45,548 nt of DNA. Origin: a candidate division WOR-3 bacterium (GTDB lineage Bacteria; Hydrothermota; Tepidihabitantia; Tepidihabitantales; Tepidihabitantaceae). The notes beneath the pieces were generated by a model. The model searched no databases and had not been told where the DNA came from. It saw only the letters and a list, made by a program, of their open reading frames with translations. The stretch lies in assembly GCA_016867815.1 (NCBI GenBank), contig VGIR01000014.1, positions 1-45,548 of the forward strand, read 5' to 3'. The translations under genes were made by a program, and so were the position numbers. The stretch's first letter is position 1. Each line of letters opens with the position of its first letter. Shown piece after piece: positions 1 to 45,548 of this stretch.

Positions 1-1
1 G

Positions 2-172
2 AAGCGCTGGCGCCCTGGCGAGATGCGCTGGCGCTGGTGTGTAGCTGGGCTGCTACATGCCGAGCAGCACTTCCGGTGCGTAGATGGCTACCGGCACATC
101 CCCGCATTGCTGAGTGCACTGGAACGGCCCGCGTCACCGAAAGAAATTGACGCAACAGAGAGAGTTGCCTAA
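2..172 (+). CDS. Transposase, C-terminal end (partial)
   Basis: An open frame runs in from the left edge and stops with TAA at 170-172, giving the last 56 residues of a protein. The sequence has the look of a DDE transposase tail: a run such as RWCVAGLLHAEQHFR followed by GYRHIPALLSALE, as in IS256/mutator-like and related transposases whose last helices read W-x-A-x-x-L-x-x-E-x-x-F-R-x-x-x-G-Y. I recognise the pattern, not the exact family. The gene is cut by the window edge. The reading frame that follows, after 43 bases, is the C-terminal half of an MFS transporter, so the insertion sequence probably ends between 173 and 214 and may have split that transporter. Confidence 0.5.
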   Translation, partial: KRWRPGEMRWRWCVAGLLHAEQHFRCVDGYRHIPALLSALERPASPKEIDATERVA

Positions 173-214
173 AGTGATGTGGGAGCCGCTAGGAATTTCA
201 ACTAACCGAGGGAC

Positions 215-958
215 ATGCTCCTAGCCTACCTTGGCTCGACCATTACTCTTCTCACCATATATACACGGGTGCAGTCTCTACGGTTCGGGCCTCGGGCAGC
301 AAGCGGGACCTACCGTGCTCTTTCGCTTTGGAGGAGTGTAACCTATTGGGCCGCCGACTTGCGGGCGTTCTGGCGCTTCGAGGCCCGAGAACCACCCGTC
401 GTCTTCGCATACGCCTCACAGGCCATGCTGGTTATCACGGGCGTGTCTGTTTTCGTGTTCTTCGTACCGCTGGTGCAGATGGATGCAACCCTCGGCGGCT
501 TGGGTCTAGGCACAAGAGGCGTCGGGTGGCTGGCGGCTATCGGTTCGGTAGGCTTGGTCCTGTCGTCAATGGGCTATGGGTTCTTCGGTCATCGCATTCG
601 CAAGCACCTGGTGGTCCTGGCATCCTTCCTGGTCTTGGGGTTGACAGTGATGGTCCTGGCAAGCGTCAGGTCCTTCGCGTTTGCCGTGCCACTGGCGGTG
701 CTGGCTGGCGCCGCGATCGCACCACTGTACATCGGCATTGACACACTGCTCCACGAATCGGTAACTGAGGCCGTACGCGGCCGTGTCTTCTCAAACCGAG
801 AGTGGACATTGAACGCCTTCGCCATCGTCGTCGCGGCTGTCGCCAGTCTGCTCTCATCTGCGTTTCCGGCCCGCCATATGCTGCCCGTTGCTGGCCTGCT
901 TGTGTCCGCCGTCAGTATGGCCGGCTTCGTATTATGTCGGGGCCGTCGTATTGGATGA
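215..958 (+). CDS. MFS transporter, C-terminal half only (truncated)
   Basis: A 247-residue protein with about six hydrophobic segments, half of the twelve usual in the major facilitator superfamily (about 400 residues). A cytoplasmic basic loop (GHRIRKH, about residue 125) and the stretch TLLHESVTEAVRGRVFS (about residues 178-194) match the second half of MFS_3-type drug or siderophore exporters, where 'RGRVF' before helix 11 is typical. The N-terminal half is missing and an in-frame stop lies at 203-205, directly behind a transposase end. The simplest reading is a transporter gene interrupted by an insertion sequence; the remaining part is unlikely to transport anything alone. No Shine-Dalgarno sequence precedes the ATG. 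Confidence 0.6.
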   Translation: MLLAYLGSTITLLTIYTRVQSLRFGPRAASGTYRALSLWRSVTYWAADLRAFWRFEAREPPVVFAYASQAMLVITGVSVFVFFVPLVQMDATLGGLGLGTRGVGWLAAIGSVGLVLSSMGYGFFGHRIRKHLVVLASFLVLGLTVMVLASVRSFAFAVPLAVLAGAAIAPLYIGIDTLLHESVTEAVRGRVFSNREWTLNAFAIVVAAVASLLSSAFPARHMLPVAGLLVSAVSMAGFVLCRGRRIG

Positions 959-1131
959 CATTCGCGTGCAGCTTCAGTCGAACTGTGTGTCCAGCTTTCT
1001 AGGTGTGCCGGGGCGTCGTTGCGGTTGGGGAACTGCGGTCCAAACGGAGCACTATTCCCGCCTGCCCTTATGGCAGTCGGCATCGAGACCTTGTCTGGTG
1101 AGATACGTGCCTGTGTTGCAGCGGTTGTTAG

Positions 1132-3138
1132 TTGTACGACTTGACGGACATGCTCCGCAACACGAAGGCCACATCGGTCCTAGCCTCCCATAGCGAAGTG
1201 GATATCTTTGGTATCAGCGTCAGCCCGTGGGAGTACTGGATGAGCGTGGTCACGGTCATTCTAGCTGTGGAGGGTCTGGCCGCGTCCCTTTGGCAGGTGT
1301 TTGTGAATCCGGGGGGTAGCCCTTCGACCGCCGGCTATCGCGGAGTCCAGGTCTGGAACGTGCCCTTTGCAAGAAATCGGAACTTCACAGGCCGGCTGGC
1401 CCTGCTAAGACGACTCCGAGAGGAACTTATGTCGCCCCAAGCCATCGCGCTTGCTCCGACCGTTGCTTTGCACGGGCTCGGCGGTGTCGGCAAGACGATG
1501 CTGGCCGTGGAGTACTGCTACCGGCACAGCACAGACTACCAAGTCATCTGGTGGTTGCGGGCAGAGGACACAGCAACGCTGTGCTCTGACTACGCGCTCT
1601 TGTCGTCCCAACTTAAACTCAGACAAGCACAGAGCCAGGACGACGCTATCTGCGAAGTTCGGAACTGGCTTGATACGCATTCAGGGTGGCTTCTTGTACT
1701 TGACGACGCGCCCAAGCCGAGCTTGATAACTTGGCTACTCCCGCAGCTCGGCAAGGGGCACATTATCATAACCTCCAGGTACTCAGACTGGGCCGGATGC
1801 GCCCGCGCAATGCTGGTTGACGTCATGGAACTACCTGACGCCGCCGAGTTCCTGTTAACAGGCACCAAGGACAAGGATAGGTCTACGGTGGAGGCTCTAG
1901 CGCAAACGCTGGGATGTCTTCCCCTAGCGCTAGCACAGGCAAGGGCGTACATAAGCGCCACCGGAATGTCGTTCCGTGACTACCAGCAGCTCTTCATTGA
2001 GCGCCAACCAGAGATGATGGGATTAGGCAAGCCCGAGGATTACCGCTCGACCATTGCCGCAACCTGGAACATCTCGATTGTACAAGCTGCTCGGGATGCG
2101 CCCGCGGCCGAGAAGATATTGAGTGTCTGCTCGTTCCTGGGAGCAGAACCGATCCCATACGCCGTAATCGACGCTGTGCAGCCGGACCGCGTCGCCCGCA
2201 ATAGCGGCATTGCGGCGTTGCGCAAGTACTCGCTCGTTGACGTGACTGACTCCGCCTTGGTGGTGCACCGCTTGGTGCAGGCTGCCGCAAGAAGCAAACT
2301 GTCTGGCGAGGACGCGTTCGCAACAGGCGAATCCGCACTCGCCGCCGTTGACTCGGCCCTGCCCACGCCGACCGAGCCATCGGAATGGGCGGAATTCGCA
2401 CAGTTCCTACCCCACGTGAAGGCGGTCCTCGCTATCGCTGCGCGGAGTGTGGACGCGCGTCTGGCACGGGCACGCGCACTCAACGAGACGGGGTTGTACC
2501 TGCGGGCGATGGCTCAGCAGCGAGAGGCGCTGCCCCTGTTGGAGTCGGCAGTAGCTGAGTACACATCGGTCCTCGGTGACGAGCATCCCAGCGTGGCTAC
2601 TGCTATCAACAACCTAGCGCTAGTAACTGGGGACCTAGGAATGATCGAAACCGCGACGTCGCTTCATCAGCGAGCGTTGGCAATAAGGCGCCGAGCCCTC
2701 CCGCCCGACCAGCCCGACATCGCGCAGTCTCTGAACAACCTCGCCCTACTGAGCGTCTCCAAAGGGCAGGATAAGGGTGTCGAAGAATCGGCGTGCCAGG
2801 CGCTGCAGATGGCTGAGAAGGCGCTTGGACCTGACCACCCGGCCGTCGCCATTTACCTCAACAACCTTGCCTCATACTACCAGGATGTAGGAAGACTGCG
2901 TGATGCGGAGCCACTCTACGAGCGTGCCCTGGCCATCGGGGAGAAGACTCTAGGCAAGGACCACCCTGCCGTTGCGACCCGGCTCAACAACCTCGCAGAC
3001 CTCTACATGATGATGGGAAGGAAGCGCGACGCTATGTCATTGTGCAGCCGTGCTCTCGCCATAATGGAGTCCAAGCTGGGTGGGAACCACCCACGAACAA
3101 TCGCCATCAGGAACAACCTCGCGAAGCTCCGGGCCTAG
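1132..3138 (+). CDS. Membrane-anchored NB-ARC ATPase with C-terminal TPR repeats (STAND protein)
   Basis: A 668-residue signal-transduction ATPase of the STAND class. A hydrophobic segment at about 38-62 (WMSVVTVILAVEGLAASLW) probably anchors it to the membrane. The NB-ARC domain follows: P-loop GLGGVGKT (115-122), Walker B LLVLDD, the IIITSR sensor motif, and GCLPLALA in the helical part. From about residue 435 come kinesin-light-chain-type TPRs, with repeated 'xxLGxxHPxxAxxLNNLAxLY'. Such proteins act as ligand-triggered oligomeric switches, often in anti-phage defence or programmed death; no classical effector (TIR, protease, nuclease) is visible, so the N-terminal membrane segment could be the effector. 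The start is TTG at 1132 or, as likely, ATG at 1150; no good ribosome site or host-style promoter precedes either. Neighbours are a transposase and restriction-gene debris. Confidence 0.85.
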   Translation: MYDLTDMLRNTKATSVLASHSEVDIFGISVSPWEYWMSVVTVILAVEGLAASLWQVFVNPGGSPSTAGYRGVQVWNVPFARNRNFTGRLALLRRLREELMSPQAIALAPTVALHGLGGVGKTMLAVEYCYRHSTDYQVIWWLRAEDTATLCSDYALLSSQLKLRQAQSQDDAICEVRNWLDTHSGWLLVLDDAPKPSLITWLLPQLGKGHIIITSRYSDWAGCARAMLVDVMELPDAAEFLLTGTKDKDRSTVEALAQTLGCLPLALAQARAYISATGMSFRDYQQLFIERQPEMMGLGKPEDYRSTIAATWNISIVQAARDAPAAEKILSVCSFLGAEPIPYAVIDAVQPDRVARNSGIAALRKYSLVDVTDSALVVHRLVQAAARSKLSGEDAFATGESALAAVDSALPTPTEPSEWAEFAQFLPHVKAVLAIAARSVDARLARARALNETGLYLRAMAQQREALPLLESAVAEYTSVLGDEHPSVATAINNLALVTGDLGMIETATSLHQRALAIRRRALPPDQPDIAQSLNNLALLSVSKGQDKGVEESACQALQMAEKALGPDHPAVAIYLNNLASYYQDVGRLRDAEPLYERALAIGEKTLGKDHPAVATRLNNLADLYMMMGRKRDAMSLCSRALAIMESKLGGNHPRTIAIRNNLAKLRA

Positions 3139-3240
3139 CCACTGCCTGAGCGAGGGGAGATTACCAGGGCGCAGTACAAGGCGGGCTTGAAGGCGCTGGA
3201 GCGGGTGAAGGAGAGCGTGGAGTTCGACCACCCTCCATCA

Positions 3241-3275
3241 ACGATGAACGATGAACGAGGAACGATGAACGACGC
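3241..3275. repeat. Heptamer micro-array (ACGATGA type)
   Basis: Five consecutive 7-bp units, core ACGANGA with the last unit ACGACGC. It lies between two pieces of a broken restriction gene and shifts the frame between them. It is one of the family of short arrays found across the window. Confidence 0.8.
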
Positions 3276-3313
3276 GGGAGGGCGGAGAGGGCTTCGGCGA
3301 ATACGATTGGTGG

Positions 3314-3670
3314 ATGTTTAGTAAGATAGACGAGTCGCTGGACGAGGTGCGCATTCCATACTACAACCCGGAGGAGAACCGGATCGCATGGTTCCTGCCC
3401 GATTTCGTCTTCTGGCTCGCGAAGGGCAGGCAGTACCACATCGTCTTCGTGGACCCCAAGGGCATGGCCCACACCAGGACCTACCAGAAGCTGGATGGCT
3501 ACCGACACCTGTTCGAGGTGAAGGACCAGCCCCGGCGCATCGCGCATGAGGGCGTTACGGCGACCGTGCAGGCGTTCTGCTACAATCGCGACGCCGCGCA
3601 GTCGGACGAACTCCACCGGCGGTTCTGGGTCGGCAGCGTCCCCGAGCTGCTGCAGAAGGTCTGCACCTAG
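3314..3670 (+). pseudogene. Type III restriction enzyme Res subunit, C-terminal endonuclease fragment
   Basis: The 118-residue frame begins inside a conserved region: the codons before the ATG read EYDWW, and the protein continues MFSKIDESLDEVRIPYYNP, as in the C-terminal domain of type III restriction/helicase proteins. LPDFVFWL and IVFVDPKG supply the PD...D-x-K pattern of a PD-(D/E)xK nuclease. Full proteins are about 900-1000 residues, so only the tail remains. A second frame at about 3160-3240 (ITRAQYKAGLKALERVKESV) looks like an upstream piece of the same gene, joined through an array of 7-bp units at 3241-3275 that breaks the frame. I read this as a decayed gene. Confidence 0.6.
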
Positions 3671-3768
3671 TCCGCAGAATCCGACAGGAACAGCCGTTCC
3701 ATCTGACGGCGACGGCAAGGCGCGACGGAACCGGTCGGGTGCTGACTGCTGTGAACGCGGCCCTAGGT

Positions 3769-4791
3769 CTACGCCCCGGCGGATTTGCCGAGTTGGATGA
3801 GGATGATGGCGACGATGGCGAGGGCGATGCCGAGCCAACTGCGGACACCGACTTTTTCTTTCCACAAGACCACGCCTGCCACGGCCAGCAGGCCGACTTC
3901 ACCAGCGGCTATCACCGGGTAGACAACCAGCCCGGGCAGGGCGGTGAGCGCCAGTACCAGGAAAAGGTAGTTGCCGAAGTTCGCTGCACCGAGCAGAGCA
4001 CCCCACTTGAGGGTCTCGGTTTCAAATCGGGACCGGCGCACGTAGTAGAGCAGCGTGGTGACGAAGAAGGCGGCAACGAAGATGACGGTCTGGAACGGCA
4101 CGGTCTCGTTTGACGGCAGTTCTTTGCGGAAGACCAACGCCGGGATCATTACGAGGCCGTCGGTGAGAAAGAGGAGGATGAGCCAACGGAGGGAAGAGGG
4201 AGGCGGGACTCGGGAGTCGGGAGTGGAGGTCGAAGGGATCGAGTGTTCAAACCCATCGTTGTCATCCGGGCTTGGGACACGATCCGAAATCGCCGAGCCG
4301 ATTTCGGTCATGTCCCCGCCCGTGGGGCGAGACTCCTGCGTCGGGGGTGCGCAACGCACCGTAGGAACGAGCGGGGTAGCGCTGCGCGTCACGTCGTACA
4401 GCACGAGCGCGAGGGCGAGGAGGGCCACGAAGCTGCCTGCTATCTCGAGCATAGACGGGTTCTCGTGCCAGATGAGCACGGATGCGAAGATCGGGATGAC
4501 GACCGCGGTGCGCATCGCTACGACCGAGAGGGCGAGGCCGGCCGTCTGTATCGCGCGGGCCCAGATGAGGAGCCCGGCAACGAAGAGGACGCCGGTGCCT
4601 GCGGCGAGGAGCATGGAGGGTGTGGAGATGTGGGTCTGGCCGAGCGCGACCGAGGCGAAGAAGCCGATGATTGCCGCGACCGCGTAGTTGGTACGGACTA
4701 GAGGCAGCCGCTCGAGCGAGCGGGCGTCGGCGTGCTTGAGGACGAGGCCCAGACCTACCGCGGACGTGACTTTGAGCAGGAGGTAGAGCAC
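3769..4791 (-). CDS. DMT-superfamily permease (EamA-like), with repeat-derived central linker
   Basis: A 340-residue inner-membrane protein with about ten hydrophobic helices in two halves, as in EamA/DMT carriers of small metabolites; substrate unknown. The ends of each half carry the usual 'WHENPSxLEIAGSFVALLA' and 'WKEKVGVRSWLGIALA' pattern (E/K-rich loop then helix). The start was placed at GTG 4791 because TTGACG-16 bp-GATACT lies just upstream with the -10 box ending 5 bases before it; the frame is open up to 4905, but that part lies over a repeat. The cytosolic linker between the halves (about 65 residues, near residues 135-200) is unusually long, and its DNA holds a 7-bp array and a hairpin, so it looks like an insertion tolerated between domains. 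Confidence 0.8.
   Translation of the reverse strand: MLYLLLKVTSAVGLGLVLKHADARSLERLPLVRTNYAVAAIIGFFASVALGQTHISTPSMLLAAGTGVLFVAGLLIWARAIQTAGLALSVVAMRTAVVIPIFASVLIWHENPSMLEIAGSFVALLALALVLYDVTRSATPLVPTVRCAPPTQESRPTGGDMTEIGSAISDRVPSPDDNDGFEHSIPSTSTPDSRVPPPSSLRWLILLFLTDGLVMIPALVFRKELPSNETVPFQTVIFVAAFFVTTLLYYVRRSRFETETLKWGALLGAANFGNYLFLVLALTALPGLVVYPVIAAGEVGLLAVAGVVLWKEKVGVRSWLGIALAIVAIILIQLGKSAGA
4204..4231. repeat. Heptamer micro-array (CGGGAGT type)
   Basis: Three near-identical units (CGGGACT, CGGGAGT twice) followed by a degenerate fourth, inside the central linker of the DMT permease. The same core recurs at 29005-29025. The linker stays in frame and is rich in Ser and Pro. Confidence 0.75.
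4274..4316. repeat. REP-like inverted repeat inside a coding sequence
   Basis: A near-perfect hairpin of about 18 bp: the left arm, centred on CCGAAATCG (4284-4292), pairs with CGATTTCGG (4299-4307) and on outwards to GGGACA/TGTCCC, with a 6-base loop CCGAGC. It lies inside the DMT permease linker 43 bp from the heptamer array. Its size and shape resemble REP elements. Confidence 0.7.
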
Positions 4792-4796
4792 GGCCA

Positions 4797-4824
4797 AGTA
4801 TCCGCGCCGGGGCGGACGCGTCAA
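4797..4824 (-). promoter_or_regulatory. Promoter of the DMT permease, leaderless type
   Basis: On the minus strand TTGACG (4819-4824), 16-bp spacer, GATACT (4797-4802). The -10 box ends 5 bases before GTG 4791. Confidence 0.55.
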
Positions 4825-4861
4825 GCGCGGGACGTCTGGCCAGAACTGGAGGCGGAGATCT

Positions 4862-4921
4862 ACCACCAAGACACAAAGACACCAAGACGTACGGACTTCG
4901 GACATCTGTGTAATCTGCGGA
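4862..4921. repeat. AAAGACAC-type repeat plus ATCTGTG element
   Basis: An ACC(A)AGACAC-rich tract at 4862-4888 (about 8-bp spacing) is followed at 4904-4921 by ATCTGTGTAATCTGCGG, with the half-repeat ATCTGTG/ATCTGCG. Related AAAGACAC tracts occur at 5291, 6437 (reversed) and 17094. The block lies upstream of two divergent genes. On the minus strand it would read as hydrophobic LCVLVV codons, which extends the permease frame without being needed. Confidence 0.6.
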
Positions 4922-4976
4922 ACTGCGGATGAAGTCGGCTGACATTGGCGTCCCTGGTGGCCGGATTCCGGGCGGC

Positions 4977-5004
4977 TTGCATGCCAGCCGGGTTAGGGTA
5001 TATT
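4977..5004 (+). promoter_or_regulatory. Promoter of the FmdE-like gene, leaderless type
   Basis: TTGCAT (4977-4982), 16-bp spacer, TATATT (4999-5004), then six bases to GTG 5011. No Shine-Dalgarno sequence is present. Confidence 0.55.
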
Positions 5005-5010
5005 GGGCGC

Positions 5011-5460
5011 GTGATTTCGGACAACGTGCTCAAGCAGGCGACGCGTTTTCATGGCCATCTCGGGCCGTGGCTGGTCCTGGGGCTGAAGGCCGGAACGTAC
5101 GCGCGGCGAAAACTGGCCGCCTCGCCGTTCGAGCTGAGGGCGCGGGTCTTCTGCCCGGCGGGCACACCCTACACTTGTTTCGTAGACGGAATCCAGTTCA
5201 GTTCGGGCTGCACCATGGGCAAGGGGAACATCAGCCATCATCGTGCCGCCGGGTGCCGGGTCGAGTTCACGCGGGCCGAAGACGGACTCCACCACAAAGA
5301 CACAAAGTCACAGGGAGGGTCGGAGCGCACGCTGCGACTGGCAGTGCGTCCCGAGGTCTGGGAGGAACTCCATTCTCGGCCGTGCAAGGGGATGGCAGGC
5401 GCGGCGCGGCTGGGGCGCGAGTTCGCCCGCCGTCGACTGGCGGAGCTTCTCACCGAGTGA
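5011..5460 (+). CDS. FmdE/FwdE-family protein
   Basis: A 149-residue protein resembling the formylmethanofuran dehydrogenase subunit E family: RFHGHLGPWLVLGLKAG near the N-terminus and FVDGIQFSSGCTMGKGN at about 58-74, which carry the conserved His and Cys of the family (metal binding). Family members outside methanogens often stand alone and their reaction is not settled. The GTG at 5011 is preferred because a promoter -10 box ends six bases before it; earlier in-frame starts at 4945 and 4981 would lie inside the promoter. Between about residues 94 and 104 (HHKDTKSQGGS) the gene carries an AAAGACAC-type repeat, an in-frame insertion between two strands of the fold. Confidence 0.75.
   Translation: MISDNVLKQATRFHGHLGPWLVLGLKAGTYARRKLAASPFELRARVFCPAGTPYTCFVDGIQFSSGCTMGKGNISHHRAAGCRVEFTRAEDGLHHKDTKSQGGSERTLRLAVRPEVWEELHSRPCKGMAGAARLGREFARRRLAELLTE
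5291..5315. repeat. AAAGACAC-type repeat inside the FmdE-like gene
   Basis: ACCACAAAGACACAAAG and further related bases, inserted in frame and read as HKDTKS. Same family as 4862-4888. Confidence 0.65.
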
Positions 5461-5511
5461 GTCGCGATCCTCTGCCAACGGCCACTTCGCCCTCTCCGTC
5501 TAACTAGCCGT

Positions 5512-6315
5512 ATGCGCTGGTTGAAGAACCTGGTCCGGGAGTGGGCTCCGGTCATACTCGCCGTGTTGCTCATCCGTTCGTTCGTGGTCGAGGCTTTCAT
5601 GGTGCCGACCGGCTCGATGCTCAACACAATTTTCATCGGCGACATGATGCTCGTGAACAAGTTCGTCTATGGCGCGAAGCTGCCTTTCACCGACAAGACC
5701 GTCATCCCGGTCTCGAGCCCGAAGCGCGGCGAGATCGTGATCTTCCGCTTTCCGCTGGACCCGGACGTTCCCGAGGGCGCCAGTCGAATCTTCCCCGCCA
5801 AGCTCCCGCTCCTCCCCTTGTTCTGGAGCAAGACCAAGGGCTTCTTCCAGTGGTACACCCCGCTGGCGCTGATCAAGCGCTGCGTGGCCGTGGCCGGGGA
5901 TACGGTTGAGTACCGGGACAAGCAACTCTATGTGAACGGCAGGTTGCAGGTCGAGCCGTACGTGATCCACAGCGACGGACGGATGCTGCCCGGATTCGAA
6001 CCGGCGCCGAGCCAGGCCGAGTTCCAGAAGGCCTGGGAAGAGAAGCGGTTCTTTCGCACCGGGTACTCACCGTACGTGCGCGACCGGTTTGGCCCGATTG
6101 TGGTGCCGCCGGGGACGATCTTCGTGATGGGTGACAACCGCGACAACTCTGAGGACGCGCGGTTCTTCGGGCTGCTGGAGCTGCGCCACGTCCGCGGCAA
6201 GCCGCTGGTCACCTACATGTCAACGTCCGCGGCCGGGTATCCCATCAACATCCCGAAGATGGTGCTCTCGCCCTGGGCGATCCGGTTCAATCGCATCGGC
6301 CACTTGGTCCGCTAG
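5512..6315 (+). CDS. lepB: Signal peptidase I (first of a tandem pair)
   Basis: A 267-residue type I signal peptidase that cleaves signal peptides outside the inner membrane. One N-terminal membrane helix (about 13-31) leads into VPTGSM with the nucleophile Ser35; the general base is Lys122 in LIKRCVAVAGD; box E is MGDNRDNSEDARFFG near residue 205. All catalytic elements are present. It follows the FmdE-like gene by 51 bp and no clear promoter of its own was found. A close paralogue follows 251 bp downstream, so the pair arose by tandem duplication; the two differ in the loop between the Ser and Lys boxes, which may change substrate choice (inference). Confidence 0.95.
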   Translation: MRWLKNLVREWAPVILAVLLIRSFVVEAFMVPTGSMLNTIFIGDMMLVNKFVYGAKLPFTDKTVIPVSSPKRGEIVIFRFPLDPDVPEGASRIFPAKLPLLPLFWSKTKGFFQWYTPLALIKRCVAVAGDTVEYRDKQLYVNGRLQVEPYVIHSDGRMLPGFEPAPSQAEFQKAWEEKRFFRTGYSPYVRDRFGPIVVPPGTIFVMGDNRDNSEDARFFGLLELRHVRGKPLVTYMSTSAAGYPINIPKMVLSPWAIRFNRIGHLVR

Positions 6316-6436
6316 TCCCGGTTCCGGACTCAGATCGGGATTCACCGCCTGGACGTAGGCGAGGAAGAGATGAAATCGGATGGACTGAAACCGGAAAGCC
6401 CAGACCAGGAAATCGGAGCCGGAACTCACCCGCTAC

Positions 6437-6468
6437 GTGGTGTGCTTTGTGCCTTCACACCTTTGTGG
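6437..6468. repeat. AAAGACAC-type repeat, reverse orientation, intergenic
   Basis: GTGGTGTGCTTTGTGCC followed by a second CTTTGTGG; the complement reads CCACAAAGG...GGCACAAAG, matching the tracts at 4862 and 5291. It lies between the two lepB genes. The rest of 6316-6500 shows no gene. Confidence 0.55.
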
Positions 6469-6500
6469 AAGGTGTCTGCTCCCATCCCCGGCCGCCTCGT

Positions 6501-6529
6501 TTGACCTGCGACTCTGCCCCTCGTATACT
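6501..6529 (+). promoter_or_regulatory. Promoter upstream of second lepB
   Basis: TTGACC (6501-6506), 17-bp spacer, TATACT (6524-6529). The predicted transcript would start close to GTG 6538, which opens a 10-codon frame, not at lepB itself. Confidence 0.65.
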
Positions 6530-6537
6530 CACCTCCT

Positions 6538-6570
6538 GTGCTGACAATTGACAAAGGTGCGCGCCTGTGA
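6538..6570 (+). CDS. Possible 10-residue leader peptide coupled to lepB
   Basis: GTG at 6538 opens MLTIDKGARL and stops at TGA 6568-6570, which overlaps the GTG start of lepB (GTGA). The start lies 8 bases after a good -10 box, as in the leaderless genes here. It may serve to deliver ribosomes to the lepB start. AAAGG at 6553-6557 could instead act as lepB's own ribosome site. Confidence 0.35.
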   Translation: MLTIDKGARL

Positions 6571-7382
6571 AGGGCGGCTGGGGCTGGCTGCGCAACGTGG
6601 GACGCGAATGGGCGCCGGTCATCATCGCCGTCCTGCTCATCCGTTCGTTCGTGGTCGAGGCCTTCATGGTGCCGACGGGCTCGATGCTCAAGACCATACT
6701 CATCGGCGACTTCATGCTCGTGAACAAGTTCGTCTACGGAGTAAAGCTGCCGTTCACCGACAGGACCGTCATACCGGTTTCGAACCCGAAGCGCGGTGAC
6801 ATCATTGTGTTCCGGTTCCCGGTCGACACCGAAGACCCGCAACCGGCGGCACGCTACACGAGGCTCTTTCCCCGCTGGCTGCCGCTGCTGCCGGTTTTCT
6901 GGGACAATCAGTCGCGTTTCTTCGCGTGGTACGTCCCACGCAACTTCATCAAGCGCTGCATCGCCGTTGCCGGCGACACGGTTGAGTACCGGGAGAAACA
7001 GCTCTATGTCAACGGCCGGCAGCAGAACGAGCCCTACGTGATGCACGCGGATTCGCGGATGCTGCCCGGGTTTGAGCCGGCTCCCGAGCGAGCCGAATTC
7101 CAGAAGGCCTGGGAGGGACGGCGGTTCTACCAGTCCGAATACTCGCCGTACGTGCGCGACCAGTTTGGTCCGGTAGTGGTCCCGGCCGGACACGTCTTCG
7201 CGATGGGCGACAACCGCGACAACTCCGAGGATGGCCGGTTCTGGGGACCGCTCGCCATCCGCAATCTGCGCGGGAAGCCGCTGGTGCTCTATTTCTCGTC
7301 CGACGCGGCACCGAACATTGCCCGGATCATCATCTCTCCCTGGGCCGTCCGTTTCAGCCGGATCGGCCGCATCGTCAGGTAG
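6567..7382 (+). CDS. lepB: Signal peptidase I (second of a tandem pair)
   Basis: A 271-residue type I signal peptidase, closely similar to its upstream neighbour over the whole length. Nucleophile Ser39 in VPTGSM, general base Lys129 in FIKRCIAVAGD, box E MGDNRDNSEDGRFWG. One N-terminal membrane helix and a short basic start. Compared with the first copy it has a longer segment before the Lys box (around residues 90-115). GTG 6567 overlaps the stop of a 10-codon frame. The gene downstream has its own promoter, so lepB2 is probably transcribed alone. Confidence 0.95.
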   Translation: MKGGWGWLRNVGREWAPVIIAVLLIRSFVVEAFMVPTGSMLKTILIGDFMLVNKFVYGVKLPFTDRTVIPVSNPKRGDIIVFRFPVDTEDPQPAARYTRLFPRWLPLLPVFWDNQSRFFAWYVPRNFIKRCIAVAGDTVEYREKQLYVNGRQQNEPYVMHADSRMLPGFEPAPERAEFQKAWEGRRFYQSEYSPYVRDQFGPVVVPAGHVFAMGDNRDNSEDGRFWGPLAIRNLRGKPLVLYFSSDAAPNIARIIISPWAVRFSRIGRIVR

Positions 7383-7410
7383 CAACCCCCGACCGGGGTC
7401 TCGTCGCCGG

Positions 7411-7439
7411 TTGACACTCCGGCGGTTCTGGGCTAGATT
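7411..7439 (+). promoter_or_regulatory. Promoter of the FG-GAP lipoprotein, leaderless type
   Basis: TTGACA (7411-7416), 17-bp spacer, TAGATT (7434-7439), then 7 bases to ATG 7447. This is the cleanest example in the window: a consensus -35, optimal spacing, no ribosome site. Confidence 0.75.
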
Positions 7440-7446
7440 CGGTCAA

Positions 7447-8865
7447 ATGAGCGCGAATCTCAAGCGGACTTCTTTCGTGCTTGTCGCGGCGTTGTTGCTG
7501 TCCGGCTGCAGCCAACGCCCGGGCAAGCTGGAGCCCTGGGTCTGGCCCGGCGCGAACCGCTGCAACACGCGTTCCTTCGATCAGGACGTGACCGAGCCCG
7601 TGCCAAAGTGGCGATACGTCGAGGCGTGGGAGGCGGAGTGGTTCGATGTGCCCGCGACCGAGCCGATTCCTGTCAGCGCTCACGCCGAGCATCGCCCGCT
7701 GGTGTTTGACCTCGACCGCGACGGCCGCCTGGAGATCGTGACCTCCCCGCTTTCCCACCCGCCCGCCGCCCTGCTTAACTGGGAGGGAGCGCCGTTCTCC
7801 GGTCGGACCCGTGGCGGATTGGACTGGGACCAGGTACAATCAGACGCGGCGCGAATCCTCGCCGACGACAGCGCCGGCTGGGTGCTTCTGCCGGAGTCAA
7901 GCCTCTCCCGACCCGGCTCCAGTCCGATGGCGCTGCGGCTCAATCAGCGGACGGTCACATTGGAGGTTGTGCTCGAGCCGAGGCGGCCCTATCCCAGCCG
8001 CATGCTGGAATGCCGCGACGCAACCGACGGCCGGCTCGTGTGGCGGTATGAGTTCGGGGCTCGTCCGGATCTGATGGCAGTCGCGGACCTGGATGCGGAC
8101 GGCAGGGAGGAGCTGCTGGTCACTACCTACGGTGATGGGAACGGCGCGGCCGCGAACGGGACCCGCGACTCCGATTCGTGCTACTGCGTCGCCCTGCGTG
8201 ACAACGGCACGCTGCTCTGGCAGCGGGGGTTCGGAGCGCATCCGTTCATCGGCTGCCTGGCCGGCATTGCGGATCTGGATGGAGATGGGAAGCAGGACGT
8301 CTTCGTCAACATCTACTCGTGGCAGAACGACTTCGGAGGGCTGGCGGTCCTGGACGGCGCAACCGGGTGGATCAAGTCGGAGTCGCCGAGCCCGGATTCG
8401 TCTCGTTTGTCACACGTTTCCGCCGGCTGCGCTGACGTCGACGGCGACGGTCAGCAGGAACTGGCGGTTGCGATCAGCGGCAGGAAAGCGGAGGCGCGGC
8501 TCTACCGGCTGACCCAGGGCAGGCTCGAGCTGACAGCGCGCGTTGCCCTCGGTGAAGCCCGCGATACGGACGAGGTCAGTGAGTGCCGGCTGCATGCCAT
8601 CTGCGACCTGGACGGCGATGGAAAGAGGGAGTTGGTCTTGTCCCGGTGCCGTAAGCGGATGATATGCCGGGACCCGAAGTTCTATCCCTCGACCTTTGAT
8701 TCGTGCGGCCTGCTCGTGTTGGACTCCGACCTGCGTACAAGACAGGAGATCGGGTTGCCGGTGCGCTGCCAGGACGTGACGCTCGGGGACGTGATTCCGG
8801 GCGGGAACATCGAGATGCTGGTGGTTACCGACCGGCTGCTTCTCTACTCGGCCGCAGCCGACTAG
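7447..8865 (+). CDS. FG-GAP/VCBS-repeat lipoprotein
   Basis: A 472-residue secreted lipoprotein. The signal peptide ends in a lipobox, LLLSGC (Cys about residue 20). The mature part contains at least five calcium-binding FG-GAP/VCBS signatures of the form D-x-D-x-D-G-x-x-E/D-L/I (DLDRDGRLEI, DLDADGREEL, DLDGDGKQDV, DVDGDGQQEL, DLDGDGKREL), predicting a beta-propeller on the cell surface. Such domains bind proteins or sugars; no enzyme motif is seen. The frame extends far upstream, but ATG 7447 is chosen because of the signal peptide and the promoter seven bases before it. Monocistronic; convergent with the operon on the other strand. Confidence 0.85.
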   Translation: MSANLKRTSFVLVAALLLSGCSQRPGKLEPWVWPGANRCNTRSFDQDVTEPVPKWRYVEAWEAEWFDVPATEPIPVSAHAEHRPLVFDLDRDGRLEIVTSPLSHPPAALLNWEGAPFSGRTRGGLDWDQVQSDAARILADDSAGWVLLPESSLSRPGSSPMALRLNQRTVTLEVVLEPRRPYPSRMLECRDATDGRLVWRYEFGARPDLMAVADLDADGREELLVTTYGDGNGAAANGTRDSDSCYCVALRDNGTLLWQRGFGAHPFIGCLAGIADLDGDGKQDVFVNIYSWQNDFGGLAVLDGATGWIKSESPSPDSSRLSHVSAGCADVDGDGQQELAVAISGRKAEARLYRLTQGRLELTARVALGEARDTDEVSECRLHAICDLDGDGKRELVLSRCRKRMICRDPKFYPSTFDSCGLLVLDSDLRTRQEIGLPVRCQDVTLGDVIPGGNIEMLVVTDRLLLYSAAAD

Positions 8866-9017
8866 CAGCGAGAGCCGTTCGCTAGGGCGTAACTTGCGAG
8901 CGGTGGGTCACCGGTAGGGTGATCGAGCTGCCTCGGTTCCGGCTCACGCCGCTCAGGAGCTTCCTGGGGCCGGAAGTGGAGGCTGCAGTCCCTTCCTGTG
9001 CCTCCCGCGGCCAGCTG

Positions 9018-9989
9018 TTAAGGGGCCAGCTTGATGAGAACGCGTCCCGTGCGGACCAGGAACTCGAGGCCGTCTGCCATTTCCCGCAACGCGGCAGCGT
9101 CAGCTCGAGCAAGGACCGGGTCAGTGCCGAGTTCGCCGCGTGCTTCCCTGACGCGGAAAACCATCGGCTGGCCAAAATCGGGACGAGCCGCGACCTGGCC
9201 GAGCGCACCGACGTACTGCACGGTGTGGGCTCCGGTCGCGCCGGCGTACGCCAGTTCGCGCGGGTCGAGGAGGATGGCGCCTCGGTCGTCGCAGAGTTTC
9301 GGAAACAGCGCCGGCTTGAGTCCCGTGTCACCGCCGTCGATCACGAGGCAGGCATAATGGCGGAGTGATTGCTGCGCTGCCGGGGAGAGGCCGGCGGCGG
9401 CCGCGTTCTCCGGCTGCGGGCCGACAACGGGTTGCGGGGCCAGGGCACTTTCTATGCCCCCTTCGCCGTAGAGGTCGCACTCCATCTCGATTTCCACCGT
9501 CCCGCCGAGCGAGTCGTACCGGGCCGGGCCGCGCTGCCGCGCACCCTTGACCACGGCCTCGACCCGCAGGCGCACGGAGTCGTGTCCGGCCACCAGTTCC
9601 TGGACCCGGGTGTCTGAGTCGACCCGCACACCCTTGACGATTTCAAGCAGGTTGCGCTGGGCGACGACGGTAGCCGCCCGCAGGGCCATCTGCCAAGCCA
9701 GGTCGCGGCTGGAATTGCCCGGGTCGACCACGCCGGCGCCGCGCGCCCACACCGTCTTGCCCGACCAGTCAATAGCGCCGCCGGGAACGAGTTCCTGGAC
9801 CTGCCCCGGGGCGACAACCGGGCCAAGCGGCGACGGCGGCACGAACGGGGTTTCGGCGGCGGGAGGAGCTGCCGGCGGCGTCACGCTGACCGGGATCACG
9901 GTTGTGCTCGTGGCGCAGCCGAACAGCACCGTCAAGGCGAGACAGATGCCCAGCGTTCTCAGGTCAGAGTGGTCGGCTGGCTGGTTCAT
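9018..9989 (-). CDS. LPP20-family lipoprotein
   Basis: A 323-residue lipoprotein with lipobox LFGCAT near residue 25 and a Pro/Ala/Val-rich linker. Residues about 80-165 form an LPP20-like domain (GKTVWARGAGVVDP, then ARAA-type helix with RNLLEIVKGVRVDS). The second part, about 205-300 (LVIDGGDTGLKPALFPKL, then FRVREARG), resembles the domain that follows LPP20 in FlgT-like outer-membrane-associated proteins. It is the last gene of a four-gene minus-strand operon, 12 bp after a CsgG-like lipoprotein, which suggests a shared envelope assembly. Exact role unknown. Confidence 0.75.
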   Translation of the reverse strand: MNQPADHSDLRTLGICLALTVLFGCATSTTVIPVSVTPPAAPPAAETPFVPPSPLGPVVAPGQVQELVPGGAIDWSGKTVWARGAGVVDPGNSSRDLAWQMALRAATVVAQRNLLEIVKGVRVDSDTRVQELVAGHDSVRLRVEAVVKGARQRGPARYDSLGGTVEIEMECDLYGEGGIESALAPQPVVGPQPENAAAAGLSPAAQQSLRHYACLVIDGGDTGLKPALFPKLCDDRGAILLDPRELAYAGATGAHTVQYVGALGQVAARPDFGQPMVFRVREARGELGTDPVLARADAAALREMADGLEFLVRTGRVLIKLAP

Positions 9990-10001
9990 GCTGCGGCTGC
10001 G

Positions 10002-10580
10002 CTATTCCCTTGCCTTCCTGATGAGAGGGTCCAGCGCCATGGTGAGTGCGCCGGACAATGCCTCGTCGGCGCCCGAGAAGCTCGATCCGCTTCCCTCGGC
10101 GTAGTACAGCGCTGCGCCGGTATCAGTCGAGATGATCTTGACGAAGAGCCGCGCGTCGCGCTGCTCCGGGCTGGCTTTGAAGAAGTCGTCATGTCTTATC
10201 TCGACCACCCTGACGGTCATGACCGCCTCGGCGTTCATATGCCGGCCGAGCTTCCAGGCCGAGTGCGAGTCTATGAAACGGGGGCCGCCGGACCACTGCT
10301 CGTGCAGAATCCGTGCGACCTCGGAGCGGTCGATGAGCGAGAAGTTGCCCGGCTTCATCAGCAGGAGCCCGGCGCGGTCGTACAGGGATGGGAACTCGGC
10401 GTCACGGAACCACGGGGGCAGAATGGCGATCCGCCATTTGCGGTCAAGCTCGAAATCCGGCGAAATGCTGTAGGGTTGGTTCGCTTCCTGCATCTGCTGC
10501 AGCGTCCCGGAATTGAAACAGCCCGCGGCCGCTGCGGCCATTAGGAACAGAGCGCCCGGTGCCAGGAACCTGACTATCAT
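10002..10580 (-). CDS. CsgG-like lipoprotein
   Basis: A 192-residue lipoprotein: signal peptide MIVRFLAPGALFLMAAAAAGC with the lipid-accepting Cys at about 21. The body has the alternating pattern of CsgG/TolB-N-like proteins: WRIAILPPWF, then LIDRSEVARILHEQ, KLGRHMNAEAVMTVRVVEI. In CsgG proteins this fold lines an outer-membrane pore; the present protein is shorter (CsgG is about 260), so it may be a partner or a periplasmic component. The start at 10580 has GGGAG eight to ten bases upstream; an alternative start at 10607 lacks a signal peptide at its end. Confidence 0.7.
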   Translation of the reverse strand: MIVRFLAPGALFLMAAAAAGCFNSGTLQQMQEANQPYSISPDFELDRKWRIAILPPWFRDAEFPSLYDRAGLLLMKPGNFSLIDRSEVARILHEQWSGGPRFIDSHSAWKLGRHMNAEAVMTVRVVEIRHDDFFKASPEQRDARLFVKIISTDTGAALYYAEGSGSSFSGADEALSGALTMALDPLIRKARE

Positions 10581-10691
10581 CAGACTTGCTCCCTTCGTTG
10601 TGGTCAATGTGAGATTATCGAGGCATGGACTCCAGTGTCAAACCGCGACGTGGTGGGGGCGCGCAAGAGAGCCGTTGCAGAGAGAGTCTCT

Positions 10692-11276
10692 CTACTCCCT
10701 TCTCTTCCTGCGGCCGGACCGGAGCTGGATCCCGATGCCGACCAGGCCGAGTATCAGCCAGCAGGCCATCATCACGCCGTAGTTGGCCGGCGGATTGCGG
10801 GAACCGGTGTTGACAAGATGCCAGCCGAGCAGCCGGAATGCGCCGAGCACGATTCCCCAGGCACCGGCAAGCGCCGAGAGGATGGAAATCAGTGATCTTT
10901 CAAGGACCAGAGTCAGAACGCCGCCGGCGACAGCGGCGAGTACGCGGGCGATCATCGGATAGTGCCAGCCGGTGGCGGCGACTACCACGCCCGCGATCAG
11001 CGCCCCGGCACCTACACCCAGCAGGAACACGCCGAACTTGTACAGCACCGCCGCGAGGATCGCGCCGAGGATGCCCAGGACGATGCCTAGGATGATTGTC
11101 AGAGCCTGGCTCGCGCCGGGTATGAGCCCCGCGATCAGCAAGCCGAGCGCGAGTCCGACTCCGAAGCCGGCCAACCCGAGCGTGAAGCGCAGCAGCCGGT
11201 AGCCGAAGAAGCAGACCAAGAACCCCGCAGTCAGCAGCAGTATTGGCGGGACGGATGAGAGTAGGTTCACTTGCAC
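10692..11276 (-). CDS. DUF4203/TMEM198-like integral membrane protein
   Basis: A 194-residue protein with about seven hydrophobic helices rich in Gly, Ala and Leu (LLLTAGFLVCFFGYRLLRF, LGIVLGILGAILAAVLYKFG), and a basic C-terminus RSGRRKRRE. The pattern G-x-x-L/I-A-x-L-x-x-x-x-F-G-x-x-x-x-G is typical of the DUF4203/TMEM198 family. Function in bacteria is unknown. GTG 11276 is the chosen start (GTG 11270 is equally possible); the frame runs further upstream but without membrane helices. It is second in the minus-strand operon, 13 bp after the glycosyltransferase-like gene. Confidence 0.7.
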   Translation of the reverse strand: MQVNLLSSVPPILLLTAGFLVCFFGYRLLRFTLGLAGFGVGLALGLLIAGLIPGASQALTIILGIVLGILGAILAAVLYKFGVFLLGVGAGALIAGVVVAATGWHYPMIARVLAAVAGGVLTLVLERSLISILSALAGAWGIVLGAFRLLGWHLVNTGSRNPPANYGVMMACWLILGLVGIGIQLRSGRRKRRE

Positions 11277-11289
11277 CCCATCTTCTGTG

Positions 11290-12777
11290 TTAAGCTTCCG
11301 TTCTAACCCGTCGCCGCCGCGCCAGCCAACCGGACACCAGCGCGGCAAGAAACGCAAAGACCAACGGGTCAGTGACGAATCGGAACCGGTTGTTCTCACC
11401 GACTTCGAAGGCGTTGGCGAGGAGCGTCACCCACGCGACATTGAACCAGAGCAGGAACAGGGATGGAGGTTGAGGGAGGAAGGGGGAAGGGCGGAGGAGC
11501 AGAGCCAGGCCGGCCGCGAGCACCAGGGCATAGGCGAGGATGAGGAACCAGCCGGTGTTGAGGAATCCCTGCAGGTAGTACTGCGCGGGCCGGGTCAGGC
11601 GGAGGCTGCGGTCCGTGTGGTAGAAGAAGCGGCCGTCGAGGATACTGGCGAGACGGGCAAGCCCTTTGATACGGGTTGCGTTGTTGTCGAGGAAGAGATA
11701 TGCGTTTGCAGGCAGGTAATAGATAAGATACGACTCGGCCAGCCCACGGAGGTAGGCGACCGGCTGCACGGTGAGGATCCGACGAGCATCGCGGCCGTAT
11801 TGCCGCGAGACGGCGACGAAAAGAGCGTTGTTGAAGTTCGCGACGCCGGACGGCTTCATCTCCTGGTCGAGTACCGGCACTCCGGTCCTCCCCGGCTTTG
11901 GGAGCGCGCCGTAGTACTTGTCCGGTTCGCTGAACGGCGGGAGCAGCGAAACCGCAGAGATCGTGCCGTTGTCGTACAGCGTTCTGCGTTCAGGTATGGT
12001 GAGCATGCTGTTGGTCATCTTCGAGAAGTTGATGCCGAACCAGGTGCTGCCGGTGAACTCGCCGACCTGGACGAGGTTCTTGCCGTACCAGAGCACAACT
12101 AGCAACAGGGGCACTGCGGCTGCGAGCACCACCTTGCGCCAGTCCTTGCGGCGGAAGAGCACAAGCGTCAGCACAAGCCCAAGCAACCAGACGAGATGGA
12201 AGAGACTCCAGGTCATGGCCAGCAACCCGGCGGCGGCGAACAGCAGCACGGCGTCGAGAGACCTGCCACGGCGGACGAACCGCTGCCAGAAGAGCGCAGT
12301 CAGCAGCAGCAGGACGGTAGCGGGATAGGTGGAGAAGAGCCAGTTCTCGTAGAGCACGCAGGCCGGGCTGACAACGTAGATGCCGGTCAGGATGGCGCTC
12401 GGCGTATCCGGCACGCCGAGTCCCCTGAGCAGGAGGAACATAGCTGCCGTGAAGATCAGGCCGGCAAGCAGGTAGCCGAAGGTGAAGGCAACGGTCTCGT
12501 GTCCGGCAAAGAGGTTGAGAACAGCGCCAAGAAAGGCGTTGAAGGCCGGCGGCTGGCTGTGAAGATACCAGAGGCTCTGGGCCAGGTTCGACCGGAGCAG
12601 AGCCGGGTCAACGAACTGCCAGAACCAGGGCAAGGAAGACGCGTCAAACCGCACTCCGGCGAGGTGGTACCCGAGACGCGAGACCAGCACAAGACCGATG
12701 ACTGCCAGGAGTGGCTTCGGGAATGACCGCCTGCCGTCCGGCGGCGCGGGCATAGGGTGCGGTCGGCAGCTCTTCAC
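11290..12777 (-). CDS. GT-C-fold glycosyltransferase-like membrane protein (PMT/ArnT type)
   Basis: A 495-residue polytopic membrane protein with about eleven helices. After the first helix a long loop carries SRLGYHLAGVRFD, WFWQFVDP and SQPPAFNAFLGA, the layout of GT-C enzymes that move sugars from polyprenyl phosphates to lipids or proteins outside the membrane. Acidic residues in the first loop are the expected catalytic site, but the exact family is unclear. The frame is open to 12813, but the TTG there belongs to the -35 box TTGACT; GTG 12777 lies seven bases after TAAGCT and is the likely start. It leads a four-gene operon with two lipoproteins. Its 3' part carries a heptamer array. Confidence 0.7.
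   Translation of the reverse strand: MKSCRPHPMPAPPDGRRSFPKPLLAVIGLVLVSRLGYHLAGVRFDASSLPWFWQFVDPALLRSNLAQSLWYLHSQPPAFNAFLGAVLNLFAGHETVAFTFGYLLAGLIFTAAMFLLLRGLGVPDTPSAILTGIYVVSPACVLYENWLFSTYPATVLLLLTALFWQRFVRRGRSLDAVLLFAAAGLLAMTWSLFHLVWLLGLVLTLVLFRRKDWRKVVLAAAVPLLLVVLWYGKNLVQVGEFTGSTWFGINFSKMTNSMLTIPERRTLYDNGTISAVSLLPPFSEPDKYYGALPKPGRTGVPVLDQEMKPSGVANFNNALFVAVSRQYGRDARRILTVQPVAYLRGLAESYLIYYLPANAYLFLDNNATRIKGLARLASILDGRFFYHTDRSLRLTRPAQYYLQGFLNTGWFLILAYALVLAAGLALLLRPSPFLPQPPSLFLLWFNVAWVTLLANAFEVGENNRFRFVTDPLVFAFLAALVSGWLARRRRVRTEA
11465..11499. repeat. Heptamer micro-array (purine, GAAGGGG type)
   Basis: Five degenerate 7-bp purine units, for example GAAGGGG, GAAGGGC. On the coding (minus) strand they read as SPFLPQPPS in a loop between two membrane helices of the glycosyltransferase-like protein. 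Confidence 0.6.
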
Positions 12778-12784
12778 CGCGCTG

Positions 12785-12813
12785 AGCTTATCTGTACTGA
12801 TGAGCCAAGTCAA
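12785..12813 (-). promoter_or_regulatory. Promoter of the envelope operon, leaderless type
   Basis: Minus strand: TTGACT (12808-12813), 17-bp spacer, TAAGCT (12785-12790), seven bases, GTG 12777. The same two hexamers with a 16-bp spacer occur before the regulator gene at 39976. Confidence 0.6.
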
Positions 12814-12895
12814 GTCAGTATCAGTTCGCAGCTGAAACGCGCGCGCAGTCTCCGCGTCTAATCGCTGTAAAGGTACTATTTCAGGAGGTACTTAT

Positions 12896-13345
12896 ATGGC
12901 GAGAAATGTTATAGCCTGGGATCCTTTCCGAGAAGTCAGTACGATGCGCGAGGATATGGAACGGATTTTCGACTCGATGCTTAACCGCTACCCGCGCGAA
13001 CGCGTACAGGCGGTGTGGGCGCCGTTTGTTGATGTTGAGGAAACCAACGATGCGATGATCATCCGCGCCGAACTGCCCGGCATGAAGCGGGAGGAGATCA
13101 AAGTCACCGTGGCAGAAGACACGGTCACCATCAGCGGCGAACGGAAGTACGAAAGCGAGCAGAAGGACCGGACCTTCCATCGCGTGGAGCGTGCCTACGG
13201 GTCTTTCCAGAGGACGATAGCGCTGCCGGTGAGCGTGCAGGGCGACCGGGCCGAGGCCAGCTACAAGGCCGGCGTGCTCGAGTTGATGCTGCCCAAGGCA
13301 GAGAGGGTGAAGGCACGCGAGATTACTGTCGAGAGTAAGGACTAG
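12896..13345 (+). CDS. Small heat-shock protein Hsp20
   Basis: A 149-residue ATP-independent holdase chaperone that binds unfolding proteins in the cytoplasm. The alpha-crystallin domain spans about 40-135 (VDVEETNDAMIIRAELPGM through AGVLELMLPKAE, the classic A-G-V-L motif). The short C-terminal tail reads AREITVESKD; the usual I-x-I/V oligomerisation motif may be ITV. A strong ribosome site AGGAGGT lies before the ATG. Preceded by an intergenic region divergent from the envelope operon and followed by a strong terminator, so it is a single-gene unit. Confidence 0.95.
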   Translation: MARNVIAWDPFREVSTMREDMERIFDSMLNRYPRERVQAVWAPFVDVEETNDAMIIRAELPGMKREEIKVTVAEDTVTISGERKYESEQKDRTFHRVERAYGSFQRTIALPVSVQGDRAEASYKAGVLELMLPKAERVKAREITVESKD

Positions 13346-13362
13346 GCTGACTTCTTCTACGC

Positions 13363-13400
13363 ACCGATGGCCCGCTCTCCGCGGGCCATCGGTCTCTTTG
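13363..13400 (+). terminator. Rho-independent terminator after hsp20
   Basis: Perfect 13-bp hairpin: ACCGATGGCCCGC (13363-13375), loop TCTCC, GCGGGCCATCGGT (13381-13393), followed by CTCTTTG. Placed 17 bp after the hsp20 stop. Confidence 0.85.
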
Positions 13401-13404
13401 TGGC

Positions 13405-13433
13405 TTGACCGAGTCCCTGATTGCTGCTTAAAT
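13405..13433 (+). promoter_or_regulatory. Promoter of zinc-ribbon membrane protein
   Basis: TTGACC (13405-13410), 17-bp spacer, TTAAAT (13428-13433). The mRNA would have a leader of about 17 bases with GCAGGAA before ATG 13457. Confidence 0.5.
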
Positions 13434-13456
13434 GGTGTCCAAGCAGGAATCCCAGC

Positions 13457-14284
13457 ATGATGTGCCCAGCTTGCGGTTCGCGCAATCCCCGCACAGTGCG
13501 GGTCTGTGGCACTTGCGGGACGGTGATGTCGGAAGTGCCAAGGACCCGCTTCAGGTACGAGCAGGAAGCTCTGGACAAGAGACAGACCACTGCCTACGGC
13601 AGAACCAGGGCCCTGAGCATTCTGGTCCTGATACTCGGCTTGATGTCACTCACGCCGACGACTTTCGTTACCGGCATACCGGCAATAATCCTGGCCACTG
13701 TCGCGCTGAAGAAGCGCCGGCCCGGACGGGGGATGGCCTACACCGGACTGGTTGCCGGCGCCTTCGGTACACTGGTGTTGACGTTCGTCATGCTGCTGCC
13801 GATGATAGCCTGGCAGCGCGAGCGGCACCGGGTCGCGTTGGTGAAGCAGAACATGCTGGCCTACCAGGACGCGATGAGGAGTTTTGCGGCTGAGAATTAT
13901 GGGCGCTACCCGAAATCGGCTCTGTCGTGGGAGAAGGAAGACGAAGAGGGTATGGTGCTGCACTTCAAGAACGACATCGGGTACCTCTCCAGCATTCCGT
14001 TCAATCCCTACACGCGCGAGCAGTATCGTAAGGGCAAGGACTTCTTCTACCTGCCTGAGGAACTGGCCGAGACCGAGCTGAATTCAATAGCCGACCGGAG
14101 GGAGGCGCGGTGTCCGTACGTGGGGCTCTCCGCACCGGGCGGAGTGCGGGGCACCATCATCATCACGGGTTGGTCTCCACCCGAGTCCGAGGGATCGCCG
14201 GTTGAGTATGCCATCGTCGGCTTCGGTCGGAACACCGCTGAACCGCTGCGTCGGGGTCGCGACTTCTTTGTCCTGCACAACTGA
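13457..14284 (+). CDS. Zinc-ribbon, DUF4190-like membrane protein with pseudopilin-like domain
   Basis: A 275-residue protein in three parts. Residues 3-20 form a zinc ribbon (Cys3, Cys6, Cys17, Cys20). Residues about 50-120 contain two membrane helices and the segment PAIILATVALKKRRPGRGMA, as in DUF4190 proteins. After the second helix, QNMLAYQDAMRSFAAENYGRYP (about 135-156) resembles the start of the globular part of type II pseudopilins, followed by an extracytoplasmic domain ending in FVLHN. The exact role is unknown; such fusions occur in bacteria with abundant secreted proteins. Either of two adjacent ATG codons (13457, 13460) may start it. The frame extends to TTG 13421 but that lies inside the promoter. 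Confidence 0.7.
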   Translation: MMCPACGSRNPRTVRVCGTCGTVMSEVPRTRFRYEQEALDKRQTTAYGRTRALSILVLILGLMSLTPTTFVTGIPAIILATVALKKRRPGRGMAYTGLVAGAFGTLVLTFVMLLPMIAWQRERHRVALVKQNMLAYQDAMRSFAAENYGRYPKSALSWEKEDEEGMVLHFKNDIGYLSSIPFNPYTREQYRKGKDFFYLPEELAETELNSIADRREARCPYVGLSAPGGVRGTIIITGWSPPESEGSPVEYAIVGFGRNTAEPLRRGRDFFVLHN

Positions 14285-14318
14285 AGCCCAGTAAGGCCAA
14301 CACCGCGGCCGCTGCGGA

Positions 14319-14346
14319 TTGACAATCCGACTCAACCACCTATTCT
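14319..14346 (+). promoter_or_regulatory. Promoter of secreted protein gene
   Basis: TTGACA (14319-14324), 16-bp spacer, TATTCT (14341-14346). The leader is about 20 bases and holds AAAGGAG (14360-14366) before GTG 14375, so this gene is conventionally translated. Confidence 0.65.
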
Positions 14347-14374
14347 TTGCAGCTACTCGAAAGGAGCAGATTCC

Positions 14375-14920
14375 GTGAGAACCCTGACACTAGTCGCGAT
14401 CTTCGTGGTCCTCGCCGGGGCCTTCTGCGCGGGCAACAGTGACCAGCGAACGTCCCCGATGACATCCACCAAGTGGCCCAAGGAGGCGTTGAGTCCGCTG
14501 AGCGAGGATGAGTTGGTGCAATTCGTCAAAGCTCTCCCGGCGCTCAGCGGCGCTTTGAAGGCCGGAAAGTGGGAAACCAAGCCTCAGAGAGAAGGCACAA
14601 GCCCACTGTCAACTCTGACTGACCTTGTCGAAGGTATGAAGGTGGCCGGCATCAACGAGTCGCTCAAGCCGTTCGGCGGTTGGGCAAGGATCAGGCCGAC
14701 CTTGTACAAGGTGTTTGCCGCAACAGCTGCACTGGTCATTGACCGAGCGTCTCCGGAGTTTGTTGAGGGAATGAAGCAGGATACCACCGCGGGCGGCAGA
14801 AGGAGTCTGCAGGACTTCGAGTTCTTCAAGTCCGCCTGCACGCAGGTGCCGGAAGCGAACAAGCAACTCGTCACCAGATTCCAGGAGCAACTGCAGCCGC
14901 TTGGATCACTCGGAAACTGA
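14375..14920 (+). CDS. Secreted protein of unknown function
   Basis: A 181-residue protein with a clear signal peptide (MRTLTLVAIFVVLAGAFCAG). The mature part is helical and mostly polar, with no family I recognise: LSPLSEDELVQFVKALPAL near residue 40 and ARIRPTLYKVFAATAALVI near 105. One Cys remains after cleavage. It has its own promoter and a strong ribosome site, and is followed by about 200 bp without a gene. Likely periplasmic. Confidence 0.65.
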   Translation: MRTLTLVAIFVVLAGAFCAGNSDQRTSPMTSTKWPKEALSPLSEDELVQFVKALPALSGALKAGKWETKPQREGTSPLSTLTDLVEGMKVAGINESLKPFGGWARIRPTLYKVFAATAALVIDRASPEFVEGMKQDTTAGGRRSLQDFEFFKSACTQVPEANKQLVTRFQEQLQPLGSLGN

Positions 14921-15120
14921 ACGCCCAGCTCACAATTGTAGCAAGGTGGCCGTTCCCTGCTCGAGTTTGTCTCTCCCGCGTCGCGGACGGATCTGCGCAG
15001 GGTGTTGTGAATGGTGTCTTATAATTTATAGATATCGCGTCGGCGACTTCCTGCTGCAACCTAGTTGGTTGGCCTGAAGTCTATCTAGTTGCTGAAGTAA
15101 GCCGAAAGGAACCCGAGTAG

Positions 15121-16115
<995 letters not shown>

Positions 16116-16119
<4 letters not shown>

Positions 16120-17060
16120 GTCCGGGCCCGAAGAAAACACCAAGCCCTACCGGTCGAACGACGAAGCGACCGGATAGTGCTGGTCGTTCGCGCATTCGGC
16201 AGATAGAGATCCGCACGCGACGGCTGGTCAACACCCTGTTCTCGGGCGACTACAAGTCATCGTTCAAGGGCCGGGGCATCGAATTCCTCGACGTGCGCGA
16301 GTACCTGCCCGGCGATGACGTGCGCACGATTGACTGGAAGGTGACGGCGAGGTTCGGGCGACCTTACGTGAAGAAGTATGCTGAGGAGCGCGAGCTGGTC
16401 GTTATCCTGTTGGTGGACGCATCCGGCTCGGATCGGTTCGGCACCAAGCGGCTGTTCAAGCTCGAGCAGGCGGCGCAGGTCGCGGCCACGCTCGCATTCT
16501 CCGCCATCCGCAACAACGACAAGGTCGGGCTGGTATTCTTCACCGACCACATCGAAAAGTACGTGCCGCCGAAAAAGGGCCGGGTCCACGTGCTCCGGCT
16601 GATTCGCGATATCCTCTACTTCGAACCGGAGCACCGCGGCACGGACGCGGGGCAGGCGCTCGAGTTCCTGATGCACGTCCTGAAACGCCGGGCGATTATC
16701 TTTCTCATCTCCGACCTCATGGGCGACTCATACCGACCGGAGGTGATTCGTCAGCCGCTGGGTATCGTTGCGCGCAAGCACGACCTTGTCGTAGTCTCCG
16801 TGAGCGACCCGGCGGAGAAGGAGCTGCCTCGACTGGGCCTCGTCGAGATGGAGGACGCCGAGACCGGGGAACTCGCGACCGTGGACACTTCCGATCCGGT
16901 CCTGCGGAAGCGTTTTGCGGCATCCCAGTCCGCGCGGCAGGAGGCAACGGAGAGGCTGCTACGGCAAATCGGTGTCGACCACATCCCGGTTTCCACCGCG
17001 GAGGACTTCTCCAAGAAGCTCCACCAGTTCTTCCAGAAGCGCGCACGGAGATACAGGTAG
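16116..17060 (+). CDS. DUF58 protein with VWA-like fold
   Basis: A 314-residue cytosolic protein of the DUF58 family, the standard partner of MoxR. The family signature is GIEFLDVREYLPGDDVRTIDW (about 50-70), followed by a VWA-like core with an intact MIDAS start VDASGSDRF and later LISDLMGD. The GTG start overlaps the moxR stop by four bases (GTGA), indicating coupling. It probably binds MoxR and relays its action to the Bat membrane proteins. Confidence 0.9.
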
Positions 17061-17071
17061 AAGAAATCAGA

Positions 17072-18184
17072 ATGCGTAGACGGAATCGGAGTTCCACCAC
17101 CGATACACACAGGCACAGAGTCCAGGCCGGGTTCTGGGCTCTCGGTGTCCTGGTGTCTTTGTGGGCAATTCCTGGGACGATTATTGCGCAGCCCGCCCCT
17201 GACTCAGGGGTAGCGTCGGACACGATCGTACGCGACACCGGGCCTGCGTACCGTATCGTCTCCGGCGGGCCGGTGTCGGTGAGCGCGAAGCTGTTGCCAA
17301 GGCCCAAGCGGGACCTAACCGTGGGTGATCAGTTCAAGCTGGAGCTGACGGTCAGGCACCACCGCAGCGCGAAGGTCGGAGAGCCTTTCGCTCCGAGCCT
17401 CGATCCGTTCATGATTCTTGACCGGAAGAGCATCACCCGCTATGCCGGCGACACGATGGTCGACATCCACATGCTGACGATGGCAGCGTTCGCAACCGGC
17501 GAACCGAAGGTGCCGCCATTCATCGTACCTTACCCGGCAGAAGGCGAGATACGCGCTGCCGCCTCGGAGTCGATACCGGTGAAGATCGCAAGCGTGATGC
17601 CCAAGGACATGAAGGACATTAACGACTTGAAGCCCCAGATACAGTTTCCGAACTTCCTGCCAATATGGATCATACTCGGGATTCTCGCCGCGGCAGGGCT
17701 GGGCTATCTCGGCTGGCGGCTCTATCGCCGCTATCGCCGGATAAGGCTCTATGGAGCACCGCTGCCCGACCCGTGGGACGAGGCACTGGCGGCACTCGAC
17801 CGTGTGCCGGCCGAGGACTGGCTTGCGTCAGGCCACTTCAAGCGCTACTACTACACGGTATCGGAGGTTCTCAAGCGCTACCTGACCCGCCGTTTCGGAT
17901 TCCCGGCCCTCGACCAGACGACCACCGAAATTACTCGGGCGATGAAGGCCGCAAAGACCCCGGAGCGTGAAGGCTTCGGCGAGTTCTTCCGGCGGGCAGA
18001 CATGGTGAAGTACGCTAAGTTCGTGCCGCCAGCGGCTGAGGCAGCCGCAGTGGTTTCCACCGCGCGGGAACTCGTGAGGGCGACGACGCCGAAGCCAGAA
18101 GCAGGCACTGGGGTCCAAGCGGCCAGGGGTTCAGGGGTTCAGGCCGGAACCCCGGAACCCCCGAACCCCGGAACCCATCTATGA
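17072..18184 (+). CDS. Bat-operon membrane protein (BatD/DUF4381-like)
   Basis: A 370-residue protein: signal peptide, extracytoplasmic beta domain (about 60-185, SAKLLPRPKRDLTVGDQFKLE as in BatD-type proteins), one membrane helix (about 193-215), and a cytosolic part with YYYTVSEVLKRYLTRRFG (about 257-274), as in proteins encoded between DUF58 and batA elsewhere. Two repeats shape it. The signal-peptide core LGVLVSLW (24-31) is encoded by an AAAGACAC-type repeat, and the last 25 or so residues (GVQAARGSGVQAGTPEPPNP) by an 8-bp array. The stop overlaps batA's start (ATGA). No strong ribosome site precedes ATG 17072, so the exact start is less certain. Confidence 0.8.
   Translation: MRRRNRSSTTDTHRHRVQAGFWALGVLVSLWAIPGTIIAQPAPDSGVASDTIVRDTGPAYRIVSGGPVSVSAKLLPRPKRDLTVGDQFKLELTVRHHRSAKVGEPFAPSLDPFMILDRKSITRYAGDTMVDIHMLTMAAFATGEPKVPPFIVPYPAEGEIRAAASESIPVKIASVMPKDMKDINDLKPQIQFPNFLPIWIILGILAAAGLGYLGWRLYRRYRRIRLYGAPLPDPWDEALAALDRVPAEDWLASGHFKRYYYTVSEVLKRYLTRRFGFPALDQTTTEITRAMKAAKTPEREGFGEFFRRADMVKYAKFVPPAAEAAAVVSTARELVRATTPKPEAGTGVQAARGSGVQAGTPEPPNPGTHL
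17094..17165. repeat. AAAGACAC-type repeat, two arms in opposite orientation
   Basis: Left part 17094-17119 is CACCACCGATACACACAGG-like; right part 17139-17165 (GGTGTCCTGGTGTCTTTGTGG) is the reverse orientation of the same family. Together they form an imperfect inverted repeat within the signal-peptide codons of the gene at 17072. Confidence 0.6.
18125..18176. repeat. Octamer array with inverted halves (GGGGTTC/GAACCCC)
   Basis: Two AGGGGTTC units (18125-18140) are followed after six bases by GAACCCC-type units (18147-18176). The halves form a hairpin of 15-bp arms with one mismatch. It encodes the C-terminal tail of the upstream protein and ends at the batA start. Confidence 0.75.
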
Positions 18185-19158
18185 GATTCGCCCACCCCTG
18201 GTTCTTTCTCCTGCTGGCCTTGGTACCAGCGTACGTCTGGTGGCAGATAGTGAAGCGCCGGGCCGCGGTTGTGTACAGCGACCTTTCATTCCTGCGCGGA
18301 GCGAGTGCCCGCGGGCGCTACGGGAGGATAGTGGTCCATGCCCTGTACGCGCTGGCCATGACATTCATGATCGTTGCCTTGGCGCGGCCCCAGCGTGGTC
18401 GTCAATTCCAGGAGGTCGAAACCCGGGGCATCGACATCATGATGTGTCTCGATATCTCCGGCTCGATGCAGGCCGAAGACTTTTCCCCGAAGAACCGGTT
18501 GAACGTCGCCAAAGAGCGGGCCAAGGAGTTCATCGACAGGCGGAAGGGTGACCGCATCGGCCTGGTGATCTTCTCCGCCGCGAGCCTGACTCAGTGTCCG
18601 CTGACGATGGACCGACAGATAATCAACGGCCTCATTGACCGGCTCGACTTCGGCATGCTCGAAGACGGGACTGCGGTCGGCCTCGGTCTGGCCAGTGCAG
18701 TCGCCCGACTCAAAGACTCAAAAGCAAAGGACCGCGTCATCGTCCTGCTCACCGACGGCGTGAACAACACCGGCGACATCGACCCGATAACCGCTGCCCA
18801 GACCGCGGCGAGCTTCGGCATCAAGGTCTACACCATCGGCGTAGGCAGCAAAGGGCTGGTGCCCTACCCGGTGAACGACCGGATGTTCGGCCGCCGCTAC
18901 GTGCAGGTGCAAATAGACCTTGACACCGAGACCCTGCAGAAGATCGCGGACATGACCGGCGGCAAGAGCTTCCTCGCGACCGACGCGCAGGCGCTCGGGC
19001 AGATCTACGATGAGATTGACCGGATGGAGCCGACCACGTTCAAGGTCAAGCAGTACACCGTCTACAACGAGCTGGCCGGGCTCTGGTTGTTGCTGTCGGT
19101 GATCGCGATGGGGGCCGGCGCGGCGCTGGCAACCACCTTGTTCAGGAGATTGCCATGA
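18181..19158 (+). CDS. batA: VWA-domain membrane protein BatA
   Basis: A 325-residue membrane protein. Two N-terminal helices (about 5-22 and 58-78), a VWA domain exposed outside the membrane with an intact MIDAS (DISGSM, Asp91-Met96; later LLTDGVNNTGD), and a C-terminal helix (about 300-320). Bat proteins form a membrane complex linked to oxygen or stress tolerance and cell-envelope integrity in Bacteroides and Leptospira. ATG overlaps the previous stop (ATGA), and the end overlaps batB. Confidence 0.9.
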   Translation: MRFAHPWFFLLLALVPAYVWWQIVKRRAAVVYSDLSFLRGASARGRYGRIVVHALYALAMTFMIVALARPQRGRQFQEVETRGIDIMMCLDISGSMQAEDFSPKNRLNVAKERAKEFIDRRKGDRIGLVIFSAASLTQCPLTMDRQIINGLIDRLDFGMLEDGTAVGLGLASAVARLKDSKAKDRVIVLLTDGVNNTGDIDPITAAQTAASFGIKVYTIGVGSKGLVPYPVNDRMFGRRYVQVQIDLDTETLQKIADMTGGKSFLATDAQALGQIYDEIDRMEPTTFKVKQYTVYNELAGLWLLLSVIAMGAGAALATTLFRRLP

Positions 19159-20231
19159 TCAAGTGGGCAGAGCCGATCTACCTATGGTTGCTGCTCGTCG
19201 TACCAGTCGGGCTGGCGTTGATGATGTTCCGCGGACTGAACCGACGGCGCGCCCTATCACGGGCGATTGACCCGGAACTGATAGACCGGCTTACGCCTTC
19301 CCTCTCCGCGGGCCTGACCACGCTAAAAGGGCTGCTCCTGCTTGGCGCGCTCGCGTTCCTGCTGCTGGCCGCGGCCCGGCCCAAATGGGGTGAGAAGCTC
19401 CAGATGTACAAGGGAAAGGGGATCGACGTTGTCATTGCCCTGGACGCCTCGAAGTCGATGCTGGCCGAGGACGTGAAACCCTCGCGACTCGTCCGGGCCA
19501 AGACCGAACTCGCCTCCCTGCTTGACGGCCTGGCCGGCAATGCGATCGGCATCGTTGCCTTCGCCGGCGAAGCCTACGTGATGTGCCCGCTGACCGCCGA
19601 CGCGGACGCGGCCAAGCTCTTTCTCGACATCATCGGCCCGGACATGATGCCGGTACCCGGGACTGACTTCAGCAAGGCGATTGACGTAGCGCTTTCGCTC
19701 TTCAGCCCCAAGGAAATGAACTACAAGGCGCTGGTGCTGGTGACTGACGGAGAGGACCTGAGTAGGAGCACGGCGCAGGCAATTCAGCGCGCGGCTGACG
19801 CGCACGTGCGCGTTTTCCCGGTTGCCTTTGCCACCACCGAGGGTTCACCGATACCTGATTACGACGCGCAGGGTAACCTGAGTTCCTACAAGAAGGACAA
19901 AGACGGGCAGGTGGTGATGTCCCGGATGGACGAGCGCGAGCTGATTGTGATGGCGCAGGCGACCGGCGGCAGGTTCATGCGGGTCGAGGGATTCTCCGGC
20001 GAGCGCCTGCTGGGCGAACTGGACAGGATGCGCAAGAAGGACATCGGCAGCGGCCAGTACACCGATTACGTTGAGCGGTACCAGTTGTTCCTCGTCGTCG
20101 CGCTGGCGCTCTTCCTGGCCGGATTGGGGATGAGCAACCGCAAAGGAGCTTGGTTCATAGTCAGACGAAGGCAGAAGTCAGAAGCCAGAAGTCAGAATGC
20201 AGAACTCGAGATGCAAAATGAAGCAGCATAG
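19155..20231 (+). CDS. batB: VWA-domain membrane protein BatB
   Basis: A 358-residue paralogue of BatA with the same plan: two N-terminal helices, VWA domain with MIDAS DASKSM (Asp97-Met102; Ser at the middle position replaced by Lys relative to DxSxS is tolerated as D-A-S-K-S), VTDGEDLS, and a C-terminal helix around 312-330. The last 20 or so residues (RQKSEARSQNAELEMQNEAA) are encoded by a heptamer array, beyond the point where the protein would normally end. This extension makes batB overlap the start of batC. Confidence 0.9.
   Translation: MIKWAEPIYLWLLLVVPVGLALMMFRGLNRRRALSRAIDPELIDRLTPSLSAGLTTLKGLLLLGALAFLLLAAARPKWGEKLQMYKGKGIDVVIALDASKSMLAEDVKPSRLVRAKTELASLLDGLAGNAIGIVAFAGEAYVMCPLTADADAAKLFLDIIGPDMMPVPGTDFSKAIDVALSLFSPKEMNYKALVLVTDGEDLSRSTAQAIQRAADAHVRVFPVAFATTEGSPIPDYDAQGNLSSYKKDKDGQVVMSRMDERELIVMAQATGGRFMRVEGFSGERLLGELDRMRKKDIGSGQYTDYVERYQLFLVVALALFLAGLGMSNRKGAWFIVRRRQKSEARSQNAELEMQNEAA
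20171..20205. repeat. Heptamer micro-array (TCAGAAG type)
   Basis: Five exact-phase units: GCAGAAG, TCAGAAG and three variants with core CAGAA. It forms the tail of batB, and the first possible batC start (20197) lies within it. Confidence 0.85.
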
Positions 20232-20856
20232 GCCTCGGCTCCTTGTCGTCGGCACATTGTCCTTGGCACTTGCCGCGCATGCGGCTGATGTCGGCGGCCT
20301 GATGCGGCAGGGAAACGGGCTGTACGCTCGCGGAAAGTACGATGAGGCGCTTTCTCGGTACCAGATGGCGGAGGTGCTCGAACCGGACGCAACCGCGATT
20401 CACTTCAACCTCGGCAATGCGCTGTTCCGGCTCGGCCGCTACGAGGAGGCGGCGCGCGAGTTGGAGCTGGTGATGATCGACAAGAAACCAGCACGTCGGG
20501 CCAACGCGATGTATAATATCGGCAACGTGGCTTTCAAAGCAGGCCAACTCGATCCCGCAATCAAGGCGTTTGCCGGCGCGCTCGTCATCAACCCAAATGA
20601 CAAGCAGGCTAAGCAGAACCTCGAGTTCTGCCTGAAGAAGAAGCAGGAACAGCAGAGTCAGCCGGATAGCTCGAAGCAGAACCAGCAGCAACAGCAGCAA
20701 CAACAGCAACGACAGCAACAACAGCCCCAACCTCAGCAGGGCATGGACAAGAGCCAAGCCGAGCGTATCGTCCAGGCGGTCGAGGACAAAGAGAAGGAAG
20801 AGCAGAAGAAACAGCGCCAGGCCGGCGGGAAGAGACAGGTGGAGCAAGACTGGTGA
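20218..20856 (+). CDS. batC: TPR protein BatC
   Basis: A 212-residue periplasmic protein: signal peptide MKQHRPRLLVVGTLSLALAAHA, then three TPR motifs (about 30-135; ARGKYDEALSRYQMAEVLEP, LGRYEEAARELE, AGQLDPAIKAFAGALVI) and a low-complexity Gln-rich tail (about 145-175) ending in charged residues. The tail with many Gln is typical of BatC. ATG 20218 is preferred over ATG 20197 because the signal peptide starts there and the earlier codons come from a repeat array; it overlaps the batB stop by 14 bases. Confidence 0.85.
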   Translation: MKQHRPRLLVVGTLSLALAAHAADVGGLMRQGNGLYARGKYDEALSRYQMAEVLEPDATAIHFNLGNALFRLGRYEEAARELELVMIDKKPARRANAMYNIGNVAFKAGQLDPAIKAFAGALVINPNDKQAKQNLEFCLKKKQEQQSQPDSSKQNQQQQQQQQQRQQQQPQPQQGMDKSQAERIVQAVEDKEKEEQKKQRQAGGKRQVEQDW

Positions 20857-22619
20857 CCCGACGCCTGCTGGTGCTATTGGTCTTCTGCGTGCCGCTTCTC
20901 AGCGCGGCTGAGTTGAGCCTCTCGGCAGACGTCGACCGAACCACAGTCGGCCTGGGTGAGCAGTTTCAGCTCACGGTCACGGTCGAGGGTACGAACATCG
21001 GCGGTGCGCCCCGGCCGCAGGTACCGTCGATGGATGAGTTTGATGTCCTAGGCAGCACCTCGTCCCAATCCACGAGCATCTCGTTCATCAACGGCCGGAT
21101 GACCCAGCAGAACACCATCAGCTTCATCTACTTTCTTTCTCCGAAGCGTATCGGCAACCTGACTGTCCCGCCCTTCAAACTCTCCTTCAAGGGCACTGTC
21201 TACGAGACTCAACCCATCGCCATAGCAGTTACCAAAGAGAGCCAGTCTCCGCTCCCAAACCGGCAGCAGCAACAGCAGTCCCCGTTTGGTCTTCCCGCTC
21301 GTCCCCAGACCCGAAGTTCAGGTCGGGGCAGCGTGCTTCTCACCGCGTCGGCCGACAGGACGTCTGTGTATCAGGGCGAGCAGGTGACGGTCGCCTTTGT
21401 GCTGTACACCCAGGCCCAGGTTGCCGATCTCGGCATCAAAGCCATGCCCGGCTTCACCGGCTGCTGGGCCGAGAAGCTCTTCGATGCCAAGGAATTGAAT
21501 TGGCGCAATGCGACCTACGGTGGGCAGAGGTACAGCGCCGCGACCGTGAAGCAGGTCGCACTCTTTCCTACGCAGTCAGGCGAGGTGAAGATCCACAAGA
21601 TGACGGTTTCCGGACAGATCATAGTAGGCGGCGGATTCTTCTTCGATTCGGCTGAGCCTTTTGAGGCGTCGTCGGACCCAATCACCATAAGCGTCAAACC
21701 CCTGCCCGAAGCCGGCAAGCCGCAGGACTTCGGCGGCGGCGTCGGCGATTTTGAGGTCACGGCCGCTCTCAGCGGAGACAGCTCGGTTGGCGGCGAGCCG
21801 CTCACCCTGACGGTCAAGGTCGTCGGCACCGGCAACATCGGTCTCGTGGGCGAGCCGAAGCTCACGCCGATTTCAGGTGTCAAGGTACTCAGCCCGGAAA
21901 CAAAGCAGACCACGCGCACTGCCGACGGCCGGGTCGCAGGAGAACGTACGTTCAGCTACCCGCTGATTCCGACCGCGGACGGGAAGTTCGTGATTCCCGA
22001 AATCACGACGGGTTTCTTCGACCCGAAGGTCGGCGCCTACTATACGCAGACAACCCCGCGCCTTGAGTTCGTGGCGAGCGGCGCGACCGGCAAGACGCCT
22101 TTGCCGGAAAGCGAGTCTGGCGTCAAGACGCTGGGTGCTGACATCCTCCATATCAAATCGTCCTACAGACAGTCGTCGCCTTCCCTGAGCTTGCTAGGAT
22201 GGTTCTTCTACCCGGCAGGCCTTATCGTTCTCGGGACTGGCGTCTGGATGGGCCGTCACCGCCGCAGGCTCGAACAGGATCGCGGCTATGCGCGACGCAG
22301 CCGCTCCAGCCGGCTGGTCAAGAAGGGTCTGGCCGAGGCCACGAAGCTGCTCGCGCAGGGGAACGAACGCGAATTCCATACCGCGCTCAACCGGGCAGTC
22401 GTGCGCTACGTCGGTGACCGCTACAACATGGAGTCCACCGGGATGACCGGTGACCAGCTCCAAGCGGAACTCGCCCGCCGGAACGTGGACCCGGCAACCG
22501 TCGCAAGCTTGCTTGACTTGATTGCCTCCTGCGACGCAGCCCGGTTCTCACCGGGAATGACTCGGTGCTCGCCGCAGGAGACGCTGGAGAAGGCGCGGAT
22601 AGTGCTGGAGAAGCTTTGA
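20853..22619 (+). CDS. batD: Oxygen-tolerance protein BatD
   Basis: A 588-residue protein: signal peptide (LLVLLVFCVPLLSA), several extracytoplasmic Ig-like/beta domains (ADVDRTTVGLGEQFQLTVTVE at 25-45; a second ADRTSVYQGEQVTVAFVLYT at about 165; a third after residue 300), a membrane helix (about 447-465) and a basic cytosolic tail with an all-helical domain to the end. This is the standard BatD layout. GTG overlaps batC's stop by four bases. A Gln run (RQQQQQS) near 138 links domains 1 and 2. Confidence 0.9.
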   Translation: MTRRLLVLLVFCVPLLSAAELSLSADVDRTTVGLGEQFQLTVTVEGTNIGGAPRPQVPSMDEFDVLGSTSSQSTSISFINGRMTQQNTISFIYFLSPKRIGNLTVPPFKLSFKGTVYETQPIAIAVTKESQSPLPNRQQQQQSPFGLPARPQTRSSGRGSVLLTASADRTSVYQGEQVTVAFVLYTQAQVADLGIKAMPGFTGCWAEKLFDAKELNWRNATYGGQRYSAATVKQVALFPTQSGEVKIHKMTVSGQIIVGGGFFFDSAEPFEASSDPITISVKPLPEAGKPQDFGGGVGDFEVTAALSGDSSVGGEPLTLTVKVVGTGNIGLVGEPKLTPISGVKVLSPETKQTTRTADGRVAGERTFSYPLIPTADGKFVIPEITTGFFDPKVGAYYTQTTPRLEFVASGATGKTPLPESESGVKTLGADILHIKSSYRQSSPSLSLLGWFFYPAGLIVLGTGVWMGRHRRRLEQDRGYARRSRSSRLVKKGLAEATKLLAQGNEREFHTALNRAVVRYVGDRYNMESTGMTGDQLQAELARRNVDPATVASLLDLIASCDAARFSPGMTRCSPQETLEKARIVLEKL

Positions 22620-23395
22620 GAAGGAAAGTGGTCAAGTGGCCAAGTAGTCCAGTGGCCAGGTGCCTGGGTATTCTTGCCCTTGCGTCCTGCATCTTGCAGG
22701 GTGCAGTCGCTTCCCCGGCTGACCTTTTCAGCCGCGGAAATCAGGCCTATGAATCCGGTGACTATGCCGTCGCCGTCACGTTGTACGACAGCGCGGCAGC
22801 GGGAGTGTCTAGCGCGGAGCTGTTCTACAATCGGGGTAACGCCAGGTTCAAACTCGGAGAAGTCGGGCGGGCCATCGCCGACTACAACCGTGCGTATGTG
22901 CTCAAACCGCACGACAAGGACATCAGTCACAACCTCGCCTTTGCCCGTCAGTACCGGCCCGACAAGTCCTTGACCCTCGAGAATCCGCTCTTGCGGATGC
23001 TGACCGGCCTTCTACGCCTGCTCGACGCGGCGACTGCACGCGTACTGTCCGGCCTCTTCTTCTTCCTTGCCCTTGCTGCGCTCGCCCTGCTCTTGATTCG
23101 CGGCCAGCGCCTGTTCGGCTGGACTGCTATCGGGCTCAGCGTCCTCTTTCTCTACTGCTTCATCTCCGCCACAAGCTGGGGCGCGGTTACGAACCCGGCG
23201 CACGCGGTCGTGGTCCAGCCAGAGCTCACCCTGCGCAGCGGCCCGGGTCCGGAATACAAGGAGATCGCCGTTGTCCACGACGGGCTCGAGGTGATGCTGC
23301 GCGAGCGGCGACCCGGGTATGTCCTCATCCAGATTCCGGGCGGTGACGGCGGATGGGTTGAATCCGCCTCGGTCGAACTGGTCTTCGCCCGCTAG
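22616..23395 (+). CDS. batE: TPR/SH3 protein BatE
   Basis: About 259 residues: signal peptide, two TPRs (about 35-105; RGNQAYESGDYAVAVTLYD, YNRGNARFKLGEVGRAIADYN), two membrane helices (about 145-185) and a C-terminal SH3b domain (VQPELTLRSGPGPEYKEIAVV) ending in DGGWVESASVELV. This is the usual BatE plan and the last gene of the operon. TTG 22616 is the likely start, overlapping the batD stop, with GGAG just upstream. The first codons (VVKWPSSPVARCLG) come from an octamer array, so the original start may have been lost or replaced. Confidence 0.85.
   Translation: MRRKVVKWPSSPVARCLGILALASCILQGAVASPADLFSRGNQAYESGDYAVAVTLYDSAAAGVSSAELFYNRGNARFKLGEVGRAIADYNRAYVLKPHDKDISHNLAFARQYRPDKSLTLENPLLRMLTGLLRLLDAATARVLSGLFFFLALAALALLLIRGQRLFGWTAIGLSVLFLYCFISATSWGAVTNPAHAVVVQPELTLRSGPGPEYKEIAVVHDGLEVMLRERRPGYVLIQIPGGDGGWVESASVELVFAR
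22626..22665. repeat. Octamer micro-array (AAGTGGCC type)
   Basis: Five 8-bp units with core AGTGG (AAGTGGTC, AAGTGGCC and variants) at the batD/batE junction. It is read in frame as the N-terminus of BatE. Confidence 0.8.
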
Positions 23396-23458
23396 CGCGC
23401 CCGAATTCTGGACTCCAGTCGACAGCTGAAGCAAGGAGCGGAGCCGTCGGCTCCTGAT

Positions 23459-24607
23459 TCAGGACAGAGCCGAGTGGGCTTTCTTGAGCAGCTCGGGGAT
23501 TGCGAGCTGCTGCGGGCATTTGGCGACGCACTGCCCGCATTGCTTGCAGGCGGAGGCGCGGTTGGCGGCATCCATCCAAGTCCGATACTCGAGCCGAGCC
23601 TGGTCTGAACCTGGGAACATGCACCAGTCATTGTAGAGCGAGAAGTTGCGCGGGATGGCCACGCCCGACGGACAGGGCATGCAGTATCCGCAGGCCGTGC
23701 AGGGGATGCCGCGCAGCTTCCGATATGCGCGCTGCACCTGCTTCACCAACGCGAGCTCGTCCTCTGAAAGCAGGCCGATGCCGCTCCGGCTCGCGTAACG
23801 GATGTTGTCCTTCACCTGCTCCATCGTGCTCATGCCGGAGAGCACAATTGAGACCTCGGGCTGGTGCCAGAGCCAGCGCAGCGCCCATTCGGCCGACGTG
23901 CGTTTGATGGGTGAGGAGTCCCAGAGGGCTTTTATGCTCGGGGCGATGCGACCGGCTAGATCTCCGCCGCGCAGCGGCTCCATGGCGATGACACCAAGTC
24001 CTCTCTTCGCGGCGTAGCGCAGGCCGGTCAGACCTGCCTGGTGATGGGTATCAACGACATTGTACTGTATCTGACAGGTGGTCCAATCGTAGGCGTCGAC
24101 TATCGGCTTGAACGCCGTCGGGCCGTCGTGGAAAGAGAACCCGGCGCGTCGGATGCGGCCCTCGCGCACTGCTTTGTCGATGAAGTCGAGTACGCCAAGC
24201 TGCCGCACCCGCTCGAACGACTTGGCGTTGAGCGCGTGAAGGAAGTAGAAGTCCAGGTAGTCGGTGCGCAGCCGGCGCAGTTGCGTGGATAGAAGCCGCC
24301 TGAAGTCCGCGGGCCTCTTGGCCAGCCAGACCGGTAGCTTGGTGGTGACCATCACCTTGTCGCGTGGGAGACCGGCCAGCGCCTTGCCAAGCACCGACTC
24401 GCTCCATCCCATGTGGTAGCCGTACGCCGAGTCGAAGTAGCTCACGCCGTGTTCGTAGGCGTAGTGCATCATCCGGACAGCTTCAGGGATGTCCACAGCG
24501 CAGCGCCGCTTCGAGTTCTTGCGGCCTGACAGCATTGGCAGGCGCATGCAGCCATAACCGAGGGCCGGCACTTTGATGCCGCTTGCACCAAGAGAACGGT
24601 ACTTCAT
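23459..24607 (-). CDS. Aldo/keto reductase with C-terminal ferredoxin-like 4Fe-4S domain
   Basis: A 382-residue oxidoreductase. Residues 1-270 form an AKR barrel; the tetrad residues are visible in FDSAYGYHMGW (Asp, Tyr), TTKLP (Lys) and YFLHALN (His). The C-terminal part has two Cys clusters: CTACGYCMPCPSG and CKQCGQCVAKCP, fitting iron-sulfur clusters, as in the 'predicted oxidoreductases of the aldo/keto reductase family' of anaerobes. Substrate unknown. Its promoter ends nine bases before the ATG, and no Shine-Dalgarno sequence is present. Convergent with the Bat operon. Confidence 0.92.
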   Translation of the reverse strand: MKYRSLGASGIKVPALGYGCMRLPMLSGRKNSKRRCAVDIPEAVRMMHYAYEHGVSYFDSAYGYHMGWSESVLGKALAGLPRDKVMVTTKLPVWLAKRPADFRRLLSTQLRRLRTDYLDFYFLHALNAKSFERVRQLGVLDFIDKAVREGRIRRAGFSFHDGPTAFKPIVDAYDWTTCQIQYNVVDTHHQAGLTGLRYAAKRGLGVIAMEPLRGGDLAGRIAPSIKALWDSSPIKRTSAEWALRWLWHQPEVSIVLSGMSTMEQVKDNIRYASRSGIGLLSEDELALVKQVQRAYRKLRGIPCTACGYCMPCPSGVAIPRNFSLYNDWCMFPGSDQARLEYRTWMDAANRASACKQCGQCVAKCPQQLAIPELLKKAHSALS

Positions 24608-24616
24608 GGGGAAGGG

Positions 24617-24645
24617 ATTCTACCAACCAGGTCCGGTTCCTTCAA
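24617..24645 (-). promoter_or_regulatory. Promoter of the aldo/keto reductase
   Basis: Minus strand: TTGAAG (24640-24645), 17-bp spacer, TAGAAT (24617-24622), nine bases to ATG 24607. Confidence 0.55.
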
Positions 24646-25036
24646 ACTTCGCCCGTCGCCCCCGCGCCAGCTTGATCCTCGCCCAGAAGGGACGTGTCTC
24701 CAATCGTATGTGAACGTACGGCAGGGCCGTTGGCCGAAGTTGCTTCAGGCTGACCCTCATGCTGCGGTCACTCTCAGCCGCGGTCCACGCGCAAGGCGAT
24801 ACGGCATGGCGATCTGGTTCATTGGCGAGAAGGTCTCCGGACGAGGGAGGCATGCAGAGGTGAGCGGTACCTCGCCGGTTCGGGTTGTGTATCCAACATG
24901 GGCTACAAGCTACCAATGGACTCCGGGTCCATTGAGCGAGGTCGCCTCCTCCTGAGTCTCATCCAAGGCTCCGACCGCCGCGCGTTTGTCGCAGCAGCGG
25001 AAGGCTGAAGGTGTGTTGCATCCCATAAGGCAGCTA
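24646..25036. other. Intergenic region without recognised gene
   Basis: About 390 bp between the aldo/keto reductase promoter and the next promoter. Short open frames exist on both strands but none has a ribosome site, promoter or recognisable product. No array of short repeats was seen here. Confidence 0.5.
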
Positions 25037-25064
25037 TTGACAACGGCCAAGTGTCATCTAGAAT
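25037..25064 (+). promoter_or_regulatory. Promoter of the GNAT-like gene, with long leader
   Basis: TTGACA (25037-25042), 16-bp spacer, TAGAAT (25059-25064). The 5' leader to ATG 25244 is about 170 bases. A second, weaker candidate, TTGACA at 25160 with a GC-rich palindromic spacer, lies inside the leader. Confidence 0.6.
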
Positions 25065-25243
25065 TATGGCAGTTCGGCTCGCGTATCGGGTGGTACGCGG
25101 GTTAGTGCTTCGCCGGGGGGCTTCATGGGCTTCCCGGTTGGAGCGGATGCTCTTTAGACTTGACATGCGCGCCCGCGGGGCGCAGATTGGGGATGGGTGT
25201 GACCAATTCTTTGCGCCGCGGCTTGGCAACTGAGGGCTGAGCC

Positions 25244-26074
25244 ATGGCAACAAATAGATCGACCGACATCGGTTTGGCCGATACTCAGACACGGCCGGGT
25301 GAAACGACGACGACCATCTGGAGGCCCCGGCGTATCGGTCCGCGTTTCCGCTGGCTTGATCACGACACAATCAAACTGGTTGACGGCGCGTTGGCAGGCC
25401 GGGAATTCGGTCTCACCACCGAGATCCAGCGTACCACGGCAGAGCTCGTCCTGACTGAAGGAAAGGGGCGCGTCGGGGAGATTTCCATCGAGCGCAACCC
25501 ACCCGGCAAGGGCGTCATCCTCTCTGACATAGGAGTGCGCGAGCAGCTGCGCGGCAACGGACTTGCCGCGATTATGACCTGGTGTGCTTTCCGCGAGATG
25601 GTGCTGGCGCAGGAGACTTCGACTTTCCGCATGCGGATGGCGTCGTCCAAGCCCAGCGAGTCAAGCACCGACGTGCAGAACGTCGGCATCGGTGTCATCG
25701 CTGCCCGCCTCGGATTCGAGACGGAGATGGACCTCGAGCAGGCTCTCGATCCCCGCAACGTCACCGGCGTGGACATCATCGAGAAGCAGCTCAACACGCC
25801 TCCCGGGATTCGGATAATGCTGAGATCGGAACCGCAGGTGCTGATCGCCTTCGCGCTCAACGCTGATACGCTGAAACCGCTGAGCGAAGACAGCATGTAC
25901 GTTGAGATCAGGAAGGACCGGGCATTGATGCGTGACTGGGCGCTTGCAGGTCGGCTGATCATCAGCAACGCCAATCACTGTCTGCGTCGCGCCAAGGCCG
26001 AGCGGTTCGCCGATGTTCTGGCCACCGATGCGGAAGAGGCCCGGTTGTTCCGAGCCCGCGTTCGCGGCTTCTAG
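25244..26074 (+). CDS. GNAT-like protein of unknown function
   Basis: A 276-residue cytosolic protein. The middle part has the acetyl-CoA-binding signature of GNAT acetyltransferases: ILSDIGVREQLRGNGLAAI, with R-G-N-G at 103-106, followed by a helix and the typical later motif IAARLGFETE. The N-terminal 60 and C-terminal 100 residues match nothing I know. Substrate unknown; a protein or small-molecule acetyltransferase is the best guess. GAGG lies about nine bases before the ATG. Monocistronic. Confidence 0.6.
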   Translation: MATNRSTDIGLADTQTRPGETTTTIWRPRRIGPRFRWLDHDTIKLVDGALAGREFGLTTEIQRTTAELVLTEGKGRVGEISIERNPPGKGVILSDIGVREQLRGNGLAAIMTWCAFREMVLAQETSTFRMRMASSKPSESSTDVQNVGIGVIAARLGFETEMDLEQALDPRNVTGVDIIEKQLNTPPGIRIMLRSEPQVLIAFALNADTLKPLSEDSMYVEIRKDRALMRDWALAGRLIISNANHCLRRAKAERFADVLATDAEEARLFRARVRGF

Positions 26075-26156
26075 CCGGACCGGGCAGGCCCTTCCGTCGC
26101 AAGCGGTCTGCCGGTTGCCGGCATACTAGTAGCATCTTGAGGCCATGAGCCTCGCG

Positions 26157-26186
26157 TCAGCCCAGTCGTTAGCGCGGCTGGGCTGA
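26157..26186. promoter_or_regulatory. Inverted repeat upstream of the small membrane protein
   Basis: Perfect 9-bp arms TCAGCCCAG (26157-26165) and CTGGGCTGA (26178-26186) with a 12-base loop. No T tract follows. TATACG (26192-26197) after it could be a -10 box, so it may be an operator over the -35 region, or a terminator of the upstream gene. Confidence 0.4.
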
Positions 26187-26212
26187 CTTGATGTATACGC
26201 AAGGGAGGTAAT

Positions 26213-26581
26213 GTGAGATTGCTCGTCCGCTGGGTGACTGCAGCGCTGGCCCTCTTCCTCGCGGCCTGGATCGTACCGGGAATCGAGGTTGCTGCCAACG
26301 CCTGGTGGGTCTATGCGCTGATGGCCGTGATTCTAGGCCTGGTCAATGCGCTCGTCCGGCCGATCCTGAAGCTGCTATCCTGCGGGCTGATCATCCTGAC
26401 GCTCGGTCTGTTCACGCTGGTCATCAACGCTCTTACCCTGTGGCTTTCGTCGTCCATCGCCGTCCACTGGTTTCACGTCGGCTTCTACGTTCGCGGGTTC
26501 TGGGCTGCGTTCCTGGGCGCGCTCATCGTCAGCCTCTCCACAATCATCATGTCGGCGTTGTTCAGGGACAAGGAGAAGTAG
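26213..26581 (+). CDS. Phage holin family 4 (Mycobacterium YvlD-like) membrane protein
   Basis: A 122-residue protein with four membrane helices: start to about 20 (WVTAALALFLAAWIVPGIEV), about 28-48, 57-78 (LIILTLGLFTLVINALTLWLS), and 95-115. The pattern 'NALVRPILKLLSCGLIILTLGLFTLVINAL' matches PF04020, proteins named after phage holins but found as ordinary envelope-stress proteins in many bacteria. GTG is preceded by AAGGGAGG, a strong ribosome site. Not part of a prophage: no phage genes are near. Confidence 0.9.
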   Translation: MRLLVRWVTAALALFLAAWIVPGIEVAANAWWVYALMAVILGLVNALVRPILKLLSCGLIILTLGLFTLVINALTLWLSSSIAVHWFHVGFYVRGFWAAFLGALIVSLSTIIMSALFRDKEK

Positions 26582-26590
26582 CTTATCCGG

Positions 26591-26618
26591 TTGATGGTTG
26601 TCTGACCCGCGGTATTCT
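26591..26618 (+). promoter_or_regulatory. Promoter of the PfkB kinase-aldolase pair
   Basis: TTGATG (26591-26596), 16-bp spacer, TATTCT (26613-26618), nine bases to ATG 26628; no ribosome site. Confidence 0.55.
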
Positions 26619-26627
26619 CTCTCCAGC

Positions 26628-27542
26628 ATGAAAGGCAGCCGTCCTTGCGTGTGTGTTGTCGGCAGCTTCGTGATGGACCTCATGTTCATGGTTAGGCACC
26701 GGCCCGGTCCGGGAGAAACGATGCTGGCCGACGGCTTCGGCATGTTCCTTGGCGGCAAGGGATTCAACCAGGCCGTGGCAGCCAGGCGGCTGGGTGCTGA
26801 TGTCTGCATTGTTGGGCGGGTTGGCAGCGACCAGTTCGGCGACATGTTTGTGGCCAAGCTGGAGCAGGAAGGGATCTGCTCTGTTGGCGTGACCCGCGAC
26901 GCTGAGGTAGGAACCGCAATTGCCACGCCGGTTGTGGATGAGCACGGTCAGAACAGTATCATCGCCGCGCCGCGGGCGAACATGCGGGTGAGACCGGAGG
27001 ATGTGCTCGCCGTAGAGGAGCAGATAGCTTCGGCCGACATTCTAATGCTTCAGTTCGAGATACCACTGGCCGTGTCGCGGCGTGCCGCTGAGATCGCGAG
27101 CGAGCACAGGACGCTGGTGATGCTGGACCCGGCGCCGGTCGAGCACGGCTTCGAGCGGTTTGCCGCGCCGACAGACTACATCGTACCGAACGAGATAGAA
27201 GCTCACATGCTGACCGGCAGGATGACGCCGGAGGAAGCCGCAGCAGTCCTGCTGCCGGAGACCCGGCGGGGCGTGGTCATATCTCTCGGCGAGCAGGGCG
27301 CGATGGCGGTTGACCGCGCCGCGCTGGACCGGTTCCCGGCGCACAAGGTGCAAGTGGTCGATACTACCGGTGCGGGCGATGCTTTCCGGGCCGGTCTGTC
27401 CGTACGGATCGCCGAGGGCGCAAGCCTTGAAGAATCCGTTCGGTTCGCCAACGCCTGCGGCGCACTTGCCTGCACGGTCATGGGCGCCGAACCATCCATG
27501 CCAAGGCGGAGCGCAGTTGAGCTTCTTCTGGCCCAAGAGTGA
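26628..27542 (+). CDS. PfkB-family sugar kinase (ribokinase-like)
   Basis: A 304-residue cytosolic kinase that transfers phosphate from ATP to a sugar. Conserved GGKGFNQAVAARRLGA (42-57) binds substrate, and DTTGAGDAF (245-253) carries the catalytic base Asp251 and the anion hole. The length and motifs fit ribokinase (RbsK) best, but related kinases share them. ATG 26628 starts nine bases after a -10 box; a GTG-type upstream start at 26598 would lie in the promoter. An aldolase gene follows after 12 bp, so the two probably act in one sugar-phosphate pathway. Confidence 0.9.
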   Translation: MKGSRPCVCVVGSFVMDLMFMVRHRPGPGETMLADGFGMFLGGKGFNQAVAARRLGADVCIVGRVGSDQFGDMFVAKLEQEGICSVGVTRDAEVGTAIATPVVDEHGQNSIIAAPRANMRVRPEDVLAVEEQIASADILMLQFEIPLAVSRRAAEIASEHRTLVMLDPAPVEHGFERFAAPTDYIVPNEIEAHMLTGRMTPEEAAAVLLPETRRGVVISLGEQGAMAVDRAALDRFPAHKVQVVDTTGAGDAFRAGLSVRIAEGASLEESVRFANACGALACTVMGAEPSMPRRSAVELLLAQE

Positions 27543-27554
27543 GAGGAGTGCGAA

Positions 27555-28196
27555 ATGGGACTATTCCTGGATAGTGCGCGGATTGAGGAAGTGCAGAAGG
27601 CTGTGGAGCTTGGGTTTCTAGCCGGTGTGACGACGAACCCGACCATCATCGCGAAGGCGAATGGGCAGCCGAAGGACATCATCCGTGAGATATGTGCGAT
27701 TTCTCCCGGGCCCGTGTTCTACCAGATCACCACGAAGACGCCCGCCGAACGGGAACGCGAGGGACGCGAGTTCTATCTGGTCAATCCGGAGAAGGTGGTT
27801 CTCAAGATACCCGCGACGACCGAGAACATGACCCTCATGGCGAGACTCTCAATGGAGATTCCGTGCGCCGCGACTGCTGTCTATAGTGGTCACCAGACAA
27901 TCGTGGCCTGCGATGCGGGTGCTCGTTATGTGATTCCGTACGTGAACCGCGCGACGCGGCTGCTCGGCGACGGATGCCGGCTGGTAGCTGAGATGGCGTC
28001 CGTCGTGAAGGCATCCGGCAGGGTTGTCGAGATACTGGCCGCCAGTATAAAGTCGGCCGAGGAGGCCACGCAGGCAGTACTTGCGGGCGCGAACCACCTG
28101 ACACTGCCACTGGATATCCTGCTGAGTCTGGGCAATCACCCGCTCTCGGAAGCGGCTATCGAGGAATTCGGTCGGTCGGCGAAGACGGGCTGCTAG
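27555..28196 (+). CDS. Transaldolase / fructose-6-phosphate aldolase family protein
   Basis: A 213-residue TIM-barrel aldolase of the small transaldolase (TalC/FSA) type. GVTTNPTIIAK (about 25-35) is the family signature, and Lys84 in VVLKIPAT is the Schiff-base lysine. These enzymes move or release dihydroxyacetone units of sugar phosphates; whether this one is a transaldolase or an aldolase cannot be told. GAGGAG precedes the ATG. It shares a promoter with the upstream PfkB kinase. Its last 41 bases overlap the end of prsW on the other strand. Confidence 0.9.
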   Translation: MGLFLDSARIEEVQKAVELGFLAGVTTNPTIIAKANGQPKDIIREICAISPGPVFYQITTKTPAEREREGREFYLVNPEKVVLKIPATTENMTLMARLSMEIPCAATAVYSGHQTIVACDAGARYVIPYVNRATRLLGDGCRLVAEMASVVKASGRVVEILAASIKSAEEATQAVLAGANHLTLPLDILLSLGNHPLSEAAIEEFGRSAKTGC

Positions 28197-28941
28197 ATTC
28201 GGCGTCGCCGGCCGCGGCCGTATCCGCGCTGCGGTGAAGCGCGGCCAGTTGAGGGTGCTTGTAGGGCGACCTCTCCGACAGCTTTCGCGTGGCCTTGAAG
28301 AAGATGACCCAGAAGAGCACCGCCATGGTAATCAGGCTCAGGGCCATAAGCGGTGCCTTGTCCAGCGAGAAGACGATGAAGTCGTATAGCCCGTGGGCCG
28401 CGACTGCCAGGCCGAAGCCAAGCGCAGACAGCCAGTTGCCCATTCGGTCGTTACGGGCGAACTTGGCTTCCCCGAGGAAATAGCCCATAAGCACGCCATC
28501 GAACGCGTGGCTGGGCATGGCCAGCAGCGCGCGCATCACGCCGGTTCCGGCGCCCTTTGAGAAGACGTAGAGAAGGTTCTCCACCGTCGCGAAACCCAGT
28601 GCGGCCATCACCGAGTACATGATTCCGTCATAGGGCTCGTCGAATTCCGGTCGATGGTAGGCGTAGAACCGGACGACGAGGAACTTCGCGCCCTCCTCGA
28701 CCAGGCCGACAATCAACATCGCGCCAAGAAAAGCCTGCAGCAGGCTGGGCGTGCTGGAGCGCCAGCCGGTCAGCTTCTGGAGCGCCAGCGAGGTGACCAC
28801 GGCGGGTAGAAGCGAGGCGGCGCCGAGCCCGAAAGTCACAAGCATGACACCGATGGGTTCTTTTCGGTACTTGTCGCGCAGGTAGAAGAAGAGGAACAGC
28901 GCGAAGGCCGGTGCGACGGCGATGACGAGGAGACCGATCAC
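28156..28941 (-). CDS. prsW: PrsW-family intramembrane protease
   Basis: A 261-residue protein with about seven helices. VEEGAKFLVVR (about 81-91, Glu-Glu), ALGFATVENLLYV (Glu), PSHAFDGVLMGY (His) and AAHGLYDF (His) are the conserved elements of PrsW glutamic or metallo-type membrane proteases, which cut anti-sigma factors or process membrane proteins. The tail after residue 225 is polar. GTG start. Its 3' end overlaps the aldolase gene by 41 bp. Confidence 0.88.
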   Translation of the reverse strand: MIGLLVIAVAPAFALFLFFYLRDKYRKEPIGVMLVTFGLGAASLLPAVVTSLALQKLTGWRSSTPSLLQAFLGAMLIVGLVEEGAKFLVVRFYAYHRPEFDEPYDGIMYSVMAALGFATVENLLYVFSKGAGTGVMRALLAMPSHAFDGVLMGYFLGEAKFARNDRMGNWLSALGFGLAVAAHGLYDFIVFSLDKAPLMALSLITMAVLFWVIFFKATRKLSERSPYKHPQLAALHRSADTAAAGDAESSSPSSPTDRIPR

Positions 28942-29004
28942 AGGCCAGAGCCCGAGGTTCGAAGCTCACATGACGGATCGCCCGCGCGAACGTGGTAGAC
29001 TGGC

Positions 29005-29025
29005 GGTCGGGAGTCGGGAATGGCT
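29005..29025. repeat. Heptamer micro-array (CGGGAGT type, short)
   Basis: Two clear units (GGTCGGG, AGTCGGG) plus a degenerate third, between prsW's start region and the end of the next minus-strand gene. Same core as 4204-4231. Confidence 0.6.
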
Positions 29026-29668
29026 AGACGATGGGTTCGAACAGGTACTCGGACCGACCAGCCGGGGGGCGCTCGCGTAGTAGCGTCATCTGGAACGATA
29101 TCGGCCCGGCTTGGGCAAGTTCAAACCGGAGACGGCCGTTGCGCAACTGGTACTCGCCTTCGTCGAGAAGATAGGGCTTCGTTCTGGGCGGAACTGCCTC
29201 GGCCGATGGGTGAACGCGACCGGGGCGAACGAAAGCAGCATAGAGCCGCGATCGCGGCACAGGCCCGTCTTCCCGAACGATTATCGGCCACCGGTTCTCG
29301 AGAAAGAGCGGGGCGCTGTTGAAGCTGAGGGCGATGCAGTCCTGGCTGCGGCCGAGCAGGACGCGGCCGAGTTGCGGCCGGGAACGGGAATAGGCCTGGA
29401 CAGTTGCACTGCCGTGAAGCGGAGCAAGCTCATGGAGTCGAACCGCACGCGGGGTCTGACTCCGTGCGGAGCGCCGGGCGGGAAAGAGGTGGCGCAGCCC
29501 TTCCAGGATCTCATCGAGGTCCAGGTGCTTGGTGATCAGGTTGGCCAGGGCGGCCCGGCTGCGGGGCAGGGCTATCTCGAGCCGGCTGCGCTTGACCATG
29601 CGCGCTAGCTCCGTGTGGGTGAAGTTATCGAGCAGGCCGCGAGCCGGTTCCAGTCTGATGCCCTTCAT
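29024..29668 (-). CDS. Hypothetical protein
   Basis: A 214-residue soluble protein without recognised domain. The N-terminal part is helical and basic (FTHTELARMVKRSRLEIALPRSR, then ITKHLDLDEILEGLRHLF); the C-terminal part has beta character and the end LRERPPAGRSEYLFEPIV. No signal peptide. The promoter places the start at ATG 29668: TATACT ends six bases before it, and no ribosome site is present. A start at 29695 would fall inside the promoter. Confidence 0.6.
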   Translation of the reverse strand: MKGIRLEPARGLLDNFTHTELARMVKRSRLEIALPRSRAALANLITKHLDLDEILEGLRHLFPARRSARSQTPRAVRLHELAPLHGSATVQAYSRSRPQLGRVLLGRSQDCIALSFNSAPLFLENRWPIIVREDGPVPRSRLYAAFVRPGRVHPSAEAVPPRTKPYLLDEGEYQLRNGRLRFELAQAGPISFQMTLLRERPPAGRSEYLFEPIV

Positions 29669-29674
29669 GGACTG

Positions 29675-29702
29675 AGTATACGAGGTCGGGAGCACCGGTC
29701 AA
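29675..29702 (-). promoter_or_regulatory. Promoter of the hypothetical gene, leaderless type
   Basis: Minus strand: TTGACC (29697-29702), 16-bp spacer, TATACT (29675-29680), six bases to ATG 29668. Confidence 0.7.
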
Positions 29703-29916
29703 GCCACGCGGGTTGCCGGCGCCACAGAGTATCCTGTGGATGGCACGCAGGGTTCAGCCGAGTCGGACCCCCTGCTGTGTTGGTCCGTGCCGAGGGGAGT
29801 TCGATGAGGCCGACATTGCCGGCCGGTATCGCCGCCGTGCTGCCTAGTTCAGGGTAGTCCCGGCAGAGCTGTGTGCTGTCGAGCTTCGCTGGATCGACCG
29901 GGATGCGCTAATGACC

Positions 29917-30081
29917 AGCGCCCCGGCCGCGAAGGCCGGGGCGCTTCCAAAGGAGGTCGATGGTTCCTCGTATATGCCGCGCAAATGCCATGTTGTCGAA
30001 CCGGTCGGGATCCATCTGTCGGCCAGTTCAAGTCTTCTGGCTGCTGGCAGGGTGTCCTCCATTGCTGGCGAAACACACTGC
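29917..30081 (-). ncRNA. Candidate small RNA with GC-rich terminator
   Basis: On the minus strand TTGACA (30111-30116), 17-bp spacer, TATCCT (30088-30093) would start an RNA near 30081. About 165 bases later a perfect 12-bp hairpin, AGCGCCCCGGCC with its complement and loop TTCGC, ends at 29917. Just before it the RNA contains CCTCCTTT, identical to an anti-Shine-Dalgarno sequence. No protein frame fits between. The size and arrangement suit a small RNA, but no known family (6S, SRP, tmRNA, RNase P) was recognised. On the plus strand the same hairpin precedes a 44-codon frame (29960-30094) with AAAGGAGGT. Confidence 0.35.
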
Positions 30082-30116
30082 CAAATCAGGATAGAACCCC
30101 CATCTGGTTTTGTCAA

Positions 30117-30325
30117 GCAAGGCAGGCGCTGACTTTACTCTTTGAATGTGAAGGACTTGCGCTACTGAGCAAGCGCAGGCGCAGAACCGCCTACCCCGGC
30201 TCCCGGCCTAGGTAATTGAAAGAATGTGGTTTAGCAGCTCAGACCCCCTTTCGCCCCTGTCTCCTGCCGTGCCGGAACCACGAGCGCATGGTGCACAACG
30301 CCATAATACATTGAAAATATGATAT
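30117..30325. other. Intergenic region
   Basis: Downstream end of the beta-helix lipoprotein and upstream of the candidate small RNA. An AT-rich stretch lies at about 30305-30330 next to the lipoprotein stop. No gene or array seen. Likewise 29703-29916 holds nothing I can support. Confidence 0.4.
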
Positions 30326-31114
30326 TTAGAACGTCCCTAGGTTCCTTCCTCCCTCTCCAGAGCCGATGCAGGGCGAGTCTTTTCCGAGGCGGAAGTCCCC
30401 ATTCTCCCGGTCTTTGAACCGCGGATCTTGCAGGACACTGCTACTGTCCTCTGCGACCCGATCAAAGTTGACCTCGTTACCGAAGAGGCAGTTCCGTCGT
30501 ACTACGAGTTCGCCTTCGGGCTGGTCCGTCACGATGCCGCGCTTGTTGAACGCGATGATGCAGTCGGCAATCACCGTGCTTGAGTCGTCCCGGGCAGCAT
30601 GGATTCCAACTTCGCCGTTGTCGACAACCGTGCAGTGCGTGATCCTCGCGTAGGCATATCCGGCAAATGAGCTCAGGTAGATGCCCCGGTCACCATTTCC
30701 GACGATGAGACAGTGGTCGATGAACTGCCGTCCGTCTCGGACCCATATCCCGTGGGAATCCGCACCACGTATCGTCAGTCTGGAAACCCGGTTGCTGTCG
30801 GTGCGGAGTTCGATCCCGGCGTACCCGTCCACGGCATCAACGATGGTTGTCAGCGGGTCTGCTCCGAGCAGCGTGATGCTTCGCCGTCCCGGGAACTTCA
30901 CGACTTCACGATACTCCCCCGGCATCACGAATACGGTGTCGCCGTCCTGGGCCGAGTCGAGGGCCGAGGAAATCGTCAGGAAGCCGGTGCCGCCGTCCTG
31001 GGCGACGACCAGCCGTCCGACCGGCGCGACCTTCACCTGCGGCGGGATCACGGGGCGTGACGCGCACCCGACAACTGCCAGAGAAGCGAGCAGGCAATGG
31101 AAGAAGTCTCTCAT
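30326..31114 (-). CDS. Right-handed beta-helix lipoprotein
   Basis: A 262-residue surface or periplasmic lipoprotein. Lipobox VVGCAS (Cys about residue 17). The mature part begins FLTISSALDSAQDGDTVFV and MPGEYREVVKFPGRRSITL, the entry turns of pectate-lyase-like right-handed beta-helix proteins (DUF1565 style), followed by parallel coils (IELRTDSNRVSRLTIRG, GIWVRDGRQFIDHCLIVGNG, GIYLSS, GIHAARDDSSTVIADCIIAFN). No catalytic residues are evident. ATG 31114 lies nine bases after a CATAAT box; TTG 31120 is an alternative. Confidence 0.85.
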   Translation of the reverse strand: MRDFFHCLLASLAVVGCASRPVIPPQVKVAPVGRLVVAQDGGTGFLTISSALDSAQDGDTVFVMPGEYREVVKFPGRRSITLLGADPLTTIVDAVDGYAGIELRTDSNRVSRLTIRGADSHGIWVRDGRQFIDHCLIVGNGDRGIYLSSFAGYAYARITHCTVVDNGEVGIHAARDDSSTVIADCIIAFNKRGIVTDQPEGELVVRRNCLFGNEVNFDRVAEDSSSVLQDPRFKDRENGDFRLGKDSPCIGSGEGGRNLGTF

Positions 31115-31123
31115 CCGCAAGTC

Positions 31124-31151
31124 ATTATGCGAGAATGGTCTCGGCTGTCAA
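31124..31151 (-). promoter_or_regulatory. Promoter of the beta-helix lipoprotein
   Basis: Minus strand: TTGACA (31146-31151), 16-bp spacer, CATAAT (31124-31129), nine bases to ATG 31114. Confidence 0.6.
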
Positions 31152-31303
31152 TGCGGAAGGGCCCGGCTGCGCCGAAGGCGGCGGCTGTGCAGCCCGGCCT
31201 TGTTCCTCGTCGCAGGCCGCAAGGACGCAACCGGCAGCCGATGAGCCGCATACATGACCGGTGTGATTCCATTTGCCAACCCGGTCGCTCGTGGATTCCG
31301 CTA

Positions 31304-31332
31304 TTGCCAAAACTGCATGAAATCGCTAGAAT
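31304..31332 (+). promoter_or_regulatory. Promoter of the 2H-like gene, leaderless type
   Basis: TTGCCA (31304-31309), 17-bp spacer, TAGAAT (31327-31332), six bases to GTG 31339. Confidence 0.65.
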
Positions 31333-31338
31333 TGGGTC

Positions 31339-31890
31339 GTGAAGGCGGCCCAGTATTGCGTCGTTGCCTTCCCGAAACTGGACAGCGAGGCGCAGATCCA
31401 GGACCTGAGAGAGCAGTTTCCGGCCTGGTACTACCGCGTCAGGCCGTATGTCTCTCTTGTCCTGCCATTTACACCCATCACCCTGGAAGAGATGCAGAAC
31501 GTTTCCGAGCATGTCGGCCGGGTTCGACGCAACCTCCATCCGCTCGCTATCTCTTTTACCCACTGCATTGAGCGAGGCGAGTCACTGTTCTTCGTAGTCG
31601 AAGACGGTCGCGACGAACTCGTCCAGCTTCACCGGGACATGATTGGTTCCGAGCCGCTGTCCCTGCTTGCTGACGCGCCGGTCTACGAGCCGCAAGTATG
31701 GCTCGGTCGCGTGACCGATGCAAGGCAGCGTGCCTATGCCCTGGCCGAAGCCAACCGCCTCGGCCGCTCCCTCGGGGTAGTGGATGCGGTCACCCTGCTC
31801 AGAATCGAGTCGGATGAAGAGCACAGGCTCGTCGCCACGTATCCTTTCGGCGTCGGTCGTGTCGACTACTACGACCGGTTCGCGACCTGA
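31339..31890 (+). CDS. 2H phosphoesterase-like (2'-5' RNA ligase family) protein with lost histidines
   Basis: A 183-residue protein with the length and order of elements of LigT/YjcG-like 2H phosphoesterases. The first motif should be H-x-T/S followed by hydrophobics; here it is RPYVSLVLPF, with Tyr37 in place of His. The second should be H-x-T-L-G-R; here YEPQVWLGR, with Gln119 for His and Trp121 for Thr. Both catalytic histidines are therefore absent, so it is probably not an active phosphodiesterase but may bind RNA or nucleotides. GTG start six bases after a -10 box. Confidence 0.7.
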   Translation: MKAAQYCVVAFPKLDSEAQIQDLREQFPAWYYRVRPYVSLVLPFTPITLEEMQNVSEHVGRVRRNLHPLAISFTHCIERGESLFFVVEDGRDELVQLHRDMIGSEPLSLLADAPVYEPQVWLGRVTDARQRAYALAEANRLGRSLGVVDAVTLLRIESDEEHRLVATYPFGVGRVDYYDRFAT

Positions 31891-32027
31891 CCGAGCGGTC
31901 CGGTCCGGCTTGTCGGCCTGAAGACGGAGTTCCGAAACGGCAGCCGGTCAGCTGCAAACGGACCGGCCTCGTGCCATGCCGGAGAGGGACGCTCTACGTT
32001 CTTTATCCTGAAGCCGCGCCGGGGCAT

Positions 32028-32393
32028 CTACCGCCGCACGTGGACGATGATGCTGGCTGATGTCCCGTTGGGTTCCTTGTCGTAGGCGAAGGCGAGGAGT
32101 TCGTAGACCCGCGAGGTATCGGAAAGGCACTCGACAGCGACCTTGTAGGTATCTGTCTCAGTCGTCCTGACCATACCCAGCATTTCCGGGCCCGCGAAGA
32201 AGACGACAAAGTCCACCCCCCGGTCATCCGTAGCGACGGCGGTCAGCGTGTATACGCCCGGATCCACAGTATCGCCATCGCGGGGGTAGACCCAGCCTAT
32301 CTGCGGCGGTACCGTGTCCGGCGCTGCGTTGGTGTCGCACGACGCCGGAAGGATGGCGAGCGACGCCAGCGCCGCAGCCAGCAAGTACCTCAC
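32028..32393 (-). CDS. Ig-like lipoprotein
   Basis: A 121-residue lipoprotein: signal peptide with Cys about 19 (LPASCDTN), then one Ig-like domain (PPQIGWVYPRDGDTVDPGVYT, VVFFAGPEMLG, ELLAFAYDKEPNGTSASIIV), the usual 'PP-x-I-x-x-x-x-P-x-x-G-x-T-V' start of a bacterial Ig module. Last of a three-gene minus operon; the start overlaps the previous stop by four bases. Role likely surface adhesion or structure. Confidence 0.7.
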   Translation of the reverse strand: MRYLLAAALASLAILPASCDTNAAPDTVPPQIGWVYPRDGDTVDPGVYTLTAVATDDRGVDFVVFFAGPEMLGMVRTTETDTYKVAVECLSDTSRVYELLAFAYDKEPNGTSASIIVHVRR

Positions 32394-32749
32394 GGAGCTA
32401 CCATTGCCACATCGATGTAGGGACTATACTCCCTGCCGTAGAGCACGCCCGGCACATCCTCGTGTACGTTGATGGCCGCATCGTAGTCGCTCGCGTCTCC
32501 GGCTGCGACCAGAGAAGTAATGACCAACCGGGCGACCACCACGCCCCGTTTCACGTCGAACGTATCCACGATTCCATGGGCAGCGTATACCGCGCGGCTG
32601 TAGCGTACTTCTATCTGATGACCATCGATCTCGACCGGAGAAAGCGAAATGTTGTATACCATGATGCGTGTGCTCGGTCCGCGAAGGCGGCAGCTCAGGC
32701 CGGCGAACAGGAGCAGCCAGGCCGCCGCGCCGAACACGAGAAGCCTCAC
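32390..32749 (-). CDS. Small lipoprotein of unknown function
   Basis: A 119-residue lipoprotein: signal peptide MRLLVFGAAAWLLLFAGLSC with the lipid Cys at 20. The mature part is beta-rich (IMVYNISLSPVEIDGHQIEV), no known family. Middle gene of a three-gene operon: five bases after the propeller gene, overlapping the next gene by four. Likely a partner of the propeller lipoprotein. Confidence 0.65.
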   Translation of the reverse strand: MRLLVFGAAAWLLLFAGLSCRLRGPSTRIMVYNISLSPVEIDGHQIEVRYSRAVYAAHGIVDTFDVKRGVVVARLVITSLVAAGDASDYDAAINVHEDVPGVLYGREYSPYIDVAMVAP

Positions 32750-32754
32750 TCGTG

Positions 32755-34479
32755 CTACCTGCTTGTCCCGGCCCGGCCCGTGTTCCGCAGGTCGCGGTGG
32801 AACTTGGGCCAGGGCGAGTTGGCAAGCGGACTCCGGCCCTTGAGCGCGTAGAGGTAGCCGTCGCTACTGGTGAAGTAGACCCTTCCATCCGAGCCGATAG
32901 TCGGCGACGACCTGATGGCGCCGTCAGTCTCGAACTGCCACCTGGCCGAACCATCGGGTTTCAAGGCGTAGACGCTGTAGTCGGCCGAACCGAAATAGAT
33001 CGTCCCGTCAGACGCGATGGCTGGAGACGCACTGACGCTGCCGCCGGTCGGATAGCGCCACTTGCTCGAACCATCCGGGTTCAGGGCATAGAGGCAGCTG
33101 TCGTCCGAGCCGAAGTAGATAGTGCCGTCCGCTGCGACTACTGCCGAGCCCTGGATGGCTCCGCCCGTCGGGAACCGCCACTTAAGGGTGCCGCTTGGTT
33201 CCAGGGCGTAGAGATAGCCGTCGTCCGAGCCGCAATAGACGGTTCCATCAGCTCCGAACGAGGGGGAGGAACGGACCGTGCTTCCGGTCTTGTGGCCCCA
33301 TTTGACCTGGCCATTCGGTTTCACCGCATAGATATTGTCGTCATCCGACCCGACGTAGATTGTGCTGTCAGCGGCAACGGCTGGAGAGGAACGGGCAGCC
33401 TTGTTGGCGAGGGTTCTCCAGCCCAGATCTCCGGCTGAGCTGAGGGAGTAGAACCAGTGGTCCAGCGAACTGAAATAGACGGTGCCGTCGGCGCCGATAG
33501 CCGGGGAAGCATGAATGGAGCCGCCGGTTGAGTAGCTCCACCTGGACGTGCCGTCGGGGTTGATGGCGTAGAGGACGTCGTCGTAGGAGCCGATGTAGAT
33601 GGTGCCGTCGGGCGCGATGGCCGGGGAGGACCGGATGAAACTGCCGGTCGGGTAGCGCCACCGCAGGGCACCGCTGGTGTCGACCGAGTACAGGGCACTG
33701 TCTATCGAGCCGACGTAGATGTTGCCGTCCGGACCGAACGCCGGAGACGAATAGAACGAGCCTCCCTCTACGGCCGTCAGCTTGTAGCGCCACAAACCCA
33801 TGGTGTCCGGCGGCCAGATCCTGATGAAGTGAGGCTCAGACCACGAGGACGTTGCGTTGCCCGTGTCCTTGGCCTGCGCCGTTACCGCGTAGGTGTCAGG
33901 GACGGGCCAGAAGTGATTCATCGACACCGACTCGCCCGGGGCGACGAACGAGCTCCAGTCGGAAGTGTCGCCATCGCCCCACGCGAAGCGGATCGCCACG
34001 TTCATGCTCTCGGGGTGGAAGGCAACGGTAGAGAAAGCGTACTCGATACCCTGGTCACCCTTGGCCGGTCCATCCGGCTTTGTCGGCACGCCAGGGGCCG
34101 GCCGGTCCACCATAACCTGAACCGAAAGTGCGGCGGACCAGTCGGAGGTCCTCAGTCCCTGGTCCCTGGCCTGGGCGCGGACTCCAAAGGTTCCCGGAAC
34201 GGACCAGGCGTGAGTGAACGCGACCGACTCCCCGTCTGCCACGAGGTCCGACCAGGTTGAGAGGGTCGAATCGCCCCAGTCAAAGCGCAGGGCCACGCTG
34301 TCGCCATCGGGGTCAGTCGCGATTGTCGTGAAGGTGTAGGTCGTGTCCGTGAAACAGGAGTCTCGGCCGACCGGTACGGTCGGAATGTCTGCCGGATGGT
34401 TCTTGCCGCACGAAAACATCGCAACCAGGACCAGAACAGCAGACGGAACAAGGAAAGAGCTGGCGCTACTTCGGTTCAA
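32755..34479 (-). CDS. PKD-domain and PQQ-type beta-propeller lipoprotein
   Basis: A 574-residue lipoprotein. TTG start with GGGAGGT five bases upstream; lipobox AMFSCGK (Cys about 24). Two PKD-like domains (about 45-125 and 140-225; FDWGDSTLSTWSD, FAWGDGDTSDWSS). Then about eight PQQ-like propeller blades, each with 'SxPAIxxDGTIYFGSxDxxLYALNPDGSxKW' spacing, of the kind seen in PQQ-dehydrogenase-like and BamB proteins. No quinone-binding enzyme residues are evident, so the propeller is probably for binding. The blades are very similar to one another, indicating recent internal duplication. Confidence 0.88.
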   Translation of the reverse strand: MNRSSASSFLVPSAVLVLVAMFSCGKNHPADIPTVPVGRDSCFTDTTYTFTTIATDPDGDSVALRFDWGDSTLSTWSDLVADGESVAFTHAWSVPGTFGVRAQARDQGLRTSDWSAALSVQVMVDRPAPGVPTKPDGPAKGDQGIEYAFSTVAFHPESMNVAIRFAWGDGDTSDWSSFVAPGESVSMNHFWPVPDTYAVTAQAKDTGNATSSWSEPHFIRIWPPDTMGLWRYKLTAVEGGSFYSSPAFGPDGNIYVGSIDSALYSVDTSGALRWRYPTGSFIRSSPAIAPDGTIYIGSYDDVLYAINPDGTSRWSYSTGGSIHASPAIGADGTVYFSSLDHWFYSLSSAGDLGWRTLANKAARSSPAVAADSTIYVGSDDDNIYAVKPNGQVKWGHKTGSTVRSSPSFGADGTVYCGSDDGYLYALEPSGTLKWRFPTGGAIQGSAVVAADGTIYFGSDDSCLYALNPDGSSKWRYPTGGSVSASPAIASDGTIYFGSADYSVYALKPDGSARWQFETDGAIRSSPTIGSDGRVYFTSSDGYLYALKGRSPLANSPWPKFHRDLRNTGRAGTSR

Positions 34480-34533
34480 TTCTACCTCCCGTGACGCTCC
34501 GGTGGCGTCGATTGCGCTGTCGTAGCCGTCTGT

Positions 34534-34562
34534 AGTCTAAGATTGGATTTCAGCTCTGTCAA
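34534..34562 (-). promoter_or_regulatory. Promoter of the propeller-lipoprotein operon
   Basis: Minus strand: TTGACA (34557-34562), 17-bp spacer, TAGACT (34534-34539). Leader of about 47 bases with a ribosome site. Confidence 0.65.
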
Positions 34563-34598
34563 TGCTGCGGTCCGGCCCGGAGACATGGACAAGCTGCT

Positions 34599-35531
34599 TC
34601 AGGCGACACGGATGTTGATGGCCCTGGGCAGGGCGGTCAGGCGGAAGCGGCTGAAAGGCTGTGGTTCGAGCAGGTCTCCGTCGAGTTGAACCGGGACCGG
34701 CTGGCGGAACTCGAGTTCCAGTTCCGGCGTGCGAAGCATCGTCACTTCCTTCAGCGTGACGTGAGTGCCGGCGACGAACCGGGGAAGCTTCCGCATGATC
34801 GACAACCGTCCCATGCCGTCACCGATGCAGACCTCGATCAGTCCGTCGTCGGGCAGCGCTTCCGGGGCCACCTTCATGCCGCCTCCGTAGAATCTGCCGT
34901 TGGCGGCGGCGATGAGAAGCACCGACTGCTCGCGGGCGAAGTCCTGCGCCTTGATGCGGGCCACCGGACACTCGTAGCTTCGTATGGCGTCGAGCACGGC
35001 GAACAGGTAGAGGGGAAGCCCGCGCAGGAATTTGTACCGGCGCGCCGCTCCCGCAACTGACGCATCGAAGCCGAAGCCGGCGGCGTTGATGAAGCAGAGT
35101 TGTCGCATCCCGGCTTCGCCCATCATCTCGACCCGCATCATGTCGACCGGGCGCGCCTTCCCTTCCTTCGCGATTCGGCAGGCCGAGACTACGTCGGCGG
35201 GAATCCCCAAGGTCTTGAGGAAGTCATTGCCGGACCCGACCGGGACGACGGCCAAGACAGGAAGGGGGCGAGGATTCAAGGAATCGAGGGGTCCAGTGGC
35301 GGACACCAGACCGGAGGCGACTTCGCGCACGGTCCCGTCGCCGCCGACAGCGATGACGAGCTCCGCGTCGCTCGCCTCTCTTGCCAGCTCGATTGCGTGA
35401 CCGGGTTCGGCGGTCGTCAGGAATGCGATCTCAGGAAAGAGGCGTTTCAGTTCCTCGGCCGCGCGGGCACGCAGCTTCTCGCCCGGTGCACGGCCCGCGG
35501 CCGGGTTGACGATGGCAACGATGCGCGCCAC
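34599..35531 (-). CDS. Diacylglycerol/lipid kinase (DagK/YegS family)
   Basis: A 310-residue kinase that phosphorylates diacylglycerol or a related lipid at the membrane. IVNPAAGR (7-14), the GGDGT nucleotide-binding motif (63-67) and PVGSGNDFLKTLG (about 96-108) are all intact; FGFDASVAGAARRYKFLRG follows. Between the GGDGT and GSGNDF elements the protein carries an extra loop (TGPLDSLNPRPL) encoded by an octamer array, a place where family members normally have only a few residues. GTG start five bases after a weak -10 box (AGGATT). Confidence 0.9.
   Translation of the reverse strand: MARIVAIVNPAAGRAPGEKLRARAAEELKRLFPEIAFLTTAEPGHAIELAREASDAELVIAVGGDGTVREVASGLVSATGPLDSLNPRPLPVLAVVPVGSGNDFLKTLGIPADVVSACRIAKEGKARPVDMMRVEMMGEAGMRQLCFINAAGFGFDASVAGAARRYKFLRGLPLYLFAVLDAIRSYECPVARIKAQDFAREQSVLLIAAANGRFYGGGMKVAPEALPDDGLIEVCIGDGMGRLSIMRKLPRFVAGTHVTLKEVTMLRTPELELEFRQPVPVQLDGDLLEPQPFSRFRLTALPRAINIRVA
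35270..35301. repeat. Octamer micro-array inside the lipid kinase gene
   Basis: Four degenerate 8-bp units (GAGGATTC, AAGGAATC and two more), encoding a surface loop in frame. Confidence 0.65.
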
Positions 35532-35536
35532 GTGTC

Positions 35537-35565
35537 AATCCTGCCAGCAGGCCTCGATAAGTCAA
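35537..35565 (-). promoter_or_regulatory. Possible promoter of the lipid kinase
   Basis: Minus strand: TTGACT (35560-35565), 17-bp spacer, AGGATT (35537-35542), five bases to GTG 35531. Weak -10. Confidence 0.4.
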
Positions 35566-35586
35566 GAAGAGCACGGCCGAGGACGG

Positions 35587-35659
35587 CGAATCCGAAGTCC
35601 GAATTGGGCATTTCCTATTCGAGCTTCAATCGTCATTCGGAATTCGAGCTTCGTCATTC
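35587..35659. repeat. Heptamer array with inverted halves (GAANTCC / NNNATTC)
   Basis: GAA-type 7-bp units at 35587-35607 (CGAATCC, GAAGTCC) are followed by six units ending in TTC at 35614-35659 (such as GAGCTTC, GTCATTC), with one 4-base interruption. The second half is the reverse orientation of the first. It lies in a divergent intergenic region. Confidence 0.7.
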
Positions 35660-35699
35660 CTCCAGAACGCCTTGACGTTCTGGAGGACTGGCCTATCAT
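35659..35699 (+). promoter_or_regulatory. Promoter with palindromic operator, YkgJ gene
   Basis: TTGACG (35672-35677), 16-bp spacer, TATCAT (35694-35699). A perfect inverted repeat with 11-bp arms, CCTCCAGAACG (35659-35669) and its complement (35676-35686), surrounds the -35 box. It may be a repressor site or an RNA hairpin of another transcript. Confidence 0.5.
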
Positions 35700-35717
35700 A
35701 GACGCAGGCGAAGCGCC

Positions 35718-36263
35718 ATGTTTGAGACAAGCCTCGGCAGAATCAAGGAACTGGCCGAACAGAAGAAGCGCGAGAACTCGGATTTCCGCGACCACCTGAA
35801 GTCCTGCGATATCGAGGAAGAAGAGATAGATGCCATCGTTCATCGCCTCGATGCCTACGTATCGTCCAAGATAGACTGCCGGCAGTGCGCGAACTGCTGC
35901 CGCGAGCTTCAGGCGGCGCTGGGCCGCGAGGACGTAGCCAGGCTCGCCAAGGCTGAGGGCATCACCCGCGAGCAGTTCGAGCACAAGTACCTCGACAAGA
36001 CCGACGAGCCGGACCGGCTTCTCATCAGGCAGAAGCCCTGCCCGTTCCTTGCCGGCAAGCTCTGCCGGTACTACCAGCTCCGGCCCGAGTCCTGTGCGGA
36101 GTTCCCTTTCCTGCACAAGCCGGACTTCACCACCCGCTCCATGATGGCGCTCTGGAACCTGCCGTACTGCCCGATCGTCTACAACGTCTACGAACTCCTC
36201 AAGTCCGAGATCGCGGAACTAGAGATGCTCCGGCGCGACGCGAAGGAGGAAGACCTTGAGTGA
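35718..36263 (+). CDS. YkgJ-family cysteine-cluster protein
   Basis: A 181-residue cytosolic protein of the YkgJ/UPF0153 family thought to bind zinc or an iron-sulfur centre. The cluster C-x2-C-x2-C-C is at 54-61 (Cys54, Cys57, Cys60, Cys61), and later Cys residues in KPCPFLAGKLCRYY and RPESCAEFPF complete the pattern. The N-terminal 50 residues are charged and helical. Starts about 13 bases after the predicted transcript start. The next gene overlaps its end by eight bases. Confidence 0.88.
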   Translation: MFETSLGRIKELAEQKKRENSDFRDHLKSCDIEEEEIDAIVHRLDAYVSSKIDCRQCANCCRELQAALGREDVARLAKAEGITREQFEHKYLDKTDEPDRLLIRQKPCPFLAGKLCRYYQLRPESCAEFPFLHKPDFTTRSMMALWNLPYCPIVYNVYELLKSEIAELEMLRRDAKEEDLE

Positions 36264-37644
36264 GGTGATGCGTGCCCTGTTCGTCCTGTTTGTCCTGACT
36301 GCCGGTTCGGCAAGCGCCGGCTGGGATCCCACCGTCCGCCTGACCACGAGCGACAGCGCGACTCACAACTCGATGACTCCTGCCCGGAGCATCGCGGCCG
36401 GCCCGCCCGGCTGCATTCACGTCGTCTTCTACGACCATCGTACTGACAAAGACCAGATATACTACAAGCGTTCCGAAGATTCCGGCGCGACTTGGTCTGC
36501 CGACACAATGCTATCGAACGGCGTCGGGTTCAAGGCTGAGCCCGCGGTTGCGGCCTCAGGCGGATGTGTCCATGCCGTCTGGGAGGACCGGGACAGTGGT
36601 GTCTACAACGCAGGGGTCAGCTACCGGCGCTCGACCGACGCGGGCCTGACCTGGCTGGCGGAGACGCTGCTCGCCTCGGAGGCGTACAACTGCCGGAACC
36701 CGTCGGTCTCGGCGCAGGATTCCTTTGTCCATGTCGCCTGGGCCGACGACAGCGCCGGCCGCGAGCTCTACTATCGGCGCTCGACCGACTACGGCGCTAC
36801 CTGGAGCGACAAAGTCAGGCTTACCAACGACATCCAGGAGTCGTGGCACCCTTCGCTCGCGCTGCACGACAGCTTCGTGCACCTGGCGTGGCGCGACTGG
36901 CGCGACCACTCGTTTGAGGTCTACTACAAGCGCTCAGCTGACTACGGGGTGACGTGGGGCAGTGATGAGAGGCTGTCCGGCGACCTGGCGAACGGCTCGT
37001 ACAACCCCTGCATCGCCGCCGATTCCGGCCTCGTCCACGTGGTCTGGTCGGATACGCGGCACATGCCGTTCGAGATCTACTGCAGGAGTTCGACCGACGA
37101 GGGAGCGACGTGGGACGACGAAATCCGTCTGTCCGATGACACGACCGGCTCTTACAACACGACGGTCACGGCCCGCGGCGCGACCGTGCACCTGATGTGG
37201 GAGGCGCTGTATGGCACGTCGTTCATCATGTACAAGTCCTCGACGGACGGCGGAAAGACGTGGTCAGCCGACACCGCGCTAACGGTGACGCCGGACTACT
37301 GGTCAGTCTCGCCCTGCGCGGCAATGGACGGAAGCGACGTGCATCTTGTCTGGACCGACTTCCGCGACTCCGAATACGGCGAGATCTACTACAAGCGGAA
37401 GCCCGCCGGTGGCGCAGGAATCGATGAAGGCCGCAAGCCGCAGGCCTCAAGCCGCAAGCTGGGGGCAACGATTCTGCTCGGAGCGTCTAGCGTAGAGCGT
37501 CTTGCGTCAAGCGTCGTCTTCGACGCGATGGGCAGGCGGGTGCTGAACCCGCGGTCAGGGGTCTACTTCGTACGTTCCGCTTCCGGCGTGATGCGTAGTG
37601 CGTCAGGCATAGAGCGTATGTCCAAGGTCGTTGTGACGAGGTAG
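36256..37644 (+). CDS. Secreted BNR/Asp-box protein with C-terminal sorting-like domain
   Basis: A 462-residue secreted protein: signal peptide (MRALFVLFVLTAGSASA, if counted from the internal ATG), a sialidase-type propeller with six Asp-boxes of form S-x-D-x-G-x-T-W (STDAGLTW, STDYGATW, STDEGATW and others), and a C-terminal domain VVFDAMGRRVLN...SGVYFVR...KVVVTR of the type IX secretion-signal style. No sialidase catalytic residues are evident. The TTG at 36256, eight bases after GGAGG, overlaps the previous gene. Three heptamer arrays lie in the linker and C-terminal domain. Second gene of the YkgJ operon. Confidence 0.85.
   Translation: MSEVMRALFVLFVLTAGSASAGWDPTVRLTTSDSATHNSMTPARSIAAGPPGCIHVVFYDHRTDKDQIYYKRSEDSGATWSADTMLSNGVGFKAEPAVAASGGCVHAVWEDRDSGVYNAGVSYRRSTDAGLTWLAETLLASEAYNCRNPSVSAQDSFVHVAWADDSAGRELYYRRSTDYGATWSDKVRLTNDIQESWHPSLALHDSFVHLAWRDWRDHSFEVYYKRSADYGVTWGSDERLSGDLANGSYNPCIAADSGLVHVVWSDTRHMPFEIYCRSSTDEGATWDDEIRLSDDTTGSYNTTVTARGATVHLMWEALYGTSFIMYKSSTDGGKTWSADTALTVTPDYWSVSPCAAMDGSDVHLVWTDFRDSEYGEIYYKRKPAGGAGIDEGRKPQASSRKLGATILLGASSVERLASSVVFDAMGRRVLNPRSGVYFVRSASGVMRSASGIERMSKVVVTR
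37430..37464. repeat. Heptamer micro-array (GCCGCAA type)
   Basis: Five units, GCCGCAA, GCCGCAG and variants, read as EGRKPQASSRKLG between the propeller and the C-terminal domain. Confidence 0.85.
37483..37517. repeat. Heptamer micro-array (GCGTNNN type), first in this gene
   Basis: Five in-phase units with GCGT followed by three variable bases (CTA, AGA, CTT, CAA, CGT). Read as ASSVERLASSV just before the FDAMGRRV strand. Confidence 0.9.
37586..37620. repeat. Heptamer micro-array (GCGTNNN type), second in this gene
   Basis: Five units with GCGT/GCAT and three variable bases, read as SGVMRSASGIERM between GVYFVR and the last strand KVVVTR. Confidence 0.9.
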
Positions 37645-37653
37645 GGAGGAAAC

Positions 37654-39009
37654 GTGAGATTGGTGATTGTGTTCGCAGGTCTTGTTGCGGCCGCGTTCGC
37701 CCAGTGGTCCGAACCGGTGACGCTGGCCACCGGCTTGCAGCCATACGGGGCCGGGCCGGAGCTGGTGTCGCATGTCGGCGACAGTATCTGGGTCTTCTGG
37801 ATGGGACAGGTCACGCCGGCTGCGCTGTATGGTCGTTGCTTTGAGGCGGATTCGTGGCGCCAGGTGGAGACGCTCGCGCAGAGCACGAACGGTCTCTACT
37901 GGCCGGCCGGTGTTGTCGACGACTCCGGCCGCATGCTCGTCGCGTTCTACGACGGCAGCTACCCGGTGCAGCACCTTCAGGAGCAGGATACGTGGGGCAT
38001 CTACACGGCGACATTGGCTGGCGGCGGCTGGTCTGTGCCCAGTCTTGCCGTAGGTACTATGACGGGCGGGTTCCCGACCTACGTACGGCTGGGCAAGGCT
38101 CAGGATGGCTCGGTTGGTCTACTCTGGGACGAGAGCGCTGGCGGCATGAGCGCGACCGAGTCGGTGATGGTCAGCCGCATGAGGAATGGCGGGTGGACGC
38201 CGCGTTGCTGCATAGCCCCCGGCCAATACCCGGACGTCTACTGCCACTGCGGCTCGTTGGCTCCGGGCGACAGCACCGATTTACTCGTCGCCTTCTCGCG
38301 CCGGACAACCGGTGTATCAGAGGTCGAGGTCTGGGGCCTGAATGACACCCTGACCGGAACGCCGGCGGAGTTTGCTGGCGCACTACCGAAGATTGCGCGC
38401 GGGCCGGCGACAAGATTCCTTGTCATCACACGCGGGGACACGTTGCTCGGCGCAGAGAATCACGGCGCGGGCTGGAGCCAACCGGTCGTGATTGCCACTG
38501 GAATTGGCTTCGGAGGAGCATCATTGTGCGCTGACCCGCTCGGCTGGGGCTGGGTATGCTGGCCGAACAACGCCCAGCAGTCGGTGCTGGCAAGCTACAA
38601 TCGTGGAGCCGGCTGGTCTCGTCCGGAGACGGTGGCAACATCCGGCGCTCTTGGTTCTCCGCGGATCACATCGGACGGGCTCGGCAATCTGCACTGCGTC
38701 TGGTTCGACCACACCGGCGGCGGCTCGGGCGAACTGCAGCACGCACGGCGGCTCGGCAGACCAGGCGTCGAGGAGACGCCGAGCGCCGAAGTCCGAACGA
38801 CGAAGGTGACGACCATCATCCGAGGCGTGCTGTTCCTGCCGGAAGCCCCAAGCCACAAGCCCCAAGCCGCAAGCTTGCTGGACATCGGAGGTCGAAGGGT
38901 CATGGATCTCGCTCCGGGCGCGAATGATGTGCACAGCCTTGCACCCGGCGTCTACTTTCTGCGTTCGTCCGACGGCGGCCAGTACCGCCGACTGGTCTTG
39001 ATCCGCTAG
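37654..39009 (+). CDS. Secreted beta-propeller-like protein with C-terminal sorting-like domain
   Basis: A 451-residue secreted protein: signal peptide MRLVIVFAGLVAAAFA, a long beta-rich body with repeated 'GAGWSxPxxxA' segments (HGAGWSQPVVIA, RGAGWSRPETVA) and DDSGRMLVAFYD-like strands, probably a propeller, and a C-terminal domain LLDIGGRRVMDLAPG...APGVYFLR...RLVLIR homologous to those of the genes at 36256 and 43799. GGGAGG lies five bases before GTG. It follows the previous gene by nine bases, so the two are cotranscribed. A heptamer array encodes EAPSHKPQAAS in the linker. Confidence 0.8.
   Translation: MRLVIVFAGLVAAAFAQWSEPVTLATGLQPYGAGPELVSHVGDSIWVFWMGQVTPAALYGRCFEADSWRQVETLAQSTNGLYWPAGVVDDSGRMLVAFYDGSYPVQHLQEQDTWGIYTATLAGGGWSVPSLAVGTMTGGFPTYVRLGKAQDGSVGLLWDESAGGMSATESVMVSRMRNGGWTPRCCIAPGQYPDVYCHCGSLAPGDSTDLLVAFSRRTTGVSEVEVWGLNDTLTGTPAEFAGALPKIARGPATRFLVITRGDTLLGAENHGAGWSQPVVIATGIGFGGASLCADPLGWGWVCWPNNAQQSVLASYNRGAGWSRPETVATSGALGSPRITSDGLGNLHCVWFDHTGGGSGELQHARRLGRPGVEETPSAEVRTTKVTTIIRGVLFLPEAPSHKPQAASLLDIGGRRVMDLAPGANDVHSLAPGVYFLRSSDGGQYRRLVLIR
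38845..38879. repeat. Heptamer micro-array (GCCNCAA type)
   Basis: Five units (GCCCCAA, GCCACAA and variants) at the same place of the C-terminal domain where the genes at 36256 and 43799 carry a different array or element. Confidence 0.9.
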
Positions 39010-39271
39010 CCTGACTCGACGAGTTGCAGTTGCCGGATTCTCGGGCCTACGGGCCGGGCTCGGCGTGTTCTGACAGGGACTCGGGATGGACTACGCCATC
39101 GCGCCCTACGGCAAGCTGGGCATGACCCACCGTATCTCGCTATCCTCCGCGGCCCGTCCGCTTCGGACGAAGTGTCCGAGGAGTAGCGCCGCCGGCGCTT
39201 GACACTCTGGTCTATTCGAGTCAAACTACACTGTGCCGGACAGCAAGCCTTGTCCGCAGACAGGAGCAAGA

Positions 39272-39472
39272 GTGAAGATTGAAGTAGAAAGAGAAACCGA
39301 CGGACGGTGGCTCGCGGAGGTCGTCGACCTGCCGGGCGTCATGGCTTACGGCGCCACCCGGGCTGAGGCGGTCGCCGGCGTTCAGGCGCTGGCGCTGCGA
39401 GTCATGGCTGACCGGATAGAGCACGGCGAGGAAATCCCGGCTCTCCGGGAAGTCTTCGCTGTTCCCGCATGA
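39272..39472 (+). CDS. hicB: HicB antitoxin
   Basis: A 66-residue HicB: the partial RNase-H-like fold EVERETDGRWLAEVVDLPGVMAYGATRAEAV. It lacks a long C-terminal DNA-binding region, so it is of the short type. GTG 39272 is preceded by CAGGAG with good spacing; the frame extends to 39233. TTGACA at 39200-39205 is a likely -35. The hicA start overlaps its stop (ATGA). HicB neutralises HicA by binding it. Confidence 0.88.
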   Translation: MKIEVERETDGRWLAEVVDLPGVMAYGATRAEAVAGVQALALRVMADRIEHGEEIPALREVFAVPA

Positions 39473-39684
39473 ACAACTGGCCCTCCACCAGGGCCAGCCG
39501 AGTACTGGCCGCACTGCTGCGAACCGGGTGGGTCATCAAGCGACAGGCGGGGACTTCCCATCGCGTACTCAGCCGACCGGGGTGGCCAGACTTCGTGTTC
39601 GCGTTCCATGACCACGTTGAGATCGGACCACGCATGCTTGCTCGTATCGCCAAGCGCACCGGGCTCGCGCCTGACGACCTGTAG
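39469..39684 (+). CDS. hicA: HicA toxin (mRNA interferase)
   Basis: A 71-residue HicA with the double-stranded-RNA-binding-like fold. The catalytic His is in QAGTSHRVLS (His32 region), followed by the phenylalanine strand FVFAFHDHVEIGPRMLARIAKRTGL. HicA cuts mRNA and halts growth unless bound by HicB. Gene order is antitoxin first. Overlaps hicB by four bases. Confidence 0.9.
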   Translation: MNNWPSTRASRVLAALLRTGWVIKRQAGTSHRVLSRPGWPDFVFAFHDHVEIGPRMLARIAKRTGLAPDDL

Positions 39685-39714
39685 GTCACACGCGGAAGCG
39701 CCGGCGACGCCCTA

Positions 39715-39851
39715 GTCAATCGGCAATCGACATCCGCTTTCGGCTCACGGCCTGCCGCTCCGAATAGCTTCGTCCGCACCTGTCTGAAAGCCGTAAGCTG
39801 TCAGCCGTCCCGCTCCGATCCGCCAATCGTCAATCTGCAATCTACAATGTC
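39715..39851. repeat. Cluster of three heptamer micro-arrays, intergenic
   Basis: GTCAATC/GGCAATC (39715-39735), AAGCCGT/AAGCTGT/CAGCCGT (39788-39808) and CAATCGT/CAATCTG/CAATCTA/CAATGTC (39824-39851). They fill much of the 290 bp between hicA and the regulator gene. Confidence 0.75.
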
Positions 39852-39932
39852 GTGGGCTGTCGGCCCGCCTCATTGACAGGTTTCTGATTCATGAGAATAG
39901 AGGAGATGTCCCACTTTTGCCCCCTAGCTTGC

Positions 39933-39960
39933 TTGACTCGGGAAGAGTCAGGACTAAGCT
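39933..39960 (+). promoter_or_regulatory. Promoter of the TPR/AAA+ regulator with palindrome
   Basis: TTGACT (39933-39938), 16-bp spacer, TAAGCT (39955-39960). TGACTC (39934-39939) and GAGTCA (39945-39950) form a palindrome within it, a possible autoregulatory site. AAGG precedes ATG 39976. Confidence 0.5.
39945..39956. repeat. Left copy of a 12-bp inverted repeat flanking the regulator gene
   Basis: GAGTCAGGACTA; its reverse complement TAGTCCTGACTC occurs at 42677-42688, 15 bases after the gene. CTTGC lies about 12 bases outside each copy, so the similarity extends to about 30 bp. They could be regulator-binding sites or terminal repeats. Confidence 0.55.
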
Positions 39961-39975
39961 GACCAAGGTCTTATT

Positions 39976-42663
39976 ATGAGCGGCGAGACTACTTCACCAG
40001 ACAAGCTGCAGCGACTGCGCGAGCGCGTGAAGTCGGCTTCGACTCCGGCTGAGCGGGTCGAGGCGACTCTGTCGCTGGCCGAGGAAATCTGGCTCAAGGA
40101 CCCGGTTGTGGCTCGGCCGCTGCTGGAACAGGTTGTGGCTGATGCCGAAGCCGCAGGTCGAATCAGTGACAAAGGTAGGTCCGCGTACATGCTCGGCGAA
40201 CTTGCGCGGCGCGCGGGCGATCTCGATGCCGCGTCGCGCCATGCCGAGACGGTGTTCACGGTGGCGGATGCAACCGGCGACCGTCGAATTCGCGCATCCG
40301 GACTCAATCTTGTCGGGAGCATGCACGGGCAGCGGGGCGAGCATCAGTCCGCGGTTGAGTGCTTCGAGGAGTACCTGGAAGTCTCCCGGCAAATCGGGTT
40401 CGGGAAGGGCGAGCGGTCGGCGCTGAACCAACTCGCGTGTGCTCATGCGCTACGGGGCGATCTAGGCAAGGCTCTGGTGCGCTACCAACAATGTCTGGAA
40501 GTCAACACCAAAGCTGGGGACTCGCACGGCCGGGCAACGAGTCTGTACAACATCGGCTGGACCCTCGCCGCGATGGGCCGTTGGCCCGAGGCGACCGAGA
40601 ACTTCTACCGGGCGATGGCGCTGTGCGAAGAGCACGGGTTCTCTGACCCGCTTGCTGCCACCCGGATATCTCTCGGCGAACTTTCGATGAAGCGGTCCGA
40701 GTACGACGACGCAGCCTTCATGTTCCGCTCAGTGATCGAAGCAGAGCGGCAACACCGGCGAGCCGGAGACGTGTACCGCGAAGCTCTCACCAATCTGGGC
40801 TGGACTCACTTCCGTAAAGGTGACCTTGCTCGGGCAGAGGACGTCCTGAGCGTAGCCGCTCGGTTGTGCGAAGCGGCGAGGGACCGCCGCGTGCTCGCGG
40901 CTGTCTGTTGCCGCCGGGCCGAACTCGCGTTGGCTCGGGGCTGGCTCGATGCGGCCGGTGATCAACTGGTTCAAGCTGAGCGTCACGCGGCCGATCTGAA
41001 TCTGCCAACGCAACAGGGCGAGACACTCCGCGTTCAGGCGCTTCTTACCTCGGCCCGTGGCGACCCGGCCCAAGCCATTGACTTCTTCAGTCGGTCCGAA
41101 GCCGTGCTGGGGCCGCTCGGGGATACGTTCGAGCTCGCCCTCGCACGGCTGCAGCATGGCCGGGAACTCATCGAAGTGAGTCGGTCGGAAGAGGCCCGAC
41201 CCCTGCTTCAGGCCGCGGCTCAGACGTTCCGCCGACTCGCCGTTGTAGCCGAGGCAGAAGAGGCAACCATGCTGCTCTACCGGCTTGAGTTGAGCATCGA
41301 CCGCAATGCCGCTCTGCTTGAGGGGTTGCTTAGCACCACCGCGCTCGGCCACGCGCCCGAGCAGTTCGTCGAGCAGGTCCTCGCGATGCTCTGCGACAGT
41401 CTGCAGTTCAAACAGGGCGCGGTACTGTTTGGCGGAAGGCCGGTTGCTCTGCGGGGCAATCCCGACTTGTCTATGTTGACCGGCCGAGAGGCCCCCTCGC
41501 AGACCGACTTGACTCTGCTCTTCCCGGTCAGACAAGAAGGCCACGACGTTGGTCTTGTCTGGCTCCAGCGGGGAAAGCCGCTTGCGACGCGCGTTGGGTC
41601 CGACGTGCTGGAGGTCGTGACTCGCACGCTGGCGCCCGCGCTTGCGGGGCTGGGAGAGATCCGGGCAATCGAAGCCGATAGCGAACCGCAGATTCCAGGG
41701 CTGCGGTTCCGAGGCGTGGTGGGACGCAACCGCGAAGTGCGCGACCTGCTCGGCATCGTGGCGCGTTTGGCCGACGCACCGGTTCCGGTGCTGATACGCG
41801 GCGAGAGCGGCTCGGGCAAGGAACTCATCGCCCGAGCCCTGCACGAGTCGAGCACGCGAGCAGATAGCCCGTTTGTCACGGTCAACTGCGCAGCAGTTCC
41901 GGAAGCCCTGCTCGAGGCCGAGTTCTTCGGCGTCGAGCAGGGCGCGGCGACTGGAGTCGCGGCGCGGCCCGGCAAGTTCGAACTGGCTGAAAGCGGCACC
42001 ATCTTCCTCGATGAGATTGGCGACATGAGCCCGGCCCTGCAGGCAAAGCTGTTGCGGGTTATCGATGAGAAGACGGTCACGCGCGTCGGCGGCACAAGGA
42101 AGACGCCGATAGAGGCCAGAGTCGTTGCGGCGACGAACATGGACCTTGACCTGCGCGAGCGCGAGGGGTTGTTCCGACGCGACCTGCTCTATCGCCTCAA
42201 TACGGTTCAGCTTGTCCTGCCGCCGCTGCGTCGTCGGCAAGAGGACATTCCCGTTCTGACCAGGTACTTCATCGCCCGCGCAGCTCAGGAATACGACCGA
42301 CGGATCCACGGCGCAAGCGACGATGTCCTGTCTTTGTTTGCCCGTTTCGACTGGCCCGGCAACATCAGGCAACTCCAGCACGTTGTCGAACGGGCAGTGT
42401 TACTTGCCGATGGTGACATGCTCCAGGTCGCGGACCTTCCGCTTGACCTGAGGCAGCGTGACGCCGTTCCAGACGCGCAGTCGCGAGAGAGCTTGCGCAG
42501 CCGCGTGCGTGCCAAGTCGGATGAAGCAGAAAGGGTCCTGCTTGTCGAAGCCTTGAGGCAGGCAAAGGGGAACACCTTGGAGGCCATCAAGCTCACGGGC
42601 TTCAGCCGCAGGCACTTCTTTCGTCTGCTCCGCAAACACAACCTGAACCGCAACAGCGACTGA
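39976..42663 (+). CDS. TPR-AAA+ regulator with sigma-54-activator-like domain and Fis-type HTH
   Basis: An 895-residue regulator. Residues about 1-430 are TPR-like helical repeats, about 440-560 a GAF-like sensor region (LFGGRPVALRGN, LLFPVRQEGHDVGLVWL), about 578-800 the AAA+ domain of sigma-54 activators (Walker A GESGSGKE at 609-616, Walker B IFLDE at 676-680, R-finger region FRRDLLYRLN), and a Fis-type HTH at the end (GNTLEAIKLTGFSRRHFFRLL). The loop that normally reads GAFTGA and touches sigma-54 is GAATGV (656-661), so contact with sigma-54 may be altered or lost. Start ATG with AAGG upstream. Confidence 0.88.
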   Translation: MSGETTSPDKLQRLRERVKSASTPAERVEATLSLAEEIWLKDPVVARPLLEQVVADAEAAGRISDKGRSAYMLGELARRAGDLDAASRHAETVFTVADATGDRRIRASGLNLVGSMHGQRGEHQSAVECFEEYLEVSRQIGFGKGERSALNQLACAHALRGDLGKALVRYQQCLEVNTKAGDSHGRATSLYNIGWTLAAMGRWPEATENFYRAMALCEEHGFSDPLAATRISLGELSMKRSEYDDAAFMFRSVIEAERQHRRAGDVYREALTNLGWTHFRKGDLARAEDVLSVAARLCEAARDRRVLAAVCCRRAELALARGWLDAAGDQLVQAERHAADLNLPTQQGETLRVQALLTSARGDPAQAIDFFSRSEAVLGPLGDTFELALARLQHGRELIEVSRSEEARPLLQAAAQTFRRLAVVAEAEEATMLLYRLELSIDRNAALLEGLLSTTALGHAPEQFVEQVLAMLCDSLQFKQGAVLFGGRPVALRGNPDLSMLTGREAPSQTDLTLLFPVRQEGHDVGLVWLQRGKPLATRVGSDVLEVVTRTLAPALAGLGEIRAIEADSEPQIPGLRFRGVVGRNREVRDLLGIVARLADAPVPVLIRGESGSGKELIARALHESSTRADSPFVTVNCAAVPEALLEAEFFGVEQGAATGVAARPGKFELAESGTIFLDEIGDMSPALQAKLLRVIDEKTVTRVGGTRKTPIEARVVAATNMDLDLREREGLFRRDLLYRLNTVQLVLPPLRRRQEDIPVLTRYFIARAAQEYDRRIHGASDDVLSLFARFDWPGNIRQLQHVVERAVLLADGDMLQVADLPLDLRQRDAVPDAQSRESLRSRVRAKSDEAERVLLVEALRQAKGNTLEAIKLTGFSRRHFFRLLRKHNLNRNSD

Positions 42664-42676
42664 CGTCAGCGGCGGG

Positions 42677-42688
42677 TAGTCCTGACTC
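42677..42688. repeat. Right copy of the 12-bp inverted repeat
   Basis: TAGTCCTGACTC, perfect reverse complement of 39945-39956. It lies 82 bases upstream of a sigma-54-like promoter. Confidence 0.55.
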
Positions 42689-42758
42689 GCTAGTAGACTA
42701 GGCAAGACAGTCCTTCGATCTTGAGGAGTGCCAAGAGACGGCACTAAATGGGCATTCA

Positions 42759-42774
42759 TGGCACTCCCGTCGCA
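42759..42774 (+). promoter_or_regulatory. Possible sigma-54 promoter
   Basis: TGGCAC-N5-TCGCA, one mismatch from the consensus TGGCAC-N5-TTGCA with the -24 GG and -12 GC at the right distance. AGTGCC and GGCACT (about 42728-42746) form an inverted repeat just upstream. It would transcribe the gene at 42944 with a leader of about 155 bases. Confidence 0.4.
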
Positions 42775-42943
42775 GTCCATTGAAGGCAAATCACTTGCCT
42801 GCATCTCGGGTCGTCCTACGTTGGGCGCATAATGGCACCCGTGCCTTCCTCTCTCTAAGTCCAGGACAAAGCAACTAGCTAGTCAGCCGTAGCTTACGCT
42901 GCGTGCCCCTAGCCGGCATGTTTCGTGTCTAGGTGTCAGCGTG

Positions 42944-43519
42944 ATGTCGATACAAACCAGAGATTTCGGCGATGTGGCCGCGAGGGCGCGAGAACTCGGT
43001 TGCCAAGTTCCGGTCGGAATCGCTCTGCTTCCCGGTAACTTCGCCACGGCGGCCCACGCCCGTGGATTCTGCTATCACGCGGCCGTGCCGCTTATGCGTT
43101 CGGCTTGGCAGAACGTCGGTCTGGAAGACGAAGGCCCCGGCGCGCGGGACACGTCCGGCGAAAACGGGGACTGTACCGCAGCACATCCGATGGGCTGCTC
43201 CGAGGGACTGTCCCCTTTTTCGCGGCCCCAGGCCGAGCGGCCGGATCACGTCACAAGCGAGAGCACCAAAGCCGAGTCACGTATGAGTGATTCGGGGTTG
43301 GCGACCAGCTCCGGAATCCGGACCCCAATCCCTAGCCCCCAACCCCCAGCCCCTTTTCCCTGCGATGTCCCCCTCGTCGTCTTCTTCGGCGCCAGTCTGC
43401 TCGGCGACCAGCCATGGCGCGTAACAGTCGCGCTCGGGTTGGTTTCGTCGGTGTTCGCGTCTCAGGCTCGCCGCACAGGCGAGAGGGCTGTTAGACTTGA
43501 CGTCGTGGTCGAGCGGTAG
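42944..43519 (+). CDS. Hypothetical protein interrupted by repeat-derived insert
   Basis: A 191-residue protein. The first part (about 1-64; SIQTRDFGDVAARARELGCQ, PVGIALLPGNFATA) and the last part (about 143-191; VPLVVFFGASLLGDQPWRVTVALGLVSSVF, then AVRLDVVVER) look like one conserved family of unknown function with a hydrophobic segment near the end. Between them about 75 residues are low in complexity and encoded by two repeats, a GGGACTGT element and a heptamer array, still in frame. GTG 42941 is an alternative start. A sigma-54-like site lies upstream. Confidence 0.6.
   Translation: MSIQTRDFGDVAARARELGCQVPVGIALLPGNFATAAHARGFCYHAAVPLMRSAWQNVGLEDEGPGARDTSGENGDCTAAHPMGCSEGLSPFSRPQAERPDHVTSESTKAESRMSDSGLATSSGIRTPIPSPQPPAPFPCDVPLVVFFGASLLGDQPWRVTVALGLVSSVFASQARRTGERAVRLDVVVER
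43166..43215. repeat. GGGACTGT element
   Basis: GGGGACTGTACC (43166-43177) and GGGACTGTCCCC (43204-43215, a near-palindrome) separated by 26 bases, inside the gene at 42944. A similar pair is at 45118-45145. Confidence 0.65.
43321..43362. repeat. Heptamer micro-array (CCCCCA type)
   Basis: Six degenerate units (GACCCCA, GCCCCCA, ACCCCCA among them), read as TPIPSPQPPAPFP in the gene at 42944. Confidence 0.75.
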
Positions 43520-43679
43520 CGTGGCCGCGGCTGCGCCTGCATCGAGTACAGGGGCGATGCGTTCGGGGTCGTCCCGCTGGTCAGAGATGTACGGCGAGTC
43601 TGGACCGGCTGTGAGCCGAGTGTCCCGAGATCACGCGTGCATAGCGATCAGATTGAGGTATTCTGTCTAGGAGGTCGAA

Positions 43680-43802
43680 ATGAAGTGTAGCCTGCTGGTC
43701 CTGCTCTCTGTCGACACGTTACCCGCCGGGTTCGGACTGCGGGGAGTCGGTTTCACGCGCCCCTCCGATCTTGTGGGACCAAAGATGAGGAGGAACGAAT
43801 GA
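43680..43802 (+). CDS. Possible 40-residue leader ORF before the secreted protein
   Basis: ATG 43680 has AGGAGG six to eleven bases upstream and a TATTCT box at 43659. The product starts MKCSLLVLLSV, much like the MSATLLLLLSV start of the next gene, then diverges, and its stop overlaps that gene's start (ATGA). It may be a broken duplicate of the gene's 5' end or a coupled leader. Confidence 0.4.
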   Translation: MKCSLLVLLSVDTLPAGFGLRGVGFTRPSDLVGPKMRRNE

Positions 43803-45310
43803 GCGCCACTCTGCTTCTTCTGCTTTCTGTCATCACGTCACGTGGCTTCGGGCCGAACGTGCGCATAGACCACCAGTTCCTGCCAAATCACGGTTGCCAC
43901 TGGTGCGAGATTACCATTGGCCCGGGCGCGCCTTCGAGTCAACCGCTATACGTCGTGTTCGAGGATGACTCGACGAGGGGCCCCACGATTATTCGCACTG
44001 ACATCATGTTCCAGAAATCCACCGATGCCGGCAGGACTTGGCTGCCCACCGATGTGTTGATACGACGCGGTGCCCCCTGCGGAGAGAGCCCAGACATCAC
44101 GACCGACTCGGACGGCAACGTCTATATCGTGTATGAAAACGTGTATCGCGACACTGCCGGCGCGTACGACCATCAGGTTCTGTGCACGCGCTCGAGTGAC
44201 GGCGGCGCCACATGGTCTTCGCCGGCCAGGATTGACGATGATTCTGTCAGATATGTCGGCATGACTAGCATTGCCGCGGATTCGGCCGGCGACCTCTTCT
44301 GCGCCTGGACCGACTGGCGGACGGGGTATAGCCACATCTGGTCGTCGGTTTCAACCGATCGGGGAGTGACGTGGAGCCGGAACGTACGGGTGGATGATGA
44401 CACGACCGACTATGACTGTGCCCACGCAGAGGTCTTTGTCCAACCGGGAACGAACCACTACCTCGTGGCTGCGCAAGTCCCGCGCGAGTTCGAGGAGGTT
44501 CCATACGTCAGAATGTGCGCTTTTCTGTATCGCTCGACCGACCGCGGCCTGACCTTCGGGCCCGGGGTCCAGCTCGACACGTTCAACAGGTACGCAGGAC
44601 ATCCCCATGTCGTCGCTGACCGGGACCACATCATCTGCGATTACTTCGGGAATGGCCGGGAAGTCCGTGACACGATTATCGCCGAGGCCCGCACATTCTA
44701 CACGCAGGCCGATTCCTGGGGCAGTCCCGTAGCGGTTACTAATCTCGACTTTCTTCATGAATTGTACTACAGCGGAACACTTGCCATCTCCGGCGACGGC
44801 CGCGTTCACACCGCGCTGATGGTCTCCGACACAGCACATGGCTACAACATATGTTACGCGTCTTCGTCGAACCACGGCGTCACCTGGTCCAACCTCGAGG
44901 TCGTCAACGACGATACAGCCAGACTCGGACGCTGGTACCCGGAGATCGTCGCCGACTCGGCCGGGCACGTCTACGTGGTCTGGACGGCCGACGGTAAGAT
45001 CTGGTTCTCGACCAACAGCCCTCTGCCTGGCATCGCCGCGGAAATGTCTAACGCCGAACTGCGGGCGGCGAACAACAGCCCGACCGTCGTCCGCAACGTC
45101 CTGTTCCTGCCGAAAATGGGGACTGTACCTTCAGGGACTGTACCCATTTCCGGGCCTTGGCTAATCGACATCGGCGGTCGGAAGGTGATGGACCTGCAGC
45201 CGGGCGAGAATGACGTGCGGGCGCTGGCCCCGGGCGTCTACTTCATGCGTCAGGCGTCCAGCGTGGAGCATCAAGCGTCGAACGTCAGCAAGGTTGTCGT
45301 CACGCGATAG
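43799..45310 (+). CDS. Secreted BNR/Asp-box protein with C-terminal sorting-like domain
   Basis: A 503-residue secreted protein: signal peptide MSATLLLLLSVITSRG, a sialidase-type propeller with Asp-boxes (STDAGRTW, SSDGGATW, STDRGVTW, SSNHGVTW), and the C-terminal domain LIDIGGRKVMDLQPGENDV, APGVYFMR, KVVVTR. It is a paralogue of the gene at 36256. Sialidase catalytic residues are not evident. Strong ribosome site GAGGAGG before ATG. It carries a GGGACTGT element (MGTVPSGTVPISG) and a GCGTNNN array (ASSVEHQASNV) in the C-terminal domain. Confidence 0.85.
   Translation: MSATLLLLLSVITSRGFGPNVRIDHQFLPNHGCHWCEITIGPGAPSSQPLYVVFEDDSTRGPTIIRTDIMFQKSTDAGRTWLPTDVLIRRGAPCGESPDITTDSDGNVYIVYENVYRDTAGAYDHQVLCTRSSDGGATWSSPARIDDDSVRYVGMTSIAADSAGDLFCAWTDWRTGYSHIWSSVSTDRGVTWSRNVRVDDDTTDYDCAHAEVFVQPGTNHYLVAAQVPREFEEVPYVRMCAFLYRSTDRGLTFGPGVQLDTFNRYAGHPHVVADRDHIICDYFGNGREVRDTIIAEARTFYTQADSWGSPVAVTNLDFLHELYYSGTLAISGDGRVHTALMVSDTAHGYNICYASSSNHGVTWSNLEVVNDDTARLGRWYPEIVADSAGHVYVVWTADGKIWFSTNSPLPGIAAEMSNAELRAANNSPTVVRNVLFLPKMGTVPSGTVPISGPWLIDIGGRKVMDLQPGENDVRALAPGVYFMRQASSVEHQASNVSKVVVTR
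45118..45145. repeat. GGGACTGT element in the sorting-like domain
   Basis: GGGGACTGTACC (45118-45129) and GGGACTGTACCC (45134-45145), four bases apart, inserted before the DIGGRKV strand. Confidence 0.75.
45247..45288. repeat. Heptamer micro-array (GCGTNNN type)
   Basis: Six units with GCGT, GCAT or ACGT and three variable bases, at the same place (between GVYFMR and KVVVTR) as the array at 37586-37620. Confidence 0.9.
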
Positions 45311-45314
45311 CTGT

Positions 45315-45342
45315 TTGACACAGGCGCGGAGCAAGTTAGGCT
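45315..45342 (+). promoter_or_regulatory. Promoter of the last gene
   Basis: TTGACA (45315-45320), 16-bp spacer, TAGGCT (45337-45342). Leader of about 65 bases with a hairpin. Confidence 0.6.
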
Positions 45343-45377
45343 GAAGGCAGTGGTGAGGTAGAACCGTACGTTCGGGG

Positions 45378-45397
45378 GGGGCGGGGTTTCCCGCCCC
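45378..45397 (+). promoter_or_regulatory. Leader hairpin before the last gene
   Basis: GGGGCGGG, loop GTTT, CCCGCCCC, followed by TCCGA. The strand after the loop shares CGCCCCTCCGA with the leader of the gene at 43799 (about 43757-43768). It could sequester or mimic ribosome-binding sequences, or be an attenuator. Confidence 0.4.
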
Positions 45398-45415
45398 TCC
45401 GAGATTGGAGTTCTT

Positions 45416-45548
45416 GTGAGGAGACTACTGCTCATCATGATTCCCGCAGCGCTTTTCGCGCAGGTTGAGGTGGATACGGTCGTGCGTCTGCCCGGTAGAT
45501 TGATGCAAGGGTACTTTGTCCCTGAACTCAACCGGCTTTACGCAGTTA
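45416..45548 (+). CDS. Secreted protein, N-terminal part (partial; possibly a surface beta-propeller)
   Basis: GTG 45416 opens MRRLLLIMIPAALFA, a signal peptide, then QVEVDTVVRLPG and FVPELNRLYAV up to the window edge (44 residues). The order 'D-T-V-x-R-L-P-G ... N-R-L-Y-A' resembles the first blade of YVTN-type surface beta-propellers. The gene continues beyond the window. Confidence 0.6.
   Translation, partial: MRRLLLIMIPAALFAQVEVDTVVRLPGRLMQGYFVPELNRLYAV

Follow-up and report, generated by a model that had tools for sequence, protein, structure and literature searches.

The palindromic repeat RU-2 of Yersinia is described as contributing a part of the signal peptide predicted for YPO1552, and the relatives of YPO1552 in other genera are described as having unrelated signal peptides (Delihas 2007; PMC2759123, PMC2229807). 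The palindromic elements of Rickettsia are described as Rickettsia-specific repeats of 105-146 bp that lie in frame in conserved protein genes (Ogata et al. 2000; PMC2229807). Intergenic heptamers, such as TAACTGA, are reported from Beggiatoaceae, Cyanobacteria and Bacteroidetes as head-to-tail direct repeats upstream of starts (PMC4679880), and REP elements are reported as high-copy extragenic palindromes of 20-40 bp with GTAG/CGTC-tagged ends (PMC3733652). The locus analysed here lies in a 45,548-nucleotide stretch of DNA from a candidate division WOR-3 bacterium (contig VGIR01000014.1; the window). As far as these accounts describe them, it shares features with all of these systems. Like RU-2 in YPO1552, it contains a dispersed hairpin repeat in a predicted signal peptide, while relatives of the gene have unrelated ones. 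Like the Rickettsia elements, a repeat lies in frame inside a conserved protein gene, here that of an FmdE-like protein. Like the TAACTGA heptamers, 7-nt units occur near start codons and are scattered across distant phyla, and like REP elements the palindromes are extragenic and of high copy number. A hairpin repeat that forms part of a predicted signal peptide is of a kind already known from Delihas (2007).

The hairpin element at the start of the 17072 gene

The gene at 17072-18184 (plus strand) encodes a DUF4381-like membrane protein, the Pfam match of which (23.4 bits) is below the curated cutoff of 27.2 bits. It is located in a Bat-type operon on the plus strand, in the order of a MoxR-type AAA ATPase gene (15121-16119), a DUF58 gene (16116-17060), the 17072 gene, two VWA genes (18181-20231) with a BatA N-terminus on the first, a TPR gene (20218-20856), a BatD gene (20853-22619) and a BatE-like TPR/SH3 gene (22628-23395); the ATPase, DUF58 and VWA genes are assigned with Pfam. 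The ATG at 17072 follows the stop of the DUF58 gene after a gap of 11 bases. The C-terminal tail of the 17072 gene (18100-18184) is made from another inverted repeat with GGGGTTC/GAACCCC units and encodes GVQAARGSGVQAGTPEPPNPGTHL; this tail alone matches other places in three genomes of the genus (G003, G004 and G005). CAGAAGT-type heptamers at 20150-20235 extend across the junction of the second VWA gene with the TPR gene, such that the C-terminus of the former product and the N-terminus of the latter are partly repeat-encoded.

A covariance model, R1, was built from 12 other copies of the octamer repeat, with the copy in the window and its orthologue in the congener G002 both left out. When the whole window is searched, the best match of R1 is at 17088-17173, with E=2.4e-8 on the minus strand and 1.5e-7 on the plus strand. 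This element is in frame at the 5' end of the 17072 gene and matches R1 over its full length of 1-96, with both arms and the centre matching copies elsewhere. It is a decayed full-length hairpin element with the octamer unit CACAAAGA: the z score of its DNA fold is -2.3, as compared with -5.2 for the G002 orthologue, which R1 scores at E 6.4e-16. The first 40 residues of the gene product are MRRRNRSSTTDTHRHRVQAGFWALGVLVSLWAIPGTIIAQ. The A-rich 5' arm, ACCACCGATACACACAGGCACAGAG (17096-17120, plus strand), encodes TTDTHRHR, which forms a polar and basic n-region; its first part, 17096-17116, corresponds to residues 9-15 (TTDTHRH). The T-rich 3' arm, CTCGGTGTCCTGGTGTCTTTGTGGG (17141-17165, plus strand), encodes the hydrophobic core, LGVLVSLW, with 17141-17164 corresponding to residues 24-31. 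The match of R1 and this reading arm by arm confirm the claim of an earlier note, made from the letters of the window, that a repeat at 17094-17165 encodes the core of a signal peptide.

Signal peptides in this study are predicted from a hydropathy rule. By rules of this kind the n-region has a net charge of +5 before the core, and Sec-type features are present, namely a core of 2.4 and a cleavage-like motif. The core in the genome of the window (G000) is only at the 9th percentile of hydropathy among signal peptide-like genes. These results support the view that the predicted signal peptide takes its n- and h-regions from the element.

The octamer family and the polarity of its palindromes

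Imperfect 8-nt units in succession make up the arm pattern, ACCAC-NAAG-RCAC-NAAG-RCAC-NAAG. The 25-nt arm is found at 50 places in the genome when up to three mismatches are allowed, and its reversed control at none. The exact 17-nt form is found at 77 places in this genome, and is present in 27 of the 147 genomes of the phylum and in all six of the genus. The arms are often in facing pairs, and the 12 paired copies from which R1 was built give a consensus with the ends GGAnTCT...AGAnTCC and a TCGGAnTCCG-like centre. Each genome of the genus has 16 to 81 strand-wise matches to R1 among the up to 150 candidates scored in it. A 25-nt form of the pattern is present in at least 114 stretches, with named genomes from Chloroflexi, Planctomycetes, Cyanobacteria, Alphaproteobacteria, Acidobacteria, Bacteroidota, Verrucomicrobia, WOR-3 and others. 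A search of the window against Rfam gives no match to a known structured RNA at the gathering score.

Other copies in the window differ in completeness. The earlier note named 4862, 5291 and 6437. The first belongs to a fuller element at 4854-4969 (R1 E=7.2e-4), between an EamA gene on the minus strand and an FmdE gene; the second is a single arm (5291-5307, plus strand); and the third is weak (R1 E 7.9). The reading LCVLVV at 4862 is correct, but it is unlikely to be a signal peptide, because it precedes the first membrane helix of the EamA transporter itself. The arm at 5291 is in frame in a loop of the FmdE-like protein (4993-5460), inside conserved coding sequence, and is scored by R1 at only E 4.1, yet it has no mismatch to the 17-nt arm pattern. 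This arm is common to G000, G001 and G003, is replaced by a different repeat in G002, and has no counterpart in G005. The earlier note suggested a mobile or amplifying repeat; its copies are dispersed, and this site is occupied in some relatives but not in others. The spacer with the weak copy lies between tandem signal peptidase I genes (Peptidase_S26; 5512-6315 and 6567-7382). Elsewhere in the window, runs of GCGTCNA heptamers (37483-37612 and 45247-45280) encode linkers or tails near the C-termini of a BNR-repeat protein and a similar protein. A gene with what we take to be a topoisomerase-I-like start (L096, L111) has a long repeat-made N-terminal extension in G003 and G002. G003 is candidate division WOR-3 bacterium UBA2258, and locus L202 is identical within its contig C109.

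Strong hairpins (score of at least 16) number 45, as compared with none in block-shuffled DNA. Their left arm contains more A than T in 36 cases and more T than A in 9. At a score of at least 12, the left arms of 150 intergenic hairpins are split 97 to 43, with 10 ties; this set is diluted, because shuffled DNA gives 72 hairpins against 202 in all. Since the repeat is inverted, the polarity, A-rich first and T-rich second, is the same on both strands. The 5' arm of the consensus octamer is translated into TTKTQRHK, PQRHKDTK and HKDTKTQ, and the 3' arm into LCVFVSLW, FVSLCLCG and LCLCVFV, all without stops. The mean hydropathy in all frames is -2.6 to -3.1 for the 5' arm and +2.3 to +3.4 for the 3' arm. 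Codons with U at the second position specify hydrophobic residues, and U is abundant at this position in the 3' arm. The families do not all behave alike: stops are present in the 3' arm of the consensus AGTGGTCA and CAGAAGT units, and the GTTAGCA unit has stops in all frames unless its units vary.

Repeats at gene starts in the genus and their possible origin

The 17072 gene is matched in 30 of the 61 genomes searched and in five of the six genomes of the genus (G000 to G005). A repeat is present at its start in all five congeneric genomes with the gene, and these repeats belong to three families. In G002 the start holds a fresh copy of the octamer element, and in G003 and G004 an inverted repeat of GCATCTT-type heptamers; that of G005 consists of a CCGAG-type inverted repeat and, after it, a hydrophobic stretch which is only partly repeat-encoded. 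The congener starts fold better than their own shuffles (z -2.3 to -5.2); the z score of one start from another genus is -0.2. In ten genomes of other genera the N-termini, inspected by eye, are hydrophobic, unlike in sequence and have non-repeat cores. An octamer array in G008 and, by eye, other repeats in G006 and G012 lie beside the core, not in it. Thus, the orthologues without a repeat have unrelated signal peptides, and none was found that has the same signal peptide without repeat similarity. The proposal in the earlier note that such a repeat is a route to new exported proteins is not supported here: the gene looks exported in the ten genomes of other genera, and therefore the sequences indicate that the repeats replaced existing signal peptides.

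In a tree made from the operon bodies (3102 columns, signal peptide regions left out), G002 is grouped with G003 (99) and G004 with G005 (100). The AU test rejects the groupings of G000 with G002 (p-AU 0.0008) and of G003 with G004 (p 2e-5). The repeat family at the start of the 17072 gene is discordant with this tree, and at least three changes are needed. Recombination between lineages could be an alternative source of the discordance. G003 and G004 have similar hairpin centres, and their repeats may share an origin.

Other genes have similar starts. The core of the BatE-like gene is encoded by heptamers (22681-22706), of the TTTGCAG type in G000, G002 and G003 and of another unit in G004, and is preceded by an octamer array at 22626-22669 (fold z -4.1). 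The core of the TPR gene is encoded by TTTGTCC heptamers, which are decayed in the window and recognisable in congeners, and that of BatD by GTCCTATCG nonamers in congeners. A dispersed family of these nonamers is not supported (3, 6 and 5 places, against 3, 2 and 7 for the reversed control), and the TTTGGGA unit is not enriched in the three genomes sampled. A GTTAGCA/TGCTAAC hairpin encodes the whole predicted signal peptide of TolB (assigned by the Pfam family TolB_N), MGVSRLAVSKLAVGLLTANCLLLTANFVLAQ, in G000 and, in a slightly altered form, in G003; TolB in G001, G002, G004 and G005 lacks this hairpin-encoded signal peptide. In a HEAT-repeat lipoprotein of G000, the reading across an octamer arm is ATPWCLGVLVVNLLLSAC. 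The pattern thus appears to be shared by several repeat families and several genes, and to be wider than the earlier note claimed. An apparently orthologous gene start with a shared ATDxWRVF (G000 C4:10060, G002 C81:198674, G003 C8:45472) has a different repeat family in each genome, which is the same turnover as at the 17072 signal peptide. In an Acidobacteria MAG (L212:6705-7727), an octamer arm reads SSCLRVFVV and heads a signal peptide-like N-terminus of a protein without a Pfam family. Across phyla, this is the only one of 39 open-frame candidates, drawn from 261 T-rich arms among the 114 loci examined, that is convincing by eye.

We consider it probable that a palindromic octamer repeat entered the start of the 17072 gene and is now read as a replacement signal peptide, the hydrophobicity of which is selected, and that other families have done likewise. 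This reading builds on the family membership, position and reading of the repeat, its presence or absence in relatives and its turnover, all of which are observed; from these we infer translation from 17072, export, the insertion event and selection. A palindrome of imperfect 8-nt units would insert at an operon gene junction or into the 5' end of the second gene, and the inserted copy would be read as the front of the protein, with the A-rich 5' arm as the n-region and the T-rich 3' arm as the h-region. Because its polarity is the same on both strands, it lacks stops and it is read as polar and then hydrophobic, the octamer could replace a signal peptide in any orientation or frame. Selection would then keep the hydrophobicity as the hairpin decays, and other families in the genus, of heptamers and octamers, would act alike at this and other genes, with turnover.

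It is improbable, but the best of the alternatives, that the element is a spacer with a mis-called start behind it, such that the real start is downstream and the hydrophobic reading is incidental. This would fit the location of most octamer arms. Among 147 arms from stretches of three genomes, located with our own gene caller after removal of duplicates and of arms less than 20 nt from a stretch end, 114 are intergenic and 18 lie in the open 5' part of a gene, with 6 more at a 3' end and 9 inside a gene. It would also fit the start of codon-usage evidence only at about 17219, and the presence of 5'-end repeats in genes without an export signal. In a sample of 929 genes called in 1.24 Mb of three genomes, and counting genes that are long enough and clear of stretch ends, the hydropathy rule classes 246 as signal peptide-like and 625 as having no such N-terminus. 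Within the first 40 codons, 11 of the 246 and 26 of the 625 reach a lag-7 self-similarity of at least 10, as compared with 2 and 8 respectively further downstream; the control lags 4, 5, 10 and 11 give 0 to 4 of the 246. Repeats are concentrated at gene starts in general, and a targeting of exported genes is rejected by the similar counts at the two kinds of gene start. Where a 5' repeat is present, it is A-rich in 27 of 33 genes that are not signal peptide-like; for the 12 that are, the strongest repeat is as often T-rich as A-rich (6 each). A mis-called start is opposed by the lack of another hydrophobic N-terminus downstream, whereas the ten genomes of other genera keep one at that point, and by the frames of G000 and G002, which are aligned through the repeat and the whole signal peptide region without an indel. 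In addition, a mis-called start would deprive TolB, a periplasmic protein, of its signal in G000 and G003.

Somewhat less probable still is that the repeat is a tolerated passenger that destroyed or weakened the original signal, so that the protein is uncleaved, poorly exported or dispensable. The low percentile of the G000 core and the decay of the hairpin would fit this, as would the weak constraint on the signal peptide region. Between G000 and G002, this region (42 codons) has 10, 10 and 15 differences at the first, second and third codon positions, and 17 of its codons are nonsynonymous. However, the mature part is clearly constrained, with 93 third-position differences against 22 and 14 at the first and second positions of 260 body codons, and cleavage-like motifs remain. 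In the core (21 codons) the differences are 7, 2 and 7, so that the second position is the most conserved; the numbers are small, but the core appears to preserve the position at which hydrophobicity is set.

Replacement by a repeat is also consistent with the periodicity of the cores. Periodicity of 7 or 8 nt overlaps the hydrophobic core in 9, 6 and 4 of the 246 genes at scores of 9, 10 and 13. Synonymous recoding brings the means down to 0.6, 0.3 and 0.05, and at a score of 10 it gives a maximum of 1 in 60 runs against the 6 observed. Lags 13/14 give 9, 7 and 4 of 246, as expected because 14 is twice 7. A scan for intact hairpins (stem of at least 12) finds 3 of the 246 starts, two of which are the 17072 gene in G002 and G003; it is too strict for a general test, because decayed copies and single arms are missed. 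Chance convergence, in which the DNA of any hydrophobic core is T-rich, of low complexity and hence repeat-like, would account for moderate lag scores in some signal peptide genes without an evident repeat (the TPR gene of G011, lag 8, score 8), but is very unlikely, as R1 matches both arms across 86 nt at E 2.4e-8, complementary 5' arms are present, and neither synonymous recoding nor the lags 4, 5, 10 and 11 reproduce the signal.

Comparison with known systems

Signal peptides evolve fast, and the sources of new ones are rarely seen. Here, one gene can be seen in closely related species with different repeat families as its predicted signal peptide, and a simple rule of composition would explain their use in any frame and any orientation. 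We tentatively suggest, as a possibility with rather less than an even chance, that A-rich/T-rich inverted repeats are frame- and orientation-independent signal peptide cassettes, a standing pool that partly drives turnover across bacteria. If this is true, exported proteins in repeat-rich genomes repeatedly gain new signal peptides from repeats. How often repeats donate export signals becomes widely testable, since the pattern spans many phyla.

The arm sequence itself has no match in the open-access literature searched. In that literature, which included few subscription papers, no description was found either of a recurrence with different families at a single gene, of the additional genes or of the polarity rule for palindromes. 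The known systems, as described in the papers cited above, differ from this one as follows. RU-2 is one family of 168 bp and mainly concerns one gene, whereas here a short octamer element and several unrelated heptamer and octamer families concern several genes, and, unlike RU-2, different families replace each other at one site within a genus. Unlike the Rickettsia palindromic elements, the element is 86 bp long, is made of 8-nt units and has a pattern found in many phyla. Unlike the TAACTGA direct repeats, its imperfect units are arranged in inverted arms and are read as protein. Unlike REP elements, its 12-copy consensus is about 95 nt long, with neither a GTAG nor a CGTC tag. The ends of this consensus, GGAnTCT...AGAnTCC around the arms, are MITE-like terminal inverted repeats.
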